Assembly: GCA_003222395.1 (NCBI GenBank)
Contig: QHWB01000040.1
Location: 126,573-190,572, forward strand
Source: Acidobacteriota bacterium
GTDB lineage: Bacteria; Acidobacteriota; Vicinamibacteria; Vicinamibacterales; CAVVIG01
DNA: 64,000 bases
Direction: 5' to 3'
The notes below the pieces were generated by a model. The model did not search any database. It saw nothing but the letters and a program-made list of their open reading frames with translations, and was not told the DNA's origin. Shown in pieces: positions 1 to 64,000 of the stretch (the stretch's first letter is position 1; each line of letters starts with the position of its first letter). The translations under genes and the position numbers were made by a program.

Positions 1-1282
1 CGCGCGTGATGAGCGCGCGCATCGGCAACCCGAGCGCGCCGCGCTCCGCGATCATCGCGCCAGCCGGATCGCGCTCGAGTCGGCGCATGCGATCGAGGGC
101 GGCCGCGGTCCGAATGGCGGCTCGCGGCGGTGCAGGATCCAGAATCACGCCGCCGGCAATCGTCACGGACGGCGAATACGCGCGCAGGATGTAGCGATCG
201 CCGCGCGCGAGCAACGCCGCGGCCTCGAGCCGCAGCCGTATGAATCCGCGAGCACCCGGCTCGATGGAGGGGCGGACCTGCGCGTCCGCTCCGTCCCGCA
301 GAGGCCCGACGATGGCGACGCGGCCGAGAATCTCGGCGGTCCCCTGATGAAACCGCACGCGCGCGCCGTGCTTCAGCGGCTTCGCGTCAGGAAGCACCTC
401 GACGGTCGCGTCCGCGAGTCGAGTCTCTTCGAAGGCGCCGGGCGTGACCAGATTCTGTCCGCGCGCGACGTCCGCGACATCGACGCCGCTCACGTTCACC
501 GCGGTGCGGTTCCCGGCGATCGCCTCGGGTTGTTTCCGTCCATGCACCTGCACGCCGCGGACTTTGACCTTGATCGTTGAAGCCCGGCTGGAGCCGGACG
601 CCGCTGACGGTGCTGACGACGCTGATGGAGACGTGTCTGGCATCACCGCGAGCTCGCTGTCGGTGGTGATTCGGCCCGACACGAGCGTGCCGGTGACGAC
701 GGTGCCGAAACCTTTCATCGAGAACACGCGATCAATCGGCAGTCGAACGGAAGCATCAATCGGTCTGCCACGCGTTCCGGCGCTCACGCCGACGAGCGCG
801 TCGCGAAAGACGTCCAGACCATCGCCGGTCTTCGACGAAAGCGGGACCACCGGCGCGCCCTCGAGGAACGAGCCGGTGACGAGCTCGCGAACTTCCATCC
901 GCGTAAGCTCGAGCGTCTCGGCGTCCGCCAGGTCGGATTTGGTCAGCGCGATGAGACCCGCCGGTACCTGGAGCAGACGACAGATGTCGAAGTGTTCCCG
1001 CGTTTGCGGCATCACCGATTCGTCGGCCGCGACGACGAGGACGACGAGATCGATGCCGCCGACGCCGGCCAGCATGTTCTTCACGAACCGTTCGTGGCCC
1101 GGAACGTCGACGAAGGCGAAGTTGATGTCGCCGATCGTGGCGTGCGCGAACCCGAGATCGATCGTGATGCCGCGCGCCTTCTCTTCCTTCAGACGGTCCG
1201 GATCGGTGCCCGTCAGTGCGCGAACGAGCGCGCTCTTCCCGTGATCGATGTGCCCCGCGGTCCCGACGACGACCGATTTCAC
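1..1282 (-). CDS. selB: Selenocysteine-specific elongation factor SelB (3' end outside window)
   Basis: SelB is the EF-Tu-like GTPase that brings Sec-tRNA to UGA codons that have a SECIS element. Translating the reverse strand from a GTG at 1282 gives a start [20 protein letters not shown], with a Walker A motif (GHIDHGKS), then DVPGHE (G3) and TKSD (G4), followed by the beta-barrel domains 2 and 3. About 427 residues are visible. The C-terminal winged-helix domains that bind SECIS lie beyond position 1, so this is a window-edge truncation and not a broken gene. The GTG overlaps the rnr stop codon by four bases (GTGA), so translation is probably coupled. No selA, selD or tRNA-Sec gene is in the window. 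Confidence 0.9.
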
Positions 1283-3534
1283 CGGCGCCCTTTAGTCTTG
1301 GTCCGGTGCCGTTCACGCCGGCCCGGCCGTTGCTTGCGCCGCTTCTCCTGCTTCGGCGTCGCGCGGCTGCGGCGCGGGCCGCGATCGCCTTCGCGCACGC
1401 GCTCGAGAATTTCCACGAGCCCGAGATCCACCTGCCGCTGCTCCATGTTGACGCGGATCACCTGCACCTTCACCTTGTCGCCGAGCCGGTACACTTTCCG
1501 TGTATTCTCGCCCGCGAGCATGTGCGCGCTCTCGATGAAGCGATAGTAGTCGTCGGCCATCGTCGAGACGTGCACGAGCCCCTCGACGAAGTGCTCGATC
1601 AGCTCGATGAACAGCCCGAACGCGGCGACGCCGGTCACGGAGCCTTCGAACTCGTCGCCGACCTTGTCGGCCATGAACTTCACTTTCTTCCACTGCAAAA
1701 GCTCGCGCTCGGCGTCGTCGGCGCGCCGCTCCATCTCGGACGTATGGCGCGCGACTTCCGGCAGTTCCTCGGTCCACTCGTCCTTGACCTCGTCGGTCAG
1801 CAGCCCGTGACGCACCGCCCGCAGGGCGCGGTGGACGACGAGATCGGGATAGCGGCGGATCGGAGACGTGAAGTGCGTGTAGCTCGGCGCCGCGAGGCCG
1901 AAGTGCCCGAGGTTCTCCGGCGCGTAGCGCGCCTTCTGCATCGTCCGCAGCATCAGGAACGCGATCGGCTTTTCTTCCGGTTTGCCGTGAATGCGCTCGA
2001 GAAGCTTCTGGAAGTGGCGCGGCCGCAGCGCGTTCATCGGCGCGCCGAGGCTCAATCCAAAACCCGAAACGAACTCCTCGAACTTCTCCACCTTCAGGAT
2101 GTCGGGTTCCTCGTGCACGCGGTACAGCGATGGCGCCTCCTGCGATTCGAGGTAGGACGCAACCGTTTCGTTGGCGAGCAGCATGAATTCCTCGATGAGG
2201 CGGTGCGCCACGTTGCGCTCGAGCGCGATGATCGCTTCGATTACGCCGCCCTCGTCGATGACGACTTCGGCCTCGTTGAGATCGAAGTCGATGGATCCGC
2301 GCCGCCGGCGCGCATCGTGCAGAATCTGAAACAGCTCGCGCATCATCTCGAACATCGGCACGAGCCGCGCGTACTGCTTCATCAGCTGCGGATCTCCGTC
2401 CGTGAGGATGCCGTTCACGGCCGTGTAGGTCATCCGTTCGTCGCTGTTGATGACGCCGTCGTGAAACTCGTACCGGACGACCTGACCGCGCCGATCCACT
2501 TCCATCAGGCACGACTGCACGAGCCGATCGACGTGCGGATTCAGGCTGCACAATCCGGTCGCCAGCTCCGAGGGAAACATGTGAACGGCGCGTTCGGGGA
2601 AGTACACCGACGTGCCACGGTCGTACGCCTCGCGGTCGAGCGCGCTTCCCTCCTGGACGTAATGCGACACGTCGGCGATGTGGACGCCGAGCCGGAAGTT
2701 CCCGTTCGGCAGCTTGTCGAGCGTGATGGCATCGTCGAAGTCGCGCGCATGCTCACCGTCGATGGTAACGGTAGGCACGTCGCGGAAATCGGTGCGGCTC
2801 CGAATGTCGCGGTCGGCGACGGTCGCTCCGAGCCGGATCGCCTCGGCAACCGATTCGTCGGAATGCGCGTCGGGAATGCCCCACTTGCGGATGATGATCT
2901 CGGTGTCGACGCCGGGCGCGTCGATGTGGCCGAGCACTTCGGCCACGCGCCCGATCGCGCCGCGCGTCGACGTCGGCCAGCGCGTGAGCTCGACGCTGAC
3001 CATCAGTCCCGGATCGGCGCCGCCTTCCTGGCCCGGCGGAATGAAGATATCCATCAGGACCCGGCGATCGAACGGCACGACGTATCCCATGCCGTTCTCG
3101 TCGCGATCGTAGCGGCCGACGATCCACTGGTTGGCTCGTTCGAGGATGCGGATGATCCGTCCCTCGGCGCGGCCTCCCTCCTTGATCCGCTCGACGCGCA
3201 CGACCACGCGATCGCCGTGCATCGCTTCGTTCATCAGCGGACCGGAAATGTAGATGTCGCCGCCCGATTCGAGCGGGCGTTCGGGCGCAACGAATCCGTA
3301 TCCGGCTGAATGCGTCTGCAGGCGGCCGACGTACAAATCCATCTTCTCCGGCAGGCCGAAGCGATGATCGCGGATCTGTATCAGGTCGCCGGAGCCGACG
3401 AGCGACTTGATGTGCCGTTTGAAGGTGACGCGCTCTTCGCGCGGAATCTTGAGAACCTGAAGGAGCTCGCGGATGGCCGCGGGATGATGCACACGCTCGC
3501 GCATCAGCGCGAGCACGTGGTCGCGTGAAAGCAT
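1279..3534 (-). CDS. rnr: Ribonuclease R (RNB-family 3'-5' exoribonuclease)
   Basis: A 751-residue processive 3'-5' exoribonuclease that degrades structured RNA. The order is an N-terminal helix-turn-helix-like and cold-shock region (residues 1-230), the RNB catalytic domain with the metal-binding DFDDAI motif at about 265-270, then a C-terminal S1 domain (about 620-715) and a lysine/arginine-rich tail ending KTKGRR. The length is normal for RNase R. The ATG at 3534 lies five bases after the glycerate kinase stop, and the stop overlaps the selB start, so the gene sits inside a tight operon with both. Confidence 0.95.
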   Translation of the reverse strand: MLSRDHVLALMRERVHHPAAIRELLQVLKIPREERVTFKRHIKSLVGSGDLIQIRDHRFGLPEKMDLYVGRLQTHSAGYGFVAPERPLESGGDIYISGPLMNEAMHGDRVVVRVERIKEGGRAEGRIIRILERANQWIVGRYDRDENGMGYVVPFDRRVLMDIFIPPGQEGGADPGLMVSVELTRWPTSTRGAIGRVAEVLGHIDAPGVDTEIIIRKWGIPDAHSDESVAEAIRLGATVADRDIRSRTDFRDVPTVTIDGEHARDFDDAITLDKLPNGNFRLGVHIADVSHYVQEGSALDREAYDRGTSVYFPERAVHMFPSELATGLCSLNPHVDRLVQSCLMEVDRRGQVVRYEFHDGVINSDERMTYTAVNGILTDGDPQLMKQYARLVPMFEMMRELFQILHDARRRRGSIDFDLNEAEVVIDEGGVIEAIIALERNVAHRLIEEFMLLANETVASYLESQEAPSLYRVHEEPDILKVEKFEEFVSGFGLSLGAPMNALRPRHFQKLLERIHGKPEEKPIAFLMLRTMQKARYAPENLGHFGLAAPSYTHFTSPIRRYPDLVVHRALRAVRHGLLTDEVKDEWTEELPEVARHTSEMERRADDAERELLQWKKVKFMADKVGDEFEGSVTGVAAFGLFIELIEHFVEGLVHVSTMADDYYRFIESAHMLAGENTRKVYRLGDKVKVQVIRVNMEQRQVDLGLVEILERVREGDRGPRRSRATPKQEKRRKQRPGRRERHRTKTKGRR

Positions 3535-3539
3535 CGAAG

Positions 3540-4901
3540 TTAGGCTAACAGAATTACCTGAAGGTCGCCGACGTTGGTGCCGGTCGGACCTGTCCGGATG
3601 AGATCGCCGATCGCGTCGAAAAACGCGTAGGCATCGTTGTTCGAAAGAGACCGCTGCGCGTCGAGTCCGGCGGCCGCCGCGCGACTGCGCGTCGTCTGGT
3701 CGACGAAGGCGCCGGCGGCGTCCGTGGGCCCGTCGATACCGTCAGTGCCGACGCTCGCCACCACCGCTGCGGAGGCGGTTTCGGCGAGCGGCTCCGCCGC
3801 CGCGAGCGCAAACTCCTGATTGCGACCGCCTTTGCCGGAACCGGTCACGTTCACCGTCGTCTCGCCGCTCGAGACGATGCACGCCGGTCGCGCGATGCCG
3901 GCGGCACGCGCGAAGGCAGCGCCGAGATGCGACGCCGACGCCGTGCGCGCTTCGCCGGTCACCGCATCGTCGATTGAGATGACCTGGTATCCGAGCGCGA
4001 TCGCCTGATCTGCGGCGCCTCGCATCGCATCGCGCCGCGATCCAATGAGCCGCGTCCTGGCGTTGGCGACGCGCGCGTCGCCGGGCTTCGGCGTTTCGGC
4101 AATCGATCCGTGCACGCCCGCGTGAAGGCGCGACACCACGCCGGCGGGATACGCATGCTCGCCGCCGAATCGCCGCAGGATGTCGAGCGCGTCCTGGAAC
4201 GTGCTCGCGTCGGCGACGGTCGGACCCGAGGCGATGACGCTCAAATCGTCGCCGACGACATCCGAAATCGCCAGCGCGATGCAGGCGGCGCGCGTGCGCG
4301 CGGCGAGCCAGCCGCCCTTGATCGCCGACAGGTGCTTCCGCACCGTGTTCAGGGCGTAAATGTCGGCGCCGGCGCGAAGCAGACGATCGGTCGTGGCCCG
4401 CTTGTCGTCGAGCGTCACCCCGTCGGCCGGCACAGCCATCAGTGCGGACGCGCCTCCCGAAATCAACACCAGGAGCGTGTCGTCCTCCGACAGCGATTCG
4501 GCAATCGCGAGCGCTTTGCGTCCGCCCTCTTCGCTGCGCGCATTCGGCGTCGGGTGTCCGCCGACGATGAACTCGCAAGCGCGGCGTAGGGGCGGAGCTT
4601 GCTCAGCCCACGATGTCGGCGTGGCCTCAGGCGTCGGTGGGGCCTCGGGCATCGGTGCGACAACCGGCCGAGCAAGCTGGGCCCCCACGACGAGGCCCGA
4701 TAGCGATCCAAGGCGTTTCGCGGCGGCGGCCGCCATCGCGGGCGCAGCTTTACCCGCGGCGATCACCGCCACGTGTTCCAAACGCGGCGCGTCCTCGCCG
4801 GTCAGTGCGCGATCGACGAGAACATCGGCGGCGCACGCACGAATCCCGGCCCGGATGATGGCCAGGAGGTCTTGTCGAAGTTCGGCGAGAGAACGCGTCA
4901 G
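3540..4901 (-). CDS. Glycerate 2-kinase (MOFRL/DUF4147 family) carrying an in-frame palindromic insert
   Basis: This family phosphorylates D-glycerate to 2-phosphoglycerate. The reading frame contains GKAAPAM, GGHPTPN, ISGGASALM, NTVRKHLSAIKGG and the C-terminal MOFRL part with GTDGIDGPTDAAGA. The first ATG/GTG/TTG is a TTG at 4781, but the same frame continues upstream with a typical N-terminal helix (LAELRQDLLAIIRAGIRA). It opens at a CTG at 4901 that overlaps the preceding stop by four bases, so I place the start there; 4781 is the conservative alternative. An extra Pro/Ala-rich stretch of about 33 residues between GLVVGAQLARP and EFIVGGHP is encoded by an imperfect palindrome (4587-4687) and is not part of the usual fold. 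Confidence 0.85.
   Translation of the reverse strand: MTRSLAELRQDLLAIIRAGIRACAADVLVDRALTGEDAPRLEHVAVIAAGKAAPAMAAAAAKRLGSLSGLVVGAQLARPVVAPMPEAPPTPEATPTSWAEQAPPLRRACEFIVGGHPTPNARSEEGGRKALAIAESLSEDDTLLVLISGGASALMAVPADGVTLDDKRATTDRLLRAGADIYALNTVRKHLSAIKGGWLAARTRAACIALAISDVVGDDLSVIASGPTVADASTFQDALDILRRFGGEHAYPAGVVSRLHAGVHGSIAETPKPGDARVANARTRLIGSRRDAMRGAADQAIALGYQVISIDDAVTGEARTASASHLGAAFARAAGIARPACIVSSGETTVNVTGSGKGGRNQEFALAAAEPLAETASAAVVASVGTDGIDGPTDAAGAFVDQTTRSRAAAAGLDAQRSLSNNDAYAFFDAIGDLIRTGPTGTNVGDLQVILLA
4587..4687. repeat. Palindromic element inserted in frame in the glycerate kinase gene
   Basis: The arms at 4587-4608 and 4666-4687 are inverted copies (about 17 of 22 matching) sharing the core GAGCTTGCTC / GAGCAAGCT. 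The reading frame stays open through the element and encodes a Pro/Ala-rich segment absent from the expected family alignment. This resembles protein-coding palindromic elements known from Rickettsia, but I infer that only from structure. Confidence 0.6.
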
Positions 4902-5173
4902 TGAGTCTGCTTGGGATCGGACCAGGCCGAAAGGCCGGTCACGACGTCGAATTTCTTCAAGAGGGAGCTTACGAGCTGGGGGGCGTCGTCCTGTGTCAGG
5001 AGGTGTTCGAGCTGCGCCATGATTTTCGTCAGCGCCGCTTCAACGTCGGTGATGGCACTTTCCGAATAGTACGGTCGCTGCTGCTCCAGGCATCGGCGGT
5101 GTTTGTTGAATTCTTCCCGGTAGAACTCTGCGATTGCGCTGGTCGGCCTCGAGTCGGTCACGAAGCGTGGCAT
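4898..5173 (-). CDS. Small helical protein of unknown function
   Basis: A 91-residue product that I do not recognise. It looks mostly helical and charged (EFYREEFNKHRRCLEQQ, then AALTKIMAQLEHLL), with no signal peptide, membrane segment or metal motif. The support for a real gene is positional: it is the first gene after a good promoter (5212-5241), has GAGGGG ahead of its ATG, and its stop overlaps the likely start of the glycerate kinase gene. It may be a small partner or regulator of the downstream genes, but nothing shows its role. Confidence 0.6.
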   Translation of the reverse strand: MPRFVTDSRPTSAIAEFYREEFNKHRRCLEQQRPYYSESAITDVEAALTKIMAQLEHLLTQDDAPQLVSSLLKKFDVVTGLSAWSDPKQTH

Positions 5174-5211
5174 GCAGGCCCCTCGGAATCAATTGTTGCT
5201 TGGTCCTATCC

Positions 5212-5241
5212 AGTGTAAATCCGATGAAAAAGGAGTGTCAA
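5212..5241 (-). promoter_or_regulatory. Predicted sigma-70 promoter of the unknown-glycerate kinase-rnr-selB operon
   Basis: Reading the minus strand, TTGACA (5236-5241) is followed by an 18-base spacer and TACACT (5212-5217). The start codon is about 35 bases downstream. It lies just after the ftsX stop codon, so the downstream operon need not depend on ftsEX transcription. Confidence 0.55.
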
Positions 5242-5258
5242 GAATGTGAAATGGGAGA

Positions 5259-6146
5259 TCAAGATCGCCACGCGGCGACCGCGCCGCCCACGCAGCCGAC
5301 GACCATTCCACCGACGACGAGGAGCAGACACAGCTCGACCGGCAGGAACCGCACGGTCGAGAGATTGATGGCTGATGCGAGCGGTGCGAGATAGCGCGCG
5401 CGCAGCGCGAAGAATGCCAGCGCGAGCGCGACGACCGCAACCAGAGCGCCAATCCCACCCTGAAGCACGCCTTCCATCACGAACGGACCGCGAATGTAGG
5501 CGCCTGGCGCGCCGACCAGCTGCATGATATCGAGCTCGTCCCGGCGCGCGAACAGTGCGAGCCGTACGACGTTCGCAACCGTGAGCGCCGCCGCAATCGT
5601 CAACAGCGCGCCGAGCATCAGGCCCACACCGCGTACGATGGTGACGGCGGACGTCAGCCGATTCAACCACTGCCGATCGTAGCGAACGTCGGCTACACCG
5701 GGCATCTGCCGCAGGCTCGCGCCAAGGCGATCGACGCCGGCCGCCGAGTCGCCGTCAGGGCGCACACGAACCTCGAACGACGCCGGCAGCGGATTGTCGC
5801 CCAGCGTGTCGACGGTCGATGCGAGATCGGCGAAGGTTTGCTTGAAGCGGACGAGCGCGTCGGACTTCGACACGTACTCATGCGAAGCCACGACGCCTCC
5901 CGGCGCCAGCGCGCTCTCAATCGCGCGCCGCTGATCAGGGGTCACATCGTCCCTCAAGTACACGGAGAGCTCGGCCACGCTGCTCCATTCGGCGGCGAGC
6001 CGTTCGAGGTTGGCCGTGACGATGAGGAACGCGCCGAGGACGAACAGCGCCAGCGCGATCGTCGCTGTCGAGAGCAATCCCGCCTGTCGGCCGCGCCAGA
6101 GGCTGAGGAGCGCCTCTTCGATCGCGTAGCGGAGCGCACGAATCAT
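5259..6146 (-). CDS. ftsX: Cell division protein FtsX
   Basis: The membrane partner of FtsE; it passes the division signal to periplasmic peptidoglycan hydrolases. It has 295 residues with one membrane segment near residues 22-45, a periplasmic domain with ELSVYLRDDVTPDQ and NPLPASFEVRV, then three C-terminal membrane segments. This is the normal FtsX architecture and length. The ATG overlaps the ftsE stop by four bases (ATGA). Confidence 0.92.
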   Translation of the reverse strand: MIRALRYAIEEALLSLWRGRQAGLLSTATIALALFVLGAFLIVTANLERLAAEWSSVAELSVYLRDDVTPDQRRAIESALAPGGVVASHEYVSKSDALVRFKQTFADLASTVDTLGDNPLPASFEVRVRPDGDSAAGVDRLGASLRQMPGVADVRYDRQWLNRLTSAVTIVRGVGLMLGALLTIAAALTVANVVRLALFARRDELDIMQLVGAPGAYIRGPFVMEGVLQGGIGALVAVVALALAFFALRARYLAPLASAINLSTVRFLPVELCLLLVVGGMVVGCVGGAVAAWRS

Positions 6147-6802
6147 GCGACCTCGACGACGCGGCCGTGATCGAGCGTGACGGCCTTGCGGCCGACGCGG
6201 CGGATCAGCTCACGATCGTGCGTCGCGACGACGACGGTCGTGCCGCGCGCGTTGATTTCGCGGAACAGGTTCATGATCTCGAGCGACAAGTCAGGATCGA
6301 GGTTGCCGGTCGGCTCGTCGGCGAGGATCAGTTGAGGGTCGTTGACCAGCGCTCGCGCAATCGCGATCCGCTGCTGCTCGCCGCCGGACAATTCTTCCGG
6401 GAAGGCGTTCATACGATGCTGCAGCCCGACCCACTTGAGTACCTGGAACGTCTTGCGCTGTTGCGTCGCGAGCGGCAAGCCCAGGACGCGCATGACGAAG
6501 GCGACGTTCTGAAAGACAGTGAATCGGGGAATCAGCCGGAAATCCTGGAACACGAACCCGACGCTGCGGCGGTAGCTTTGAACCTGCGAGGGGCGCAACG
6601 TGTTGAGGTCGCGCCCGAGGACTTTGAGATCGCCCTCGCTCGGCCGATCTTCCCGCAACAGGAGCCGCAGAAAGGTCGACTTGCCGGCGCCGCTTGGACC
6701 GGTAAGAAAGACGAATTCACCCTTGTCGATGGTGAGGGAAAGGTCGCGCAAGGCGTAGACGCCGCGGCTGTAGAGCTTCGACAGATGGTAGGTTTCGATC
6801 AA
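6143..6802 (-). CDS. ftsE: Cell division ATP-binding protein FtsE
   Basis: The ABC ATPase that works with FtsX at the septum. The product of 219 residues has Walker A GPSGAGKS, Q-loop VFQDFRLIP, signature LSGGEQQR and Walker B LILADEP followed by TGNLD. I chose the TTG at 6802 because it gives LIETYHLSKLY, which lines up with the usual FtsE start. A GTG at 6817 in the same frame is an alternative. A longer open frame upstream on this strand runs through gatB and is not real. Confidence 0.9.
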   Translation of the reverse strand: MIETYHLSKLYSRGVYALRDLSLTIDKGEFVFLTGPSGAGKSTFLRLLLREDRPSEGDLKVLGRDLNTLRPSQVQSYRRSVGFVFQDFRLIPRFTVFQNVAFVMRVLGLPLATQQRKTFQVLKWVGLQHRMNAFPEELSGGEQQRIAIARALVNDPQLILADEPTGNLDPDLSLEIMNLFREINARGTTVVVATHDRELIRRVGRKAVTLDHGRVVEVA

Positions 6803-6877
6803 GCCCGGGGTCCCCACCCCGGATCGCTCTGCCTGTGCACCGCGACTGCCAACTGGAATGTCGTAAGGAGTAAAAGC

Positions 6878-6886
6878 ATTATAACA
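6878..6886 (-). promoter_or_regulatory. Predicted extended -10 promoter element for ftsEX
   Basis: On the minus strand this reads TGTTATAAT, a perfect TATAAT with the TGn extension. No good -35 is visible, as expected for an extended -10 promoter. It lies about 75 bases ahead of the ftsE start in the gap after gatB. Confidence 0.55.
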
Positions 6887-6966
6887 CGCGATAAACGCGC
6901 GGTACACGCGCCTGCGATGCGCGCGCGACCTCAGCCGCAGAACGAACTCGATCGATCGACGCGGAG

Positions 6967-8388
6967 CTACGCGCCCAGTGCCTCCCTCAACAGCTCGTTG
7001 ACGCGCTTTGGATTCGCTTTGCCGGCGGCGGCCTTCATGACCTGACCGACGAGGAAGCCGAACGTCGCCGTCTTGCCCGCGCGATACTGCGCGACGGCGT
7101 CGCCATTCTTCGCGAGCACGTCGGCGATCAACCCGACGATCTGTGATTCGTCGCTGATTTGCGTCAGTCCTTCCGCGGCGACGATGTCGCCGGCCGCACG
7201 TCCCGTTGCGAACATCTTTTCGAACACGTCCTTCGCGATCGAACCGCTGATCGTTCCCTTCTCGATGAGCGCGATGAGGCCCGCGAGCCGCTCGGGTGGC
7301 AGCGGCGACGGCGTCGTCCTCGCGTCGATCTCCTTCAGCTTCCGCGCGAGCTCGCCCATGATCCAGTTGCTCGCGGGCTTCGCCGCCGCGCCGGCCGCAA
7401 TCGTGGCCTCGAAGTAATCGGCGAGCGCTCGCGACTGCGTGAGCTGCCCTGCGTCGTACTCCGGCACCGCGTATTGCTCGACGAATCGGCGGCGGCGGGC
7501 GTCGGGCAACTCCGGCATCTCCGCACGGATCGCCGCAACGCGCGCGGCGTCGACCACGAGCGGCGGCAGGTCCGGCTCGGGAAAGTAGCGGTAGTCGTGC
7601 GCTTCTTCCTTGCTGCGCATCGAGACCGTGCGCCCGGCAACCGCGTCCCACAGGCGTGTTTCCTGCACGACGCGGCCACCCTCGCCGAGCACCTCAATCT
7701 GACGCGCGATCTCGTGCTCGAGCGCTTTTTGCAGGAAGCGAAACGAGTTGAGGTTCTTTACTTCCGCCTTCGTGCCGAGCGGCACGGTCCCTTCAGGCCG
7801 AACCGAGACGTTCGCGTCGCAGCGCAGGCTGCCCTCTTCCATGTTGCCGTCGTTCACGTCGAGCCACACCAGGGTCTCGCGCAGCCGGCTGAAGAAATCG
7901 GCGGCAGCCGAGGCGGAGCGCAGATCCGGCCGCGTCACGATCTCGACGAGCGGCACGCCGCTGCGGTTGTAGTCGACGTAGGTCTTGCGGTCGGAATCGA
8001 CGAATCCTTCGTGCAGCGATTTGCCGGCGTCTTCCTCGAGATGCACGCGAATGATGCCGACGCCGTCGAAGAAGCCGTCGACTGCCAGCGGCCGCTCGTA
8101 CTGCGAAATCTGGTAGCCCTTCGGCAGGTCCGGGTAGAAGTAGTTCTTGCGCGCGAAGATCGACGTTTCCTGAATCGTGCACCCAAGCGCCAGCGCCGCG
8201 CGGATCGCATGATCGACCGCGCGGCGATTCAGCACGGGCAGCGCGCCCGGCAGGCCGATGCACACGGGACAGATGTGGGTGTTCGGATCGGCGCCGAATG
8301 CGGTGCTGCAGCCGCAGAAGATTTTCGATTCGGTGAGGAGCTGCGCGTGAATCTCGAGCCCGATGACCGGCTCGTATCGGAGCGACAC
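6967..8388 (-). CDS. gatB: Aspartyl/glutamyl-tRNA(Asn/Gln) amidotransferase subunit B
   Basis: GatB is the kinase/tRNA-binding subunit of the GatCAB complex, which converts Glu-tRNA(Gln) and Asp-tRNA(Asn) to the amides. From the GTG at 8388 the product has 473 residues, the usual size, starting [17 protein letters not shown]. It contains [21 protein letters not shown] (zinc-binding cysteines), [15 protein letters not shown] and the [12 protein letters not shown] block, and ends with the helical YqeY-like tail. The preceding pckA gene stops 12 bases upstream. gatA and gatC are not nearby. Confidence 0.93.
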
Positions 8389-8399
8389 GCCGGTCGGTC

Positions 8400-9986
8400 C
8401 TACACCCGAGGTCCGGCGGCACGCACCTCCGGAGTGACGCCGCCTTCGAACGTCTTGAAGTTCTCGGCGAACATGCGCGCGAGCTTCGCCGCCTGGGCGT
8501 CGTAGTCGACGCCGTCGGTCCATGTGTTGCGCGGTTTGAGCACCTCGGGTGGAACCTCAGGACAGCTCGTCGGCACGGCGACGTTGAAGACCGGATCGGT
8601 TTCGTAGGCGACGTGGTCGAGCGCGCCGGCCAGCGCGGCGTGAATCATCGCGCGTGTGTATCCGATCTTCATCCGCGTGCCGACGCCGTACGGCCCACCG
8701 GTCCAGCCCGTGTTGACCAGCCAGACGCGCGCCGCGTGCCGCGCGATCTTCTCGCCGAGCATCGTCGCGTAACGGCTTGGCGCCAGTGGCAGAAACGGCG
8801 CGCCGAAGCACGTGCTGAACGTCGCTCTCGGCTCGGTGACTCCCCTCTCCGTGCCGGCGACCTTGGCGGTGTAGCCGGAAAGGAAATGGTACATGGCGCC
8901 TTCGGGCGTCAGCCGCGCGATCGGCGGCAGCACTCCGAAGGCATCGGCGGTGAGCATCACGACGTTTTTCGGATGGCCGCCCTGACCGGACGGAACTGCG
9001 TTCTCGATGAACGTGATTGGATAGGCGGCCCGCGTGTTTTCGGTGTAACGATCGTCGTCGAGATCGAGCTGCCGCGTCTCCGGATCGAGGACGACGTTCT
9101 CGAGCACCGTTCCGAAGCGCCGCGTCGTCGCGTAGATCTGCGGCTCGGCCTCGGGCGACAGTCGAATCGTTTTCGCGTAGCATCCGCCTTCGAAATTGAA
9201 TACGCCGCGATCGCTCCACCCGTGTTCGTCATCGCCGATGAGCATCCGCTCGGGATCGCTCGACAGCGTCGTCTTGCCGGTTCCAGACAAGCCGAAGAAG
9301 AGCGCGACGTCGCCGCCGGCGCCGATGTTTGCGGAACAATGCATCGGCAGGACGTGCTGCATCGGCAGCACGTAGTTCAACACGCTGAAGATCGACTTCT
9401 TCATCTCGCCGGCGTAGCTCGTGCCGCCAATCAGCACGAGCTTCTTGGCGAAATGAACCGCGATGACGACGTCCGAGTTCGTGCCGTGGCGCGCAGGAGT
9501 CGATTTGAAGCTCGGCACGTCGATGACGGTGAATTCGGGGACGTGTGCCGCCGCAACGTTCGTGTCGACGAGGAACAGGCTTCGCGCAAACAGGTTGTGC
9601 CACGCGAGCTCGTTGATGACGCGGACGGGCAGGCGGTACTTCGGATCGGCGCCGGCGAAACAATCCTGGACGAAGAGCTCCTTGTCGCTCAGCGAGCTCA
9701 ACAGATCGGCATGTAACGCCTCGAATCGTGCGGGATCCATCGGCCGGTTCACCTTGCCCCAGTCGATGTGCGGCTCGCTCGACGGTTCGCGGACGATAAA
9801 CTTATCGTTGGGCGACCGTCCCGTGTGCTGTCCCGTCCGGCACGCCAGCGGGCCGCCGGCGGCAATCGCCGCTTCCTGCCGTCGAACGGCCTCCTCGTAC
9901 AGCGCGGCCGTCGAGAGATTCCAGTGAACACGACGCGAGCGGATGCCGTCGCGCTCGAGGTCTAACGTGTGGAGGTCCAGTGACAT
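8400..9986 (-). CDS. pckA: Phosphoenolpyruvate carboxykinase (ATP)
   Basis: Catalyses oxaloacetate + ATP to PEP, the entry step of gluconeogenesis. The product has 528 residues, a typical length. Visible motifs are [14 protein letters not shown], the kinase P-loop [13 protein letters not shown] near residues 230-242, DDEHGW and the C-terminal [12 protein letters not shown] with the arginine-containing RMKIGYTRA. The ATG at 9986 follows a strong promoter by less than 20 bases, so the leader is very short. It is followed closely by gatB. Confidence 0.95.
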
Positions 9987-10000
9987 ACGTGAATCCCGCG

Positions 10001-10029
10001 ATCGTATTCCGACGGATCGGTCGAGTCAA
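10001..10029 (-). promoter_or_regulatory. Predicted sigma-70 promoter of pckA
   Basis: On the minus strand TTGACT (10024-10029), a 17-base spacer and TACGAT (10001-10006). The implied transcription start is only about 8 bases from the pckA ATG, so the message is nearly leaderless. Confidence 0.6.
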
Positions 10030-10087
10030 CAATTCCGGAACATACGGTAAACTGTAAACACCTGTGGAAATCGGACGTAATGCTTCA

Positions 10088-10789
10088 ATGAGTGGAGAGT
10101 TGCGGCCAGCTCACGACGTCGCGCGCGGCCTGGAGCGCGAAGCCGCCCCTGTCGGGGGTGTCGGGAGCGCTCCGTCGACGCGACGAGGCTCAGCGGCGGC
10201 GCTCTCGCAAGATTCGCGGCTCGCAATCGAGATTCGCGGCCTGGTCGAGAGCGGCCGCGACGACGAGGCGCGCGACCGCTTCGGCGAGCTCGTGGCCATG
10301 CACCAGCATCGCGCGTCGCGCATCGCCTACCAGTACTTGCGCGACGCCGCCGACGCCGACGAAGCGGTGCAGGACGCGTTCGTCAAGGTATTCACGCACA
10401 TCGGTTCGTACCGCGAAGCGTGGCCGTTCGAGGTCTGGTTCACGCGGATTCTCATCAACGGATGCCTCGATCGCCGCAAGGCGCGGTCGCGCCGCGATCG
10501 CTGGACCGTCGGCGCCGAGATTTCGAGCGCCGACGAAGCGCGCGTTTCTGCCGCGGGCGCACCGAACGATCCCGAGCAGCGCCTGCTCGCGCGCGAACGC
10601 CGCGCGCGCATGGCGGCGGCGATCGATCGGCTCGACGGCCGACAGCGCCTGGTCTTCATGCTCTGTCACTACGGCGATTGCACCCCGCGGGAAGTCAGCG
10701 CGATGACGGGGTTGAACGAGTCGACGGTTCGCGTGCATCTGTTCCGCGCCGCGCGCAAGCTGCGCGGCCTGCTCGGAGGAAAGCCGTGA
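10088..10789 (+). CDS. ECF-family RNA polymerase sigma factor
   Basis: Region 2 (YQYLRDAADADEAVQDAFVKVF) and region 4 (LDGRQRLVFMLCHYGDCTPREVSAM followed by a helix-turn-helix) are clear. The N-terminal 45 residues are variable, so the start is uncertain: I use the ATG at 10088, while a GTG at 10064 is in the same frame. The gene ends in GTGA, overlapping the start of a zinc-finger anti-sigma gene, and has a strong GGAGGA just before that junction. The pair presumably forms an envelope or stress regulon switch; the target genes are unknown. Confidence 0.88.
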   Translation: MSGELRPAHDVARGLEREAAPVGGVGSAPSTRRGSAAALSQDSRLAIEIRGLVESGRDDEARDRFGELVAMHQHRASRIAYQYLRDAADADEAVQDAFVKVFTHIGSYREAWPFEVWFTRILINGCLDRRKARSRRDRWTVGAEISSADEARVSAAGAPNDPEQRLLARERRARMAAAIDRLDGRQRLVFMLCHYGDCTPREVSAMTGLNESTVRVHLFRAARKLRGLLGGKP

Positions 10790-11406
10790 TCGGTCGGGCG
10801 CGCCACCTGCAGGAACAGCGGCTGTACGACTGTTACTACGCCGCGCGAACCGGTGAGGCCATCGATCCGCGTGCGGCCGAACATCTCGCCGACTGCGCAG
10901 CGTGCGGCGCGCGCTACGCGGAGCTCTTGCGCTTTCTCGACGCACTGCGCGCTGAGGGCGATGCCGAATCCGACGACCTCTTCACCGCCGAACGGCTCCA
11001 GGCACAGCAGCAGCAGATCGCGCGGCGCATCGAGCACGTCGGCCATCCGGCGCGCGTCATCAGCTTCCCCGCGCAGCTCGTTCGACGCGGCATTTCGTCG
11101 ACGACGGCGCCGACGGCTCCCCGCTGGATCGCCGCCGCCGCGGCGGCGGGCCTGTTCGTCGGGGTCGCGCTCGGCGCCTCCTACGAGTGGGATTGGCACA
11201 ACCAGGACGCCCGCACGGTGTTGAGCGGCGACGCAAACGCGCGCCTGTCACCGATCGCCACGCGCGGCAGCGGATTGGACGACGTCGCCGCCGACGATGC
11301 GTTCCTGTCGGAGCTCGAACTGGCGCTCGATCGGCCGCGCACCCGCGAGTTGATCGCGTACGATGCCCTGACGCCTCACGTGCGCAGCGTGCGTGATCAA
11401 AGGTAG
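10786..11406 (+). CDS. Membrane anti-sigma factor with zf-HC2-like zinc finger
   Basis: From the GTG at 10786 the 206-residue product has HLADCAACGARY, the HxxxCxxC zinc-binding signature of anti-sigma domains, near residue 35. A single hydrophobic segment (WIAAAAAAGLFVGVALGA) lies near residue 110, followed by a periplasmic part. It overlaps the upstream sigma gene by four bases and most likely holds that sigma factor at the membrane. The longer open frame starting at 10420 is out of frame with the sigma gene and should not be used as the start. Confidence 0.85.
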   Translation: MIGRARHLQEQRLYDCYYAARTGEAIDPRAAEHLADCAACGARYAELLRFLDALRAEGDAESDDLFTAERLQAQQQQIARRIEHVGHPARVISFPAQLVRRGISSTTAPTAPRWIAAAAAAGLFVGVALGASYEWDWHNQDARTVLSGDANARLSPIATRGSGLDDVAADDAFLSELELALDRPRTRELIAYDALTPHVRSVRDQR

Positions 11407-11409
11407 GGC

Positions 11410-12582
11410 TTGCCCTCGCTGATCTTCCGGAAGGGTCTGGACCTGAAGCATGCCGTCGCTGGCATGCTGGCCGATAACTACCACAGCGCGCTCGTCGAGC
11501 GTGTGAAGGTCGAGGACTTCACTTACGGCGCCGGACGGCTCACCGTTCATCTCGCGCGCGAGTTCGGCTTCTGCTACGGCGTCGATCGCGCCGTGGATTA
11601 TGCCTACCAGACGCGCGAGCGCTTTCCGGATCGCAGCGTGTTCCTCACCGGCGAAATCATCCACAACCCGCACGTCAACGAGAAGCTCCGGACGATGGGC
11701 ATCCGGTTTCTGAGCGACGAGGACGTCGGGCTGGATCGACTCGGACCGCAAGATGTCGTGATCCTGCCGGCCTTCGGTGTCACCGTGGCGATGCTTCAGC
11801 AGCTCGATCGGCGCGGCTGCACCCTGATCGACACGACGTGCGGATCGGTGCTGAACGTTTGGAAGAACGTCCGCCGCTACGCCGAGGGAGGTTTCACTTC
11901 GATCATCCACGGCAAGGTGTGGCACGAGGAGACGCAGGCAACGGCGTCGCAGGCGGCCGCGTACGGCGGAAAATATCTCGTCGTCCTCGATCGTGCGGAA
12001 ACGGCCGTCGTCTGTGACTACATCCGCAGCGGTGGCGATCGCGCCGCGTTCCTCGCGCGCTTCGCCAACGCCGCGTCGTCCGGCTTCAATCCGGACGACG
12101 ATCTGTACCGCATCGGTCTCGCGAATCAGACGACGATGCTGATGACCGAGTCGCTCGAGATTGGCGAAATGATCCGGGCGGCGATAATCGACCGCGACGG
12201 TGAGGCGGCCGCCGCGTCGCGCTATCAGGCGTTCGACACGATCTGCAGCGCCACCCAGGATCGACAGGACGCGGTCGTCGCATTGCTGCGCGACACCGCC
12301 ATCGACCTGATGATCGTCATCGGCGGCTACAACAGCAGCAACACCGCCAACCTCGCGCGGATCTGCGCGGCGTCACGACCGACGTATCACATTGCCGATC
12401 CCGACTGCCTGCTGTCGCCGCAGCAGATTCGTCATCGTCCCGTTGGCGCCAAAGCCGAAGTGACGACCGACGCCTGGCTGCCGCTCGATCGACCCGTGGC
12501 GATCGGTCTGACTTCCGGCGCCTCGACGCCGGACAATCTGGTCGGCGCGGCCATCGTCCGTCTCGAAGCATTCTGTTCGTGA
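11410..12582 (+). CDS. ispH: 4-hydroxy-3-methylbut-2-enyl diphosphate reductase, long form
   Basis: The last step of the MEP isoprenoid pathway: an iron-sulfur enzyme that makes IPP and DMAPP from HMBPP. The three cluster cysteines are at about 55 (EFGFCYGVDRA), 144 (DTTCGSV) and 279 (DTICSATQDRQ). At 390 residues it belongs to the long cyanobacterial/plant-like branch, which has an extended N-terminus and central region, rather than the 310-residue E. coli type. The start is a TTG four bases after the anti-sigma stop, so it may be co-transcribed. Confidence 0.92.
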   Translation: MPSLIFRKGLDLKHAVAGMLADNYHSALVERVKVEDFTYGAGRLTVHLAREFGFCYGVDRAVDYAYQTRERFPDRSVFLTGEIIHNPHVNEKLRTMGIRFLSDEDVGLDRLGPQDVVILPAFGVTVAMLQQLDRRGCTLIDTTCGSVLNVWKNVRRYAEGGFTSIIHGKVWHEETQATASQAAAYGGKYLVVLDRAETAVVCDYIRSGGDRAAFLARFANAASSGFNPDDDLYRIGLANQTTMLMTESLEIGEMIRAAIIDRDGEAAAASRYQAFDTICSATQDRQDAVVALLRDTAIDLMIVIGGYNSSNTANLARICAASRPTYHIADPDCLLSPQQIRHRPVGAKAEVTTDAWLPLDRPVAIGLTSGASTPDNLVGAAIVRLEAFCS

Positions 12583-12705
12583 GCGGTCAGGCGCCCCAAC
12601 GCGAGCAGCAGAAGTCCCAGCGTCACCCACGCGATGAACAACGGCTTCATGCCGGCTGATTCAGCAACCGCAGTGCCAAGACGAGGCGTCCCCGAGGATC
12701 GGTGG

Positions 12706-15357
12706 ATGATCCGCGTCGCGTGCGGTTTTCTCGTGTCGGCATCTGTCGCTTTGGCCGGTGTCTCCACGTTCGCGCAGACGACAGCGCCGACACCCGAGTC
12801 GGTCATCGGCTGGCCGCCGTGCGCCGATTACAAGCTGGCCACCTACGAACAGATTGAAGACTATTTCCGCAAACTGGCGATCGCGGTCCCTTCGCGGATG
12901 CAGCTCATCGAGATGGGGAAGACGGCCGAAGGACGGACGCAGGTACTCGCCGTCGTCTCCTCGGAACAAAACCTCCGCCAGCTCGGCAAGTACAAGGACA
13001 TCGCGCGCAGGCTCGCGCTGGCGCGGGCGTCGACAAGCCGGGTGCGGCCGGAGCCGGCCGACGGGCAAAACGATGGCGACCGCTTGACCGATGGCGAAGC
13101 GCGCGCGCTCGCGCGCGAGGGAAAGGCCGTCGTCTGGATCGACTTCGGCCTCCACTCCTCGGAGGTGGCACACGGGCAGACGGCGCCGCTGCTGGTGCAC
13201 AAGGTCGTCACCGAAGAATCGGATGAAATGCGGTTCATCCGCGACAACGTGATTCTTCTGCTCGTCGCGAACATGAACCCCGACGGCACGACTATGGTCG
13301 CGACGTGGTATCGCGAGCATCGCGGCAAACCGTGGGAAGACCGTGTTCCCGAGTTGTGGCACAAGTACGTCGGTCACGACGACAACCGCGACTGGTTCAT
13401 GATGAACCAGGGGGAAACGAGGAACAGCGCGAGACTGCTCTACACGGAGTGGTTTCCGCAGATCATCTACAACCACCACCAGTCAGGTCCGTTTCCCTCG
13501 CGCATCTTCGTTCCGCCGTTCGACGATCCGATGAATCCGAACATTCCGCCGCTGGTCATGCGCGGCGTGAACCTGGTGGGCGACGCGATGACGCGCCGCC
13601 TCGATCAGGAAGGCAAGCGCGGCGCCGTCTCGCGCATCGGTTTCGACACGTGGTGGAACGGCGGCATGCGCACGGCGCCGTATTTCCACAACATGATCGG
13701 GATTCTCACCGAGACCGGCCACGCGTCGGCGACGCCGGCGACCTACGATGCGGCGGCCTTTCCGAAGTACTTCGCCAATACGACGATCCCGACGCTCGAG
13801 CCGACAACCTATTACCCGAGCCCGTTCCTCGGCGGCGAGTGGCACATCCGCGACAGCTGCGACTACATGGTGACGACGTCCATGGCGCTGCTCGACATCG
13901 CGGCGAAGCGCCGGGAGGAGTGGCTCTACGACATCTACCAGATGGCCCGGGACGCGACCCGGAACCACGCGAACGAAACGTTCATCGTACCGATGGCGAG
14001 CGGAGCGAGCCGGGGAGACGACGTCCAATGGGACCCGCCGACGGCCGTCAAGATGATCAACGTGCTGCGGCTCGGGGGCGTCGAGATCGAGCGCGCGCGC
14101 GCCGCGTTCGATGCGGGCGGACGCCACTACGGCGCCGGTTCGTTCGTCATCCGCGGCGCGCAGCCGTTCGAACCGTACGTGCGCGACCTGCTGACGCCGC
14201 AGGCCTATCCCGACGTGCGCTTGTACCCAGGCGGTCCGCCGAAGCGTCCGTACGACATCACCGGCTGGACACTCAACTATCAGATGGGCGTGAAAGTCGA
14301 TCGCGTGATGGAAGCGGTCCGCGTCGCAACGGAAGCGATTGACGTCGCGCCGCCGCCTGACGTCGCGACACCGGCATCCGCGCGCGCGGCGTTCGCGCTC
14401 GATCCGCGCGCGAACGATTCGTTCACGATCGTCAACCGTCTGCTGAAAGCGGGCGAAACCGTCTTGCGCGCGACCGAGCCGCTGGCGCTGAACGATGCGA
14501 CATGGCCGGCTGGCGCCTTTGTGATCAAGCCGGCCGCGGGCACGGCAGTACGGGTTGGCGACGCGGCGCGCGCATTTGGCGTCGCCGTCGCGTCGCTCGA
14601 TCAGATGCCGCGCGATCTTCTCGAGGTCAAGGCGCCGCGCGTCGGCATCTACCACGCGTGGGGCGGCAACATGGACGAAGGCTGGACGCGCTGGCTGCTC
14701 GAGCAGTTCGAGTTTCCTTACACCAGCGTGTTCGACCGTGATGTGCGAGTCGGCAATCTGCGCGCGCGATACGACGTCATCCTGCTGCCTGATGCGACCT
14801 ACGAGCAGATGTTGAATGGGATGGCGGCCGGCACGATGCCGGACGCGTACACCGGAGGCATGACGGCGCGCGGCGTGACGAACTTATACGAGTTCGCCGC
14901 GAGTGGAGGAACTCTCGTCGCGATGGATCGCGCCGCCGACCTGCCGTTGTCCGCGTTCGGACTCCACGTCGAGAACGTCACGACCTCAGCGCGCGAGGCC
15001 GACTTCTATATTCCGGGCAGCATCCTGAAGATCAAAGTCAGCGCGAATCATCCTGTCGCGTACGGCATGCCGCCCGATGCGGCGGCGTTCTTCATCAACG
15101 GCCCGGCGTTCGCAGCCGTCGGCGCGCAGAACGTCCACATCGTGGCCGAATATCCGGCGCGCGATCTGCTCCTCAGTGGCTGGCTGCTGGGCGAGCCGGT
15201 GATCGCGGGACGGGCGGCAGTCGTCGAAGTCGCAGTCGACAAGGGGCGGGTCGTACTGCTGGGCTTCCGGACCCAGCACCGCGCGCAGCCGCACGGCACG
15301 TACAAGCTGCTTTTCAACGCGATCCTGCTCGGCTCGTCGCAGCGTGGCCCGACGTAA
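12706..15357 (+). CDS. Secreted M14-family zinc carboxypeptidase-like protein
   Basis: A large exported metallopeptidase of 883 residues from the ATG at 12706, which begins directly with a signal peptide (MIRVACGFLVSASVALAGVS, cut after AQ). The in-frame ATG at 12634 would add 24 unlikely residues. The zinc ligands look to be H and E of LHSSEVAHGQ plus a later histidine (IIYNHHQSG), and TETG holds the probable catalytic glutamate. The C-terminal half has a glutamine amidotransferase-like fold feel (RVGIYHAWGGNMDEGWTRW), common in this Acidobacteriota family. The substrate is unknown. Confidence 0.85.
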   Translation: MIRVACGFLVSASVALAGVSTFAQTTAPTPESVIGWPPCADYKLATYEQIEDYFRKLAIAVPSRMQLIEMGKTAEGRTQVLAVVSSEQNLRQLGKYKDIARRLALARASTSRVRPEPADGQNDGDRLTDGEARALAREGKAVVWIDFGLHSSEVAHGQTAPLLVHKVVTEESDEMRFIRDNVILLLVANMNPDGTTMVATWYREHRGKPWEDRVPELWHKYVGHDDNRDWFMMNQGETRNSARLLYTEWFPQIIYNHHQSGPFPSRIFVPPFDDPMNPNIPPLVMRGVNLVGDAMTRRLDQEGKRGAVSRIGFDTWWNGGMRTAPYFHNMIGILTETGHASATPATYDAAAFPKYFANTTIPTLEPTTYYPSPFLGGEWHIRDSCDYMVTTSMALLDIAAKRREEWLYDIYQMARDATRNHANETFIVPMASGASRGDDVQWDPPTAVKMINVLRLGGVEIERARAAFDAGGRHYGAGSFVIRGAQPFEPYVRDLLTPQAYPDVRLYPGGPPKRPYDITGWTLNYQMGVKVDRVMEAVRVATEAIDVAPPPDVATPASARAAFALDPRANDSFTIVNRLLKAGETVLRATEPLALNDATWPAGAFVIKPAAGTAVRVGDAARAFGVAVASLDQMPRDLLEVKAPRVGIYHAWGGNMDEGWTRWLLEQFEFPYTSVFDRDVRVGNLRARYDVILLPDATYEQMLNGMAAGTMPDAYTGGMTARGVTNLYEFAASGGTLVAMDRAADLPLSAFGLHVENVTTSAREADFYIPGSILKIKVSANHPVAYGMPPDAAAFFINGPAFAAVGAQNVHIVAEYPARDLLLSGWLLGEPVIAGRAAVVEVAVDKGRVVLLGFRTQHRAQPHGTYKLLFNAILLGSSQRGPT

Positions 15358-15367
15358 AAAGTTGTCT

Positions 15368-15425
15368 CCTCTGAAATAGCCGCCTTCACGACGTCGTATC
15401 CCTCTACGAACCGTATTATCAGAGG
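15368..15425. promoter_or_regulatory. Inverted repeat ahead of the efflux operon
   Basis: CCTCTGA at 15368-15374 and its complement TCAGAGG at 15419-15425 bracket the region just upstream of the LTXXQ gene. TATTAT at 15414-15419 could be a -10. This may be an operator pair or a hairpin in the leader; the sequence alone cannot decide. Confidence 0.3.
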
Positions 15426-15433
15426 TTTACGCA

Positions 15434-15871
15434 ATGGAGTTGACCTGGGTGCGCAGGCTGTTGCCCGCCATATTTTTCTCAGTGGCGCTGGCCGCGTCTG
15501 CCCTTGGACAATCGTTCGGTTTTGCCTGGTGGCGCGACCCGCAGTTTCAGCGCGATCTTTCCCTGACGGCCGATCAGGTCAACCGTATTGAAACCGTCTT
15601 CCAGTCGACGATCCCGACCCTACGCGCCAAGAAAACGGACCTCGATTCGCAGGAGGACGAGCTATCGCGCCTGGTCGCGACGAATGCGGACGAGACCGTC
15701 GTCACGCGGCAGGTCGACAAAGTCGAAGCGATCCGATCGCACATGAACAAAATGCGCACGCTGATGCTGTTGCACATGCGCCAGGTGCTCACGCCGGATC
15801 AACGCGTCAAATTGAATAAGCTCTACGAGCAGCAGAAGAATTCGAACCGCCCCAAAGGCGAGAAGCGATAG
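15434..15871 (+). CDS. Periplasmic LTXXQ (Spy/CpxP-like) protein
   Basis: A 145-residue exported protein with a signal peptide (cleaved near ALGQ), then helices carrying LTADQ (near residue 47) and LTPDQ (near residue 118), the paired LTxxQ motifs of Spy/CpxP chaperone-like stress sensors. The C-terminus is highly basic. It is first in the efflux locus, 38 bases before tolC, which suggests that it senses envelope stress or acts as a chaperone for the exporter genes. Confidence 0.8.
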   Translation: MELTWVRRLLPAIFFSVALAASALGQSFGFAWWRDPQFQRDLSLTADQVNRIETVFQSTIPTLRAKKTDLDSQEDELSRLVATNADETVVTRQVDKVEAIRSHMNKMRTLMLLHMRQVLTPDQRVKLNKLYEQQKNSNRPKGEKR

Positions 15872-15872
15872 G

Positions 15873-15896
15873 TATCGCGAGGCTTTCAGCCGAGCG
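15873..15896. repeat. Single arm of the TAGCGCGAG palindromic repeat family
   Basis: This stretch matches 23 of 24 bases of the right arm (read on the minus strand) of the complete palindrome at 34673-34741. It lies between the LTXXQ gene and tolC. Only one arm is present. Confidence 0.55.
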
Positions 15897-15909
15897 ACGG
15901 AGATATGTA

Positions 15910-17619
15910 ATGGCACCCAACCGAACGATCTGGATCCTGACTGGCGTGTTCGTACTGGCCTGCACCGCCGCGCAGGCACAGGTGTCCGATGCGCGCATTC
16001 ACGAGCTCATCAGGCAGGCGGCCGAAAAGGTGTCGCAGACCGACGCGTCGGTGCAGCCGCCGGTGGCCGGCGCCGCGGCGCAGGCGCGGCCGGTCGTGCG
16101 GCTCACGCTCGACGAAGCGGTGAAGCTGACGCTCGACCGCAATCTCGATATCGCGGTACAGCGGTTGAATCCGGAGATCAACGACATCGCGATCGCCAGT
16201 GTGCGCTCAGTCTACAGCCCGACCCTTACGTCGACGATCGGTCCGCAGTCGGTCACGCAGCTGCCGACTAGCGCCTTGCAACTTGGCAACAACGGCACTG
16301 CCACAATCAACGACACCATGACCTTCAACGGCGGCATCGCGCAGAGCGTTCCGTGGGGCGGCGGTTCGTTTTCGCTGGCATTGAACAACTTCAAGCGCAC
16401 GACCACCAGTAACAACGCGCTGTTCAATCCGCAGTTCAATTCAAGTCTGAGCTTCGCGTACACGCAGCCGCTGCTTCGCAACTTCCGCATCGATTCGACG
16501 CGCCAGCAGCTGCAGGTCACCAAGATCAACCGCGACATTTCGGACGTGCAGCTGCGCGCGACGGTCACCAACACGCTGTCCAATGTGCGGAATGCCTACT
16601 GGGATTACGTATTCGCGGTTCAGAGCGTCGAAGTCGCCCAGAAATCGGTGGCGCTCGCCGAACAGCTCGTGAAGGACAATCAGACGCGGGTCGAGGTCGG
16701 TACGATGGCGCCGATCGACGTCGTGCAGGCGCAGTCGCAGGCCGCGACCGCACGCCAAAATCTCGCGGTCGCGCAGCAGGCGATGCGGACCGGCGAGCTG
16801 GCCGTCAAGCGGCTGATCGTCAGCGGCACTGAGGATCCGAACTGGAGCGTCCAGATCGATCCTGTCGATCGGCCCGACTTCGTGGCGCAATCCATTGATG
16901 TCGAAGCGGCGGTGCGCCGGGCATTGAACGAGCGTACCGACCTCGACATCGCCAAGAAAAACGTGACGTCCAACGACGTCACGCTCAAATTCCTGAGCGA
17001 CCAGCTCAAGCCGCAGGCGGACTTCAATGTCAGTTACATCCCGCAGGGCGTCGGCGGCACCGAGTTGTTCCGCGATACCAGCATCCTCGGCAGCCCGATC
17101 AGCCGCACCGAGAACCTCGGCATCAGCAACGCGTTTTCGACGCTGTTCCACAACCAGTACCCGCAATGGACAGCGCAGGTCAATTTCTCGTACCCCCTCG
17201 GCACGAGTTCGCAGGAGGCAAACGTCGCGCGCGCGCGCGTCCAGCTCACGCAGGTGCAGGCCCAGGTGAAACAGATCGAGCTGCAGGTTGCGACCGACGT
17301 GACCAACGCCGCCGTGACCGTGCAGAGCAACGGTGAGCGTGTCCAGGCGGCGCAGGCGGCGCGCGAGCTCGCCGAGAAGCAGCTCGAGGCCGAGCAGAGC
17401 AAGTTCGAGGTCGGGATGTCGACCAACTACAACGTCATCCAGTCACAGCGCGACCTGGCGACAGCGCAGAACAACGAGTTGCAGGCGATCCTGAATTATC
17501 GCAAGTCACTCGTCGAGCTCGAACGGCTGCAGCAGACGACGCTGCAGAACCTGAACATCACGGTACTGACCGCGGGCGGCGGCGGCGGTACGGCGGTGCG
17601 CACGACGGCCGGCCAGTAA
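15910..17619 (+). CDS. TolC-family outer membrane efflux protein
   Basis: A 569-residue outer membrane channel with a signal peptide (VFVLACTAAQAQ), then two repeated outer-membrane-efflux domains: LTLDEAVKLTLDRNLDI near residue 68, and a second coiled-coil half with EVGTMAPIDVVQAQSQ and EVGMSTNYNVIQSQRDLATAQ. It is the only TolC in a locus with three inner-membrane pumps (MacB type and two RND), so all may share it. Confidence 0.9.
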   Translation: MAPNRTIWILTGVFVLACTAAQAQVSDARIHELIRQAAEKVSQTDASVQPPVAGAAAQARPVVRLTLDEAVKLTLDRNLDIAVQRLNPEINDIAIASVRSVYSPTLTSTIGPQSVTQLPTSALQLGNNGTATINDTMTFNGGIAQSVPWGGGSFSLALNNFKRTTTSNNALFNPQFNSSLSFAYTQPLLRNFRIDSTRQQLQVTKINRDISDVQLRATVTNTLSNVRNAYWDYVFAVQSVEVAQKSVALAEQLVKDNQTRVEVGTMAPIDVVQAQSQAATARQNLAVAQQAMRTGELAVKRLIVSGTEDPNWSVQIDPVDRPDFVAQSIDVEAAVRRALNERTDLDIAKKNVTSNDVTLKFLSDQLKPQADFNVSYIPQGVGGTELFRDTSILGSPISRTENLGISNAFSTLFHNQYPQWTAQVNFSYPLGTSSQEANVARARVQLTQVQAQVKQIELQVATDVTNAAVTVQSNGERVQAAQAARELAEKQLEAEQSKFEVGMSTNYNVIQSQRDLATAQNNELQAILNYRKSLVELERLQQTTLQNLNITVLTAGGGGGTAVRTTAGQ

Positions 17620-17638
17620 TGACGACCAGACGGTAATC

Positions 17639-19318
17639 ATGAAGCGAGCGGTCACGGTCCTCGTCATCATCGCGGCCATCGGCGCAGGCGCCGGGGCGTA
17701 CTACATCCGGCGCGGCGCGCCCGACGTCCAGGTGCAGACCTCGCCTATCAGCCGCGGTGACATCATCGATACAGTCGGCGCGACCGGCACGCTCCAGGCG
17801 GTGACGACCGTGCAGGTGGGAAGCCAGGTGTCGGGCAACATCGCCTGGCTCGGCGCCGACTTCAATTCGATCGTGCGCAAAGGACAGGTGATCGCGCGGC
17901 TCGATGCGTCGCTCTTCGAGGCGCAGCTGCAGCAGGCGCGCGCCAACCTGTCGCAGACACAGGCGAATCTGACCAAGGCCGAGAGCGATCTCGAGCAGCG
18001 CAAAGTGCAGCTGCAGGACGCGCAGCAGAAGTACACGCGCGCGAAGGAGCTCGCCGCCAGGAGCCTGCTCCCGCAGAGCGATCTCGATTCGGCGAAGGTC
18101 GCGGTCGATATGGCGCAGGCCGCGCTCGCGTCGCAGCAGGCGACCGTCACGCAGGCGCGCGCGGCGGTCAGCCAGTCGCAGGCGTCGGTGAATCAGAATC
18201 AGGTGAACCTCGATCACACCGTGATCGCGGCGCCGATCGACGGCATCGTCACGCAGCGGAACGTGGACGTCGGCCAGACGGTCGCGGCCAGCATGCAGGC
18301 GCCGACGCTGTTCATCATCGCCGCCGATCTGACGAAGATGCAGGTCAACGCGAACATCGACGAGGCCGACGTCGGCCGCATCCGGCCGGCGCAGCACGTC
18401 ACGTTCCGCGTGGATGCTTATCCGACGGAAACCTTCGAAGGAAACGTCTCGCAGATTCGGCTGCAGCCGGTCGTCGTGCAGAACGTGACGACCTACGGCA
18501 CCGTGATCGACGTGCCGAACGCGCAGCTGAAGCTCAAGCCGGGAATGACCGCGAACGTGAAGATCGAGATTGCGAAACGGTCCGATGCGTTGCGCATTCC
18601 AAATGCAGCACTGCGGTTCCGACCGACCACGGATCTGTTCGCGGCGCTCAATCAGCCGGTGCCGCCTGAAGTACAGGGCGGTGGCCGTGGAGGACGCGGC
18701 GCCTTTGGGAATCGCGCCGGCGGCAACGCAACTTCAGCGCAGCCGTCGTCGCCGGTCGCCGTGCCGCAGGGATCGTCCGGCGCGCAGGAGGCGCCGCGCG
18801 CCGACGGCGGCGGGCGCCGCGGATTCGATCCCGCGCGGATGGAGCGATTCAAGTCGATGTCGCCGGACGAGCAGAAGCAGTTCATCGCGCGCATGAAAGA
18901 GCGCGGACAGGACACGAGCGCGTTCGAGAAGCTGGCCGCGCACGATTCGCAGAGCTCGAAAGGCTCGCAGCCATCTGCCGCATCGGCTCTGCGACAGAAG
19001 TACGGAGCGCCGGCGAACGGCCAGACCGCGCAGACCATCGACGCCTTGTTCCCTCCGCTGCCGACCGTTGAATCGCGCGGGCGCGCCTGGTTGTTCATGG
19101 ATCACCAGTTGAAACCGGTGAACCTGCGGCTCGGCGTCACCGATGGCACCTATACCGAGCTGATCTCGACGGAGCTGCAGCCGGGGATGGAAGTCGTGAC
19201 CGGCGTCACCGGCCTGGGCGCCACGCGCAGTACGGGAGGCCAGCAGGGCACCGGCAATCCGCTGATGCCGCAGCGAGGCGGACCGCCGGGCGGCGGCGGT
19301 TTCCGCGGCGGACGATAA
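17639..19318 (+). CDS. MacA-like periplasmic adaptor (HlyD/RND family)
   Basis: Membrane-anchored adaptor linking the MacB-type transporter to TolC. It has an N-terminal membrane segment, a lipoyl/barrel-sandwich half motif ([18 protein letters not shown]), a long coiled-coil hairpin rich in Gln and Ala (residues 95-190), the second lipoyl half and beta domains. At 559 residues it is well above the usual 370 to 400. The extra length is a Gly/Arg-rich low-complexity insert with a helical patch ([17 protein letters not shown]) near residues 340-460, and the tail is also Gly/Pro rich. Confidence 0.88.
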
Positions 19319-19331
19319 CGAATCAGGAACG

Positions 19332-20077
<746 letters not shown>

Positions 20078-20081
<4 letters not shown>

Positions 20082-21295
20082 GCTTCTTGATGGTCTTTCG
20101 CATCGCGTTCAAGGCGCTGGGGCGCAACAAAATGCGCACGGCGCTCACCATGCTCGGCATGATCATCGGCGTCGCCGCCGTCATCACGATGGTCGCGCTC
20201 GGCACCGGTGCGCAGACGTCGATCGAATCGCAGATCCAATCGGCCGGCACCAACATGATCATCGTTGCCGCCGGCAATTTCACGCAGGGCGGCGTGCGGC
20301 AGGGCCAGGGCAACGCCAGCACCCTGACGCCGGATGACGCGAACGCCATCCGCAGCGTGCCGGGCGTTCAGTACGTCGCTGCCGGTGTCAACACGCGGGG
20401 ACAGCTGGTCGCGTCCAACCAGAACTGGGGCACGCAGGTGCAGGGCACCGATGTGGACATGCCGTTGATCCGATCGTGGCCGACGCAGCTCGGAGCGTTC
20501 TTTTCGGCGCAGGATGTCGCGACCGCGTCGAAGGTCGCCGTGCTCGGCTCGGTCGTGCGCGATCAGCTGTTCGGGCCCGACGTGGATCCAACGGGTCAGG
20601 TGATCCGCATCAACAACCAGCCGTTCACCGTTTCTGGCGTGATGGTGAGCAAAGGCCAGTCAGGGATGGGACAAGATCAGGACGACGTCGTCTTCGTTCC
20701 GTACACGACGGTGATGAAGAAACTGCGAGGGATTACGTTCATCCAGCAGGCGCAGGTGTCGGCGGCGTCGGCCACTGACACATCGGCGACCGCCGATCGC
20801 ATCGCCGCGCTGCTGCGCGTCCGCCACAAGATTCAGCCGGGCGATCCGGACGATTTCATGGTGCGCACGATGGAGGAGATGGCGGCGGTGCGCGTGCAGG
20901 CGACGCAGACAATGACGGCGCTGCTCGCGAGCATCGCCGGCGTGTCCTTGCTCGTCGGCGGCATCGGGATCATGAACATCATGCTCGTGTCGGTCACCGA
21001 GCGGACGCGCGAGATCGGATTGCGCATGGCGATCGGCGCGCGCGGGCGCGACGTGCTGCTGCAGTTCCTCGTCGAGGCGGTCGTGCTGAGTCTCTTCGGC
21101 GGATCGATCGGCATCGCGCTCGGGTTCGCGCTCTCACAAGGTGTGACGTTCTGGATGAACTGGCCGACCGCCGTCTCGCCGCAGGCGGTGGTGCTGGCCT
21201 TCGGGTTTGCGGCGATGACCGGCGTCTTCTTCGGGTTCTATCCGGCGCGCAAAGCGGCCGCGCTCGATCCCATCGACGCGCTGCGGTTCGAGTAA
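20078..21295 (+). CDS. MacB-like ABC transporter permease
   Basis: From the GTG at 20078 (GTGA overlap with the ATPase gene, GGAGG just upstream) the product has 405 residues. It shows the MacB layout: membrane segment 1 ([19 protein letters not shown]), a large periplasmic MacB core domain, then three C-terminal membrane segments including [20 protein letters not shown], the FtsX-like signature. It should work with the upstream adaptor and the TolC protein to expel a substrate from the periplasm. Confidence 0.9.
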
Positions 21296-21301
21296 CAGCG
21301 A

Positions 21302-22477
21302 ATGGTATTGATGCGTATCGTCCCCCGGTGGATTCTCGGCGGCGTAGTCGGCGCGGCGGCAATCGCCTTGTCTGGCTGTTCCCCCGGCGAGGCACAGTCC
21401 AGCAACGCGCCGCCGGCGGGCGGCGGCCGTGGCGGCGGCCAGAACGCGGCCGTACCGGTCACGGTCGGGAAGGCGATTCAGAAATCGATGCCGATCACGA
21501 TTCAAGGCATCGGAACCGTCATCGCCGCATCGACCGTATCGGTCCGCGCCCAGATCACCGGCGAGATGATGTCGGTCAATTTCAAGGAAGGCGAGGACGT
21601 CGAGCAGGGCCAGGTGCTCGTCACGCTCGACAAACGGCCGTTCGAGGCCGCCTTGCAACAGGCGCAGGCCACGCTCGAGAAGGACACAGCGCAGGCGGCG
21701 AACGCACGCGCGCAGGCGGCGCGCTACCAGGATCTGCTGCAGCGCGGCATCGCGACGCGCGAGCAGGTCGATACCATGCGGACGCAGGCCACGGCGCTCG
21801 AAGCGACGGTCGCCGCCGATCGGGCGAACATCGAAACCGCGACGGTGCAGCTGACCTACGCCACGATCAAGTCGCCGATGTCGGGCCGCACCGGGCTGCT
21901 GCAAGTACATCCGGGGAATCTCATTCGTGCGCAGGATACGAATCCGATCGTCACGATCAACAAGATCACGCCGGTGTACGTGTCGTTCTCCGTGCCCGAG
22001 GCGCAGCTCCCCGCGCTCAAGCGGTACATGGGCGCGCAGGGAACGCTGCCGGCCACGGCGCTGCCGCCGACCGAGATTGGAACGCCATCCGCCGGACGCA
22101 TCAATTTCATCGATAACGCGGTCGATCCGACGACCGGCACGATCAAGGTCAAAGGCACCTTTCCGAACGAAGATCGCCGGTTGTGGCCGGGACAGTTCGT
22201 GAACGTCACGGTGAGGCTGACCTCCGATCCGAAGGCGCTCGTGGTTCCGTCGGCGGCCGTGCAGACGGGACAGCAAGGAACGTTCGTCTTCGTGGTGAAA
22301 CCGGATCAAACCGTTGAACTGCGGATGGTGGCCGTGGCGCGCATCGCCGGCGACGAAACGGTCCTCGCGAGCGGGGTGAGTCCCGGCGACACCGTCGTCA
22401 CGGACGGTCATCTCCGGCTGGTACCTGGCAGCCGCATCAGCGTCAAGAATTCGAACGCGCCGAGGGCGACGTCATGA
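21302..22477 (+). CDS. RND efflux periplasmic adaptor lipoprotein (AcrA/MdtA type), first copy
   Basis: A 391-residue lipoprotein with signal peptide and lipobox LSGC, followed by a Gly-rich linker, the lipoyl domain (GEMMSVNFKEGEDVEQGQVLV), the alpha-helical hairpin and beta domains (YATIKSPMSGRTGLLQVHPG). It is followed by its pump with an ATGA overlap. An in-frame ATG three codons downstream is equally possible as the start. Confidence 0.9.
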   Translation: MVLMRIVPRWILGGVVGAAAIALSGCSPGEAQSSNAPPAGGGRGGGQNAAVPVTVGKAIQKSMPITIQGIGTVIAASTVSVRAQITGEMMSVNFKEGEDVEQGQVLVTLDKRPFEAALQQAQATLEKDTAQAANARAQAARYQDLLQRGIATREQVDTMRTQATALEATVAADRANIETATVQLTYATIKSPMSGRTGLLQVHPGNLIRAQDTNPIVTINKITPVYVSFSVPEAQLPALKRYMGAQGTLPATALPPTEIGTPSAGRINFIDNAVDPTTGTIKVKGTFPNEDRRLWPGQFVNVTVRLTSDPKALVVPSAAVQTGQQGTFVFVVKPDQTVELRMVAVARIAGDETVLASGVSPGDTVVTDGHLRLVPGSRISVKNSNAPRATS

Positions 22478-25400
22478 ACTTATCAGCACTGTTCATCAAG
22501 CGGCCGGTTACGACGACGCTCATCATGCTCGGCGTCATCGTGTTCGGCGCGATGGCGTACCGGTTGCTGCCGGTCAGCGACCTCCCGACGATCGACTTCC
22601 CCACCATCAACGTCAACGCAGGACTGCCGGGCGCGAGCCCCGAGACGATGGCGTCGGCGGTCGCGCTGCCGCTCGAGAAGCAGTTCGCATCGATCGCGGG
22701 GTTGAATTCAATCAACTCGACCAGCTCGCTGGGCCGCTCGAACATCGTGCTGCAGTTCGATCTGAGCCGGAACATCGACGCCGCGGCGCAGGACGTCCAG
22801 TCGATGATCGCGCGGGCGCAGCGGCAGCTTCCGCCGCAGATGCCGGCGCCGCCCTCCTTTCAGAAAGTCAACCCTGGCGATCAGCCGGTGATGATGCTGG
22901 TCCTGCGATCGGGCACGATGCAGATGGCGACCCTCGACGAGTACGCCGAGTCGACGATGGCGCAGCGGATCTCGATGGTCAGCGGCGTGGCGCAGGTGCA
23001 GGTGTATGGCGCAGCCAAGTACGCCGTCCGCGTAGACGTCGACCCGAAGAAGCTCGCGGCGCACGGCATCGGCATCGACGAGGTCGCAACGGCGATCGCG
23101 AACGCGAACGTCAACCTGCCGACCGGCACGATGTACGGAGACAAGACGTTCGTCGTGCAGACCAACGGTCAGCTGATGAAGGCCCAGGCGTACGCGCCGA
23201 TGATCATCGCGTACCGCAACGGCAACCCGGTGCGCCTCGACGAGGTCTCGCGCGTCTTCGACGGCATCGAAGACGACAAGCAGACCGGCTGGTTCAAGGG
23301 CGAGCGCGCCATCATGCTGCCGATCCTCAAGCAGCCCGGGACGAACGTCGTCGCCGTCGTCGATTCGGTGAAGGCGCTCCTGCCGACGCTGCGCGAGCAG
23401 CTGCCGGCGTCGGTGTCACTCGACACCCGGTTCGATCGATCGGTGTCCATCCGCGACTCGGTTCACGACGTCAAGTTCACGCTCATCCTGACGGTCTGCC
23501 TCGTCGTCTTGGTCATCTTCATCTTCCTGCGGAACATCTCGGCGACGATCATCCCGAGCCTCGCGCTGCCGGCGTCGATCGTCGGCACGTTCGCCGTGAT
23601 GTACCTCCTCGACTACAGCCTCGACAACCTGTCGCTCATGGCGCTGACGCTCTGCGTCGGCTTCGTCGTCGACGACGCCATCGTCATGCTGGAGAACATC
23701 GTCCGGCACATGGAGATGGGTAAGGCGCCGATGCGCGCCGCCTACGACGGGTCGAAGGAAATCGCGTTCACGATCGTCTCGATGACGCTGTCGCTCACCG
23801 CCGTTTTCATTCCGGTGCTGTTCATGGGCGGCATCGTCGGACGGCTGCTCCACGAGTTCGCCGTGACGATCGGCGTCGCGATTCTCGTGTCCGGCCTGGT
23901 GTCGATCAGCCTGACGCCGATGCTCGCGAGCCGCTTCCTGCGGCCGCCGCACGCGCAGAAACACGGCTTCATCTACAACACGATCGAAAAGATGTTCGAC
24001 ACGTGGTTGCGCCTATACGACTGGACGCTGCGCGGCAGCCTGCGCTTCCACGCCGTCCCGATGGCCATCTCGATCGCGCTGCTCATCGGAACCTGGTATC
24101 TCTTCCAGGTGGTGCCGAAGGGATTCCTGCCGAGCGAGGACCAGGGACGCTTCAGCATCAGCACGGAAGCACTGCAGGGCATCAGCCTCGACGAAATGAC
24201 GCGACATCAGCTGCAGGTCGCCGACGTGGTCGGGAAGGATCCGAACGTCGCTCAAATCCAGATACAGGTCGGCGGCGGCGGGTTCGGCAGCGGAGGTCTC
24301 AACACCGGACGCGTCATGGTCGAGCTCAAACCCCGGGCCGAGCGCGCGCTCAGCGTCGATCAACTGATCGCGAATCTGCGACCGAAGCTGGCACAGATTC
24401 CGGGCATTCGCGCGTACATGACGAATCAGCCGCCGATCAATCTCGGCGGCCAGCAGGGTGCGCGCAGCCTGTATCAGTTCACCCTGCAGGACACCGACAC
24501 GGCGGAGCTGTACCACTGGGCGCCAATCTTCGAGCAGAACGTTCGCGAGTTGCCCGGCATCGAGGACGTCAGCAGCGATCTGCAGCTGAAGAACCCGCAG
24601 GTGCAGATCGACTTGAATCGCGAGAAGATCGCGACCCTCGGCCTCACGGTGAATCAGGTCGAGACCGCGCTCTACAACGCGTACGGCACGCGGCAGGTGT
24701 CGCAGATCTTCGCGCCGAACAATCAGTACCAGGTCATCATGCAGGTCGCACCGGAATTCCAGCGCGACCCGTCGGCGCTCTCGATGCTGTACGTGCGGTC
24801 CTCGGCCGGCAGCCTCATTCCGCTGGACACCGTCGTCAAGGTGAGCACCGACGCCGGGCCGCTGACCGTCAGCCACACGGGCCAGCTGCCGTCGGTGACG
24901 ATTTCCTTCAATCTGAGGCCTGGCGTCGCGCTGGGCGATGCGGTCAGCGCCGTTCAGCAGACCGCGGCCGCGACGCTGCCGTCGACGATCGCGACGAACT
25001 TCCAGGGCACGGCGCAGGCGTTTCAGGATTCGCTGCGCGGGCTAGGCCTGATTCTGATCATGGCGATCGTCGTGATCTACATCGTGCTCGGAATCCTGTA
25101 CGAGAGCTTCACGCACCCGCTGACGATTCTCTCGGGTCTGCCGTCGGCCGGCTTCGGCGCGCTGCTGACGCTGCTGATCTTCAAGACCGAGCTGAGTCTG
25201 TACGCGTTCGTCGGCGTGATCATGCTCGTCGGGCTCGTGAAGAAGAACGGCATCATGATGGTGGACTTCGCCGTCGAAGCGCAGCGCGTGCACGGCAAGA
25301 CGCCGCGCGAGGCGATTCACGAAGCGTGTCTCGTCCGCTTCCGCCCGATCATGATGACGACGTGCGCGGCGCTGGTCGGCACGCTGCCGATCGCGCTCGG

Positions 25401-25608
25401 ATTCGGCTCGGGCGCTGAATCACGCCGTCCGCTCGGCTTGGCGGTCGTCGGCGGCCTGCTCGTCTCCCAGTTGCTGACGCTGTACATCACGCCGGTCTAC
25501 TACGTGTACATCGAAGGCGCGCGCCTCTGGCTCGCGGGCAAGCGCCCGCAGCCGGCCGCGGCGCCGCGACGCGACGTGCACGCGCCGGCGGCAGCAGAAA
25601 ACGCGTAA
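22474..25608 (+). CDS. RND multidrug efflux inner-membrane pump (HAE1/MdtB type), first copy
   Basis: A 1044-residue proton-driven transporter with twelve predicted membrane helices and two large periplasmic loops. The proton-relay aspartates lie in GFVVDDAIVMLENI near residue 400, with the partner lysine in GLVKKNGIMMVDF near residue 930. The N-terminus FIKRPVTTTLIMLGVIVFG is typical. It is translationally coupled to the adaptor gene before it. Confidence 0.94.
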   Translation: MNLSALFIKRPVTTTLIMLGVIVFGAMAYRLLPVSDLPTIDFPTINVNAGLPGASPETMASAVALPLEKQFASIAGLNSINSTSSLGRSNIVLQFDLSRNIDAAAQDVQSMIARAQRQLPPQMPAPPSFQKVNPGDQPVMMLVLRSGTMQMATLDEYAESTMAQRISMVSGVAQVQVYGAAKYAVRVDVDPKKLAAHGIGIDEVATAIANANVNLPTGTMYGDKTFVVQTNGQLMKAQAYAPMIIAYRNGNPVRLDEVSRVFDGIEDDKQTGWFKGERAIMLPILKQPGTNVVAVVDSVKALLPTLREQLPASVSLDTRFDRSVSIRDSVHDVKFTLILTVCLVVLVIFIFLRNISATIIPSLALPASIVGTFAVMYLLDYSLDNLSLMALTLCVGFVVDDAIVMLENIVRHMEMGKAPMRAAYDGSKEIAFTIVSMTLSLTAVFIPVLFMGGIVGRLLHEFAVTIGVAILVSGLVSISLTPMLASRFLRPPHAQKHGFIYNTIEKMFDTWLRLYDWTLRGSLRFHAVPMAISIALLIGTWYLFQVVPKGFLPSEDQGRFSISTEALQGISLDEMTRHQLQVADVVGKDPNVAQIQIQVGGGGFGSGGLNTGRVMVELKPRAERALSVDQLIANLRPKLAQIPGIRAYMTNQPPINLGGQQGARSLYQFTLQDTDTAELYHWAPIFEQNVRELPGIEDVSSDLQLKNPQVQIDLNREKIATLGLTVNQVETALYNAYGTRQVSQIFAPNNQYQVIMQVAPEFQRDPSALSMLYVRSSAGSLIPLDTVVKVSTDAGPLTVSHTGQLPSVTISFNLRPGVALGDAVSAVQQTAAATLPSTIATNFQGTAQAFQDSLRGLGLILIMAIVVIYIVLGILYESFTHPLTILSGLPSAGFGALLTLLIFKTELSLYAFVGVIMLVGLVKKNGIMMVDFAVEAQRVHGKTPREAIHEACLVRFRPIMMTTCAALVGTLPIALGFGSGAESRRPLGLAVVGGLLVSQLLTLYITPVYYVYIEGARLWLAGKRPQPAAAPRRDVHAPAAAENA

Positions 25609-25698
25609 TCGCAAAATTTTTCAGCGCGCCACCGCGGCGCGTTGTGGTGTGTCCGGCGGGTAAAGAAACGGTAAGCATTCATTCAGGGACCTATAAGC

Positions 25699-26952
25699 GT
25701 GCGTCATTTCTCTCTCGTGCTCTCGCTCATCGCCGCGACGTGCCTGACGGCGTGCAACACGACGTCGGGCGAAGCGCCAGGTTCCGGCGGCCGCGGCGGT
25801 CGTGGGCGGGGCGGCCGCGGCGGCGCGGCGATTTCGATCGACACCACGACGCTGCAGCGAATCTCCATTCAGCGCCAGGTCGATCTGTCCGGAACGCTGC
25901 TCTCGCCCGACCAGGCCAGAGTGAGCAGCGAAGTGGGCGGCATCATCCTCGACGTGCCGGTGCAGCTCGGCTCCGAGGTGCGGCCGCGCGACATCCTCGT
26001 CCGCCTCGACACGCGTGAGCTGCAGCTCGCCGTCGACCGCGCCGAGAGCGCGCTGCGACAGGTCGAAGCGCAGCTCGGCATCGATCGCGGCCAGGACAAG
26101 CAGCCGCCCGCCGACGATCAGATCGCCTCGATCCGGCAGGCGATCGCGAACCGCGACGATGCGCGCAACGCGTTCAAGCGCGCCGATCAGCTGCACGGGC
26201 GCGGCCTGATGTCGCAGGTCGACTACGACACCTCGGAAACGCGCCTGAAGGTCGCGGAGGCGAACTACCAGGCGGCGATCGACGGCGTCCGCAGCCTCAA
26301 AGCGAGCCTCCAGGATCGCCGCGCCGCGTTCGAGCTGGCGCAGAAGAAACTGAACGACGCCGTCGTGCGCGCGCCGGTCGCGGGATCGATCGCCGAGCGG
26401 CTCGTGCAGCCGGGCGAGTACATCCGCGAGAACACTCCCGTCGCCACGATCGTGCAGATGAATCCGCTGAAGCTCAAGACCGCGATTCAGGAGCGCCACG
26501 CAGGACTGATTCGCGGCGGGCAAACGGTCGAATTCTTCGTGGAGGCATTTCCGGATCGAAAGTTCATCGGCAAGATCGCCTACGTGAGCCCGGCCGTCGA
26601 TCAGACGACGCGCACGTTTCCGGTCGAAGCGATCGTCGATAATCCGGACCGGGTGCTGAAGCCCGGCTTCTTTGCGAGGGGGACGGCGCTGACGAAGGTC
26701 GACGCGAACGTCCTCGCCGTGCCGGAGACCGCGATCTCGACGCTCGCCGGCGTGTCGACGGTGTACGTCATCGAACACGACAAGGCGCGCCAGCAGCAGG
26801 TCTCGCTCGGCGCGCGTCAGGACAGGCTCGTCGAAATCGTCGCCGGACTCAAAGGCGACGAGACGCTCGCCACCACGAATCTCAATCAGCTCGCGACCGG
26901 CGTCGCCGTCCGGGTCGAGCGGTCCGGAAGCCGCGCAGGGAGCCAGGAATGA
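25699..26952 (+). CDS. RND efflux periplasmic adaptor lipoprotein, second copy
   Basis: Starts at a GTG (25699). The signal peptide ends in lipobox LTAC, followed by a Gly/Arg-rich linker and an adaptor body with lipoyl halves (SSEVGGIILDVPVQLGSEV; VRAPVAGSIAERLVQPGEYI) flanking a coiled coil. It is 417 residues long, clearly different from the first adaptor, and overlaps the next pump gene by four bases, so it serves that pump. Confidence 0.9.
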   Translation: MRHFSLVLSLIAATCLTACNTTSGEAPGSGGRGGRGRGGRGGAAISIDTTTLQRISIQRQVDLSGTLLSPDQARVSSEVGGIILDVPVQLGSEVRPRDILVRLDTRELQLAVDRAESALRQVEAQLGIDRGQDKQPPADDQIASIRQAIANRDDARNAFKRADQLHGRGLMSQVDYDTSETRLKVAEANYQAAIDGVRSLKASLQDRRAAFELAQKKLNDAVVRAPVAGSIAERLVQPGEYIRENTPVATIVQMNPLKLKTAIQERHAGLIRGGQTVEFFVEAFPDRKFIGKIAYVSPAVDQTTRTFPVEAIVDNPDRVLKPGFFARGTALTKVDANVLAVPETAISTLAGVSTVYVIEHDKARQQQVSLGARQDRLVEIVAGLKGDETLATTNLNQLATGVAVRVERSGSRAGSQE

Positions 26953-29900
26953 AGCTCGCGGAAGTCAGCGTCAAGCGGCCCGTTTTCGCCATCATGATGA
27001 CGGCGGCGCTCATCGTCCTCGGCGCCGTGTCGTACGAGGAGCTGGGGCTCGACCTGATGCCCAAGACCGATGCGCCCGTCGTGTCAGTGCAGGCGAACCT
27101 CCCCGGCGCCAGCGCCGAAGAGATCGAGACGACGATCACCAAGCGCATCGAGGAGGCGGTCAACACCATCAGCGGCATCGACGAGCTGCGCGCGTCGTCG
27201 GATCAGGGCAACTCGCGCGTCACGATCACGTTCACGCTCGAGCGCGAGATCGAGTCGGCGACGCAGGACGTGCGCGACAAGCTCGCGCAGATCGTCAACC
27301 AGTTCCCGCGCGACACCCGTCCGCTGCAGATCACGAAGATGGATCCGGATGCCCAGCCGATCTTCGGCTTCGCCGTCTACGGCCCGCGGGCGCCGAAGGA
27401 GATCACCGAGATCACCGAGAAGCGCGTGAAACAGGAGCTGGAGACGGTCAAGGACGTGGGATCGGTCGGCTACAACGGCGAGCGCAAGCGAGAAATCCAG
27501 CTGCTGCTGAACGCCGACCGGCTCAACGCGTACGGGCTCAGCGTCGAACAGGTGCGCAACGCCGTCGAGCGTCAGAACGTCGAGATTCCGGGCGGTCAGT
27601 TCACGGCCGGCCCCGCCGACGTGGCGGTGCGGACGATGGGGCGCATCCGCGACGTGGAAGACTTCAACCGCATCGTCATCTCCTATCGCGCCGACGGATC
27701 GGTGATCACGTTTGGCGACATCGGCCGCGTCCAGGACAGCGTCCAGGAAATTCGCAGCGCCACTCGGTTGAGCGGCACGCCGGCGATCGGTGTACAGGTC
27801 CGAAAGCAGTCCGGGACGAACACGATCGAAGTCGTCGACCGGGTGCAGGACAAACTGAAGCGGATCCAGGCGGCTCTACCGCAGGACATTCAAGTCAGCA
27901 TCGGCAACGATCAGTCGCGCTTCATCCGCCGCTCGTTCGAGGACATCAAGCTCCACCTGATTTTCGGTGGCCTGCTGGCGAGCGTCGTCGTGTTCCTGTT
28001 CATCCGCAACATCCGCGTGACGTTCATCGCCGCGCTGGCCATCCCGACGTCGATCGTCGGGACGTTCACGTTCATGAAAATGGCCGGCTTCACGCTGAAC
28101 AACATGACGATGCTCGCGCTGTCGCTCGCGACTGGCATCGTCATCGACGACGCCATCGTCGTGCTCGAGAACATCTTCCGATTCGTCGAAGAGAAGGGCG
28201 TGACGCCGAAGGAAGCGGCGGCCGAAGCGACGCAGGAGATCGGCCTCGCCGTCATGGCGACGACGCTCTCGCTCGTGGTCATCTTCGTGCCGGTCGCGTT
28301 CATGACGGGCCAGATCGGCCGCTACTTTTACAGCTTCGGCCTCACCTCGGCGGCGGCCATCCTGCTGTCGATGTTCGTCTCGTTCACGCTGACGCCCGCG
28401 CTGTGCGCGACGTGGCTCCGCAAGGAGGACGCGAAGTCCGATCACTCGACGACGAAGACCTCCGGCTGGTATGCCCGGTTGGATGCGGTCTACGGCAAGA
28501 TGCTCCATTGGGCGCTGCGCCATCGTCCGGTGATGATCGGCATCGCCGGCGCCGTCGCGCTCTCCGCCGCGTTCCTTTATCCGTACGTCGGCAAGGAGCT
28601 CGTACCCGACGACGACCAGGGCGAGTTCAGCGTCAACATCAGGCTGCCCCGCGGCACCAGCTACCAGCGGACCGAGGAATTCATCAAGCCGATCGAGAAG
28701 GAAGTGCTCGCGCTGCCGGCGCTGCAGCGCGTCATGCAGAACGTCAACTCGGGCTTCGCGAACTTCAATATCACGATGCTGCCGCTCGAGGAACGCAACG
28801 TGTCGCAGCAGGAGCTGATGATCGGCGCCCGTCAGATGCTGCGGAAATATCAGGGCGCGCGCATCAGCGTCTCGGGCGGCACCGACATCTCCGGTGCGTC
28901 CTCCGGCGGTCGGGGCCCGGGCGGCGGTGGCGGTCAGGGCGGCGGCGGAAGCCTCAATCGCCTGAACATCCTGATTCAGGGACCTGACATCGAACAGCTG
29001 CAGCAGTACACCGTACAGCTGATGGACAAGGTGCGCACGATTCCAGGCGTAGTCGACGTCGATACGAACTTCGAGGCGACGCAGCCGGAGTTGCGCATCA
29101 ACGTCAATCGCGCGCGCGCGGCCGACCTCGGCGTCAACATCGACACGCTCGCCAACAGCCTGCGGACGCTCGTGGGCGGCGAAGAAGTGTCGGAGTACAA
29201 GGACGGCGACGATCAGTTCAAGGTCCTGCTGCGGCTCGACGAGCCGTATCGCAATGTCGAAACGTTGAGCAACCTGCTCGTTCCGGCCGGCCCGGCCAAG
29301 ACCGTCAAGGTGAGCGACGTCGCCTCGCTGAAGAACGACTACGGTCCGGCGTCGATCGACCGCTACAACCGCCAGCGGCAGATCTCGGTGAACGCCAACC
29401 TGCAGGGCGTTCCGCTCGGCGAAGCGCTCGGGGCGGCGCGCACGAAGGTCGACGAGCTCAACCTGAAGCCAGGCTACCAGGCAGTGTTCGGCGGCAGCGC
29501 ACGGACGCTGGCCGAAGCGTCGAACAATTTCACCATCGCGATGGTGCTCGCCGTCATCTTCATCTACATGGTGCTTGCCTCGCAGTTCAACAGCTTCATT
29601 CACCCGCTGACAATCATGACGTCGCTGCCGCTCAGCCTGCCCGCGGGACTGCTCGCGCTGATGGCCTTCGGCATGACGCTGAACGTGTACAGCGCGATTG
29701 GCCTGATGATGCTGTTCGGGATCGTGAAGAAGAACTCGATTCTCCAGGTGGACTACACGAACACGCTGCGGCAGCAGGGGATCGAGCGGCACGACGCGCT
29801 GATCCAGGCCAATCACGTCCGCCTGCGGCCGATCCTGATGACGACGATCGCGATCGTCGCAGGCATGCTGCCGATCGCCTTCGGCCGCGGCTCCGGCGCC

Positions 29901-30095
29901 GGCTCCCGCGCGTCGATGGCCGTTACCATCCTGGGTGGCCAGGTCCTCTGTCTGCTGCTGACGCTGCTGGTTACCCCCGTGGTTTATTCGTATTTCGACG
30001 ACCTCCGCGAATGGAGCCCTACCGCCGCCCGGCGCATCTTCCGCCTCGGGAGGGGCCGGTCTTTGAAACCGGCCCGCCCTGACGGGACGGCCTGA
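26949..30095 (+). CDS. RND multidrug efflux inner-membrane pump, second copy
   Basis: A 1048-residue pump that starts VKRPVFAIMMTAALIVLG and has GIVIDDAIVVLENIF (near 400) and GIVKKNSILQVDY (near 930). A Gly-rich loop (GASSGGRGPGGGGGQGGG) sits in the second periplasmic domain near residue 650. The last 15 or so residues (GRSLKPARPDGTA) are encoded by palindromic DNA and are probably not functional sequence. It ends the efflux locus. Confidence 0.94.
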   Translation: MKLAEVSVKRPVFAIMMTAALIVLGAVSYEELGLDLMPKTDAPVVSVQANLPGASAEEIETTITKRIEEAVNTISGIDELRASSDQGNSRVTITFTLEREIESATQDVRDKLAQIVNQFPRDTRPLQITKMDPDAQPIFGFAVYGPRAPKEITEITEKRVKQELETVKDVGSVGYNGERKREIQLLLNADRLNAYGLSVEQVRNAVERQNVEIPGGQFTAGPADVAVRTMGRIRDVEDFNRIVISYRADGSVITFGDIGRVQDSVQEIRSATRLSGTPAIGVQVRKQSGTNTIEVVDRVQDKLKRIQAALPQDIQVSIGNDQSRFIRRSFEDIKLHLIFGGLLASVVVFLFIRNIRVTFIAALAIPTSIVGTFTFMKMAGFTLNNMTMLALSLATGIVIDDAIVVLENIFRFVEEKGVTPKEAAAEATQEIGLAVMATTLSLVVIFVPVAFMTGQIGRYFYSFGLTSAAAILLSMFVSFTLTPALCATWLRKEDAKSDHSTTKTSGWYARLDAVYGKMLHWALRHRPVMIGIAGAVALSAAFLYPYVGKELVPDDDQGEFSVNIRLPRGTSYQRTEEFIKPIEKEVLALPALQRVMQNVNSGFANFNITMLPLEERNVSQQELMIGARQMLRKYQGARISVSGGTDISGASSGGRGPGGGGGQGGGGSLNRLNILIQGPDIEQLQQYTVQLMDKVRTIPGVVDVDTNFEATQPELRINVNRARAADLGVNIDTLANSLRTLVGGEEVSEYKDGDDQFKVLLRLDEPYRNVETLSNLLVPAGPAKTVKVSDVASLKNDYGPASIDRYNRQRQISVNANLQGVPLGEALGAARTKVDELNLKPGYQAVFGGSARTLAEASNNFTIAMVLAVIFIYMVLASQFNSFIHPLTIMTSLPLSLPAGLLALMAFGMTLNVYSAIGLMMLFGIVKKNSILQVDYTNTLRQQGIERHDALIQANHVRLRPILMTTIAIVAGMLPIAFGRGSGAGSRASMAVTILGGQVLCLLLTLLVTPVVYSYFDDLREWSPTAARRIFRLGRGRSLKPARPDGTA

Positions 30096-30105
30096 AGGCC
30101 GTCCC
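30052..30105 (+). terminator. Double hairpin at the end of the efflux operon
   Basis: The first hairpin pairs GGGCCGGT (30053-30060) with ACCGGCCC (30068-30075). The second pairs GGGACGGCCT (30084-30093) with AGGCCGTCCC (30096-30105) around a two-base gap. The pump gene stop codon lies inside the second hairpin. There is no T-run, so it may stop transcription weakly or act as an mRNA 3'-end stabiliser. Confidence 0.45.
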
Positions 30106-30219
30106 CTACAGTCGCTTCGTGCGCTGACAACCTTCTGTAAGTCCAGCCCATCAAAGTGGTTGTCAAGCGCCTGCGGCTCGAGCTGGGCGCCGGCGGTGAT
30201 AAAAGTGGCAGCCGTGGCG

Positions 30220-30765
30220 ATGGCGTTGAGCGCCGACACCCCGATTCAGACCGGGATTGAGACCGATGTGGCCCTTGCGGCGCGCGGGGACGCGTCCGCG
30301 TTCGAGCGGCTCTACCGCACCCACGTTGCGCGGATTCACAGTCTGACGCGACGGATGCTGAGCAGCGACGAAGCCGACGAGGTCACGCAGGACATCTTCG
30401 TACGAACCTGGCAGAAGCTCTCACAGTTCCGCGGCGATTCGGCGTTCACGACGTGGCTGCATCGACTCGCCGTGAACGTCGTCATCGAACGGCGGCGGAC
30501 GTTCGCCATTCAGCGGGAGCGGATGGCGCCGGACCCGGCGGTGCTCGACTCACTGCCGGTCGCGCCGCCTCGCGCAGATTTGACGGTCGACTTCGAGCAC
30601 GCGATCGGGCAGCTGCCGCCCGGCGCGCGGGAGGTGTTCTTGCTCCACGACGTCGAGGGCTACAAGCACCGCGAGATCGCCGTCATGCTCGGCGTGGCGA
30701 CCGGGACGTCGAAGCGGCAGCTCCATCGCGCGCGCATGCTGATGCGGAAGCACCTGAATGGATGA
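30220..30765 (+). CDS. ECF-family RNA polymerase sigma factor, second pair
   Basis: From the ATG at 30220 the product has 181 residues with region 2 (FERLYRTHVARIHSLTRRML, then DEADEVTQDIFVRTWQKL) and region 4 (LPPGAREVFLLHDVEGYKHREIAVMLG). The in-frame start at 30160 would add residues read from intergenic sequence. It sits immediately before an anti-sigma gene: the stop TGA and the next ATG abut (TGAATG). Confidence 0.88.
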   Translation: MALSADTPIQTGIETDVALAARGDASAFERLYRTHVARIHSLTRRMLSSDEADEVTQDIFVRTWQKLSQFRGDSAFTTWLHRLAVNVVIERRRTFAIQRERMAPDPAVLDSLPVAPPRADLTVDFEHAIGQLPPGAREVFLLHDVEGYKHREIAVMLGVATGTSKRQLHRARMLMRKHLNG

Positions 30766-31479
30766 ATGACCATGCATGAGGAATGGACCGACAAGCTGTC
30801 GGATTATCTCGACGACGAGCTGTCGCCGCGCGAGCGTCAAGCGGTCGAATCGCATCTCCGTGGATGCGCCGAGTGTGCAGCCGTCCTCGACGATCTCACG
30901 CGCGTCGTCGAACGCGCCCAGCGCCTCGACCGGCGTCCTCCCCGGGCCGATCTCTGGGACGGCATCGCCGCGCGCATTGAGACACGCGGCGCCGCGCCGC
31001 GGCGCGTCTCGTTCACGCTGCCGCAGCTTGCCGCGGCGGCGGTTGTGTTGATTGCGGCGTCTGCGGGTATTGCGTGGCAGTTCGCGGATCGCGCGGCCTC
31101 ACGCTCCGCCGATATCGCACGCTCGACCGAAGCCCAGTCCCGAGCATCATCTGGGTACGAGGCTCCAGCCGAGCGAGAGCCGTCAGCCGAGCGATCAAAT
31201 ATCGACATCGCGCACGTCAGCTTCGCCGACGCGCAATACGACGCGGCAGTCAGCGATTTCGAGAAGGCGCTGCAGAACGGACGGAGACGGCTCGACAAGA
31301 CGACGATCGCAATCGTCGAGCACAACCTGCAGATCATCGATCAGGCGATCGAGCAGGCGCGCCAGGCGCTCGAGACGGATCCGGCCAACGATTATTTGAG
31401 CGGGCATCTCGTGGATGCGCGGCGGCGAAAGCTCGACCTGCTGCGCCGTGCGGCGGCGCTCACTATCGAATCCGACTAG
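30766..31479 (+). CDS. zf-HC2 anti-sigma factor with membrane segment
   Basis: The N-terminus DKLSDYLDDELSPRERQAVE and HLRGCAEC give the zf-HC2 zinc finger (HxxxCxxC). A membrane segment (LAAAAVVLIAASAGIAW) follows near residue 90, then a periplasmic tail with helical repeats ending near the C-terminus (HNLQIIDQAIEQARQALETD). Residues 130-145 (GYEAPAEREPSAERS) are encoded by a fragment of the palindromic repeat family, apparently tolerated as a linker. It most likely controls the sigma factor encoded just before it. Confidence 0.85.
   Translation: MTMHEEWTDKLSDYLDDELSPRERQAVESHLRGCAECAAVLDDLTRVVERAQRLDRRPPRADLWDGIAARIETRGAAPRRVSFTLPQLAAAAVVLIAASAGIAWQFADRAASRSADIARSTEAQSRASSGYEAPAEREPSAERSNIDIAHVSFADAQYDAAVSDFEKALQNGRRRLDKTTIAIVEHNLQIIDQAIEQARQALETDPANDYLSGHLVDARRRKLDLLRRAAALTIESD
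31155..31175. repeat. Degenerate repeat-family arm inside the anti-sigma gene
   Basis: ACGAGGCTCCAGCCGAGCG resembles the GCGAGGCTTTCAGCCGAGCG arm seen at 15873 and 34718. A second GTCAGCCGAGCG follows at about 31182. It lies in frame in the periplasmic linker of the anti-sigma protein. Confidence 0.35.
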
Positions 31480-31507
31480 GGCTTGAGGGATTAGGGGTCA
31501 GGGAGTC

Positions 31508-31528
31508 GGGATTAGGGATTAGGGATTA
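31508..31528. repeat. Tandem GGGATTA heptamer, three copies
   Basis: Three exact copies of GGGATTA in a row in the short gap before the DUF4097-like gene, preceded by degenerate copies (GGGATTAGGGGTCAGGG from about 31489). It is a simple tandem repeat with no obvious function. Confidence 0.7.
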
Positions 31529-31535
31529 GAAGCAC

Positions 31536-32567
31536 ATGCTTGCAGAACTCGTTTTTTCGATGACGGCGATGACCACGACCGACCAGACGGTGCAGGTCGC
31601 CAAAGGCTCGAAGCTCGACGTCAACAACTTCGCGGGCGACGTGAACGTGAAGGTGTGGGACAGGGACTCGGTCCGCGTCGAAGTGACGCATTCGGACCGC
31701 GAGGCGATCGACATCAAGCAGGACGAGCAGATTCTGCGCATTCGCGGCAGGTCGCTGCGCGGTGGCCCCCCACGCTCGCTCGACTACACGATCACGGTGC
31801 CCGGCTGGATGGCGATCAACGTGAACGGTACTTACGCCGACGTCACGCTGGAGGGCGTCGGCGGCGACGTGGCGATCGAAACGACGCGCGGCGACATCAA
31901 GGTGCGGGGCGGGTCCGGTTTCATCTCGCTGAAGTCGGTGCAGGGCGACATCTCGCTCGAGAAGGCGAAAGGGCGCGTCGAAGTGCGCGCGGTGAACGAA
32001 GGGATGCACCTCGTCGACATCAACGGCGATCTGTCGGCCGAAACAACGAACGGCAGCATCATCCTCGACCGCATCGATTCGGGAAACGTCGACCTCTACA
32101 CCGTCAACGGCAACATTTCGTACGACGGGCCGATCAAGGACAGAGGCGTGTACCGCCTGACGACGCATAACGGCATGATCGCAATGCCGGTCGCGGAACG
32201 GGTCAACGCGACGCTCACGCTGCGCACCTACAACGGATCGATCCGGTCGTCGTTCCAGCTGACCCCGCCGTCGGGCGACGACGCGCAGAAGCGGAACAAA
32301 CGGATGACGGTGACGCTCGGTAACGGCAGCGCGCATGTCGAGCTCGAATCGTTCGGCGGCGCCATCTCGCTCCGGCGGCCTGGCGAGCCTCGGCCGGAGA
32401 CCGAGCAGCGGCGCCGCCCGCGCGAACGCGTGAAGGTCGACATGCCGGACATCGATCAGATTGTCGAAGACGCCCTTGCAGGAGCCTTCGAATACGCGCC
32501 GCATCCGGTCCCGGTCCCGGTCCCGCTCCCGATGCCAATGCCGATGCCGGTGCCGAGACCCCGATAG
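31536..32567 (+). CDS. DUF4097-like beta-repeat protein
   Basis: A 343-residue protein dominated by short repeating beta strands of the type GDVNVKV, GDVAIETTRGDIKVRG, VQGDISLEKAKG, NGSIILDRIDSGNVDLYTVNG. This is characteristic of the DUF4097 putative adhesin family, which folds as a beta helix. There is no convincing signal peptide. The C-terminal 20 residues (from about 324) are Pro-Val and Pro-Met dipeptide repeats. These genes commonly lie beside ECF sigma/anti-sigma pairs, as here; the molecular role is not established. Confidence 0.8.
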   Translation: MLAELVFSMTAMTTTDQTVQVAKGSKLDVNNFAGDVNVKVWDRDSVRVEVTHSDREAIDIKQDEQILRIRGRSLRGGPPRSLDYTITVPGWMAINVNGTYADVTLEGVGGDVAIETTRGDIKVRGGSGFISLKSVQGDISLEKAKGRVEVRAVNEGMHLVDINGDLSAETTNGSIILDRIDSGNVDLYTVNGNISYDGPIKDRGVYRLTTHNGMIAMPVAERVNATLTLRTYNGSIRSSFQLTPPSGDDAQKRNKRMTVTLGNGSAHVELESFGGAISLRRPGEPRPETEQRRRPRERVKVDMPDIDQIVEDALAGAFEYAPHPVPVPVPLPMPMPMPVPRPR

Positions 32568-32586
32568 ACGTGCTACCGTTAGCGCC

Positions 32587-33906
32587 GTGCGCACGCGGTC
32601 GGTTCGCGTTGCGGCGGTTCTGATCCTCTCCGCCCTGATTCGCGCGGGCGCTCAGTACACAAATCAGAGCCCGGTCGTGTACGTCGCCGAGGTGGACGGC
32701 ATCATCCACCCCGTCTCGGCGGAATACATGACGCACGCCATCGACGCCGCGGATGCCGCCCATGCCACGCTGATCGTCTTCATCCTGCGCACACCCGGCG
32801 GCCTGGTCGACTCGACACGAGCGATCGTGTCGCGCATGATTTCGGCCGCGACGCCCGTTGCGGTCTTCGTGGCTCCCTCGGGCGCGCGCGCCGCGTCCGC
32901 AGGGTTCCTGCTCATCATCGCGGCCGACATCGCGGCGATGGCGCCGGGCACGCACATCGGCGCCGCGCATCCCGTCGCCGGCTCGGGCGAGAAGATGGAC
33001 GAGGCGGTCGCGAAGAAGGCGGCCGAAGACGTGGCCGCCTACGCGCGGACGCTCGCCGCCAGGCGGCGGCGCAACGTCGCGCTCGCCAGCGAGGCCGTAA
33101 TGGCGAGCCGCGCCTTCACCGAAGAAGAAGCGCTCGCCGCGTCGCCGCCGCTCGTCGATGTCGTTGCGACCGATACGGCGGCGCTCTTGCAAAAACTGGA
33201 CGGCCGCACGATCGCGCGGTTCGACGGGTCCAGCGCGAGGCTGCGCACGGCCGGTGCGCGCATAATCCCGATCGAGATGACGCTGCGCCAGCGCGTGCTC
33301 AGCGCCATCGCGCACCCGAACGTCGCCTACATTCTTCTGAGCCTCGGCACGCTCGGCCTGACGATCGAGCTCTGGAGCCCGGGCGCGATCCTGCCGGGGA
33401 TCGTCGGTGGGCTCTCGCTGCTCCTGGCCTTCTTCGCATTTCAGGTGCTGCCGGTGAACTATGCCGGGCTGCTGCTGATTCTGTTCGGGCTCGTGCTGTT
33501 CGCCCTCGAGATCAAGGTCACCAGCTTCGGGCTGTTGACCGTCGGCGGCATCGTCAGCCTCGTGCTCGGGTCGATGATCCTGATCGACTCGCCCGTTCCG
33601 GAGCTGCAGCTGAGCCTTCGCGTAGTCATGCCCGTGGCGATCGGTCTCACTGGGATCTCTCTCATGCTGATCCGGCTCGGTGTCCGGGCGCAGCGACAGC
33701 CGCCGGTGACCGGCGCCGCCGCGATGATCGGCGAGAGCGGCGAAGTGGTGACCGAAATCGCACCAGGCAGGCCGGGGCGAGTGTCGACGCACGGCGAGAT
33801 CTGGCAGGCCGAAGCGAGTGAAGCGATACCGGAAGGGAGCCGCGTTCGGATTACTGCCATTCAGGGGCTGACGCTGACCGTTCGCAGAGACGAGGTGCCT
33901 TCATGA
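32587..33906 (+). CDS. NfeD-family membrane-bound serine protease (long form)
   Basis: From the GTG at 32587 (439 residues) the product has a signal segment, then a ClpP-like serine protease domain with the nucleophile serine in [11 protein letters not shown] and a candidate lysine in [14 protein letters not shown]. After that come four to five membrane helices and a C-terminal OB-fold NfeD domain ([14 protein letters not shown] to the end). The long form pairs with slipin/stomatin proteins, and indeed overlaps the next gene by four bases (ATGA). An upstream in-frame ATG at 32461 lies inside the previous gene and is not used. Confidence 0.9.
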
Positions 33907-34667
33907 CGTTCCCGCCGTACGCGCTCCTGCTCATCATCGTCGTGTTCTACCTCATCGCATCCATCAAGATCCTTGCGGAGTACGAGCGCGGCGTGATCTT
34001 CCGTCTCGGCAAACTGCTGTCGCGGCCCAAAGGACCCGGCGTCATTCTCGTGTTCGCGCCGATCGACCGCATCGTCCGCGTGAGCCTCAGGACCATCGTC
34101 CTCGACGTGCCGCCGCAGGACGTCATCACGCGCGACAACGTGTCCGTCAAGGTGAGCGCCGTCCTTTACTTTCGCGTGATGGATCCGCGTAAGGCCATCG
34201 TCGAAGTGGAGAGCTACCATTACGCCACGTCGCAGCTCGCGCAGACGACGCTGCGCAGCGTGCTCGGTCAGGTGGAGCTCGACGACCTGCTCTCCCAGCG
34301 CGAGCGTCTGAATCAGCAGCTCCAGCAGATTCTGGATCTGCACGCCGACCCGTGGGGGATCAAGGTCTCCGCCGTCGAGGTCAAGCACGTCGATCTTCCG
34401 GCCGACATGCAGCGCGCCATGGCCAGGCAGGCCGAGGCAGAACGCGAAAAGCGCGCCAAGATCATCCACGCCAGCGGCGAGCTCGAAGCGTCGAAAAACC
34501 TCGCGCAAGCCGCGGCGACCATCGCGGCGCAGCCGACGGCCATCACGCTCCGCTATCTGCAGACGCTGACGGAAATCGCGTCCGAAAAGAACTCGACGAT
34601 CGTGTTCCCTCTACCGATCGAGATGCTGCACGCTCTCGACAGGATGCTCGATAGCAGGAAATCATGA
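33903..34667 (+). CDS. Slipin / stomatin-like SPFH protein
   Basis: A 254-residue membrane protein with one N-terminal hydrophobic segment ([16 protein letters not shown]) followed by an SPFH domain ([20 protein letters not shown], then [24 protein letters not shown]) and an Ala/Glu-rich coiled coil. Slipins form membrane scaffolds and are cleaved by their NfeD partner, the gene it overlaps here. It is the usual length for the family. Confidence 0.92.
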
Positions 34668-34672
34668 CTCCG

Positions 34673-34741
34673 TAGCGCGAGCCTTTCAGGCGAGCGTCGT
34701 TCGCTCGGCTGATCGCTCGCTCGGCTGAAAGCCTCGCGCTA
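34673..34741. repeat. Complete palindromic repeat between convergent slipin and folK genes
   Basis: Two 24-base arms, 34673-34696 and 34718-34741, are inverted copies with two mismatches (TAGCGCGAG[C/G]CTTTCAG[G/C]CGAGCG). The right arm supplies the TAG stop codon of folK. In this position the hairpin could also end transcription from both sides. Confidence 0.7.
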
Positions 34742-35209
34742 CAGGCTGTGCTCCATCGTCGCCAGCAGCGTCCCAACCGTCCGTCCGCTCAGCGGATCCC
34801 GGAGGTCCGGCGCGATCTCGGCCAGCGGTTCCAGGACGAACCGCCGCTCGCGGAATCGCGGGTGAGGGACCACCAGTCCGGGCTCGTCAATCACCAGATC
34901 TCCGAACAGAATCAGATCGAGGTCGAGCGTCCGGGGCGCGTTGGGATGCGGACGCGTGCGCCCGCGTTCATGCTCGATCGCCATCAGGGCGTCGAGCAGC
35001 CGTCGCGCGCTCAACGTCGTGTCGCCGACCGCCGCCGCGTTGAGAAAAGGCGTCTGCGGTCCAACGACGCCGACCGGCTCCGTTTCGTAATAGCGCGAGA
35101 CTTTCAGATGAGCGAGGAGCGCCCCGAGCCGGGCGACCGCGAAATCGAGGTGTGCGCGCCGATCGCCGACGTCGCTGCCGAGGGCGATCGCCACAGTGAG
35201 GTGATTCAA
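34739..35209 (-). CDS. folK: 2-amino-4-hydroxy-6-hydroxymethyldihydropteridine diphosphokinase
   Basis: Transfers diphosphate to the pterin precursor in folate synthesis. The 156-residue product has IALGSDVGDRRAHL at the N-terminus, the second motif VSRYYETEPVGV and the metal-binding RTRPHPNAPRTLDLDLILFG. The first start is a TTG at 35209, which falls at the edge of an ATTACCCG tandem repeat with no ribosome-binding site; a GTG a few codons later is possible. The stop codon is part of a palindromic repeat. Confidence 0.92.
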   Translation of the reverse strand: MNHLTVAIALGSDVGDRRAHLDFAVARLGALLAHLKVSRYYETEPVGVVGPQTPFLNAAAVGDTTLSARRLLDALMAIEHERGRTRPHPNAPRTLDLDLILFGDLVIDEPGLVVPHPRFRERRFVLEPLAEIAPDLRDPLSGRTVGTLLATMEHSL

Positions 35210-35240
35210 TTACCCGATTACCCGATTACCCGATTACCCG
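35209..35240. repeat. Tandem ATTACCCG octamer, four copies
   Basis: Four exact copies of ATTACCCG followed by a partial fifth copy (ATT), filling the gap between folK and the helical unknown gene upstream on the minus strand. The first bases include the folK TTG codon, so copy-number change would alter the folK leader. Confidence 0.8.
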
Positions 35241-35249
35241 ATTGGAAGA

Positions 35250-35735
35250 TTATTCGATCCACCGCGAAGGCAGTACCTCGCCGTGAGACGGCCCGAGCTG
35301 ATCGGCGCGCTTGCCGAGAAGATCCGTGCGGCCTGCGAGCGCCTGTTCGAAAAAGCGCCTGGCCTCCAGGACTTCGCCGAGGATGACGCGCAGCATCTGC
35401 GCGTGCCGCGCATTGGCCATCGCATCGACGCGGGGACGCCAGCGGTCGGCGAACGCCTGGGCATCCCTCGCGTCCTCTTCGATGACCTGCCGCGCCGCAT
35501 CCGCGCCTCTGCCGTTGACGCTGCGCCCCGAATCGGCGGCTTCGAGCGGGACGCCGCCCAGCTCGGAGATGGCCGTGGCGACCCACGACAGCTGCGCTTC
35601 TTCGCGGTTGAGGATGTATTGATAGGTGTTGTTGAAATCGTATTGGACGACGTGGCGGGCGCTCTCCTGGTGGCGCAGGAGAGCGGTCAGTTTGTCGCGG
35701 TAGAACTCCTGCAGCAACGAAAGGAGATCGGTCAC
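35250..35735 (-). CDS. Helical protein of unknown function, possibly ferritin-like
   Basis: From the GTG at 35735 the product has 161 residues and is almost entirely helical: LLSLLQEFYRDKLTALLRHQESARHVVQYDF, then EEAQLSWVATAIS and ARHAQMLRVILGEVLEARRFFEQAL. The spaced Glu/His pattern hints at a four-helix bundle of the ferritin or DinB kind, but I cannot assign ligands. The start overlaps the stop of the DksA-type gene by four bases (GTGA), so the two are probably made together. Confidence 0.7.
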   Translation of the reverse strand: MTDLLSLLQEFYRDKLTALLRHQESARHVVQYDFNNTYQYILNREEAQLSWVATAISELGGVPLEAADSGRSVNGRGADAARQVIEEDARDAQAFADRWRPRVDAMANARHAQMLRVILGEVLEARRFFEQALAGRTDLLGKRADQLGPSHGEVLPSRWIE

Positions 35736-36067
35736 GCGTTCTGCTTTTCCTTGCAAGTGATGCAGACGCGCGTCCACGGAATCGCGTTGAGCCGCGCCGA
35801 CGCAATCGGCTCGCCGCAGTCGCGGCAGATCCCGTAGGTGCCTTTCTCGATCCGCCACAGCGCTTCCTCGATCGCCTGCAGGATCTTCGCGTCGGTCTGT
35901 TTGAGCTTCAGCTGAATATGAACTTCGTTGTTGCCACTGGCCTGATCCGCCATGTCACCCTGACGGGTGTTGGTTTCCATCGAGGCCTGCAGCGGCTTGA
36001 TGCCGCCGGTGCCCAGAATTTCACCCCGCTTCTTCAGCAGCGCGTCTTTGTAAGGTTGCTCGTCCAT
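35732..36067 (-). CDS. DksA/TraR-type C4 zinc finger protein
   Basis: A 111-residue protein with the DksA zinc finger, CRDC at 81-84 and CITC at 102-105, after a long helical coiled coil. Proteins of this family bind the RNA polymerase secondary channel and modify transcription initiation. It is shorter than E. coli DksA (151) and lacks a clear DxxDxA coiled-coil tip, having TKI-like polar residues in its place, so it may be a variant regulator and not a true DksA. Confidence 0.82.
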   Translation of the reverse strand: MDEQPYKDALLKKRGEILGTGGIKPLQASMETNTRQGDMADQASGNNEVHIQLKLKQTDAKILQAIEEALWRIEKGTYGICRDCGEPIASARLNAIPWTRVCITCKEKQNA

Positions 36068-36130
36068 CGCGTTGAGACTCCTGCCCCTTGGAATGCCTTT
36101 CTACGTCTGCGTAACCCAGGATCATAACAC

Positions 36131-37474
36131 TTACCGCAGGAAGATGTAGCGGCCGAGGAAGAGCGCGGCGAATACGTAGATGAGCGGGTGCACTTCGCGC
36201 CGGCGACCGGCGGAGAGTTTCAGCACGACGTACGCGATCAGGCCGAACGCGATCCCCTCGGTGATGCTGACGGCGAGCGGCATCACGATCACGGTGAGGA
36301 ACGACGGAATCGACTCGGTGAGATCGTCCCATGCGACGTGCCGCAGGCCGCCGATCATCATCGTGCCGACGAGAATGAGCGGCGCCGCGATGATTGGATA
36401 GAACGTCGCCGTGCCGTTCGTGTATCCGCCGCCGATCATCCTGACGAGCGGATACAGGAACAGCGACACGAAGAACAACGCCGACGTGACGAGACTCGCC
36501 AGCCCGGTCCGGCCGCCGGCGGCGACGCCGGCTCCGCTTTCGATGTAGGCAGTGACCGTCGACGTGCCGAGCGCGGCGCCCGCGACCGTTCCGATCGCAT
36601 CGGCGAGCAGCGCCTGCCGCGCGCGCGGCAGCGTTCCGTCGCGCATCAGGCCGGCCTGCTCGCCGACACCGACGAGCGTGCCGACCGAATCGAACAACGC
36701 CAGAAAGAAGAATACGAAGACGACGGCGATCATCCCGGGCGCGAACGCGCCGGCAATGTCCAATTGCATCAGCGTCGGCGAGAGCGAAGGCGGGCGGCCG
36801 ACGATGCCGTGGTACTGCACCAGGCCGATCGGCAGGCCGACGGCAGTGCTGGCGATCATGCCCCACAGAAACGCGCCGGGCACGCGCCGCACCAGGAGGA
36901 TGGCCGTCAGCGTGAGCGACGCGAGCGCCAGAAGCACGGGACGGCTGCGCAAGTCGCCCAGCGTCACCAGCGTGCCCGGCGACGCGACGATGAGCCCGGC
37001 CCATTGCAGGCCGACCGCGGCGATCAACAGTCCGATGCCCGCGGCAATCGCATGCTTCAGCGATGTCGGAATCGCGGTGATCAGCCGCTCACGCAGTCCG
37101 ATGCCCGCCGTGACGATGAACACGATGCCGGCGACGGCAACGGCGCCGAGCGCGACGCGCCACGGCACCTTCATGGCGATGACGACGGAGTAGGCGAAGA
37201 AGAAGTTATGTCCCATCGCCGGCGCAACGGCGATCGGATAGTTCGCCAGCAGCGCCATCAGCGCGGTCGCGAAGGCCGTGGCCAGACAGGTCGCCGCGAG
37301 GACGGCGCCGAAATCCATTCCGGCGGCGCTCAGTACCGCCGGCTGTACAAAGATGATGTACGCCATCGTCAGGAAGGTGGTGACGCCGGCGAGCAGCTCG
37401 GTTCTCACGGTCGTCCCGTTCGCCGTCAGCGCAAACCATTTCTCCAGTCCGCCGACGTCCGTGTTGGAGATCAT
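36131..37474 (-). CDS. NCS2-family purine permease (AzgA/PbuG-like)
   Basis: A 447-residue transporter with about twelve membrane helices. The N-terminus is the AzgA type: TELLAGVTTFLTMAYIIFVQP, followed by AMGHNFFFAYSVV and, later, the conserved STVTAYIESGAGVAAGGRTGL. This sub-family takes up hypoxanthine, guanine or adenine with protons. It stands alone between the DksA-type gene and the YbbP operon. The 139-base upstream gap (37475-37613) shows no riboswitch that I can recognise. Confidence 0.9.
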   Translation of the reverse strand: MISNTDVGGLEKWFALTANGTTVRTELLAGVTTFLTMAYIIFVQPAVLSAAGMDFGAVLAATCLATAFATALMALLANYPIAVAPAMGHNFFFAYSVVIAMKVPWRVALGAVAVAGIVFIVTAGIGLRERLITAIPTSLKHAIAAGIGLLIAAVGLQWAGLIVASPGTLVTLGDLRSRPVLLALASLTLTAILLVRRVPGAFLWGMIASTAVGLPIGLVQYHGIVGRPPSLSPTLMQLDIAGAFAPGMIAVVFVFFFLALFDSVGTLVGVGEQAGLMRDGTLPRARQALLADAIGTVAGAALGTSTVTAYIESGAGVAAGGRTGLASLVTSALFFVSLFLYPLVRMIGGGYTNGTATFYPIIAAPLILVGTMMIGGLRHVAWDDLTESIPSFLTVIVMPLAVSITEGIAFGLIAYVVLKLSAGRRREVHPLIYVFAALFLGRYIFLR

Positions 37475-37613
37475 CGCGGCATTATCGCCCTTGACGTGGA
37501 CGAACGGCGAACCCCAACTTGTGTAAGGTTATGTCCGGTTTCGGATAATTCGGTACGGTAATAATTGTGCTGAGAGGGTGCGGCGATGGCCGGCGCGCGG
37601 GCCGGACGTCCGA

Positions 37614-40145
37614 TCATTCCGCGCGCAGGGTCGCGAGCGGCTTGTTCCTCAGCACGTCGAGGCTCGACAGGACGCCGATGGTGGCGACGAGAAACGCGGT
37701 GAGGACGACGCCGGCAACGTGCTCGCGCGGAAAGATACGCCAGGGCATATCGAGAGCGTATCGGGTCACACCCCAGGTGAGCGCGATGGCGCCCATCGAT
37801 CCGACGAGTCCCGCCAGCGAACCGAGCACACCGTACTCGAGAAGCAGCATGCGAGTGATGGTGCGTGTGCTCGCGCCGAGCGTCTTGAACACCGCCGCCT
37901 CGTACACGCGCTGAAATTTCGTCATCGCGACGGCGCCGATCAGGATGAGAACGCCGCTGAAGAGGACGAGACCGCCCACGACCGTAATCGCGAGCGTCAC
38001 CTTCGACATCACGTCGCGAAGCGTCTCCATGATCTCGCGGAAATCGATCACCGACACGTTCGGAAAGCGCTGCACGAGGTCGTGCTGGAAGCGCGCGCGC
38101 GCCTCGACCGTCGCCGGTCCCTTCAGCGGCGCGACGTACGTGTGCGGCGCCTGGTCGAACGGACCCGGCCGGAACACGAACATGAAGCCGCCGTTGCGCG
38201 ATTCACGCCATTCGACGTTTCGCACGCTCGACACGCGCGCGCTGAACGTCCGCCCGAGCACGTCGAACTTCATCGTGTCTCCGACGTTGATGGCGAACCG
38301 CTCGTGGATGCCTTTTTCGATCGAGACTTCGGGCTCCTGCGACGGACCCGTCCAGAATCTGCCGTCGGTCACCCGTTCGTTCGGTTCGAGATGATCGCGG
38401 TACGTGATCGTGTACTCGCGCGCCAGCGATCCCCGCGTGCGAATCGCCTCGACGCCCTCCAGGTTCGTCTCGCTCCCCTGCACGCCGACGACGCGGGCGC
38501 GGAGGACGGGAATCAGGTTGACGTCCCCGGCCGCGTTCGCCGGATCGCTCAGAAAGGCCCGTACACCGTCGACCTGCCCGCGCTGGACGTCGAGCAGGAA
38601 CATGTCGGGCGACTCGTTCGATACCTGGACGGAGAACTCGTCGAGCAGCGTCGCCTGCAGCGACCGGACGCCGACGATGAAGAACGCGCCGAGCCCGACG
38701 GCCAGCAGGATGACGCGCGTCTGATTGCCGGGCCGCGAGAGATGCAGGACGGCGTGGCGCAGCGGGAACGATCGCGAGTTCGCGAGCGGCGTGACGAGCG
38801 CCACGAGCCCGCGCCCCGCCAGCTGCAGGACGAGCGCGAGGCCGGCGAATCCGACGCACACGATGACGCCGACCCGCAGCGAAGCCGCCTGCCACGCGGT
38901 CACCGCCACGAGGGCCAGCGACACGAGCACGAACGCGACGATCGTCGTCCAGTCGCGCGACCGCCGCTTCGTTTCGTCGCGCAGCAGCAGCGAAGGTTTG
39001 ATCAGTCGAATCTGCAGCAGTGGAACCACTGAAAAAAGCAGCGAGACGAGGACGCCGATCGCGCCGCCCTGCGCGGCGGCGCTCCAGCTCACCCCGTAGT
39101 GCGCCTGTGCGAGCAGCGAGGAGGACGGTCCGAGTGCGAAGGGAATCGCCGCAATAGCCGCCCGCGCGATCGCCACGCCCAGCAGGCTGCCGGCGAGCCC
39201 GAGCGCCATCACCTGCAGCACGTACACGCCCATCACCTGCCGGCTGCTGGCGCCGACGCACTTGAGCACTGCGATGCTGCGGATCTTCTGCAGGATGAAC
39301 ACGCGGGTGACGCTCGACACGGCAATCCCGCCGAGGATGACGATGATCAGACCGACGAGGCTCAGGTAGTTCTCTGCGCGATCGAAATCGCGCCCGATCT
39401 GATCCTCGTTGGACCGGTACGAGCGCACGTTGACGAACTCCTCGCGCACATCCCGTCGCAATTCGCGTACGAGCGGCTCAATCCGATCTTCCGGCATCTT
39501 GACCAGCAGCTGCCGGCCGGCGCGGCTTCCGAAGCTGAGGAGGCCGGTTGATGCAAGGTCGTCGTAGTCGATGAGGACCCGCGGTCCGAGGCTGAATCCG
39601 CCCATTCGTCCCGGTTCCCTGACGAGCAGCCCGCGGATGGTGAACACGGCCTGTCCAATCACGATCCGATCGCCCACCTTCACGTCGAGCGTCGTCAGCA
39701 GCTCGGGCCGCACCAGCACGCCGTGGTGCTCGACGAGCGCGTGCGAATAGGTCTGGCCACCGTCGAGCGTCACGGCGCCGTACAGCGGAAACGAGGACTG
39801 CACGGCGCGCAGCTCCACCATCTTGGCGACCGTCTTGGACGTGTCGGCCGGCCGAACCATCGTCGGCGTCTCGATCGTGTCGGTCGTGCCGATCGCACCG
39901 GCGCCCGCCAGCCGCCGCTCGATCGTCTGCCGGACGGCCGGCGTCCATTCGCGATTGGTTCCGATGAGCACATCCGCGGCAATCAACGCCTTGGCTTCCG
40001 TGCCAAACACTTCGCGCACGCTCTGAATGACGGAACGCAGCGCGACGATGGCCGCGACGCCAACGGCGATGCAGACGAAAAAGAACAACAGACGCTTCCA
40101 CGACGCGCGCGTCTCGCGAACGGCCATTCTCACCACGAACATCAT
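37614..40145 (-). CDS. ABC transporter permease, YbbP/FtsX-like, two FtsX domains
   Basis: An 843-residue permease with an N-terminal membrane helix, a MacB-type periplasmic domain, two FtsX-like blocks of three helices (near 270-400 and near 715-830) and a second periplasmic domain between them, as in E. coli YbbP. ATGA overlap links it to the ATPase gene. With the TesA-like gene upstream it matches the known tesA-ybbA-ybbP arrangement. The exported substrate is unknown; lipoprotein or lipid handling is likely. Confidence 0.9.
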   Translation of the reverse strand: MMFVVRMAVRETRASWKRLLFFFVCIAVGVAAIVALRSVIQSVREVFGTEAKALIAADVLIGTNREWTPAVRQTIERRLAGAGAIGTTDTIETPTMVRPADTSKTVAKMVELRAVQSSFPLYGAVTLDGGQTYSHALVEHHGVLVRPELLTTLDVKVGDRIVIGQAVFTIRGLLVREPGRMGGFSLGPRVLIDYDDLASTGLLSFGSRAGRQLLVKMPEDRIEPLVRELRRDVREEFVNVRSYRSNEDQIGRDFDRAENYLSLVGLIIVILGGIAVSSVTRVFILQKIRSIAVLKCVGASSRQVMGVYVLQVMALGLAGSLLGVAIARAAIAAIPFALGPSSSLLAQAHYGVSWSAAAQGGAIGVLVSLLFSVVPLLQIRLIKPSLLLRDETKRRSRDWTTIVAFVLVSLALVAVTAWQAASLRVGVIVCVGFAGLALVLQLAGRGLVALVTPLANSRSFPLRHAVLHLSRPGNQTRVILLAVGLGAFFIVGVRSLQATLLDEFSVQVSNESPDMFLLDVQRGQVDGVRAFLSDPANAAGDVNLIPVLRARVVGVQGSETNLEGVEAIRTRGSLAREYTITYRDHLEPNERVTDGRFWTGPSQEPEVSIEKGIHERFAINVGDTMKFDVLGRTFSARVSSVRNVEWRESRNGGFMFVFRPGPFDQAPHTYVAPLKGPATVEARARFQHDLVQRFPNVSVIDFREIMETLRDVMSKVTLAITVVGGLVLFSGVLILIGAVAMTKFQRVYEAAVFKTLGASTRTITRMLLLEYGVLGSLAGLVGSMGAIALTWGVTRYALDMPWRIFPREHVAGVVLTAFLVATIGVLSSLDVLRNKPLATLRAE

Positions 40146-41002
40146 GACGATCGCTCCGGGGCCGACCCTTCGAGAGCCCCAGCGTCGTCCCGAGCGAAGT
40201 CGAGCGACGACGGGCTCTGCACGCGCGGCTCCTCTGTTCGCTCACCCTGAGACGCGTGCTCCGCACGCTCGCTCTGAGCTTGTCGTCCTTCGACCTGCTC
40301 CGGAAGACCCCGAGCGCCGTCGGGCGGTTGAAGAGCGAGCTTGTCTTCGACGACCCGGCCGTCGCGCAGTACGAGCCGGCCATCGGTCATGGCCGCCAGC
40401 TCCGCGTCGTGCGTGACCAGCACGATCGTCGTCCCGCGGGCGGCATGAATCGATCGCAGCAGCTCCATGATGTGGCGCCCGTTTGCCGTGTCCAGATTGC
40501 CCGTCGGTTCGTCGGCGAGCACGATCGGCGGATCGTTGGCGAGCGCGCGGGCGAGCGCGACGCGCTGCTGCTCGCCGCCCGACAGCTGAGAGGGATAGTG
40601 ATGCGCGCGGCCGGTCAACCCGACTTCCTCGAGCAGCGACGCGGCGCGCTGCCGCGCGTCGGCGACGCCGGCGATTTCCATCGGCACGGCCACGTTCTCG
40701 TACGCGGTCAACGACGGAATGAGGTGGAAGAACTGAAACACGAAGCCGATCTTCTCGCCGCGCAGGCGCGCGAGGCTGTCTTCGTCGAGCTTCGTGATGT
40801 CGACTTCATCGATCAGCACCTCGCCGGTCGTCGGCGCGTCGAGGCCTGCGATGAGCCCGAGCAGCGTCGATTTGCCACTGCCCGACGGCCCGACGATGGC
40901 GACGAACTGACCTCGGAGAATCTGAAGCGTGAGCGGGTGGAGGATCGTGAGCGGCTCGGAGCCGCTCATGACGGTCTTGGACACCTCGCGCAGCTGGATC
41001 AT
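40142..41002 (-). CDS. ABC transporter ATP-binding protein, YbbA-like, with repeat-encoded tail
   Basis: The ATPase domain (residues 1-225) has Walker [10 protein letters not shown]-loop [10 protein letters not shown], signature LSGGEQQR and Walker B IVLADEP. The family normally ends near residue 230. Here about 58 further residues are Gly/Ser/Arg/Glu rich (for example [11 protein letters not shown]) and are encoded by inverted-repeat DNA at 40150-40330, so the tail is probably a repeat insertion that kept the frame open. Both ends overlap their neighbours by four bases. Confidence 0.88.
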
Positions 41003-41925
41003 GATCCGCGCTGTGCCACGGGCTTCAACACCCTCCAGACGTTGTCGGCGACGATCCGCGCGCCCTCGGCAGTCGGATGAATGCCGTCCGGTTGATTCAA
41101 CGCGTCGGTTCCCGCGACGTTCTGCAGCAGGAACGGAATGAGCGGCACATGGTATTGCTGCGCGAGCGCTGGATACACTTTATGGAATGCGACGTCGTAC
41201 TCGCGGCCCCAGTTCGGCGGCGCCTCCATCCCCGCGAGCACGACCGTAATCCCCCTTGCCTGGGCGCGCTCGACGATGCGGCCGAGATTGCCTTTCAGTT
41301 CCTCAACCGGCAGGCCGCGCAGCGCATCGTTCCCGCCAAGCGCCACGACCAGGATGCGGACGTCGCCCTGCAACGACCAGTCGAGCCGCGAGAGTCCGCC
41401 CGCCGACGTGTCGCCCGATACGCCGGCGTTCACGACGTCGTAATGAAGTCCCTCCGCGTTCAGACGCTCCTGGAGGAGCGCAGGATACGACTGCCGCACC
41501 GGCAGGCCGAGTCCTGCGGTCAGGCTGTCACCGAGAATGACGATGCGCGGCGACGTCGGCGCGGTCGTGGACGGCGCCGCGGAGGGCGGAGGGACCGGCG
41601 CCGGCGTCGCGCCGCCTGGAGCAGCACGCGATCGATCGGAATCGTGATCGCAGGCGATTGACGCCGCGAGCGCGAGCACCGCGACGATCACGACCTTTAT
41701 CAGTCGCTGCTCGAGCGCGGCGATCGCCTGCGTCAGCATGTCGCGGTGCGCCGGCGATCGCGCGGCGTCGAGATCGGCGCGCGCGCGGGCCAGGGCGAGC
41801 TCGATCGTCCTCCGCCTGGCCCGCGCCTCGCGCTCGTCGGGCGTCAGCGATGGACCGACGGTCTTGGTCCGTTCGGCTTCCGCCTGCTGGTACTCGACGT
41901 CCTTGCTCTCGAATCCTCGCGCCAT
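40999..41925 (-). CDS. TesA-like GDSL lysophospholipase/arylesterase, fused in frame to a short N-terminal conserved domain
   Basis: Residues from about 78 onward form an SGNH hydrolase: a lipoprotein-type signal (VVIVAVLALAASIAC), a Pro/Ala/Thr linker, then ILGDSLTAGLGL (catalytic Ser), GGNDALRG and DGIHPTAEG (Asp/His). The first 77 residues (MARGFESKDVEYQQAEAERT and a coiled coil) look like a separate small cytoplasmic protein. There is no stop between the parts. An internal GTG at 41691 would give a normal 230-residue esterase, so translation may restart there; otherwise the signal peptide would be buried. Confidence 0.75.
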   Translation of the reverse strand: MARGFESKDVEYQQAEAERTKTVGPSLTPDEREARARRRTIELALARARADLDAARSPAHRDMLTQAIAALEQRLIKVVIVAVLALAASIACDHDSDRSRAAPGGATPAPVPPPSAAPSTTAPTSPRIVILGDSLTAGLGLPVRQSYPALLQERLNAEGLHYDVVNAGVSGDTSAGGLSRLDWSLQGDVRILVVALGGNDALRGLPVEELKGNLGRIVERAQARGITVVLAGMEAPPNWGREYDVAFHKVYPALAQQYHVPLIPFLLQNVAGTDALNQPDGIHPTAEGARIVADNVWRVLKPVAQRGS

Positions 41926-41996
41926 GGTTGTCAACGATCGTCCATGAAAACGGTCTGGCATCCGCCGTCAACAGTCGACTACGGTATTCTACTGAG

Positions 41997-43760
41997 ATGC
42001 ACAGCGCGCACGACCTCTTGACGCGCTGGCCGGCGCTCGACGTGGCCGCCAAGCGTGCTCGCCTCCAGCCAACGCTGCAGCTTTCACCCGGACCACTCAC
42101 CGACGTTCTCAACAGCCACGCCGACGCCGCACAGCGTGCGGCCGCGGGACTGTGGCGTTGCGATCCGTGGGTCTGGAGCGACGAGGCTGCTGTGCAAGAG
42201 AAGATTGCCAACCGCCTCGGCTGGATGACGTCGCCACATCTGATGGCCGAGCACATCGATCGTCTGCTGGCGTTCGCGTCGCGCGTCCGCGACGATGGAT
42301 TCACTGACGTCGTTCTGCTCGGCATGGGCGGATCGAGCCTTGCGCCTGAAGTCCTACGCGCGGTCCTCGGTGCGGCGCCGGGCTGGCCGCGGCTGCACAT
42401 GCTCGATTCGACCGATCCGGCGGCCATTCAATCGGTCGCGACGGTTCCGGAGCGCACGCTGTATTTGTTGTCGAGCAAGTCGGGAACGACCATCGAGCCG
42501 AACTCGCTCGCCGCCCACTTCCGCCGCTTCCTCGAGTCGCGGTGGGCCAATCACTTCGTCGCGATTACGGACGAAGGCACCGCGCTCGCACAACGCGCGC
42601 GCGCGGAGCGGTTTCGTGACGTCTTCGTCAACCCGTCAGACATCGGCGGCCGCTACTCGGCGCTGTCGTACTTCGGCCTCGTGCCGGCGGCCCTGATGGG
42701 ACTGAACGTGCCGGCGCTCGTTGGATGGGCGCTCGCAATGCTTGCCGCAGCCGAGCCCGGATTCGGAACGGCGGCGGCGAATCCAGCCGTCGGACTCGGC
42801 CTCGCGATTGGCGCCGCGGCGCGCGCGGGCCGCGACAAGCTGACGCTGGTGATGCCGCCGGCGCTCGAGCCGTTCGGTTTGTGGGTCGAGCAGTTGATCG
42901 CCGAGAGCACGGGGAAGGACGGCACCGGCGTCGTGCCGATTGCAGGAGAACCGCTCGGCGAGCCTTCGGTGTACGGATCGGACCGGTTGTTCGTGCGACT
43001 GCGGCTTCACGGATCGTACGCCGAGGAGATGCGCGATACCGATGTCCGCGATCTCAAGCTCGCCCGCGCGCCGTTCGTCGAGATCGATCTGCCCGAACCG
43101 TCCGCGCTCGGCGCCGAGTTCGTGCGATGGGAAATCGCGACGGCGATCGCAGGCGCCCTTCTCGAGATCAATCCGTTCGATGAGCCAAACGTGCAGCAGG
43201 CAAAGGACGCGACGAAGCTGCTGCTCGATCGGTACAAATCGCACGGATCGCTGCCGTCGGTGACGCCGGATCGGACGCTGCCCGGCAACGTGGCGTTGAC
43301 GCTGACCTCCGCCGCGCGCGAGGAGCTGCACGGTCTGGGGGCCGACGCGATTCTGACGACGCTGCGCGAAGGCGACTACTTCGGTCTGCTCGCGTACGTC
43401 GGTCCCGATCCAGAGCTGGCCGATCAGCTCGACGCGTTTCGCCACGCCGTTCGCGATCGCACGCGTGCCGCGACGATGTTCGGATATGGCCCGCGATATC
43501 TCCACTCGACCGGTCAGCTCCACAAAGGCGGTCCCAACACAGGCGTGTTCGTGCTCATCACCGCGACGCCACGCGTCGACATCCCGATTCCGGGCGAGCG
43601 ATTCTCGTTCGGAACACTCGAGCTCGCGCAAGGACGCGGCGATTTCGCATCGCTCGATACGGCCCGGCGTCGGGCGCTGCACGTCCACCTGCCTTCGCCC
43701 GATCGAATGCTCGTCCGTCAGGTTGCCGATGCGTTGCTCGCCCGGTTGCCGCGGCCCTGA
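41997..43760 (+). CDS. pgi: Glucose-6-phosphate isomerase
   Basis: Interconverts glucose 6-phosphate and fructose 6-phosphate. From the ATG at 41997 the product has 587 residues with two SIS folds: LLGMGGSSLAPEVL (near 105), LLSSKSGTTIEPNSL (near 160), FVNPSDIGGRYSALSYFG (near 208) and C-terminal GPRYLHSTGQLHKGGPN. It resembles the Pgi half of transaldolase-Pgi fusions, and no transaldolase part is present here. The frame is open upstream to 41658, but that stretch lies antisense to the esterase gene. It heads the pentose-phosphate cluster. Confidence 0.93.
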   Translation: MHSAHDLLTRWPALDVAAKRARLQPTLQLSPGPLTDVLNSHADAAQRAAAGLWRCDPWVWSDEAAVQEKIANRLGWMTSPHLMAEHIDRLLAFASRVRDDGFTDVVLLGMGGSSLAPEVLRAVLGAAPGWPRLHMLDSTDPAAIQSVATVPERTLYLLSSKSGTTIEPNSLAAHFRRFLESRWANHFVAITDEGTALAQRARAERFRDVFVNPSDIGGRYSALSYFGLVPAALMGLNVPALVGWALAMLAAAEPGFGTAAANPAVGLGLAIGAAARAGRDKLTLVMPPALEPFGLWVEQLIAESTGKDGTGVVPIAGEPLGEPSVYGSDRLFVRLRLHGSYAEEMRDTDVRDLKLARAPFVEIDLPEPSALGAEFVRWEIATAIAGALLEINPFDEPNVQQAKDATKLLLDRYKSHGSLPSVTPDRTLPGNVALTLTSAAREELHGLGADAILTTLREGDYFGLLAYVGPDPELADQLDAFRHAVRDRTRAATMFGYGPRYLHSTGQLHKGGPNTGVFVLITATPRVDIPIPGERFSFGTLELAQGRGDFASLDTARRRALHVHLPSPDRMLVRQVADALLARLPRP

Positions 43761-43862
43761 CCGCCTTCGCCAAGGCTGCGGCAGGTCCGCCGGAGCTTTC
43801 GCGGAGCGGAAACGGCCGCGCCACACGTAGGAGAGGTGGCGCAGGCCTTCGACATGTGCGGC

Positions 43863-43881
43863 GCGGGCCTTTCAAGCCCGC
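43863..43881. repeat. Short hairpin in the pgi-gnd gap
   Basis: GCGGGC (43863-43868) pairs with GCCCGC (43876-43881) around CTTTCAA. The 136-base gap 43761-43896 otherwise shows only GC-rich sequence with further short palindromes near 43790-43830. The hairpin could weaken read-through from pgi to gnd. Confidence 0.35.
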
Positions 43882-43896
43882 GATCAAGGTGAATCG

Positions 43897-44799
43897 ATGC
43901 AAATCGGCTTCGTTGGTCTCGGGAAGATGGGTTTGAACATGGTGACGCGGCTGCAGCGCGGCGGTCATGAGGTCGTCGCCTTCGATCGCGCGCCGGACGC
44001 CGTCGCACGGGCGGCACAGGTCGGCGCTCAGGGCGTCACCGCGCTCGGCGACCTGGTCAAAGCGCTGACGCCGCCCCGCAACGTGTGGATCATGGTTCCG
44101 GCCGGAGGGGCGACCGAGTCGACCGTGGACGCGCTCGGACAACTGTTATCGGGCGGCGACACCATCATCGACGGCGGCAACACGAATTTCCACGACGACG
44201 TCCGGCGGGCTCGAGCGCTGGCGCTGAAGGAGATTCACTACGTCGATGCCGGCACGAGCGGCGGCATCTGGGGTCTGAACGAAGGCTACTGCCTGATGGT
44301 CGGCGGAGAGGTCGACATCTGCAAACGGCTGGAACCAATCTTTCTCACGCTTGCGCCCGAACGCGGATACCTGCGCGCCGGGGATCACGGCGCCGGCCAC
44401 TACGTCAAGATGATCCACAACGGAATCGAGTACGGGTTGATGCAGGCATACGCCGAAGGGTTCGAGCTGCTGCACGCGAGCCCGTACCGCATCGACGCGG
44501 CCGCGGTCGCCGATCTCTGGAATCACGGCAGCGTCGTCCGATCGTGGCTGCTGCAGCTTGCCGCCCGTGCGCTCGCGGAAAACCCCGAGCTCGCGGATCT
44601 CGAAGCGTATGTCGAAGATTCGGGCGAAGGGCGTTGGACGTTGATCGAGGCGCTCGAGCGTGCCGTCCCGATGCCCGTGCTGTCCGCATCGATCTTCACG
44701 CGATTCCGGTCGCGCGATGCGAACCCGTTCGCCGAACGGCTGCTTGCCGCGCTCCGCAACCAGTTTGGCGGCCATCGCGTGAAGAAGCACGATGGCTGA
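43897..44799 (+). CDS. gnd: 6-phosphogluconate dehydrogenase, decarboxylating, short form
   Basis: Oxidative decarboxylation of 6-phosphogluconate to ribulose 5-phosphate. The 300-residue product has the Rossmann motif GLGKMGLNMVTRL, then DGGNTNFHDD, AGTSGGIWGLNEGYCLMVGG and VKMIHNGIEYGLMQAYAEGF (catalytic Lys and Asn). It is the short YqeC/GndA-like type (about 300 residues, against 470 in E. coli Gnd). It overlaps zwf by eight bases. Confidence 0.94.
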   Translation: MQIGFVGLGKMGLNMVTRLQRGGHEVVAFDRAPDAVARAAQVGAQGVTALGDLVKALTPPRNVWIMVPAGGATESTVDALGQLLSGGDTIIDGGNTNFHDDVRRARALALKEIHYVDAGTSGGIWGLNEGYCLMVGGEVDICKRLEPIFLTLAPERGYLRAGDHGAGHYVKMIHNGIEYGLMQAYAEGFELLHASPYRIDAAAVADLWNHGSVVRSWLLQLAARALAENPELADLEAYVEDSGEGRWTLIEALERAVPMPVLSASIFTRFRSRDANPFAERLLAALRNQFGGHRVKKHDG

Positions 44800-46357
44800 G
44801 ACGCCGTCGCTGTTCGACCGCCTCGCGGTCGCCGAAACGCCTCCTGTCGCAGCCGAACCGGTCACCGTCGTCATCTTCGGCGGCGCGGGCGACCTCGCGC
44901 ACCGCAAGCTGCTGCCGGCGCTGTACAACCTCCACCTGGACGGGTTGCTTCCGCCGCGAACGTCCATCGTCGGCGTCGGCCGGAAAGAATTCGACGACAA
45001 CAAGTACCGCGCGTTCGCGAAAGACGGCATCGAAAAGTTCTCGCGGCGCCCGATCGACGAGCACGCGTGGCCGACGTTCGCCGACACGGTGTCTTTCGTC
45101 AACGCGTCGATCGACGATACAGAGGATCGCGCGCTCGCGCCACTCGGTTCGCGGCTCGACATCGTCGAGCACGAGCGCGGTTTGTCAGGCAATCGCATCT
45201 ACTACCTGGCCGTGCCGCCGGCGCTTTTCGTACCGACAGTGCGTCAGCTGAATCGTGCCCGGTTCGTTCCGCCGCGGGACCAGGCCACGCGCGATGCGCG
45301 TCCGTTCGCGCGGCTGATCGTCGAGAAGCCGATCGGACGCGATCTGCAGAGCGCCTGCGACATCGACGACGCGATCGCCGAAGTATTCAACGAGCACCAG
45401 ATTTATCGAATCGATCACTACCTCGGAAAGGAGACCGTCCAAAACATCCTCGTCCTGCGGTTCGCCAACAGCATCTTCGAGCCGCTGTTCAACCAGAAGT
45501 ACATCGACCACGTCCAGATTACGGTCGCGGAGGCAGAAGGCGTCGGTACGCGCGCCAATTACTACGAGCAGGCGGGCGCGCTGCGCGACATGGTCCAGAA
45601 TCACATGCTGCAGTTGCTGTCGATGATCGCCATGGAGCCGCCGCACTCGCTCGAGTCGGACGTGGTGCGCGACGAGAAGCTCGAAGTGCTGCAGTCGCTT
45701 CGGCCAATCGCGGGAGATCGGGTCGACGCACAGGTCGTGCGGGGCCAGTACGCCGCGGGATTCGATCTTGGAAAGCCGGTCTCTGGCTATCGCCAGGAGC
45801 CTGGCGTGAGCCCAACCTCAACGACCGAAACGTACGTCGCGCTCCAGATATTCATCGACAACTGGCGGTGGGCCGGCGTGCCGTTTTTCATCCGTACGGG
45901 CAAACGGCTGCCGAAACGCGCGAGCGAGATTTCGGTGCACCTCAAAGAAGTTCCGCCGATCCTGTTCAATGCGAACCCGAACGGTCCGCTCGATCCCAAC
46001 GTGCTGTCGATTCGGATTCAGCCCGATGAAGGATTCGCGCTGGGCATCAGCTCCAAGATCCCGGGTCCGCGCGTACGGGTCTATCCTGTACAAATGGATT
46101 TTCACTACGGCAGCACCTTCGGCGGCACGTCGCCCGAGGCGTACGAGCGGCTGCTGCTGGATGTGATGGTCGGCGACTCGACGCTGTTCATGCGGCGCGA
46201 CGCGGTCGAGGCCGGGTGGCGATGGGTGATGCCGATTCTCGACCGCTGGAGCGCGCAAAAAGCCGACGCGATTCCCGCATACGCCGCCGGATCGTGGGGT
46301 CCGGAGGAAGCCGACCGGCTCATTGAATCTGCAGGACGACAGTGGCGAGCGCTGTAG
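44792..46357 (+). CDS. zwf: Glucose-6-phosphate 1-dehydrogenase
   Basis: The first step of the oxidative pentose-phosphate pathway. The 521-residue product has FGGAGDLAHRKLLPALYNL (NADP site; GAGDL in place of the usual GASGDL) and the substrate motif RIDHYLGKE. It sits between gnd and opcA and overlaps both, so the dehydrogenase and its assembly factor are made together. Confidence 0.95.
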   Translation: MAETPSLFDRLAVAETPPVAAEPVTVVIFGGAGDLAHRKLLPALYNLHLDGLLPPRTSIVGVGRKEFDDNKYRAFAKDGIEKFSRRPIDEHAWPTFADTVSFVNASIDDTEDRALAPLGSRLDIVEHERGLSGNRIYYLAVPPALFVPTVRQLNRARFVPPRDQATRDARPFARLIVEKPIGRDLQSACDIDDAIAEVFNEHQIYRIDHYLGKETVQNILVLRFANSIFEPLFNQKYIDHVQITVAEAEGVGTRANYYEQAGALRDMVQNHMLQLLSMIAMEPPHSLESDVVRDEKLEVLQSLRPIAGDRVDAQVVRGQYAAGFDLGKPVSGYRQEPGVSPTSTTETYVALQIFIDNWRWAGVPFFIRTGKRLPKRASEISVHLKEVPPILFNANPNGPLDPNVLSIRIQPDEGFALGISSKIPGPRVRVYPVQMDFHYGSTFGGTSPEAYERLLLDVMVGDSTLFMRRDAVEAGWRWVMPILDRWSAQKADAIPAYAAGSWGPEEADRLIESAGRQWRAL

Positions 46358-47355
46358 TCGCACGGACGTGGCGTTCCACGCCGGCCGAATCGATCGAAGC
46401 CGGACTGGCCGAGCTCTGGCGTGAGATCGGACGGCAGGCGCCCGTGGCGCGCGCGGTCATGTCGAATCTCGTCATCTTCCGGAACCGTTCGTCCGCCGGC
46501 GGTCGTCGGCTCGACTCGCTCGCAGAGGGACTCCCGATCGAAGAGGTCGTCGCGCGCCATCCGTCACGCATTATCCTGATCGCGCACGAGCACCGCCGCG
46601 TCGAATGCGAGCCGGTCGCCGCCGGCATCGGCATCGTCACGTTCGGGCCGCCGCAGGCGCGTTACGGTGTCGAACAGATTGCCGTCCAGGCCTCGTGCGC
46701 CGACGCCTCTCTTCCGTCAATCGTGCGGCGGATCGTACGCGGTGACGTGCCGACCTCTGTCTGGTGGGCTGAAGATCTGTCGCAGGTGCCGCCGGTCCCG
46801 GCCCTCGTCTCAATGGGGCGACAACTTCTGTACGACAGCTCGGCGTGGAGAGACGTGCGCACCGCGGTCCTGTCGCTGGCGCCGATCGTGCGGAACCGGC
46901 GCTCGGATTGCGCCGACGTAAACTGGCGCCGTCTCGCGCCAGTGCGGCAGGCGCTGGTGCACGCCGCCGAATCGATGCAGGCCGACGATCTGCGTCACGC
47001 GGACGTGAGGATCGCGCATCGTCCGGGTGAAACCGCGTTGGCCTGGTTGCTTGGAGGCTGGCTCGCGGCACGGCTGCACTGGTCGGATGCAGCCGCGCCG
47101 GCAATCGAGGAAGTACCGCATGCAGACGATGTGCTGACCCTGACGTGCGGAACCGATCCAGGGAAGCTGACGCTGACGTTAACGGAGCAACATGTCGCCG
47201 TCAGCCGTCGCGGTCATCCCTCCTTTTTCGTCGCCGTGCCGCGTGAAAGCGCCGGCGACGCGGTGGCCGCGGAGCTGCGATCGCTCGCCCGCGATATCGG
47301 TCTGCACGACACGCTCGGCGCGCTTATCCGCCGTTTCTCCGCAGGATCGCTTTGA
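46342..47355 (+). CDS. opcA: Glucose-6-phosphate dehydrogenase assembly protein OpcA
   Basis: OpcA activates or assembles G6PDH in cyanobacteria and actinobacteria. The 337-residue product starts at a GTG inside the end of zwf (16-base overlap) and contains MSNLVIFRN, HPSRIILIA and SVWWAEDL, blocks found across the family. The position directly after zwf is the classic arrangement. The 3' end overlaps a convergent gene by 32 bases. Confidence 0.88.
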   Translation: MASAVVARTWRSTPAESIEAGLAELWREIGRQAPVARAVMSNLVIFRNRSSAGGRRLDSLAEGLPIEEVVARHPSRIILIAHEHRRVECEPVAAGIGIVTFGPPQARYGVEQIAVQASCADASLPSIVRRIVRGDVPTSVWWAEDLSQVPPVPALVSMGRQLLYDSSAWRDVRTAVLSLAPIVRNRRSDCADVNWRRLAPVRQALVHAAESMQADDLRHADVRIAHRPGETALAWLLGGWLAARLHWSDAAAPAIEEVPHADDVLTLTCGTDPGKLTLTLTEQHVAVSRRGHPSFFVAVPRESAGDAVAAELRSLARDIGLHDTLGALIRRFSAGSL

Positions 47356-48007
47356 TCTGCGCGATCTCGGCAAGTATCTCGTCGAGCGCCGACCGATCGA
47401 TCGTGACTTTTCCGTCCTTGCCTCCGTTCAGCGGATCGGTCACCAGCTTTTCGATGCGCCCCAGCAGCATCAGCACCGTCGCACGATCGGGATCGACCGA
47501 GCCCGACGCTCGCTGGACCGGCTCAGTCTGAGGCGCAGCCGCAGTGGGTGCGATGCCGTCGGCGCCGATGTGCGCAACCGGATTCGCGTTTCGCGTCGGC
47601 CCGAGCGTCGCGGTGTAGAAGAGCTGAAGCGTGTGATGAGCCATTTCCAGCTGACGACGCGCGTCGCGTTCGAGTCGCGGCAGGACCGTGGTGAAATCGC
47701 GCTCAACCGTAGCGTATCGGGTCCGCCAGTCGCCGCCGCTCCGCAAGTCGGCCGGCGCCGAGGCGCTGCCCGATGTGCCGACGGCCCCTTCGACGCCGGT
47801 CGCGGCCGCACGTCTGGTCTGGGCGAGGTACGCGGCAGCCAGATCGTCGAAGTCGGTACGCAGCGGAGCGATCGCCGTCACGGTATCGGCATTCGCGGAC
47901 GCCGCAAGGTCCGCGATGAGACGCGTCGCCTCGGTCAGGTACGCCTCGGGCGTCGCGGCCGGAGCCGGTTGCACGGCCATCAGCAAGACGAGCATCAGTG
48001 ACAGCAC
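47324..48007 (-). CDS. Exported protein of unknown function
   Basis: A 227-residue protein with a signal peptide (MLSLMLVLLMAVQPAPAA), then a helical body (TYLTEATRLIADLAASANA, ARRQLEMAHHTLQLFYTATLG) and an Ala/Pro-rich linker near 160. I do not recognise a family. The C-terminal helix (LDEILAEIAQIKAILRR) could oligomerise. It is divergent from the YCII-like gene across a short region with a TACCGATCGGTA palindrome. Confidence 0.7.
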   Translation of the reverse strand: MLSLMLVLLMAVQPAPAATPEAYLTEATRLIADLAASANADTVTAIAPLRTDFDDLAAAYLAQTRRAAATGVEGAVGTSGSASAPADLRSGGDWRTRYATVERDFTTVLPRLERDARRQLEMAHHTLQLFYTATLGPTRNANPVAHIGADGIAPTAAAPQTEPVQRASGSVDPDRATVLMLLGRIEKLVTDPLNGGKDGKVTIDRSALDEILAEIAQIKAILRRNGG

Positions 48008-48021
48008 AACATTTCTCCTTT

Positions 48022-48033
48022 ACCGATCGGTAG
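48022..48033. promoter_or_regulatory. Candidate TetR-type operator TACCGATCGGTA
   Basis: A perfect 12-base palindrome in the 59-base divergent gap. TetR-family operators often have an ACCGATCGGT-like core; no TetR gene is nearby. A possible -10 (TAGAAT) for the plus-strand gene lies at 48054-48059. Confidence 0.35.
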
Positions 48034-48066
48034 AGCAATCGAAATGCCACGGTAGAATGGGAGCGG

Positions 48067-48444
48067 ATGCGATATCTGGTTACAGCGCGCGTGAAGCCGG
48101 GGCGAGCCGAGCCGCTCGCGCAGGCGATCGACGCCGGGACGCTCGGCCGCGGTTCGGTTGCCGGCGGCGAGTACCTACGAGACATGGAAGCGGCGCGCGA
48201 GCTCGCGGACGGCCGCGTGCAATGGGTCGAGGTGTGCTTCTGTCCGACGCCGCTCGCCGAAGAGCGCGCGTATTGGGAAGAGTATTTCGATCTCGAGAAG
48301 GTTCAGGATGCGCACGCGCGCAGTCGATGCCGCGATTTGAACGGCGACGAGCCGTGGGGCTGCGTCGATTGCGACTGCTCCGCGCGACTTGAAGCGCGTC
48401 TTGCGACGCGCGGACGGCCGTTCCGTCGCTGCCGCCGCGGTTAG
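48067..48444 (+). CDS. Small conserved protein of unknown function, cysteine-rich C-terminus
   Basis: A 125-residue product. The N-terminal half (MRYLVTARVKPGRAEPLAQA, then VQWVEVCFCPTPLAEER) has the beta-alpha-beta look of a ferredoxin-like dimeric alpha-beta barrel (YCII or ABM type). The C-terminal half has SRCRDLNGDEPWGCVDCDC, five cysteines that could hold a metal. I recall similar proteins in Acidobacteriota and Cyanobacteria but no function. The next gene starts 15 bases on. Confidence 0.72.
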   Translation: MRYLVTARVKPGRAEPLAQAIDAGTLGRGSVAGGEYLRDMEAARELADGRVQWVEVCFCPTPLAEERAYWEEYFDLEKVQDAHARSRCRDLNGDEPWGCVDCDCSARLEARLATRGRPFRRCRRG

Positions 48445-48459
48445 CCTTATACTCCGCCC

Positions 48460-51393
48460 GTGGCCTCCCCTTCACTGCAGGCGCTGCTGGTCCGCGCCGG
48501 CGCCGCGCTCGAACGCGGCGGCGGTACCGCAGCTGCGCAGATGCTCGCGCCCGCGCTGCGATCGTCGGCGCTGACGCGGGAGGACGAGCTCACGCTCCGC
48601 GCGATGCTCGCCGAAGCGGCGCTGCTCCAGGACGATCTCGATCAGGCAGCGGCGTCGCTGGGACGCACGCCCGATTCCTTCCGCGACACCGTCCCGCCGC
48701 GGCGACTCGCCACCCTGTGGCGCCTGCACGGACGGCTCGCTTCCGCGCGCGGCGATCAGTCCCGCGCCATCGCCCTGCACGGCCGTGCCCTGAAACAGGC
48801 GGAGATCGCACACGACTCGCGCGGCATCGGGCTCGCGCACTACGAGCTCGGCCAGTGCTACCGCAAGGTGGGCGACATGGCGATCGTGCGCGAGCACATC
48901 ACGAAGGCCGCGTCCGCGCTGCACGCGGCGGGCGATCGGCGCCACCTCGCGCTCGTGCATTCGCTGACGAGCATCTCGCACGCCCAGCTCGGACGCTACG
49001 ACGAAGCGATGGGCGCGCTGCGCCAGGCCGAACGTCTTGCATCGCTGGTGCACGCCGACGACGTGCTGGCGACGGTTTGCGGCAACCAGGCGAACGTGAT
49101 GCTGTTCCAGCACCATTACGAGCAGGCGCTCGCGCTCGCCGAACGGAGCGTCTCGCTCCACAAAGCGCACGGCTCGGGCCACGGCCTCGCGGTCGCGCTC
49201 GCCACGCTCGGACAGATTTGCGTGCGGCTGGGCGATCTGGCGCGAGCCGAGGAGGCGCTGCACCGCGCGCTCGACGTGAGGAGCCCGATTCAATTCCATG
49301 AGACCACTGGAGCAGTGTTCGACACGCTCGCGCAGATTCACCTGATCCGCGGGCGATACGACACCGCCAGCGATTTTCTCGGACGCGCGAGCGACGCATA
49401 CGGCGCATACGGCCGGCAGACGAGCCAGTGGTACCAATGGTCGGTCCGTGTGCTCGGCGCGCGCCTGGCGCTGCGGCGCGGAGCGCTTGGTGAAGCCGTC
49501 GCGCTCGCCGACGAAATCGAGCACGCCGCCGCGCCGCCGCTCGACGCGCTGCAGGCGACGCTGATCGCCGCCGAAGCGTTGATTGCCGCCGGCCGCAGCG
49601 CGGACGCCGAACATCGGCTCGCCGCCGCGGCCGACGGCCTCGATCCGAAGAGCGCGCCCGCCGCGTGGGGCGAGTACCTCCGGCTGCGCGGTTTGCTCCA
49701 CGCGCAGACCGGCAGCCCCGCCGACGCGTACCATGATTTCGCCCAGAGCGCGACGCTGCTCGATCTGCTCGGCGAGCGGTACCAGTCCGGTCTGAGCCAC
49801 CTCGCGCTCGGACGGCTCGTCGCGGAAACGGGCGCCCGTTCGGTTGCCGAACGCCACTTGCGCAAGGCACATGGCATCTTCGAGCAGCTCGGCGCGGAGC
49901 GCGATCTCACGGACACGCGCGCTGCCGAAGCGCTGCTCACCAACGTCGGCACGGGGCAGTACGTCATCTCTCCAGCCGACGCCGACGATGCGATCGTGCG
50001 GCGCATCGTGGATGCGGCCGCGCTTCCCGAACTGCTCGGACGCGAAACGGCGGCGGCGCTGCTCGAGGCCGCGGCGGCCGATTCCAGCGCCGTCTTCGTG
50101 GAGCTCCCAGACGGCGACGTGCGGATCGTCGCCTCGGCAGGATCCGACGCAGACACCGCCAGCGCGCTGGCGCGCGCCGCCGCGCACGGGAAGGCGTACG
50201 GACGCGGCACGATCGCCGTCGAGCCGCTCGGCCGCGACGTCGACGGCGCCCGCTACGGCCTGGTCGCGTCGCCGCGCCCGCTCGGCCATCCCGTGATGCG
50301 CCGCCTGCGGATGATTGCCGCCGTCGCGCGGCAGGGATTCGCGCTGTGCGCCGCGCGCGAACGTTCGGCGGTGCCGGTCGACATCGCGCTCGACCGCTCG
50401 CTCGAGCCGCTGCTGCCCGGCTTTCTCTCTGCCAGCGCCGCGATGACGCGCGTCGTCGAACAGATCCAGCGGCTGCAGGGGAACGAGCTGATGGTGCTGA
50501 TCACGGGCGAGAGCGGCACGGGTAAAGAGCTCGTGGCGCGCGCCATCCACGTCGGATCGCATCGAAGCGGCGCCACGTTCCTTCCGTACAACTGCACGAC
50601 GACAGGACGCGACCTTGCCGACAGCCAGCTGTTCGGCCACCGGCGCGGCAGCTTTACCGGTGCGGTCGCCGATCAGCAGGGGCTCATTCGCACCGCCGCC
50701 GGAGGTACGCTCTTCCTCGACGAAATCGGCGACCTGCCGCTCGACGTGCAACCGAAGCTGCTGCGGTTTCTCGAGCAGCAGGAGATCATGCCGATCGGCG
50801 ACACGCGGCCGCAGCGAGTCGACGTCCGCGTCCTCGCGGCGACGAATGCCGATCTCGAGCAACGCGTTGCCGAAGGAAAGTTTCGCGAGGACCTTTATTA
50901 CCGACTGAGCGTGATCCGCATCCACGTGCCGCCGCTGCGCGAGCGCCGCGAAGAGATCCCCCATCTCAGCACGTACTTCCTCCGCGAAGCGTGCGAACGG
51001 CTCGCCAAGCCCGACATCCATCTGAGCTCGGAAGCACTCGACGTGTTCTCGCAGTACTGGTGGCCCGGCAACGTGCGTCAGCTGAAAAACGAGATTCAGC
51101 GCGCCGTGGCGCTCAGCGCGCCGGGTGGAACGATCGAGCCGCCGCACCTGTCGCCCGAAATCGCGTCGCCGCGGCTGCCGGGCGCATCGACGCCTTCGCG
51201 GCCCGCGCGCGGCGACGCGAACCTTGCTTCAGCGGTCGAGCAGGTCGAACGCGACATGATTCAGGCGGCGCTCGATCGAGCGGCCGGCAACATCTCCGAA
51301 ACGGCGCGCGCGCTTGGCCTGACGCGGCGCGGGCTCTACCTTAAATTGCGGCGTCTTGGCCTTGACACACGAGCTGAAGTGGACACGCGCTGA
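48460..51393 (+). CDS. Sigma-54-dependent transcriptional activator with TPR sensor region
   Basis: A 977-residue activator starting at a GTG. The N-terminal half (to about residue 500) consists of tetratricopeptide repeats (for example AIALHGRALKQAEIAHDSRG, LGRYDEAMGALRQAERLA). A GAF-like linker follows, then the AAA+ domain with Walker A GESGTGKE (near 683), the sigma-54 contact loop GSFTGA (near 729; the usual form is GAFTGA), Walker B GGTLFLDEIGDLP (near 747) and WWPGNVRQLKNE. A Fis-type helix-turn-helix (NISETARALGLTRRGLYLKL) ends the protein. There is no response-regulator domain, so the signal probably comes through the TPRs. Confidence 0.92.
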   Translation: MASPSLQALLVRAGAALERGGGTAAAQMLAPALRSSALTREDELTLRAMLAEAALLQDDLDQAAASLGRTPDSFRDTVPPRRLATLWRLHGRLASARGDQSRAIALHGRALKQAEIAHDSRGIGLAHYELGQCYRKVGDMAIVREHITKAASALHAAGDRRHLALVHSLTSISHAQLGRYDEAMGALRQAERLASLVHADDVLATVCGNQANVMLFQHHYEQALALAERSVSLHKAHGSGHGLAVALATLGQICVRLGDLARAEEALHRALDVRSPIQFHETTGAVFDTLAQIHLIRGRYDTASDFLGRASDAYGAYGRQTSQWYQWSVRVLGARLALRRGALGEAVALADEIEHAAAPPLDALQATLIAAEALIAAGRSADAEHRLAAAADGLDPKSAPAAWGEYLRLRGLLHAQTGSPADAYHDFAQSATLLDLLGERYQSGLSHLALGRLVAETGARSVAERHLRKAHGIFEQLGAERDLTDTRAAEALLTNVGTGQYVISPADADDAIVRRIVDAAALPELLGRETAAALLEAAAADSSAVFVELPDGDVRIVASAGSDADTASALARAAAHGKAYGRGTIAVEPLGRDVDGARYGLVASPRPLGHPVMRRLRMIAAVARQGFALCAARERSAVPVDIALDRSLEPLLPGFLSASAAMTRVVEQIQRLQGNELMVLITGESGTGKELVARAIHVGSHRSGATFLPYNCTTTGRDLADSQLFGHRRGSFTGAVADQQGLIRTAAGGTLFLDEIGDLPLDVQPKLLRFLEQQEIMPIGDTRPQRVDVRVLAATNADLEQRVAEGKFREDLYYRLSVIRIHVPPLRERREEIPHLSTYFLREACERLAKPDIHLSSEALDVFSQYWWPGNVRQLKNEIQRAVALSAPGGTIEPPHLSPEIASPRLPGASTPSRPARGDANLASAVEQVERDMIQAALDRAAGNISETARALGLTRRGLYLKLRRLGLDTRAEVDTR

Positions 51394-51439
51394 ACGCGCC
51401 CGAGCGGACGCAATACCAATCCAGGTCGATCGACCATGG

Positions 51440-51447
51440 ATACTGAA
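51440..51447. repeat. Target-site duplication, left copy (ATACTGAA)
   Basis: ATACTGAA is repeated directly at 53799-53806, immediately outside both inverted repeats of the transposon. Eight bases is the usual duplication size for the IS1595 family. Confidence 0.75.
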
Positions 51448-51469
51448 CGGGACTGAGTAGTTGTTGAAA
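51448..51469. repeat. Left terminal inverted repeat of the IS1595-type element
   Basis: Ends in the 13-base core GTAGTTGTTGAAA, exactly matched in inverse orientation at 53777-53789. Over 22 bases, 18 positions match. Confidence 0.8.
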
Positions 51470-51484
51470 GGTCGCCAATCCAGC

Positions 51485-51775
51485 TCACCGCTCTGTTTTT
51501 ACTTCCAGCTTGACGCGGTATGGCAATTGGACAGCATCCGTCGCTTTACCGTGCGTCAGTAAAAGTTTCAGTCCTGCGGCAAGGTGCTGCAATGGGCCAT
51601 ACCCGCCGGAGCTATCCGGCAAGATCCACTGTGCATCGCAACTTGGACATTTAGCTGGACGCTGCCCAATCCATTCCGCCGGTTTAATCACCGCAGCCGC
51701 GCCGCACTTGACACACTCGACTCGCACCGCAATCACGTCTGTGATTTCTAAAATCGTTCGTTCTTCTGCCGTCAT
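51485..51775 (-). CDS. Transposon-borne zinc-ribbon protein of unknown function
   Basis: A 96-residue product with CVKC near residue 21 and CPSC near residue 43, a four-cysteine zinc ribbon, then a short hydrophobic helix (LQHLAAGLKLLLT) and a basic C-terminus. The ATG overlaps the transposase stop by four bases (ATGA), so it is translated with the transposase. It may assist transposition or DNA binding, but I know of no assigned function. Confidence 0.75.
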   Translation of the reverse strand: MTAEERTILEITDVIAVRVECVKCGAAAVIKPAEWIGQRPAKCPSCDAQWILPDSSGGYGPLQHLAAGLKLLLTHGKATDAVQLPYRVKLEVKTER

Positions 51776-52782
51776 CGGTCACCCTCAAACAGTGCGTCTG
51801 CTTGCTTCGGCGCGGCCGGAACCAGATACGGCGGATTGTCGACTGACTCGCGATACTCCAACCGCTTGCCGTCAACCTGTCGAATCGCACGCGCCACGCG
51901 CTGACCGTCATCCAGCTTGCGGGTGTTCCATCGGAATTCAAACTCGTTCAAATAATTCGGCAGATGCTTCCGGCTGACGCTGTGGAATGTGCCCATCACG
52001 CCCCGTTTGATGAGCGAGAACACACCTTCAATCGTGTTGCTGTGAACGTCCGTCCCCTTGCGCACGTACTCGCCAATCGCGTGCTTGACCGCTTCGTGCC
52101 CGCCCTGAAATGCCTTTCCGACACCCTGATAGCCGACGTATTCGTCGGTGATCAGTCGGCACGTCAGATCCGCGTTCTCTGCGAGCACTTCCGATAGTCG
52201 ATCCGATGTCAGTCGATCCAACAACCGGAAACGCACGTCACCGCCCCGTTGCACCACTCCCATGACCGGTACCTTGTGCGTGCCGCGTCCGGTTTTATGT
52301 TTGTGCGTGTAGCCGAAGAATCGGCGCGGACGGCCGCCGACGTACGTCTCATCCGCTTCAATCGTCCCGGTCAATTTCGGCGCGTTCTCGCTGCCGAGTC
52401 CGTGACGAATGCGCCGCAGCACGAACAGCGCCGACTTGTGCGTGATTTCCATCTCGCGTGACAACTGCAACGCGCTGATGCCTTTCTTCGATGAGCATGC
52501 TTTCCAGAACGCGTAGACCCATACGCGAAGCGGCAAGCGCGATTCCTCGAAAATCGTTCCGGTGCGAACAGTAAACATCTGCTTGCACCCGCGACAGCGC
52601 CAGCGATAGTCCTTATTCCGCGCACCGTCAGCGGCCGTCATCCTGTACACATCTGCCACGCCACAACGCGGACACGCGGGCGCATCGCCCCATCGCTGTT
52701 GCTCAAGGAATTCCACCGCTGCCGTCTCGCTCTGCGTTGCCGCTCGCAACGCCTTCAGGATGGGTGACGCGTTCTTGATCAT
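51772..52782 (-). CDS. IS1595-family (ISXO2-like) transposase
   Basis: A 336-residue transposase. An N-terminal zinc ribbon (CPRCGVADVYRM, then CRGCKQMFTVRTGTIFEES) is followed by the ISXO2-like catalytic domain: GTIEADETYVGGRPR (first Asp), ITDEYVGYQGV (second Asp) and HSNTIEGVFSLIKRGVMG with the Asn/Glu pair typical of this family. The C-terminal NYLNEFEFRWNTRK is also diagnostic. No frameshift is visible and the ends of the element are intact, so it could be active. The -10 lies six bases before the ATG, which implies a leaderless transcript. Confidence 0.93.
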   Translation of the reverse strand: MIKNASPILKALRAATQSETAAVEFLEQQRWGDAPACPRCGVADVYRMTAADGARNKDYRWRCRGCKQMFTVRTGTIFEESRLPLRVWVYAFWKACSSKKGISALQLSREMEITHKSALFVLRRIRHGLGSENAPKLTGTIEADETYVGGRPRRFFGYTHKHKTGRGTHKVPVMGVVQRGGDVRFRLLDRLTSDRLSEVLAENADLTCRLITDEYVGYQGVGKAFQGGHEAVKHAIGEYVRKGTDVHSNTIEGVFSLIKRGVMGTFHSVSRKHLPNYLNEFEFRWNTRKLDDGQRVARAIRQVDGKRLEYRESVDNPPYLVPAAPKQADALFEGDR

Positions 52783-52788
52783 GGGTTA

Positions 52789-52817
52789 AAGATACGCCTA
52801 TTTCGGGTTGATTGCAA
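52789..52817 (-). promoter_or_regulatory. Predicted transposase promoter, leaderless
   Basis: On the minus strand TTGCAA (52812-52817), 17 bases, TATCTT (52789-52794), then only six bases to the ATG. Transcription would begin at or next to the start codon. One copy of TTTCGGGTTGA lies in the spacer. Confidence 0.55.
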
Positions 52818-53014
52818 GAAGTATCGGAAGTAATTTCGTCGCGCGAAATCGCCTCTACGAGGCGTAAGGCGTCGGCTGCCTCGCGGCATCTAATAGTAAC
52901 GCCAAGCACCACAATGACATACGGGTAGTCAGTAGGCGTATAGGCGTAACGGGTCGTTTCGGGTTGACACGGCTTAGTCGTACTGCGAAGATGAGAGGCG
53001 TTTTTAGGAGGCGT
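52794..53014. repeat. Eight GGCGT repeats in the transposon's divergent control region
   Basis: GGCGT occurs at 52861, 52868, 52935, 52943, 52997 and 53010, and in inverse orientation (ACGCC) at 52794 and 52899. The pair at 52933-52948 is a perfect tandem TAGGCGTA. The first overlaps the transposase -10; the last overlaps the ribosome-binding site of the 153-aa gene. The arrangement suggests binding sites for an element-encoded regulator. Confidence 0.55.
52964..52992 (+). promoter_or_regulatory. Predicted promoter of the transposon passenger operon
   Basis: A consensus TTGACA (52964-52969), 17-base spacer and GAAGAT (52987-52992). A strong AGGAGG (53006-53011) precedes the ATG at 53016. Only 22 bases separate the stop of that gene from the tRNA, so the tRNA is probably on the same transcript. 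Confidence 0.6.
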
Positions 53015-53015
53015 C

Positions 53016-53477
53016 ATGGGCAATTCCCCATTTACTGTCTTGATCGATGGCGTGCCGATCCTGTGCGACACGCCAGAAGCCGCGCTCGCGGTCGCCCGGC
53101 TGCACGGCGGTAATGGCGCTCGCGGGACACAGACGAATCGTGCACACGCGCCATCGATGGGCACGCGTTGGACGGATCAGCGGGTCAGTGAGTTCCTGAA
53201 GCTGATTGAGGGTAAACAGCGCAAATTGATCGAAGCGTTGCTCGCCACGGAGGACGGACGTACTGACGCCCAACTCCTCCAGACGGTCGGCGTCCAGAAC
53301 AACATGGCGCTGGCCGGTGTGTTCACGGGACTCTATCGGAACGCGAAGAAAGTCGGCGCGGATCCGAAGGAGTTGTACATCAGGAAGGCTATTACGATCG
53401 GTGATAAGCGCGGATTCGAATACACGCTGCACGATGGCTTTCGGAAGGCTGCCGCCGTACGTCGGGCTTCGAAGTAA
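53016..53477 (+). CDS. Transposon passenger protein of unknown function (153 aa)
   Basis: I do not recognise a family. The N-terminal 50 residues are loosely ordered; the C-terminal 100 (RVSEFLKLIEGKQRKLIEAL, RTDAQLLQTVGVQNNMALAG, then RNAKKVGADPKELYIRKAI) look like a helical, possibly winged-helix DNA- or RNA-binding domain with a basic end. It has a good promoter and a near-perfect ribosome-binding site. It could regulate the GGCGT-rich control region or act on the tRNA encoded 22 bases after it; both ideas are inference. Confidence 0.75.
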   Translation: MGNSPFTVLIDGVPILCDTPEAALAVARLHGGNGARGTQTNRAHAPSMGTRWTDQRVSEFLKLIEGKQRKLIEALLATEDGRTDAQLLQTVGVQNNMALAGVFTGLYRNAKKVGADPKELYIRKAITIGDKRGFEYTLHDGFRKAAAVRRASK

Positions 53478-53499
53478 TCGGTGTCCAGATTCGGGTTGT

Positions 53500-53584
53500 G
53501 CCCCGGTGCTGGAACTGGTAGACAGGCCCGCCTTGCACGCGGGTGACCAATCCGGTCGTCCGGGTCCGATCCCCGGCCGGGGCA
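53500..53584 (+). tRNA. Class II tRNA, leucine-type body with UGC (alanine) anticodon
   Basis: The 85-base cloverleaf is complete. The acceptor stem pairs GCCCCGG (53500-53506) with CCGGGGC (53577-53583), discriminator A. The D arm is CTG/CAG around loop GAACTGGTAGA, the leucine tRNA loop. The anticodon stem pairs CCCGC (53527-53531) with GCGGG (53539-53543), loop CTTGCAC, anticodon TGC at 53534-53536. The variable arm is long, stem GACC/GGTC. The T stem pairs CCGGG with CCCGG around loop TCCGATC, with C in place of the usual T55. CCA is not encoded. Pair 3:70 is C:G, so the G3:U70 alanine identity element is absent. LeuRS charging is the likeliest outcome, which would misread alanine codons. 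Confidence 0.85.
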
Positions 53585-53603
53585 CTCCCGTCAGAATACC
53601 ACT

Positions 53604-53729
53604 ATGACGAAACGCCAGAAACCGAAGCGCGGCAAGCGCAAGGCCGGACGACCTGCAGAGCGGTTGGTCATCACCGAAGACCCGCAGACCGCCCTCGACA
53701 AACTCCTGAAGAAGAAGCCCACCAACTGA
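53604..53729 (+). CDS. Transposon passenger microprotein, basic with GRP motif (41 aa)
   Basis: Begins 20 bases after the tRNA. The N-terminus (MTKRQKPKRGKRKAGRPAER) is very basic with an AT-hook-like KAGRP, followed by an acidic-helical C-terminus (EDPQTALDKLLKKK). It has one GCA codon (Ala18). It could bind DNA, the transposon ends or the tRNA transcript. It ends 47 bases before the right inverted repeat. Confidence 0.65.
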   Translation: MTKRQKPKRGKRKAGRPAERLVITEDPQTALDKLLKKKPTN

Positions 53730-53776
53730 CGGCTCGTTGCTGTCCAGAACGGCTGCGCCGAGACCTATCTGAGCCA

Positions 53777-53798
53777 TTTCAACAACTACCTAGTCTGG
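53777..53798. repeat. Right terminal inverted repeat of the IS1595-type element
   Basis: Inverse copy of 51448-51469, including an exact 13-base core (TTTCAACAACTAC). Confidence 0.8.
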
Positions 53799-53806
53799 AT
53801 ACTGAA
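53799..53806. repeat. Target-site duplication, right copy (ATACTGAA)
   Basis: Direct repeat of 51440-51447 next to the right inverted repeat; three further bases (TGG) before each copy also match. Confidence 0.75.
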
Positions 53807-53996
53807 TAGTCAATTCACACCTCAAGTGAATACCAAGTATTCAGTTTGCACGGAAATTCGATTCTGTTAGTTACGTTCTCAACAGGCTGATTACACATCA
53901 GTTAGTGCACCTCACCCATCGAGGTGCTGCACGATCTTTCACCCAGGCCCAGCCCTTGATATAGACCTGGCATCGACTTTCACCTTTGGGGGATGC
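53807..53996. other. Non-coding gap after the transposon, with two inverted repeats
   Basis: TGAATAC (53827-53833) pairs with GTATTCA (53837-53843) around CAA, an operator-sized palindrome. GCACCTC (53907-53913) pairs with GAGGTGC (53921-53927). This is probably the original upstream region of the PilZ gene, now separated from whatever preceded it. No gene is visible. Confidence 0.4.
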
Positions 53997-54407
53997 GTGA
54001 GACAGCCTTGCACCAACCAGCCGGCACGGACGAACGACAACAAGCGCGCGGTCGAGCGTAAATCGGTCACGCTTCCAGCGCGTCTGACGTGGAAGGATCA
54101 GCGAGGCGCGACCCGTTTCGCCTCCGTGATCGCCCGCAACGTCAGTCAGTTCGGCGTGTACGTGGAGTGTCGGTCGCCCGTCTCGATCCCGCTCTTCCGC
54201 CTCGTTCAATTCCAGCTCGAACGCGACGTTCGCGAGTCCGACGCGCTTCCGGGTTCTCTTCAGCAAGGTCGCGTGCTGTCGGCCGTCTATCGCGTGTCGC
54301 CGCCTTCGCCATCCAAGCCGCAGGGTCTCGCCCTTCGGCTGATGGTCGATCCGAAGCGCAAGCTCACGGACGTTTCCGCCAATAGCGCGCAAGTCCTCGC
54401 CAGTTGA
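53997..54407 (+). CDS. PilZ-domain protein
   Basis: A 136-residue protein starting at a GTG. The RxxxR-type motif (NKRAVERKSV, near 16-24) and NVSQFGVYV (the D/NxSxxG motif, near 48) are the two c-di-GMP contact sites of PilZ domains. There is no partner domain, so it would act as a free adaptor. The 3' end overlaps the convergent MBL gene by 44 bases. The transposon lies 190 bases upstream. Confidence 0.8.
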   Translation: MRQPCTNQPARTNDNKRAVERKSVTLPARLTWKDQRGATRFASVIARNVSQFGVYVECRSPVSIPLFRLVQFQLERDVRESDALPGSLQQGRVLSAVYRVSPPSPSKPQGLALRLMVDPKRKLTDVSANSAQVLAS

Positions 54408-55275
54408 GATCGAATCGTCCGGCGACTTCGTACGCGTGAGCCTGCGGCTCGCTCATGCGGCGCCGGAGCTCTTTGCGGATCTCCTCGGCGAACCATGCTT
54501 CGCGATCCTCGTCGGTTCCGTCTCGCGCTAACGACTCCATCGCAAGCCGACTCGTGAGCTCGAGGTGATCCGTCAGCTCGCTGAGATGAGCCGCGACCGG
54601 CCGATGCGGTCCAAAGTGCGTGATGAACAAGGTGTCCGGTCCCCACACGGCAATCCGCGCAAGGCTTGCGCGCCACAGCTCGAGATCGATGTCGGGCGGC
54701 GGCGTCGGCGGCACGTTGAAACCGCCAGGCGTCAGCCGCACGCCGGCGGCGTCGCCGACGAACGCGATGCCGGTATCGGCGCTGAAGTAGCTCACGTGAT
54801 GCGATGCGTGACCGGGCGTGTAGGCGATGTCGAGATCGCGGCCGCCGGCGCTGATTCGCTCCCCGCCCGCGAGGACGCTCAGCGTGTGAGCCGGCACCGG
54901 CAGCACGTCGCCCCACAACCGATCCATCTCGTCGCCGTACAGCCGCGTCGCGCTCGCCAGCAGCCTGGTCGGATCGACGAGGTGGGGTGCGCCCTTCTCG
55001 TGGACGTATACGCGCAGATCCGGCTGCTCGCGCACGAGCGTTCCCGTCGCGCCGGCGTGATCGAGATGGATGTGCGTGAGCAGGAGCGCCCGGACATCGC
55101 GCATCGCGATGCCGGCGCGCGCCAGACCGGCGCCGAGCGCCGGCAGCGTGCTCGTGGGGCCGGGATCGATGATCGCGGCGCCGCCCGCCCCGTGCAGCAC
55201 CACGCTCGCGATGATGCCGGGAAGGCCTATGAACTGCACGTCGGTGTACGACACCCCAGATGCGAGTGTGATCAT
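54364..55275 (-). CDS. MBL-fold metallo-hydrolase
   Basis: From the ATG at 55275 the product has 303 residues with the metal-binding THIHLDHAG (near 63), AYTPGHASHHVSYF, FVGDAAG and a final THFGPHRP. This is the glyoxalase II-like branch of the metallo-beta-lactamase fold; the substrate is unknown. It overlaps the dedA-like gene by four bases. The frame is open further upstream, but that stretch lies inside the dedA-like gene. Confidence 0.88.
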   Translation of the reverse strand: MITLASGVSYTDVQFIGLPGIIASVVLHGAGGAAIIDPGPTSTLPALGAGLARAGIAMRDVRALLLTHIHLDHAGATGTLVREQPDLRVYVHEKGAPHLVDPTRLLASATRLYGDEMDRLWGDVLPVPAHTLSVLAGGERISAGGRDLDIAYTPGHASHHVSYFSADTGIAFVGDAAGVRLTPGGFNVPPTPPPDIDLELWRASLARIAVWGPDTLFITHFGPHRPVAAHLSELTDHLELTSRLAMESLARDGTDEDREAWFAEEIRKELRRRMSEPQAHAYEVAGRFDLNWRGLARYWRKRP

Positions 55276-55865
55276 GTCGATTCCGGCGGCGACCGCCGCC
55301 GTATCCAGAAGATGATCAGCGCGCCGACGACGATGAGGCCGAGGAGACCGGTGCGGCCGATCCACTGCTCCAGCGTCTCCCAGCTGTGTCCGAGGGCGTA
55401 CCCGACCACTGCGATCGTCACCGACCAGACGACCGCGCCGGTGGCGTTGAAGAACAGAAACGTCCTCCACGACATCTCGCTGCTGCCGGCCAGCACGGCG
55501 CAGAACACGCGTAACCCGGTGATGAAGCGCGCGACGAAGACGGTCCTCGCGCCGTGACGATCGAAGAACCGATCGAAGTCGGCGAGGCGCGCGCGCGTAA
55601 TGCCGATGCGCCCGCCGTGGCGCTCGAGGAAACGGCGTCCGCCCCGCCGTCCGATGAAGAACCCGAGGTTGTCGCCGAGAACGGCCCCCGACATCGCCGA
55701 TGCCATCACCCAGCCGAGCGACAAGTGGCCGAAGTGTGAGAGCGCCCCGCCCGCCAGCACCATCGTTTCGCCGGGAACGGGCAAGCCGGTGTTCTCGAGG
55801 AACACGCCGAAGAACACCGTGGCATAGCCGTAGCGTGCGAAGAGATCAACGATCCACTGTGGCAC
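55272..55865 (-). CDS. DedA-family membrane protein
   Basis: A 197-residue membrane protein with FLENTGLPVPGETMVLAGG near residue 23 and the conserved arginine block (GARTVFVARFITGLRVFCAVLAGSSEM near 105-130). DedA proteins flip lipid carriers or phospholipids and support envelope integrity. ATGA overlap couples it to the MBL hydrolase gene. Confidence 0.9.
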   Translation of the reverse strand: MPQWIVDLFARYGYATVFFGVFLENTGLPVPGETMVLAGGALSHFGHLSLGWVMASAMSGAVLGDNLGFFIGRRGGRRFLERHGGRIGITRARLADFDRFFDRHGARTVFVARFITGLRVFCAVLAGSSEMSWRTFLFFNATGAVVWSVTIAVVGYALGHSWETLEQWIGRTGLLGLIVVGALIIFWIRRRSPPEST

Positions 55866-55867
55866 AA

Positions 55868-55902
55868 CACAGCTTTCAGCTATCAGCTTTCAGCTTTCAG
55901 CT
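55868..55902. repeat. Short tandem CAGCTTT(T)/CAGCTAT repeat
   Basis: Imperfect tandem copies of the octamer CAGCTTTC/T in the gap between the dedA-like gene and the D-aminoacylase gene. Simple repeat; no role visible. Confidence 0.6.
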
Positions 55903-55906
55903 TTTG

Positions 55907-57610
55907 CTATTTCGTTCCAGGACCGCGGAGCGGCCGACCCGGTCGTTCGCTCGTGATGACGCCGTCGCTGACGACGCGGCGGCCGTTGACCAGCACGTGT
56001 CGGACGCCGACCGAATAGTGCTTGGGATCGCCGAAGTCCGACACGTCGCGGATCGAGGCTGGGTCGAAGATCGTGACATCGGCCATCATGCCGGGCCGGA
56101 GGATGCCGCGGTCGGTCAGATGCACTCTGCTGGCCGCTTTCGACGTCATCTTGCGGATCGCCTCTTCGAGCGTCAACAGATGCTGCTCGCGGACGTAACG
56201 GCCGAGAATCCGCGGGAACGATCCCCACGCGCGTGGGTGCGAATTCGACTCGGACAGCTTGCCGTCCTCCGCCTGCGCGCCCGAATCGGTGCCGACTCCG
56301 ACCAGCGGATGCTTGAGCGCGGTCTGCACGTCCGTTTCGTCCATGATAGAGATGATGACGGAGCTTTCTCCGCGGTCAGCGACGACCAGATCCATCACGG
56401 CGTCGCGCGGATCCTTGCCCATCGCTTTCCCGATTTCGGTGAGCGTCATCCCTTCCCATTTGCGCAGGTCGGGGTTGAGGACCGACGCGATCATCACGCC
56501 ATCGCCGCCCCCCGCGCCGTACCACTGATTCTCCCACGTGATTGCCGCCGAATCGGCCATGTCCTTCTTGATGCGCTCGCGCTCCGATGCGTCGTTGAGC
56601 CGCGCGATCATCTTCTCGAGGCCGCCCTCGCGCGCCCATAACGGCAGGCACGCATCCAGGCCGTTCGACGCGCGCGTGTACGGATACTGATTGGCAGTGA
56701 CGTCCAGGCCTCGCGCGCGCGCCGCCTCGAGTCGCCGCAGCACCTCAGGCATCCGGCCGAAGTTGGCTTTGTACGCCGCCTTCAGGTGCCAGATTTCGGC
56801 CGGAATGCCGGCGCGCTCCGCGATCATGAATATCTCGTCGAGCGACTCGAAGATCCTCGAGCTCTCCGACCGTTGGTGCGTGAAGTACACACCGCCGTAA
56901 CGCGCCGCGACCTTGGCGAGCTCGACGATCTCGTCGGTCGAGGCAAATCGATCCGGCACGTACTGGAGCGACGTGCTCAACCCGAGCGCGCCCTGCTCCA
57001 TCGCCTCGGCCACGAGACGCTTCATCCGTTCGAGCTCCGCGGCCGTCGCCGGCCGGTCGTCCTTGCCGATCACGTAGTTGCGGATGCCGCCCGCGCCGAC
57101 GAACGTCGCCATGTTGATGGCGGGGTGCGAGCGCTCTCCCAGACGTCGCAGGTAGTCGTCGAGCGTGCGCCAGTCCTGGGCGACGCCGAAATGCTTCGCG
57201 CTCGGCGCCGCCTCCTGCACGAGGCGATCGTTGACGGGCGCGATCGACGATCCTTCACCGGTCACTTCGGTGGTGACACCCTGCGTGATTTTGCTCGCCG
57301 CCCGGGAATCAACGAGCACGTTGAATTCGGATTGTCCGAGGAGATCGATGAACCCGGGCGCGACGACCAGGTTTGTGGCGTCGATTGTCGCCGCGGCGCC
57401 GGCGCCGGTCAGACGGCCGACGGCCGCGATTCGATCTCCGACAATTCCGACGTCGCCGCGCATCCACGGCGACCCGGTGCCGTCGACGATGCGGCCGTTC
57501 GTGATGAGGACATCAAAGCGACTCGATCGCGCAGGCTGACCCGATGCGACGACGGTCAAAGACACCGAGGCTGCGAGCACAGTGAGCAGAGCGGATCGCA
57601 TGACGGACAT
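55907..57610 (-). CDS. Exported D-aminoacylase / N-acyl-D-amino-acid deacylase (amidohydrolase)
   Basis: A TIM-barrel amidohydrolase of 567 residues from the ATG at 57610, which starts the signal peptide directly (MSVMRSALLTVLAASVSLTVVASG). Motifs: FDVLITNGRIVDGTGSPW, VAPGFIDLLGQSEF (in place of the HxH of the usual D-aminoacylase), EVTGEGSSIAPV, GVGTDSGAQAED with the catalytic Asp, and the C-terminal beta-sandwich ending FDPASIRDVSDFGDPK. The loss of the first HxH metal pair (DLLGQ) suggests one metal site, as in several D-aminoacylases. Confidence 0.87.
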   Translation of the reverse strand: MSVMRSALLTVLAASVSLTVVASGQPARSSRFDVLITNGRIVDGTGSPWMRGDVGIVGDRIAAVGRLTGAGAAATIDATNLVVAPGFIDLLGQSEFNVLVDSRAASKITQGVTTEVTGEGSSIAPVNDRLVQEAAPSAKHFGVAQDWRTLDDYLRRLGERSHPAINMATFVGAGGIRNYVIGKDDRPATAAELERMKRLVAEAMEQGALGLSTSLQYVPDRFASTDEIVELAKVAARYGGVYFTHQRSESSRIFESLDEIFMIAERAGIPAEIWHLKAAYKANFGRMPEVLRRLEAARARGLDVTANQYPYTRASNGLDACLPLWAREGGLEKMIARLNDASERERIKKDMADSAAITWENQWYGAGGGDGVMIASVLNPDLRKWEGMTLTEIGKAMGKDPRDAVMDLVVADRGESSVIISIMDETDVQTALKHPLVGVGTDSGAQAEDGKLSESNSHPRAWGSFPRILGRYVREQHLLTLEEAIRKMTSKAASRVHLTDRGILRPGMMADVTIFDPASIRDVSDFGDPKHYSVGVRHVLVNGRRVVSDGVITSERPGRPLRGPGTK

Positions 57611-57738
57611 GGACACGAATGCTAACAGAAAGCGGCGAACGTCCTCCAAACGCAGCAGTGCGTCCTCTCATGTTTCGCGGATCTGTGGCTCGACGAGATC
57701 GAGCCCGACTATCTGAAGTGGGACAGCAATCTAGGTGT

Positions 57739-59239
57739 CTACGTCCTCTCGTTCGGATAGACGATTCTTCCTCCGATCACGGTGCGGTTGACTTTGATGT
57801 TCATGATCTGATCCGGATCCACTTCGTGCGGATCTTTTTCGAGCATCACGAAGTCGGCAAGTTTGCCGGCGGCGATCGATCCTTTCAGGTTCTCTTCGAA
57901 CGACGGATATACGCCGTTGATCGTCGCGATCGTCAGGGCTTCATCGACGCTGACCTTCTGGTTCGCTCCCCAGACGCGGCCTTTGTAATCCTTGCGCGTC
58001 ACCATGCTCTGAATCGCCATCAGCGGCTCGAAGGGGCCGGGGTTGTAATCCGATGCGCCCGGAACGCGAATGCCGGCGTCGAGGAACGACTTGTGCGCGA
58101 ACATCCAGCGGATGCCGACCTGAAAATTGTGGCTGTGCGCGTCGTCGACCGCTTCGTAGACCTGCTCCTGCGTCATCGTCAGGATGCCGTAGTCGTTCGT
58201 GCCGACGTACGGCGTGCTCATGCGCATCGTGCGCTCAGACGCCGATCCGTCGGCGACGAACTTGATGCCGCCGACGCGGATCCACTCGTCGCCGAACCCG
58301 GTATAGATGTTGGCGGCCTTGAAGCCGTTGAACGCTTCGGTGGAGCGGATCATCATGTACGCGGGGTGCGTCAACTCGCCGTTCTTCCGGCAGTCCTCGT
58401 AGGCGAGGATGTGCTCGGAGTTGGTTCCGGCGTTGTGGACCGAGGTGAGGCCGCAGGCGCTGAACAGCTGCGACATGTGACGCATGCCGTCGCGGGCGCG
58501 ATCGCGGCGCTGTTCGGGCGTGAAGGTCTCGCGCTTGCCGACCCGGTTGAATACGCCTCTCGCGTTCTCCGCGACGCGACCGGTCAGCTCGCCGTTCTTC
58601 CTGAAGAACCGGCCATCGGGCGGATCGGGCGTGTCGTTCGTGATGCCCGCGAGCTCGAGCGCTTTGCTGTTGTACCAACTCGTATGGCCGCCGCGGTGCG
58701 CGACGACGACGGGATGTTCCGTGGTCGCTTCGTCGAGATCTTTCTTCGTCAGCGGCCGATCCAGCTTCGTGTCGTCGAACTGGAAGCCATTGATCCACAA
58801 GCCGGGCGGGGTGGACTCCGCCTTCCTGCGAATCGCGGCCTGTACCTCGCGCACCGTCTTCACGTTCGTGTTGACGCCGTACAGCTCCTGCACGCCGCTT
58901 GGATGGCAGTGACAATCGATGAACCAGGCGTCACGAACATCTGCTGCGCGTCGATCACGCGCGTGCGCGCCGCCGCGACGTTGCGAACCTCGCCCGTCGA
59001 TCCGACCGCGATGAAACGGCCGTTCTTCACGGCGAACGCTTCCGCGCGCGAGCGCGCCGCATCGCTCGTGAACACGCGCGCGTTGACGACGATGAGATCG
59101 GCCTCGACGCCGGACCTGCCGCGGAGGGCGGCTGCTCCGCAGAAACAGGCCGTCCTAATGTCGGAACTTTGCGGAGGCTGAACGCTCCGGCAAGCGCCGC
59201 GCCGAAACCGAGAAATTCACCCCGTGTATACTTGGCCAT
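57739..59239 (-). pseudogene. Tat-exported YtcJ-like amidohydrolase, disrupted by two frame changes
   Basis: Three pieces in different frames make one amidohydrolase. The start (MAKYTRGEFLGFGAALAGAF from 59239) is a Tat-like signal. The next part (ADLIVVNARVFTSDAARSRA, 59080-58930) is two bases out of frame, with a 44-base palindrome at 59112-59155 between them. At about 58924 one base is missing: TPG in one frame must join FIDCHCHPSG in another. From there to 57739 the frame is intact (FQFDDTKLDRPL, GGIKFVADGSASE, catalytic and C-terminal regions). Either the gene is dead or the single-base change is a sequence error; the palindrome shift would still remain. Confidence 0.75.
59112..59155. 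repeat. Palindromic element in the disrupted amidohydrolase gene
   Basis: GCGGAG (59121-59126) pairs with CTCCGC (59135-59140), and CCTG (59115-59118) with CAGG (59146-59149), giving an interrupted hairpin. An insertion of 3n+2 bases, such as 44, would explain the frame offset on its two sides. Confidence 0.45.
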
Positions 59240-59278
59240 AATGCGCGGATTCTAACGCCGCTTCGCCGGTCGCGCGCC

Positions 59279-60694
59279 ATGATCCTCCATCAGTTCTATC
59301 TGAATTGCCTCGCGCACGCGTCCTATCTGATTGGCGACGAGCTGACGCGCACTGCGGCGGTCGTCGATCCGCAGCGCGACGTCGATCAATATCTCACGTT
59401 CGCCGACTCGCACGGTCTCCAGGTAAAGCACGTCTTTCTCACGCACTTTCACGCGGACTTCGTCGCCGGTCACCTGGAGCTGCGCGATCGCGTCGGCGCG
59501 ACGATCTATCTTGGCCGGGCGGCGAAGGCGGAGTTCGCGTTCACGCCGCTCGCTGACGGCGATCGTGTGGAGCTGGGACGCGTGCGCCTCCAGGCACTCG
59601 AGACGCCGGGCCATACCGCCGAATCGATCTCGATTCTCGTCTTCGATCTCGATCGCGGCGCCTCCGCCCCCTACGCCGTGCTGACCGGCGATACGCTGTT
59701 CGTCGGCGACGTCGGCCGTCCGGACCTTCGTGTCGCACTCGGGTGGTCGGCTGCAGACCTTGGCGGGCTACTCTACGACTCGCTGTGGAAGAAGCTGCTG
59801 CCGCTGCCCGACGCAAGCCTCGTCTATCCGGCCCATGGCGCGGGATCGCTGTGCGGCAAGGCAATCGGCAAGGAAACGGTGTCGACCATCGGCGAACAGC
59901 GCCATTCGAATTACGCGCTGCAGCCGATGAGCAAGTCGGCATTCGTCGACATCGTCACGGCGGATCAACCCGATGCGCCGCCCTATTTCACCTACGATGC
60001 CGTGCTGAACAGCCAGGAGCGGCAGACGCTCGACGAAGCGCTCGCACGGCAGCTTCACCCGCTGACGCTGGACCGCGTGCTCGCACTGCAGGAAGTCGGC
60101 GGACAGCTGCTCGATACGCGCGAGCCATCGGATTTCGCCGCCGCGCACCTCAAAGGCAGCATCAACATCGGCCTCGGCGGACAGTACGCGATCTGGGCCG
60201 GCACGATCCTCGGTCGCGAGCGGCCAATCGTCATCATTGCCGACCCCGGACGCGAGAACGAATCGGCGGTGCGTCTCGGCCGCATCGGTTTCGATCACGT
60301 CGTCGGGTACTTGAAGGATGGGCTGCGCAGCCTCGAGTCGCGTCCGGAGCTGACCGCGACGACCGAGCGATTGAGTCCCGGTGTCGCGGCGGAGCGAGTG
60401 GAGTCGAACCGCCCGCTGCTGCTCGACGTGCGCACGACCGGCGAGCGCGCGCAGAAGCACGTGGCCGGCAGCGTCGCCGCGCCGCTCAATCGGCTCGTCG
60501 AAAGTGCACGAGAACTTCCGAAGGATCGTCCGCTGATTGTTTACTGCGCCGGCGGTTATCGATCGTCGATCGCCGCCAGTCTGCTGCAGCAGCTTGGCTT
60601 CCGAGATGTCAGCGAGGTCGCCGGTGGCATTGCCGCTTGGGAAACGGCTGTGCTACATTCCGGAATCCCCCCGAGCTCCCTTGTCCATGGGTGA
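59279..60694 (+). CDS. MBL-fold/rhodanese fusion, persulfide dioxygenase-like
   Basis: A 471-residue protein: an N-terminal ETHE1-like metallo-beta-lactamase domain (THFHADFVAGH near 55, TPGHTAESI, LTGDTLFVGDVGRPDL, YPAHGAGSLCG) and two C-terminal rhodanese domains. The first rhodanese lacks the active cysteine (IADPGRENESA). The second has VYCAGGYRS near 425. This is the CstB/PRF layout for sulfane-sulfur or H2S detoxification. The start at 59279 is an ATG just after the disrupted amidohydrolase, which diverges. Confidence 0.9.
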   Translation: MILHQFYLNCLAHASYLIGDELTRTAAVVDPQRDVDQYLTFADSHGLQVKHVFLTHFHADFVAGHLELRDRVGATIYLGRAAKAEFAFTPLADGDRVELGRVRLQALETPGHTAESISILVFDLDRGASAPYAVLTGDTLFVGDVGRPDLRVALGWSAADLGGLLYDSLWKKLLPLPDASLVYPAHGAGSLCGKAIGKETVSTIGEQRHSNYALQPMSKSAFVDIVTADQPDAPPYFTYDAVLNSQERQTLDEALARQLHPLTLDRVLALQEVGGQLLDTREPSDFAAAHLKGSINIGLGGQYAIWAGTILGRERPIVIIADPGRENESAVRLGRIGFDHVVGYLKDGLRSLESRPELTATTERLSPGVAAERVESNRPLLLDVRTTGERAQKHVAGSVAAPLNRLVESARELPKDRPLIVYCAGGYRSSIAASLLQQLGFRDVSEVAGGIAAWETAVLHSGIPPSSLVHG

Positions 60695-60896
60695 AGTTCC
60701 GCTTGCAAGGCTCTGGCAGCTTTCCGACGGCACGCTCTGCCTGCTGTTGAAGGACCCGCGCGCTGAAAACTGGCAGTTGCGCGTCGTGCGCAACGATGCG
60801 ACGCTGCAAAGCGAGCACTTCAGCAGTGCGATTGTCGCTATGGACGAAGCCAAGCAGTGGCGCGCGAGGTTCGATTCCTCGAAAGGCTTGCGCTAA
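60687..60896 (+). CDS. Small protein of unknown function (69 aa)
   Basis: Starts at ATG 60687, overlapping the stop of the MBL-rhodanese gene by eight bases. The sequence (VPLARLWQLSDGTLCLLLKD, then WQLRVVRNDATLQSEHF) looks like a short beta-rich fold. I do not recognise it. The overlap and good coding character support translation. It ends before a strong hairpin at 60904-60925. Confidence 0.5.
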   Translation: MGEVPLARLWQLSDGTLCLLLKDPRAENWQLRVVRNDATLQSEHFSSAIVAMDEAKQWRARFDSSKGLR

Positions 60897-60903
60897 CAGG
60901 TCA

Positions 60904-60925
60904 GGGCGGACCAACGGGTCCGCCC
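60904..60925. terminator. Perfect 9-bp hairpin between convergent genes
   Basis: GGGCGGACC (60904-60912) and GGTCCGCCC (60917-60925) pair exactly around AACG. A second hairpin follows: GCCGGCC (60966-60972) with GGCCGGC (60981-60987). With no T-run they may be repeats, but they sit where two convergent genes end. Confidence 0.45.
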
Positions 60926-60989
60926 CGGACCAAGGTGTCAGCCCCCAGCCTTCGTGTCCGCACACGCCGGCCAAAACATGGGCCGGCCG

Positions 60990-61496
60990 CTACACTCGAG
61001 CCGCGAACGGATTCTCGTCGGCGCTCGGACCGTAGATCGACGGCACCGGCACGTCGAGCAGTCGCAGATACACCGACAGCTGACCGCGATGGTGATACCA
61101 GTGATTGAGGACGATCGCGCGGACGAGCGCAGCTTTCGGCATCGTCATCAGCGTGGTGCCGTTCGCCTTCCCTTCCCATTTCTTCGTCAGCCCCTCGTCG
61201 CCGAGCTGAGTGAGCGTTTGCCTCACCGTCTGCACGCTCTTGTCGTGCGCGGCGATGATTTCGTCGATGTTGGCGGGATCCGGCTCGGGCTGACCCGTGA
61301 ATTCCGTCACATCCTGAGCGCACCAGCCGGCGATCACGCCCGGGCTCGCCGCGGTATGCAGCGCCAGATGTCCAAGCGTCATCGATTTCGGATGCGGCCT
61401 CCAGGTGAGCTTGTCTGCAGGCACTCGCTCGAGTACTCGACGTGTCGTTTTCGCTTCGTTCTCGAACTCCTGCAGAATAGCGGCAGTCATTGACAT
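60990..61496 (-). CDS. DinB-family protein
   Basis: A 168-residue four-helix protein with the DinB/YfiT-type metal histidines: HLALHTA near 45 and VLNHWYHHRGQLSVYLR near 132-148. Members are thiol-dependent metal proteins with varied roles. It is convergent with the small gene before it and divergent from the ABC exporter gene after it. Confidence 0.88.
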   Translation of the reverse strand: MSMTAAILQEFENEAKTTRRVLERVPADKLTWRPHPKSMTLGHLALHTAASPGVIAGWCAQDVTEFTGQPEPDPANIDEIIAAHDKSVQTVRQTLTQLGDEGLTKKWEGKANGTTLMTMPKAALVRAIVLNHWYHHRGQLSVYLRLLDVPVPSIYGPSADENPFAARV

Positions 61497-61557
61497 GGAC
61501 GGGCCTCCTTGAACTGGTATCGGAGCCCCAAATCATACAACCGGTGTCCAATCTCTC

Positions 61558-62322
61558 GTGCTCGCCATCGATCGGCTGACCAGGCATTACGGTGCGCTCG
61601 TCGCCATCCAGGACGTGTCGTTCGAGGCGCGTCCGGGCGAGGTGCTCGGCCTCCTGGGTCCGAATGGCTCGGGAAAGAGCACGACGGTGAAGATTCTCAC
61701 GGGTTTGCTGCGTCCGACGTCGGGCGCCGTCCGGCTCGATGGCGCCGATGCCCTGGCGGATCTGCAGCATTACAAATCGATGATCGGCTACGTGCCGGAA
61801 GAGCCCCACCTTTATTCATATCTGACGGGACCCGAATACCTGCGGCTCGTCGGCCGTCTCCGCGGCGTGCCCGAGCGAGCGCTCGACGACAAGATCGATC
61901 GTTTCCTTCAGCTGCTCGACATCTACGACGACCGGTACCAAACGCTGTCGTCGTACTCGAAAGGGATGCGGCAGAAGGTGCTGATCGCCGCCGCTGTACT
62001 TCACAACCCGCGGATCGTCATCCTTGACGAGGCGTTCTCCGGACTCGACGTCAGCGCGGCGCGGGTCCTGAAGACGTTCGTTCGCGCGATCGCCGACGAC
62101 GGCAAGATCGTCGTCTTCAGCTCCCACGTTCTCGAAGTCGTCGAGCAGGTCTGCTCGCGCGTCGTGATTCTCAAGGACGGCCGCATCGTCGGCCACGACT
62201 CGGTGGCGCGTCTGCGCGCCACCCTTCAGCTGCCCACGCTCGACGCGGTGTTCGCCAGCCTTGTGAAGGAGGACGATGTCGACAGCCGCTCGCGCAGGCT
62301 GATCGAGGCGATGCGCGCATGA
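61558..62322 (+). CDS. ABC transporter ATP-binding protein (ABC-2 type exporter)
   Basis: Starts at a GTG at 61558. Walker A GPNGSGKS, Q-loop with GYVPEEPHLYSYLTGPEYL, signature YSKGMRQK and Walker B IVILDEAFSGLD are all present in 254 residues. The unusual signature (SKGM) fits exporters of the NatA/Bcr type. It overlaps the permease gene by four bases. Confidence 0.9.
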   Translation: MLAIDRLTRHYGALVAIQDVSFEARPGEVLGLLGPNGSGKSTTVKILTGLLRPTSGAVRLDGADALADLQHYKSMIGYVPEEPHLYSYLTGPEYLRLVGRLRGVPERALDDKIDRFLQLLDIYDDRYQTLSSYSKGMRQKVLIAAAVLHNPRIVILDEAFSGLDVSAARVLKTFVRAIADDGKIVVFSSHVLEVVEQVCSRVVILKDGRIVGHDSVARLRATLQLPTLDAVFASLVKEDDVDSRSRRLIEAMRA

Positions 62323-64000
62323 TCGCCCGGCTGAAAGCCTCGCGCGACCGCTACGTAGGGCGAGCCTTTCAGGCGACCGGGTTCGGCGTGCTGTTCCGCA
62401 CCTTCTTCGCGCAGCTGTTCACGAGCGAGACCGTCACCTCCGACGTCCAGCTGCGCCAGGCGATGATGTGGGTGCTGGCGTTCATTCTGACGCCGTGCCT
62501 GCTGATCCTCATCCAGGTCTTTCCGCTATTCCAGCTGCTCGTCATTCGCATCGGCCGCATCCATCCGCCGCCTGGCGTGATCGTCCGCGCCACGGCAGTG
62601 CGGAACCTGATGGCCGAGGACATGCTCGAATGGGCGATTCAGGTCCTCGTCGGCTACTCGATGGTGACCGTGGGACTCGTCGCCGTGTTCGTGTGGGATG
62701 CGCTCAGCTTCGATCGCCGTGACGCAATGGTGCTCGGACCGATGCCGCTTCGCGGCTCGACGATCATCACATCGAAGCTCGCGGCGCTGACCGCGTTCCT
62801 GCTTGGTTCATCGGCCGCGGTGAACCTTCTCAATGCCGTCGTCTTCGGCCTCGAGACGTCGGATCAGTTCGGCGCGCGGGCGCTGGTGCTGCACTTCGTC
62901 GGCTGCCTTGTCGTCACGTGTGCCGGTGCGACGCTGGTGTTCGGAGCGATTGTCATGATCCGCGGCACGATTGCCGTCATCGGCGGACCGCGTCTAGCCG
63001 CGGCAGCAGGATCGCTGCTCCAGTTCGCGTTCGTCGTCGCGCTGCTCGCGTTCGTCATCGGTCTCTTCGCGTCGCCGACGCGCCGCGGCCGTCTGGTCAT
63101 CCCGACCCTGACGTCCTGGTCGCCGACCACCTGGTTCGTCGCCTGGTTTGAAGTGCTGCGCGGGTCGGATCGGGGATCGTGGCCGGAATTCGTCGCGCTC
63201 GCGCGACGCGGAATGGGTGCCGTCGCGATGGTGGTTGGCGGCGCCGTGCTGGCGTCGATCGCCGCATTCCAGCGACAGATGCAGCTCGCGCTGACGCCGT
63301 CGGCATCGCCCGGGCCGCTCGGGCGCGCGCGCGTCAGCCGCGCGGTCGCGACGCTTTTCGTCCCGCGCGATCACATCGCGCGCGCGACGTCGGATTTCAT
63401 CCTGACCACGATCGCACGGAGCCGCGCTCAACAGGCGCCGATTGCGATCGGCGCCGCGGTCGGTCTTGCTCTGGTCGTGCTCGGCTTCGTGCGTGAGCGA
63501 GGCGAGATTGCCGCGATGCTGCTGGTCGTCCCGCTGCTGCTGGCCTACTGGACGGCCATCGGGCTGCGCGCGTCGTTTTTCGTTCCGAGCGAGCTCGCGG
63601 CATCGTGGACGTTTCATGCCAACGCGCCCGACCGCTCGTTGTCGTACCGCCGCGGCATCCGCGCATCGATTTTCGGTTTCCTCGCGCCCGGCGCGGCTCT
63701 CGTCGCGCTGGCGATCGGCGGCGCCGGCCACGCCGTGCGCGTGGCCCTCGTGGTCGTTGCACTGGCAAACCTCCTCGTTCTGACGATCGACTTCGTACCG
63801 TTCACGCGCGCGTACGAGCCCGGCCACGCGAAGCTCAAAACGCGCTGGCCGCTGTACGCGTTCGGATCGTATGCGTTCAGTTACGGAGCCTTGAAGATCC
63901 CGATTCTCTACGTGGTGCTTGGCGTGCTCGCGCTCGAGCTCATTGGCAGGCGGACGCCGAGCCGCTGGTCGACCGCGCCGCGTGAGGAGGACTTCAATTC
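62319..64000 (+). CDS. ABC exporter membrane protein (runs off the window)
   Basis: The frame from ATG 62319 (ATGA overlap) stays open to the last base, about 560 residues. Many hydrophobic segments are visible (for example MMWVLAFILTPCLLILIQVF, then AIGAAVGLALVVLGF). Residues 3-20 (ARLKASRDRYVGRAFQATG) are encoded by a palindromic repeat at 62328-62380, so the native N-terminus may begin near FGVLFRTFFAQLFTSE. The C-terminal end is beyond the window. Confidence 0.8.
   Translation, partial: MIARLKASRDRYVGRAFQATGFGVLFRTFFAQLFTSETVTSDVQLRQAMMWVLAFILTPCLLILIQVFPLFQLLVIRIGRIHPPPGVIVRATAVRNLMAEDMLEWAIQVLVGYSMVTVGLVAVFVWDALSFDRRDAMVLGPMPLRGSTIITSKLAALTAFLLGSSAAVNLLNAVVFGLETSDQFGARALVLHFVGCLVVTCAGATLVFGAIVMIRGTIAVIGGPRLAAAAGSLLQFAFVVALLAFVIGLFASPTRRGRLVIPTLTSWSPTTWFVAWFEVLRGSDRGSWPEFVALARRGMGAVAMVVGGAVLASIAAFQRQMQLALTPSASPGPLGRARVSRAVATLFVPRDHIARATSDFILTTIARSRAQQAPIAIGAAVGLALVVLGFVRERGEIAAMLLVVPLLLAYWTAIGLRASFFVPSELAASWTFHANAPDRSLSYRRGIRASIFGFLAPGAALVALAIGGAGHAVRVALVVVALANLLVLTIDFVPFTRAYEPGHAKLKTRWPLYAFGSYAFSYGALKIPILYVVLGVLALELIGRRTPSRWSTAPREEDFN
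62328..62380. repeat. Palindromic repeat of the CTGAAAG family at the permease N-terminus
   Basis: Left part CGGCTGAAAGCCTCGCGC and right part GCGAGCCTTTCAGGCGACCG are inverted copies of the same family as 34673-34741. It lies inside the reading frame just after the start codon. Confidence 0.5.

Follow-up and report, generated by a model that had tools for sequence, protein, structure and literature searches.

The window, by which we mean the whole 64-kb stretch analysed here, contains a mobile element of the IS1595 family (Table 1). Its transposase, with a DDE domain and a zinc ribbon, lies upstream of a tRNA gene and on the opposite strand, and the tRNA gene is followed at 19 nt by a small basic open reading frame (ORF) and preceded at 22 nt by a cargo ORF, all three on the same strand. 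The inverted repeats enclose the transposase, both ORFs and the tRNA gene, and perfect copies of the 11-mer TGGATACTGAA flank the element at both ends, no more than 3 nt from the inverted repeats. In the IS1595 family, the target duplication is 8 bp. The features expected of an IS1595 transposon were found, namely a DDE transposase of the family with a zinc ribbon, inverted repeats and a target duplication. Given the inverted repeats and the flanking TGGATACTGAA copies, the block most likely arrived as one unit. The tRNA is transposon cargo and one of a family with several anticodons. The earlier note had described the tRNA correctly, but its location inside an IS1595-family transposon had been missed.

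Table 1. Features of the IS1595-family element in the window
Feature	Position	Strand	Basis
Left direct repeat copy TGGATACTGAA (target duplication, 8-11 nt)	51437..51447	.	Identical to 53796-53806
Left terminal inverted repeat	51451..51469	.	19 nt, 89% complementary to 53777-53795
IS1595-family transposase, 336 aa	51772..52782	-	PF12762 E 3.3e-33; PF12760 E 8e-12; NF033547 E 6.9e-52
Cargo ORF, 153 aa	53016..53477	+	Without convincing family match; slot content varies between elements
Class II Leu-type tRNA gene, anticodon TGC	53500..53584	+	ARAGORN, covariance models, covariation
Anticodon TGC (cognate codon GCA)	53534..53536	+	Position 35 of the gene; identical triplet in six aligned TGC elements
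41-aa basic ORF, conserved tRNA partner	53604..53729	+	Sequence, relatives
Right terminal inverted repeat	53777..53795	.	Pairs with 51451-51469
Right direct repeat copy TGGATACTGAA	53796..53806	.	Identical to 51437-51447

ARAGORN reported a single tRNA gene in the 64-kb window, at 53500-53585(+), with the anticodon TGC and the label "tRNA-Ala", which follows from that anticodon. By its sequence, the gene has a fully paired 7-bp acceptor stem (GCCCCGG/CCGGGGC, with C3:G70), a D arm with a 3-bp stem (CTG-GAACTGGTAGA-CAG) and the Leu-like loop GAACTGGTAGA, a 5-bp anticodon stem (CCCGC/GCGGG) with the loop CTTGCAC, a long variable arm with a 4-bp stem, and a T arm with a 5-bp stem and the loop TCCGATC, hence C55. 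The 3′ end has A73, and CCA is not encoded. Every structural detail proposed earlier, that is, a full 7/5 class II cloverleaf with a long variable arm and a Leu-type D loop, holds by sequence, and the discriminator A73, C:G at 3:70, the TGC anticodon (also by ARAGORN) and the unusual C55 are all present. MFE folding was unremarkable by itself (z -1.32). The Rfam tRNA model RF00005 did not report the gene at E 1 or at E 10; the class II tRNAs of the host genome scored 52.3-62.9 bits with it. Because of the covariation in the relatives described below, this miss was read as a limit of the model. No sigma-70-like promoter was found when one was looked for. BLAST gave one match in the tRNA's own genome, i.e. 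a single copy, and two search patterns matched it in just one genome among the 162 of the order, a rarity that fits arrival by transposition. A host tRNA was ruled out by the same rarity and by the position inside the transposon.

Six elements with a TGC tRNA were found (the window, L051, L085/L088, L089, L169/L180, and L170/L179). The five besides the window have transposases 66-79% identical, and each has the TGC tRNA and the basic ORF. Four of them (L085, L089, L169, L170) were found by protein queries free of the anticodon, and L051 by a pattern containing TGC. This pattern, a Leu-type D arm plus a TGC anticodon, was run on a collection described as one genome per species (84,980 species) and matched at four loci (L050 to L053). 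Among these, L051, from a metagenome-assembled genome (MAG) labelled Betaproteobacteria, was the sole transposon-borne locus and holds the same element, with transposase, ORF, tRNA, and basic ORF; an IS1595 transposase was not found in the available flanking DNA of the other three. L085 is a viral contig from the transposase search, with a 78% identical transposase and the same gene set as the window, and L089 was among the best 80 of at least 244 viral-contig relatives found by an alignment search (two of the 80 loci repeat L085 and L086). L086/L090 has a 70% identical transposase without a tRNA in the available DNA, which extends about 1 kb upstream of that gene before the contig stops. The basic ORF was searched in 396 genomes of the phylum and matched in nine, comprising L169 and L170 with TGC, L171 with the anticodon TGG, the window itself, L173 (a transposase remnant and a related ORF, no tRNA), L172 (a related ORF with neither transposase nor tRNA in view), and three weak matches inside longer frames. 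Two TGC patterns gave no match on the viral contigs; L085, which is in that collection, has a D arm outside those patterns. BLAST likewise gave no match for the window tRNA or for two basic ORFs in phages and plasmids, nor for the window transposase in plasmids.

The cloverleaf is kept across the homologues of the six related transposons. Among the six TGC tRNAs, 97.9% of 144 paired cells hold, and 21 cells are doubly changed versus 7.4 in shuffles; the joint changes fall in the acceptor, anticodon, variable, and T stems (four of the five helices), and both TGC and C55 are invariant. A wider set of ten tRNAs, four with TGC and six with other anticodons, has 96.7% of 240 cells paired (3.3% unpaired), 70 doubly changed cells versus 23.8 in shuffles, both-sided pair changes in all five helices, and invariant U33 and A37. 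A chance fold was ruled out by this conserved pairing and because the search pattern that matches the window tRNA had no match in 100 shuffles.

The basic ORF stands behind the tRNA in all six TGC elements and in the TGG element L091. It encodes 37-54 aa, in which a basic N-terminal stretch precedes a motif resembling GPxxERLxIxxDP..A...LLKKxP. The 41-aa version of the window had no family match in Pfam, NCBIfam, or PHROGs, and those of the relatives had insignificant family matches only. The order of cargo ORF, tRNA, and basic ORF recurs in L051, L085, and L089. The ORFs before the tRNA in L051, L169, and L170 encode related proteins (25-32% identity), in which we read a putative coiled-coil plus winged-helix architecture; the 153-aa ORF of the window is unrelated to these, and the slot of L085 holds an HTH_3 protein and a 99-aa ORF. 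Since the tRNA, its TGC anticodon and the basic ORF are kept while the cargo of the window and of L085 differs from that of the rest, the tRNA probably belongs to the transposon core, not to the host.

To assign an isotype, a Leu covariance model was built from the seven tRNA-Leu genes of the host genome, and a Ser model from four tRNAs (three host genes and one from a relative). The window tRNA scored 69.0 bits with the former and 40.2 bits with the latter, and the six TGC tRNAs scored 60.1-69.0 and 35.6-43.9 bits, respectively. The Leu-type body claimed earlier is therefore borne out, and G3:U70, on which AlaRS was said to depend, is absent, with C:G at 3:70 in six of six TGC members. Two of the seven host Leu tRNAs behind the model scored 92.6 and 104.6 bits alongside, so the window tRNA is Leu-like but not a plain tRNA-Leu. 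According to the accessible part of PMC9976931, E. coli LeuRS uses A73, A15-U48, G18G19, and A20a, not the anticodon, and this set is present in the window tRNA. The same part of that source states that the G18:U55 contact also matters for leucylation in E. coli. This contact is absent from the window tRNA, since C55, shared by six of six TGC members, breaks it, which counts against leucine charging as far as that text goes. A73 and U48 occur in 19 of the 20 tabulated tRNAs, 18 of which adjoin IS1595 transposases; the exception is the Ser-type tRNA of L183. Leucine is the amino acid expected from these identity rules. A Ser-type tRNA was ruled out for the window by A73 and the two model scores, and an alanine tRNA by identity was ruled out by C3:G70 and the class II body. 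Set against known classes, the gene has the 7/5 class II cloverleaf and long variable arm of tRNA-Leu but TGC in place of a Leu anticodon (A35), and it has a tRNA-Ala anticodon reading GCN but neither G3:U70 nor a class I body. It lacks both the 8/4 or 9/3 acceptor branch of allo-tRNAs, having 7/5, and their Ser identity (G73), having A73; the combination of a Leu-type body with a non-Leu anticodon is that of nev-tRNAs.

Protein searches also found Leu-type tRNAs with the anticodon TGG at IS1595 loci L091, L094, L100, L101, and L171, and with AGG (L105), GGA (L109), CTA (L056), and AGA (L081) at single loci. A Leu anticodon was present in none of the Leu-type tRNAs assigned to IS1595 elements; the two Leu(TAA) sequences seen were outside the element (L118) or in a host gene struck by the element (L114). 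Inverted repeats were detected on either side of the tRNA in the window, L081, L088, L089, L091, L094, L100, L101, and L105 (imperfect repeats at L088, L100, and L101); repeats were sought and not found at L051, L056, and L109, the search covering loci other than L169-L171 and L177-L183. Perfect direct repeats of at least 8 nt flank seven of the 14 elements examined (the window, L081, L091, L092, L093, L114, and L119) and were absent at the other seven (L089, L094, L096, L100, L101, L105, and L118). That IS1595 elements generally carry a tRNA proved wrong: a full-length Leu-type tRNA with a non-Leu anticodon was counted at 8 of 80 viral loci (the best 80 of at least 244 relatives, two of them repeating L085 and L086), 3 of 30 loci of the order (the canonical Ser(GGA) gene of L060 being attributed to the host), and five of the 14 phylum loci (one of them Ser-type), with the window element counted in both the order and the phylum. 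All seven tRNA genes of at least 82 nt that ARAGORN called at the 80 viral loci were no more than 2 kb from the transposase (357,196 bases), versus none farther away (186,210 bases). Scanning directly for TGG Leu-type tRNAs gave seven loci in viral contigs. Four of these (L197-L200) lie beside an IS1595 transposase, L199 being the contig of L100 and L200 that of L094. Of the remaining three, L202 has a similar basic ORF next to the tRNA but no transposase, L203 has neither of the two, and L201 lies in a tRNA array. In the phylum, the TGG pattern matched one of 396 genomes, at the known L171 element. The L171 transposase matched 41 plasmid records and two phage records; none of the four plasmid loci examined had a tRNA-model match or the cargo of tRNA plus basic ORF.

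If GCA were read partly as leucine, conserved alanines should avoid it. We examined this in a 90-row transposase alignment, from which internal stops, proteins below 220 aa and identical proteins were left out (L090, with a broken frame, is absent), by taking the frequency of a site's own residue in the family at the cognate codon minus that at its synonyms. The groups were small, six TGC and five to six TGG transposases; 74 other IS1595 transposases, without L105, L109, L081, and L056, served for comparison, and the Ser-type L183 was in the TGG group for most tests and out of it for the null-clade test. In the six TGC transposases, the family alanine frequency was 0.14 at GCA versus 0.24-0.38 at the other alanine codons, compared with 0.29 versus 0.28-0.33 in the 74 others. 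The difference was -0.217 (0 of 3000 shuffles as low) in the former and -0.015 (p 0.14) in the latter. In the TGG elements, the proline frequency was 0.11 at CCA versus 0.42-0.46 at the other codons, and 0.34 versus 0.31-0.43 in the 74 others, with differences of -0.323 (p 0.0003) and -0.045 (p 0.18), respectively. In the cross-controls, CCA gave +0.095 in TGC elements and GCA was mildly low in TGG elements (-0.07, p 0.04). None of 74 (GCA) and 46 (CCA) null clades, which overlap one another, reached the observed value. Since the six TGC transposases are related, per-sequence shuffles overstate significance; collapsed to columns, p was 0.002-0.004 (GCA) and 0.006-0.016 (CCA). When codons were ranked by adding two shuffle p-values, the top codon was GCA for the TGC elements and CCA for the TGG elements; by raw difference GCA was third of 55, after TTA (6 sites) and TCA, and CCA first of 59. 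Unexplained low shuffle scores were also seen in the TGC elements for TCA, CGA, and AAT, and in the TGG elements for CTC.

At columns 22, 91, 104, and 118, where at least 60% of the others have alanine, the TGC elements use GCG at 20 of 22 sites, GCC at two and GCA at none. GCA sites were richer in L/M/I/V/F among homologues (0.38 vs. 0.20, p 0.0008), as were CCA sites (0.28 vs. 0.14, p 0.015); a slight hydrophobic excess was also seen at CCA sites of the 74 others (0.056, p 0.027). All six TGC transposases have GCA at position 95, where the residue in the others is M in 36, L in 17, I in nine, V in eight, A in two, and T in one (73 of 74 listed). This position is a candidate, and the best site, for a programmed use of the tRNA; the alanine written GCC there in L091, L094, and L177 weighs against a required leucine. 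Among single elements, L105 (AGG) has CCT at two of 14 counted proline codons, both at variable columns, L109 (GGA) has TCC at none of 17 serine codons, L081 (AGA) has TCT at one of 11, and the transposase of L056 (CTA) lacks in-frame TAG codons. Taken together, codon placement supports a tRNA that may act in translation and make its codon unsafe within the element. The earlier proposal that the tRNA inserts leucine at GCA thus gains indirect support from codon placement; its extension by wobble to all GCN codons does not, because the conserved alanines of TGC elements are GCG or GCC, as if GCG were safe.

We therefore weighed several readings, and on balance lean towards a working class II tRNA in the core of an IS1595 sub-lineage, which would be charged with leucine and make GCA ambiguous between alanine and leucine within the element's reach. 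As judged from sequence, charging with leucine, whereby the cognate codon would become unsafe, is most likely. The tRNA would be co-transcribed with the cargo ORF and the basic ORF, excised by host RNase P and 3′ processing, and given its CCA. Host LeuRS, blind to the anticodon, would charge it with leucine, and it would compete at GCA with the host Ala-tRNA(UGC), which is presumed and was not found in the assembly. Wherever the element acted, GCA would be ambiguous between Ala and Leu, and GCG would stay alanine, being read also by the host Ala-tRNA(CGC), whose gene was found in the assembly. The transposase would have adapted by keeping GCA away from conserved alanines, and sister elements would follow the same scheme with a TGG tRNA and CCA codons. 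The element might gain by tuning how active its transposase is, by recoding selected sites (transposase position 95, for example), or by burdening the host or competitors; tuning of the element's own proteins appears the likeliest. A bolder version, which we hold only tentatively and rather doubt, is a private ambiguous code in which GCA or CCA is partly leucine, conserved alanines or prolines use safe synonyms, and some sites, with transposase position 95 as the candidate, need leucine delivered by the tRNA, which would make transposase activity dependent on it.

A tRNA shape could instead serve RNA processing, with RNase P and 3′ processing splitting the message, protecting an end or shielding the element from outside transcription. 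This unlikely alternative fits the place of the tRNA between two same-strand ORFs with short gaps, an order repeated in three relatives, as well as distant elements that place the tRNA elsewhere with other anticodons, e.g., just upstream of the transposase (L056, L081, L171), and shortened tRNA-like sequences near some transposases (L058, L059, L119). Processing needs no fixed anticodon, yet TGC is kept in six elements despite changing stems, four of the five other TGC elements came from protein queries, and the codon footprint tracks the anticodon. The footprint itself might be ordinary codon bias, with non-optimal codons at tolerant sites and a coincidental anticodon match. The small groups (six and five to six) and the third rank of GCA by raw difference speak for such a bias, but neither effect is clear in the 74 others, the opposite group shows a weak effect (GCA) or none (CCA), and no null clade reaches the observed values; we consider coincidence improbable.

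Two further readings seem to us very improbable. The gene could be a true alanine tRNA that AlaRS charges for ordinary decoding, with the TGG genes likewise encoding proline tRNAs served by ProRS, as the anticodon TGC, an A73 compatible with alanine and the lack of a canonical Ala(TGC) gene in the assembly would allow. Against this stand C:G at 3:70 in all six TGC members, the class II body, and the avoidance of the cognate codon at conserved alanines, which is the opposite of what an extra Ala-tRNA would bring. The lack of that gene may have another cause. The host genome has seven Leu, three Ser, and one Tyr tRNA among 44 over the cut-off; Ala(TGC), Ala(GGC), Ile(GAT), and Ser(GGA) were not among these 44, a list that also misses the window tRNA, and 16S rRNA was not found by a search that also missed five of 14 control genomes, so that the assembly may lack the rRNA operon, which often holds Ala(TGC). 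Alternatively, a captured host tRNA-Leu may be drifting in the transposon, its anticodon free to change since nothing reads it. The several anticodons across distant elements, the IS1595 element within a tRNA-Leu gene (L114), C55, and the RF00005 miss all suit drift; the both-sided pair changes in five helices of the wider set and four of five in the TGC set, the mere 3.3% of 240 cells unpaired, the invariant U33 and A37, and the codon footprint do not.

Returning to the favoured reading of a leucine-charged tRNA, the closest likeness is to the nematode nev-tRNAs, which in the available text of PMC4300185 have Leu-type bodies with Gly or Ile anticodons (CCC, UAU), are conserved, and are leucylated in vitro. 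They share the Leu-type class II body and non-Leu anticodon but are nematode genes, whereas the window tRNA is bacterial transposon cargo with a conserved small ORF and a codon footprint. C. elegans nev-tRNAs mature, yet misincorporation was undetectable, which, as far as that text reports, warns against inferring an effect from charging. Allo-tRNAs are described in the accessible portion of PMC7609411 as bacterial class II tRNAs with a mismatched anticodon, acceptor branches of 8/4 or 9/3, and an identity that is Ser or, in some, Ala. The window tRNA resembles them in its bacterial class II body and in an anticodon that does not match its identity, but differs in being 7/5, A73, and Leu-type; the earlier note had set it apart by its 7/5 build, and this distinction stands against that portion of the source.

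Phage- and plasmid-borne tRNAs are likewise moved by mobile elements, and in them anticodon and identity usually match. The Leu tRNAs of viral contig L049 have Leu anticodons and so are matched, unlike the window tRNA. IS1595-family transposons with passenger genes have inverted repeats, a direct repeat at the target, and cargo ORFs. The window element is like them in these respects and in its transposase family, and elements of its type differ from them by the tRNA gene and the conserved 37-54 aa basic ORF. A search of the open-licence PMC literature found no mismatched tRNA carried by a transposon; PMC6941271 mentions, without context in the passage concerned, a single mismatched-isotype tRNA from a Rhodococcus genome. 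Mismatched tRNAs, usually taken for accidents, here appear to be a kept part of mobile elements, where they recur with different anticodons, and where codons in the transposase of the element itself are placed to match. If this is true, a transposon changes the reading of a sense codon in its host; ambiguous decoding could then be tested in a natural example, and codon meanings would have a way to shift. The standard tRNA model can miss such genes.

Several minor observations were made at the collected loci. Leu-type class II tRNA-like sequences with TGC lie outside IS1595 elements at L050 3828-3906 (MAG labelled Bacteroidetes), L052 3407-3493 (MAG labelled Prevotellaceae), and L053 7742-7830 (MAG labelled Clostridia), the last in a stretch that looks prophage-like. 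At L172 1480-1641, the small basic ORF adjoins a gene read as a DNA methyltransferase, in a stretch where no IS1595 transposase was seen. Ser-type class II tRNAs were seen beside an IS1595 element with the anticodon TGG (L183 2674-2758) and, as a second tRNA, inside one with CGC (L094 5722-5808), so leucine is not the sole identity used by these elements. Shortened tRNA-like sequences near IS1595 transposases, which by eye keep the T arm and acceptor with the remainder reduced, occur at L058 2470-2550, L059 2475-2556, L119 2505-2590, and L056 ~1340-1420. The AGA tRNA-like gene at L081 2601-2684 lies within the transposase's open frame, upstream of its likely start. Next to the GGA tRNA of L109, on its strand, lies another tRNA-like match (4666-4751), a weak one that scores ~21 bits with either the Leu or the Ser model. 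At L114 3129-3240, the D loop of a host tRNA-Leu(TAA) gene is interrupted by an IS1595 element whose 24-nt inverted repeats are identical and which is flanked by the 8-nt direct repeat TCTGCCGT; insertion of this kind is a possible route for tRNA capture.
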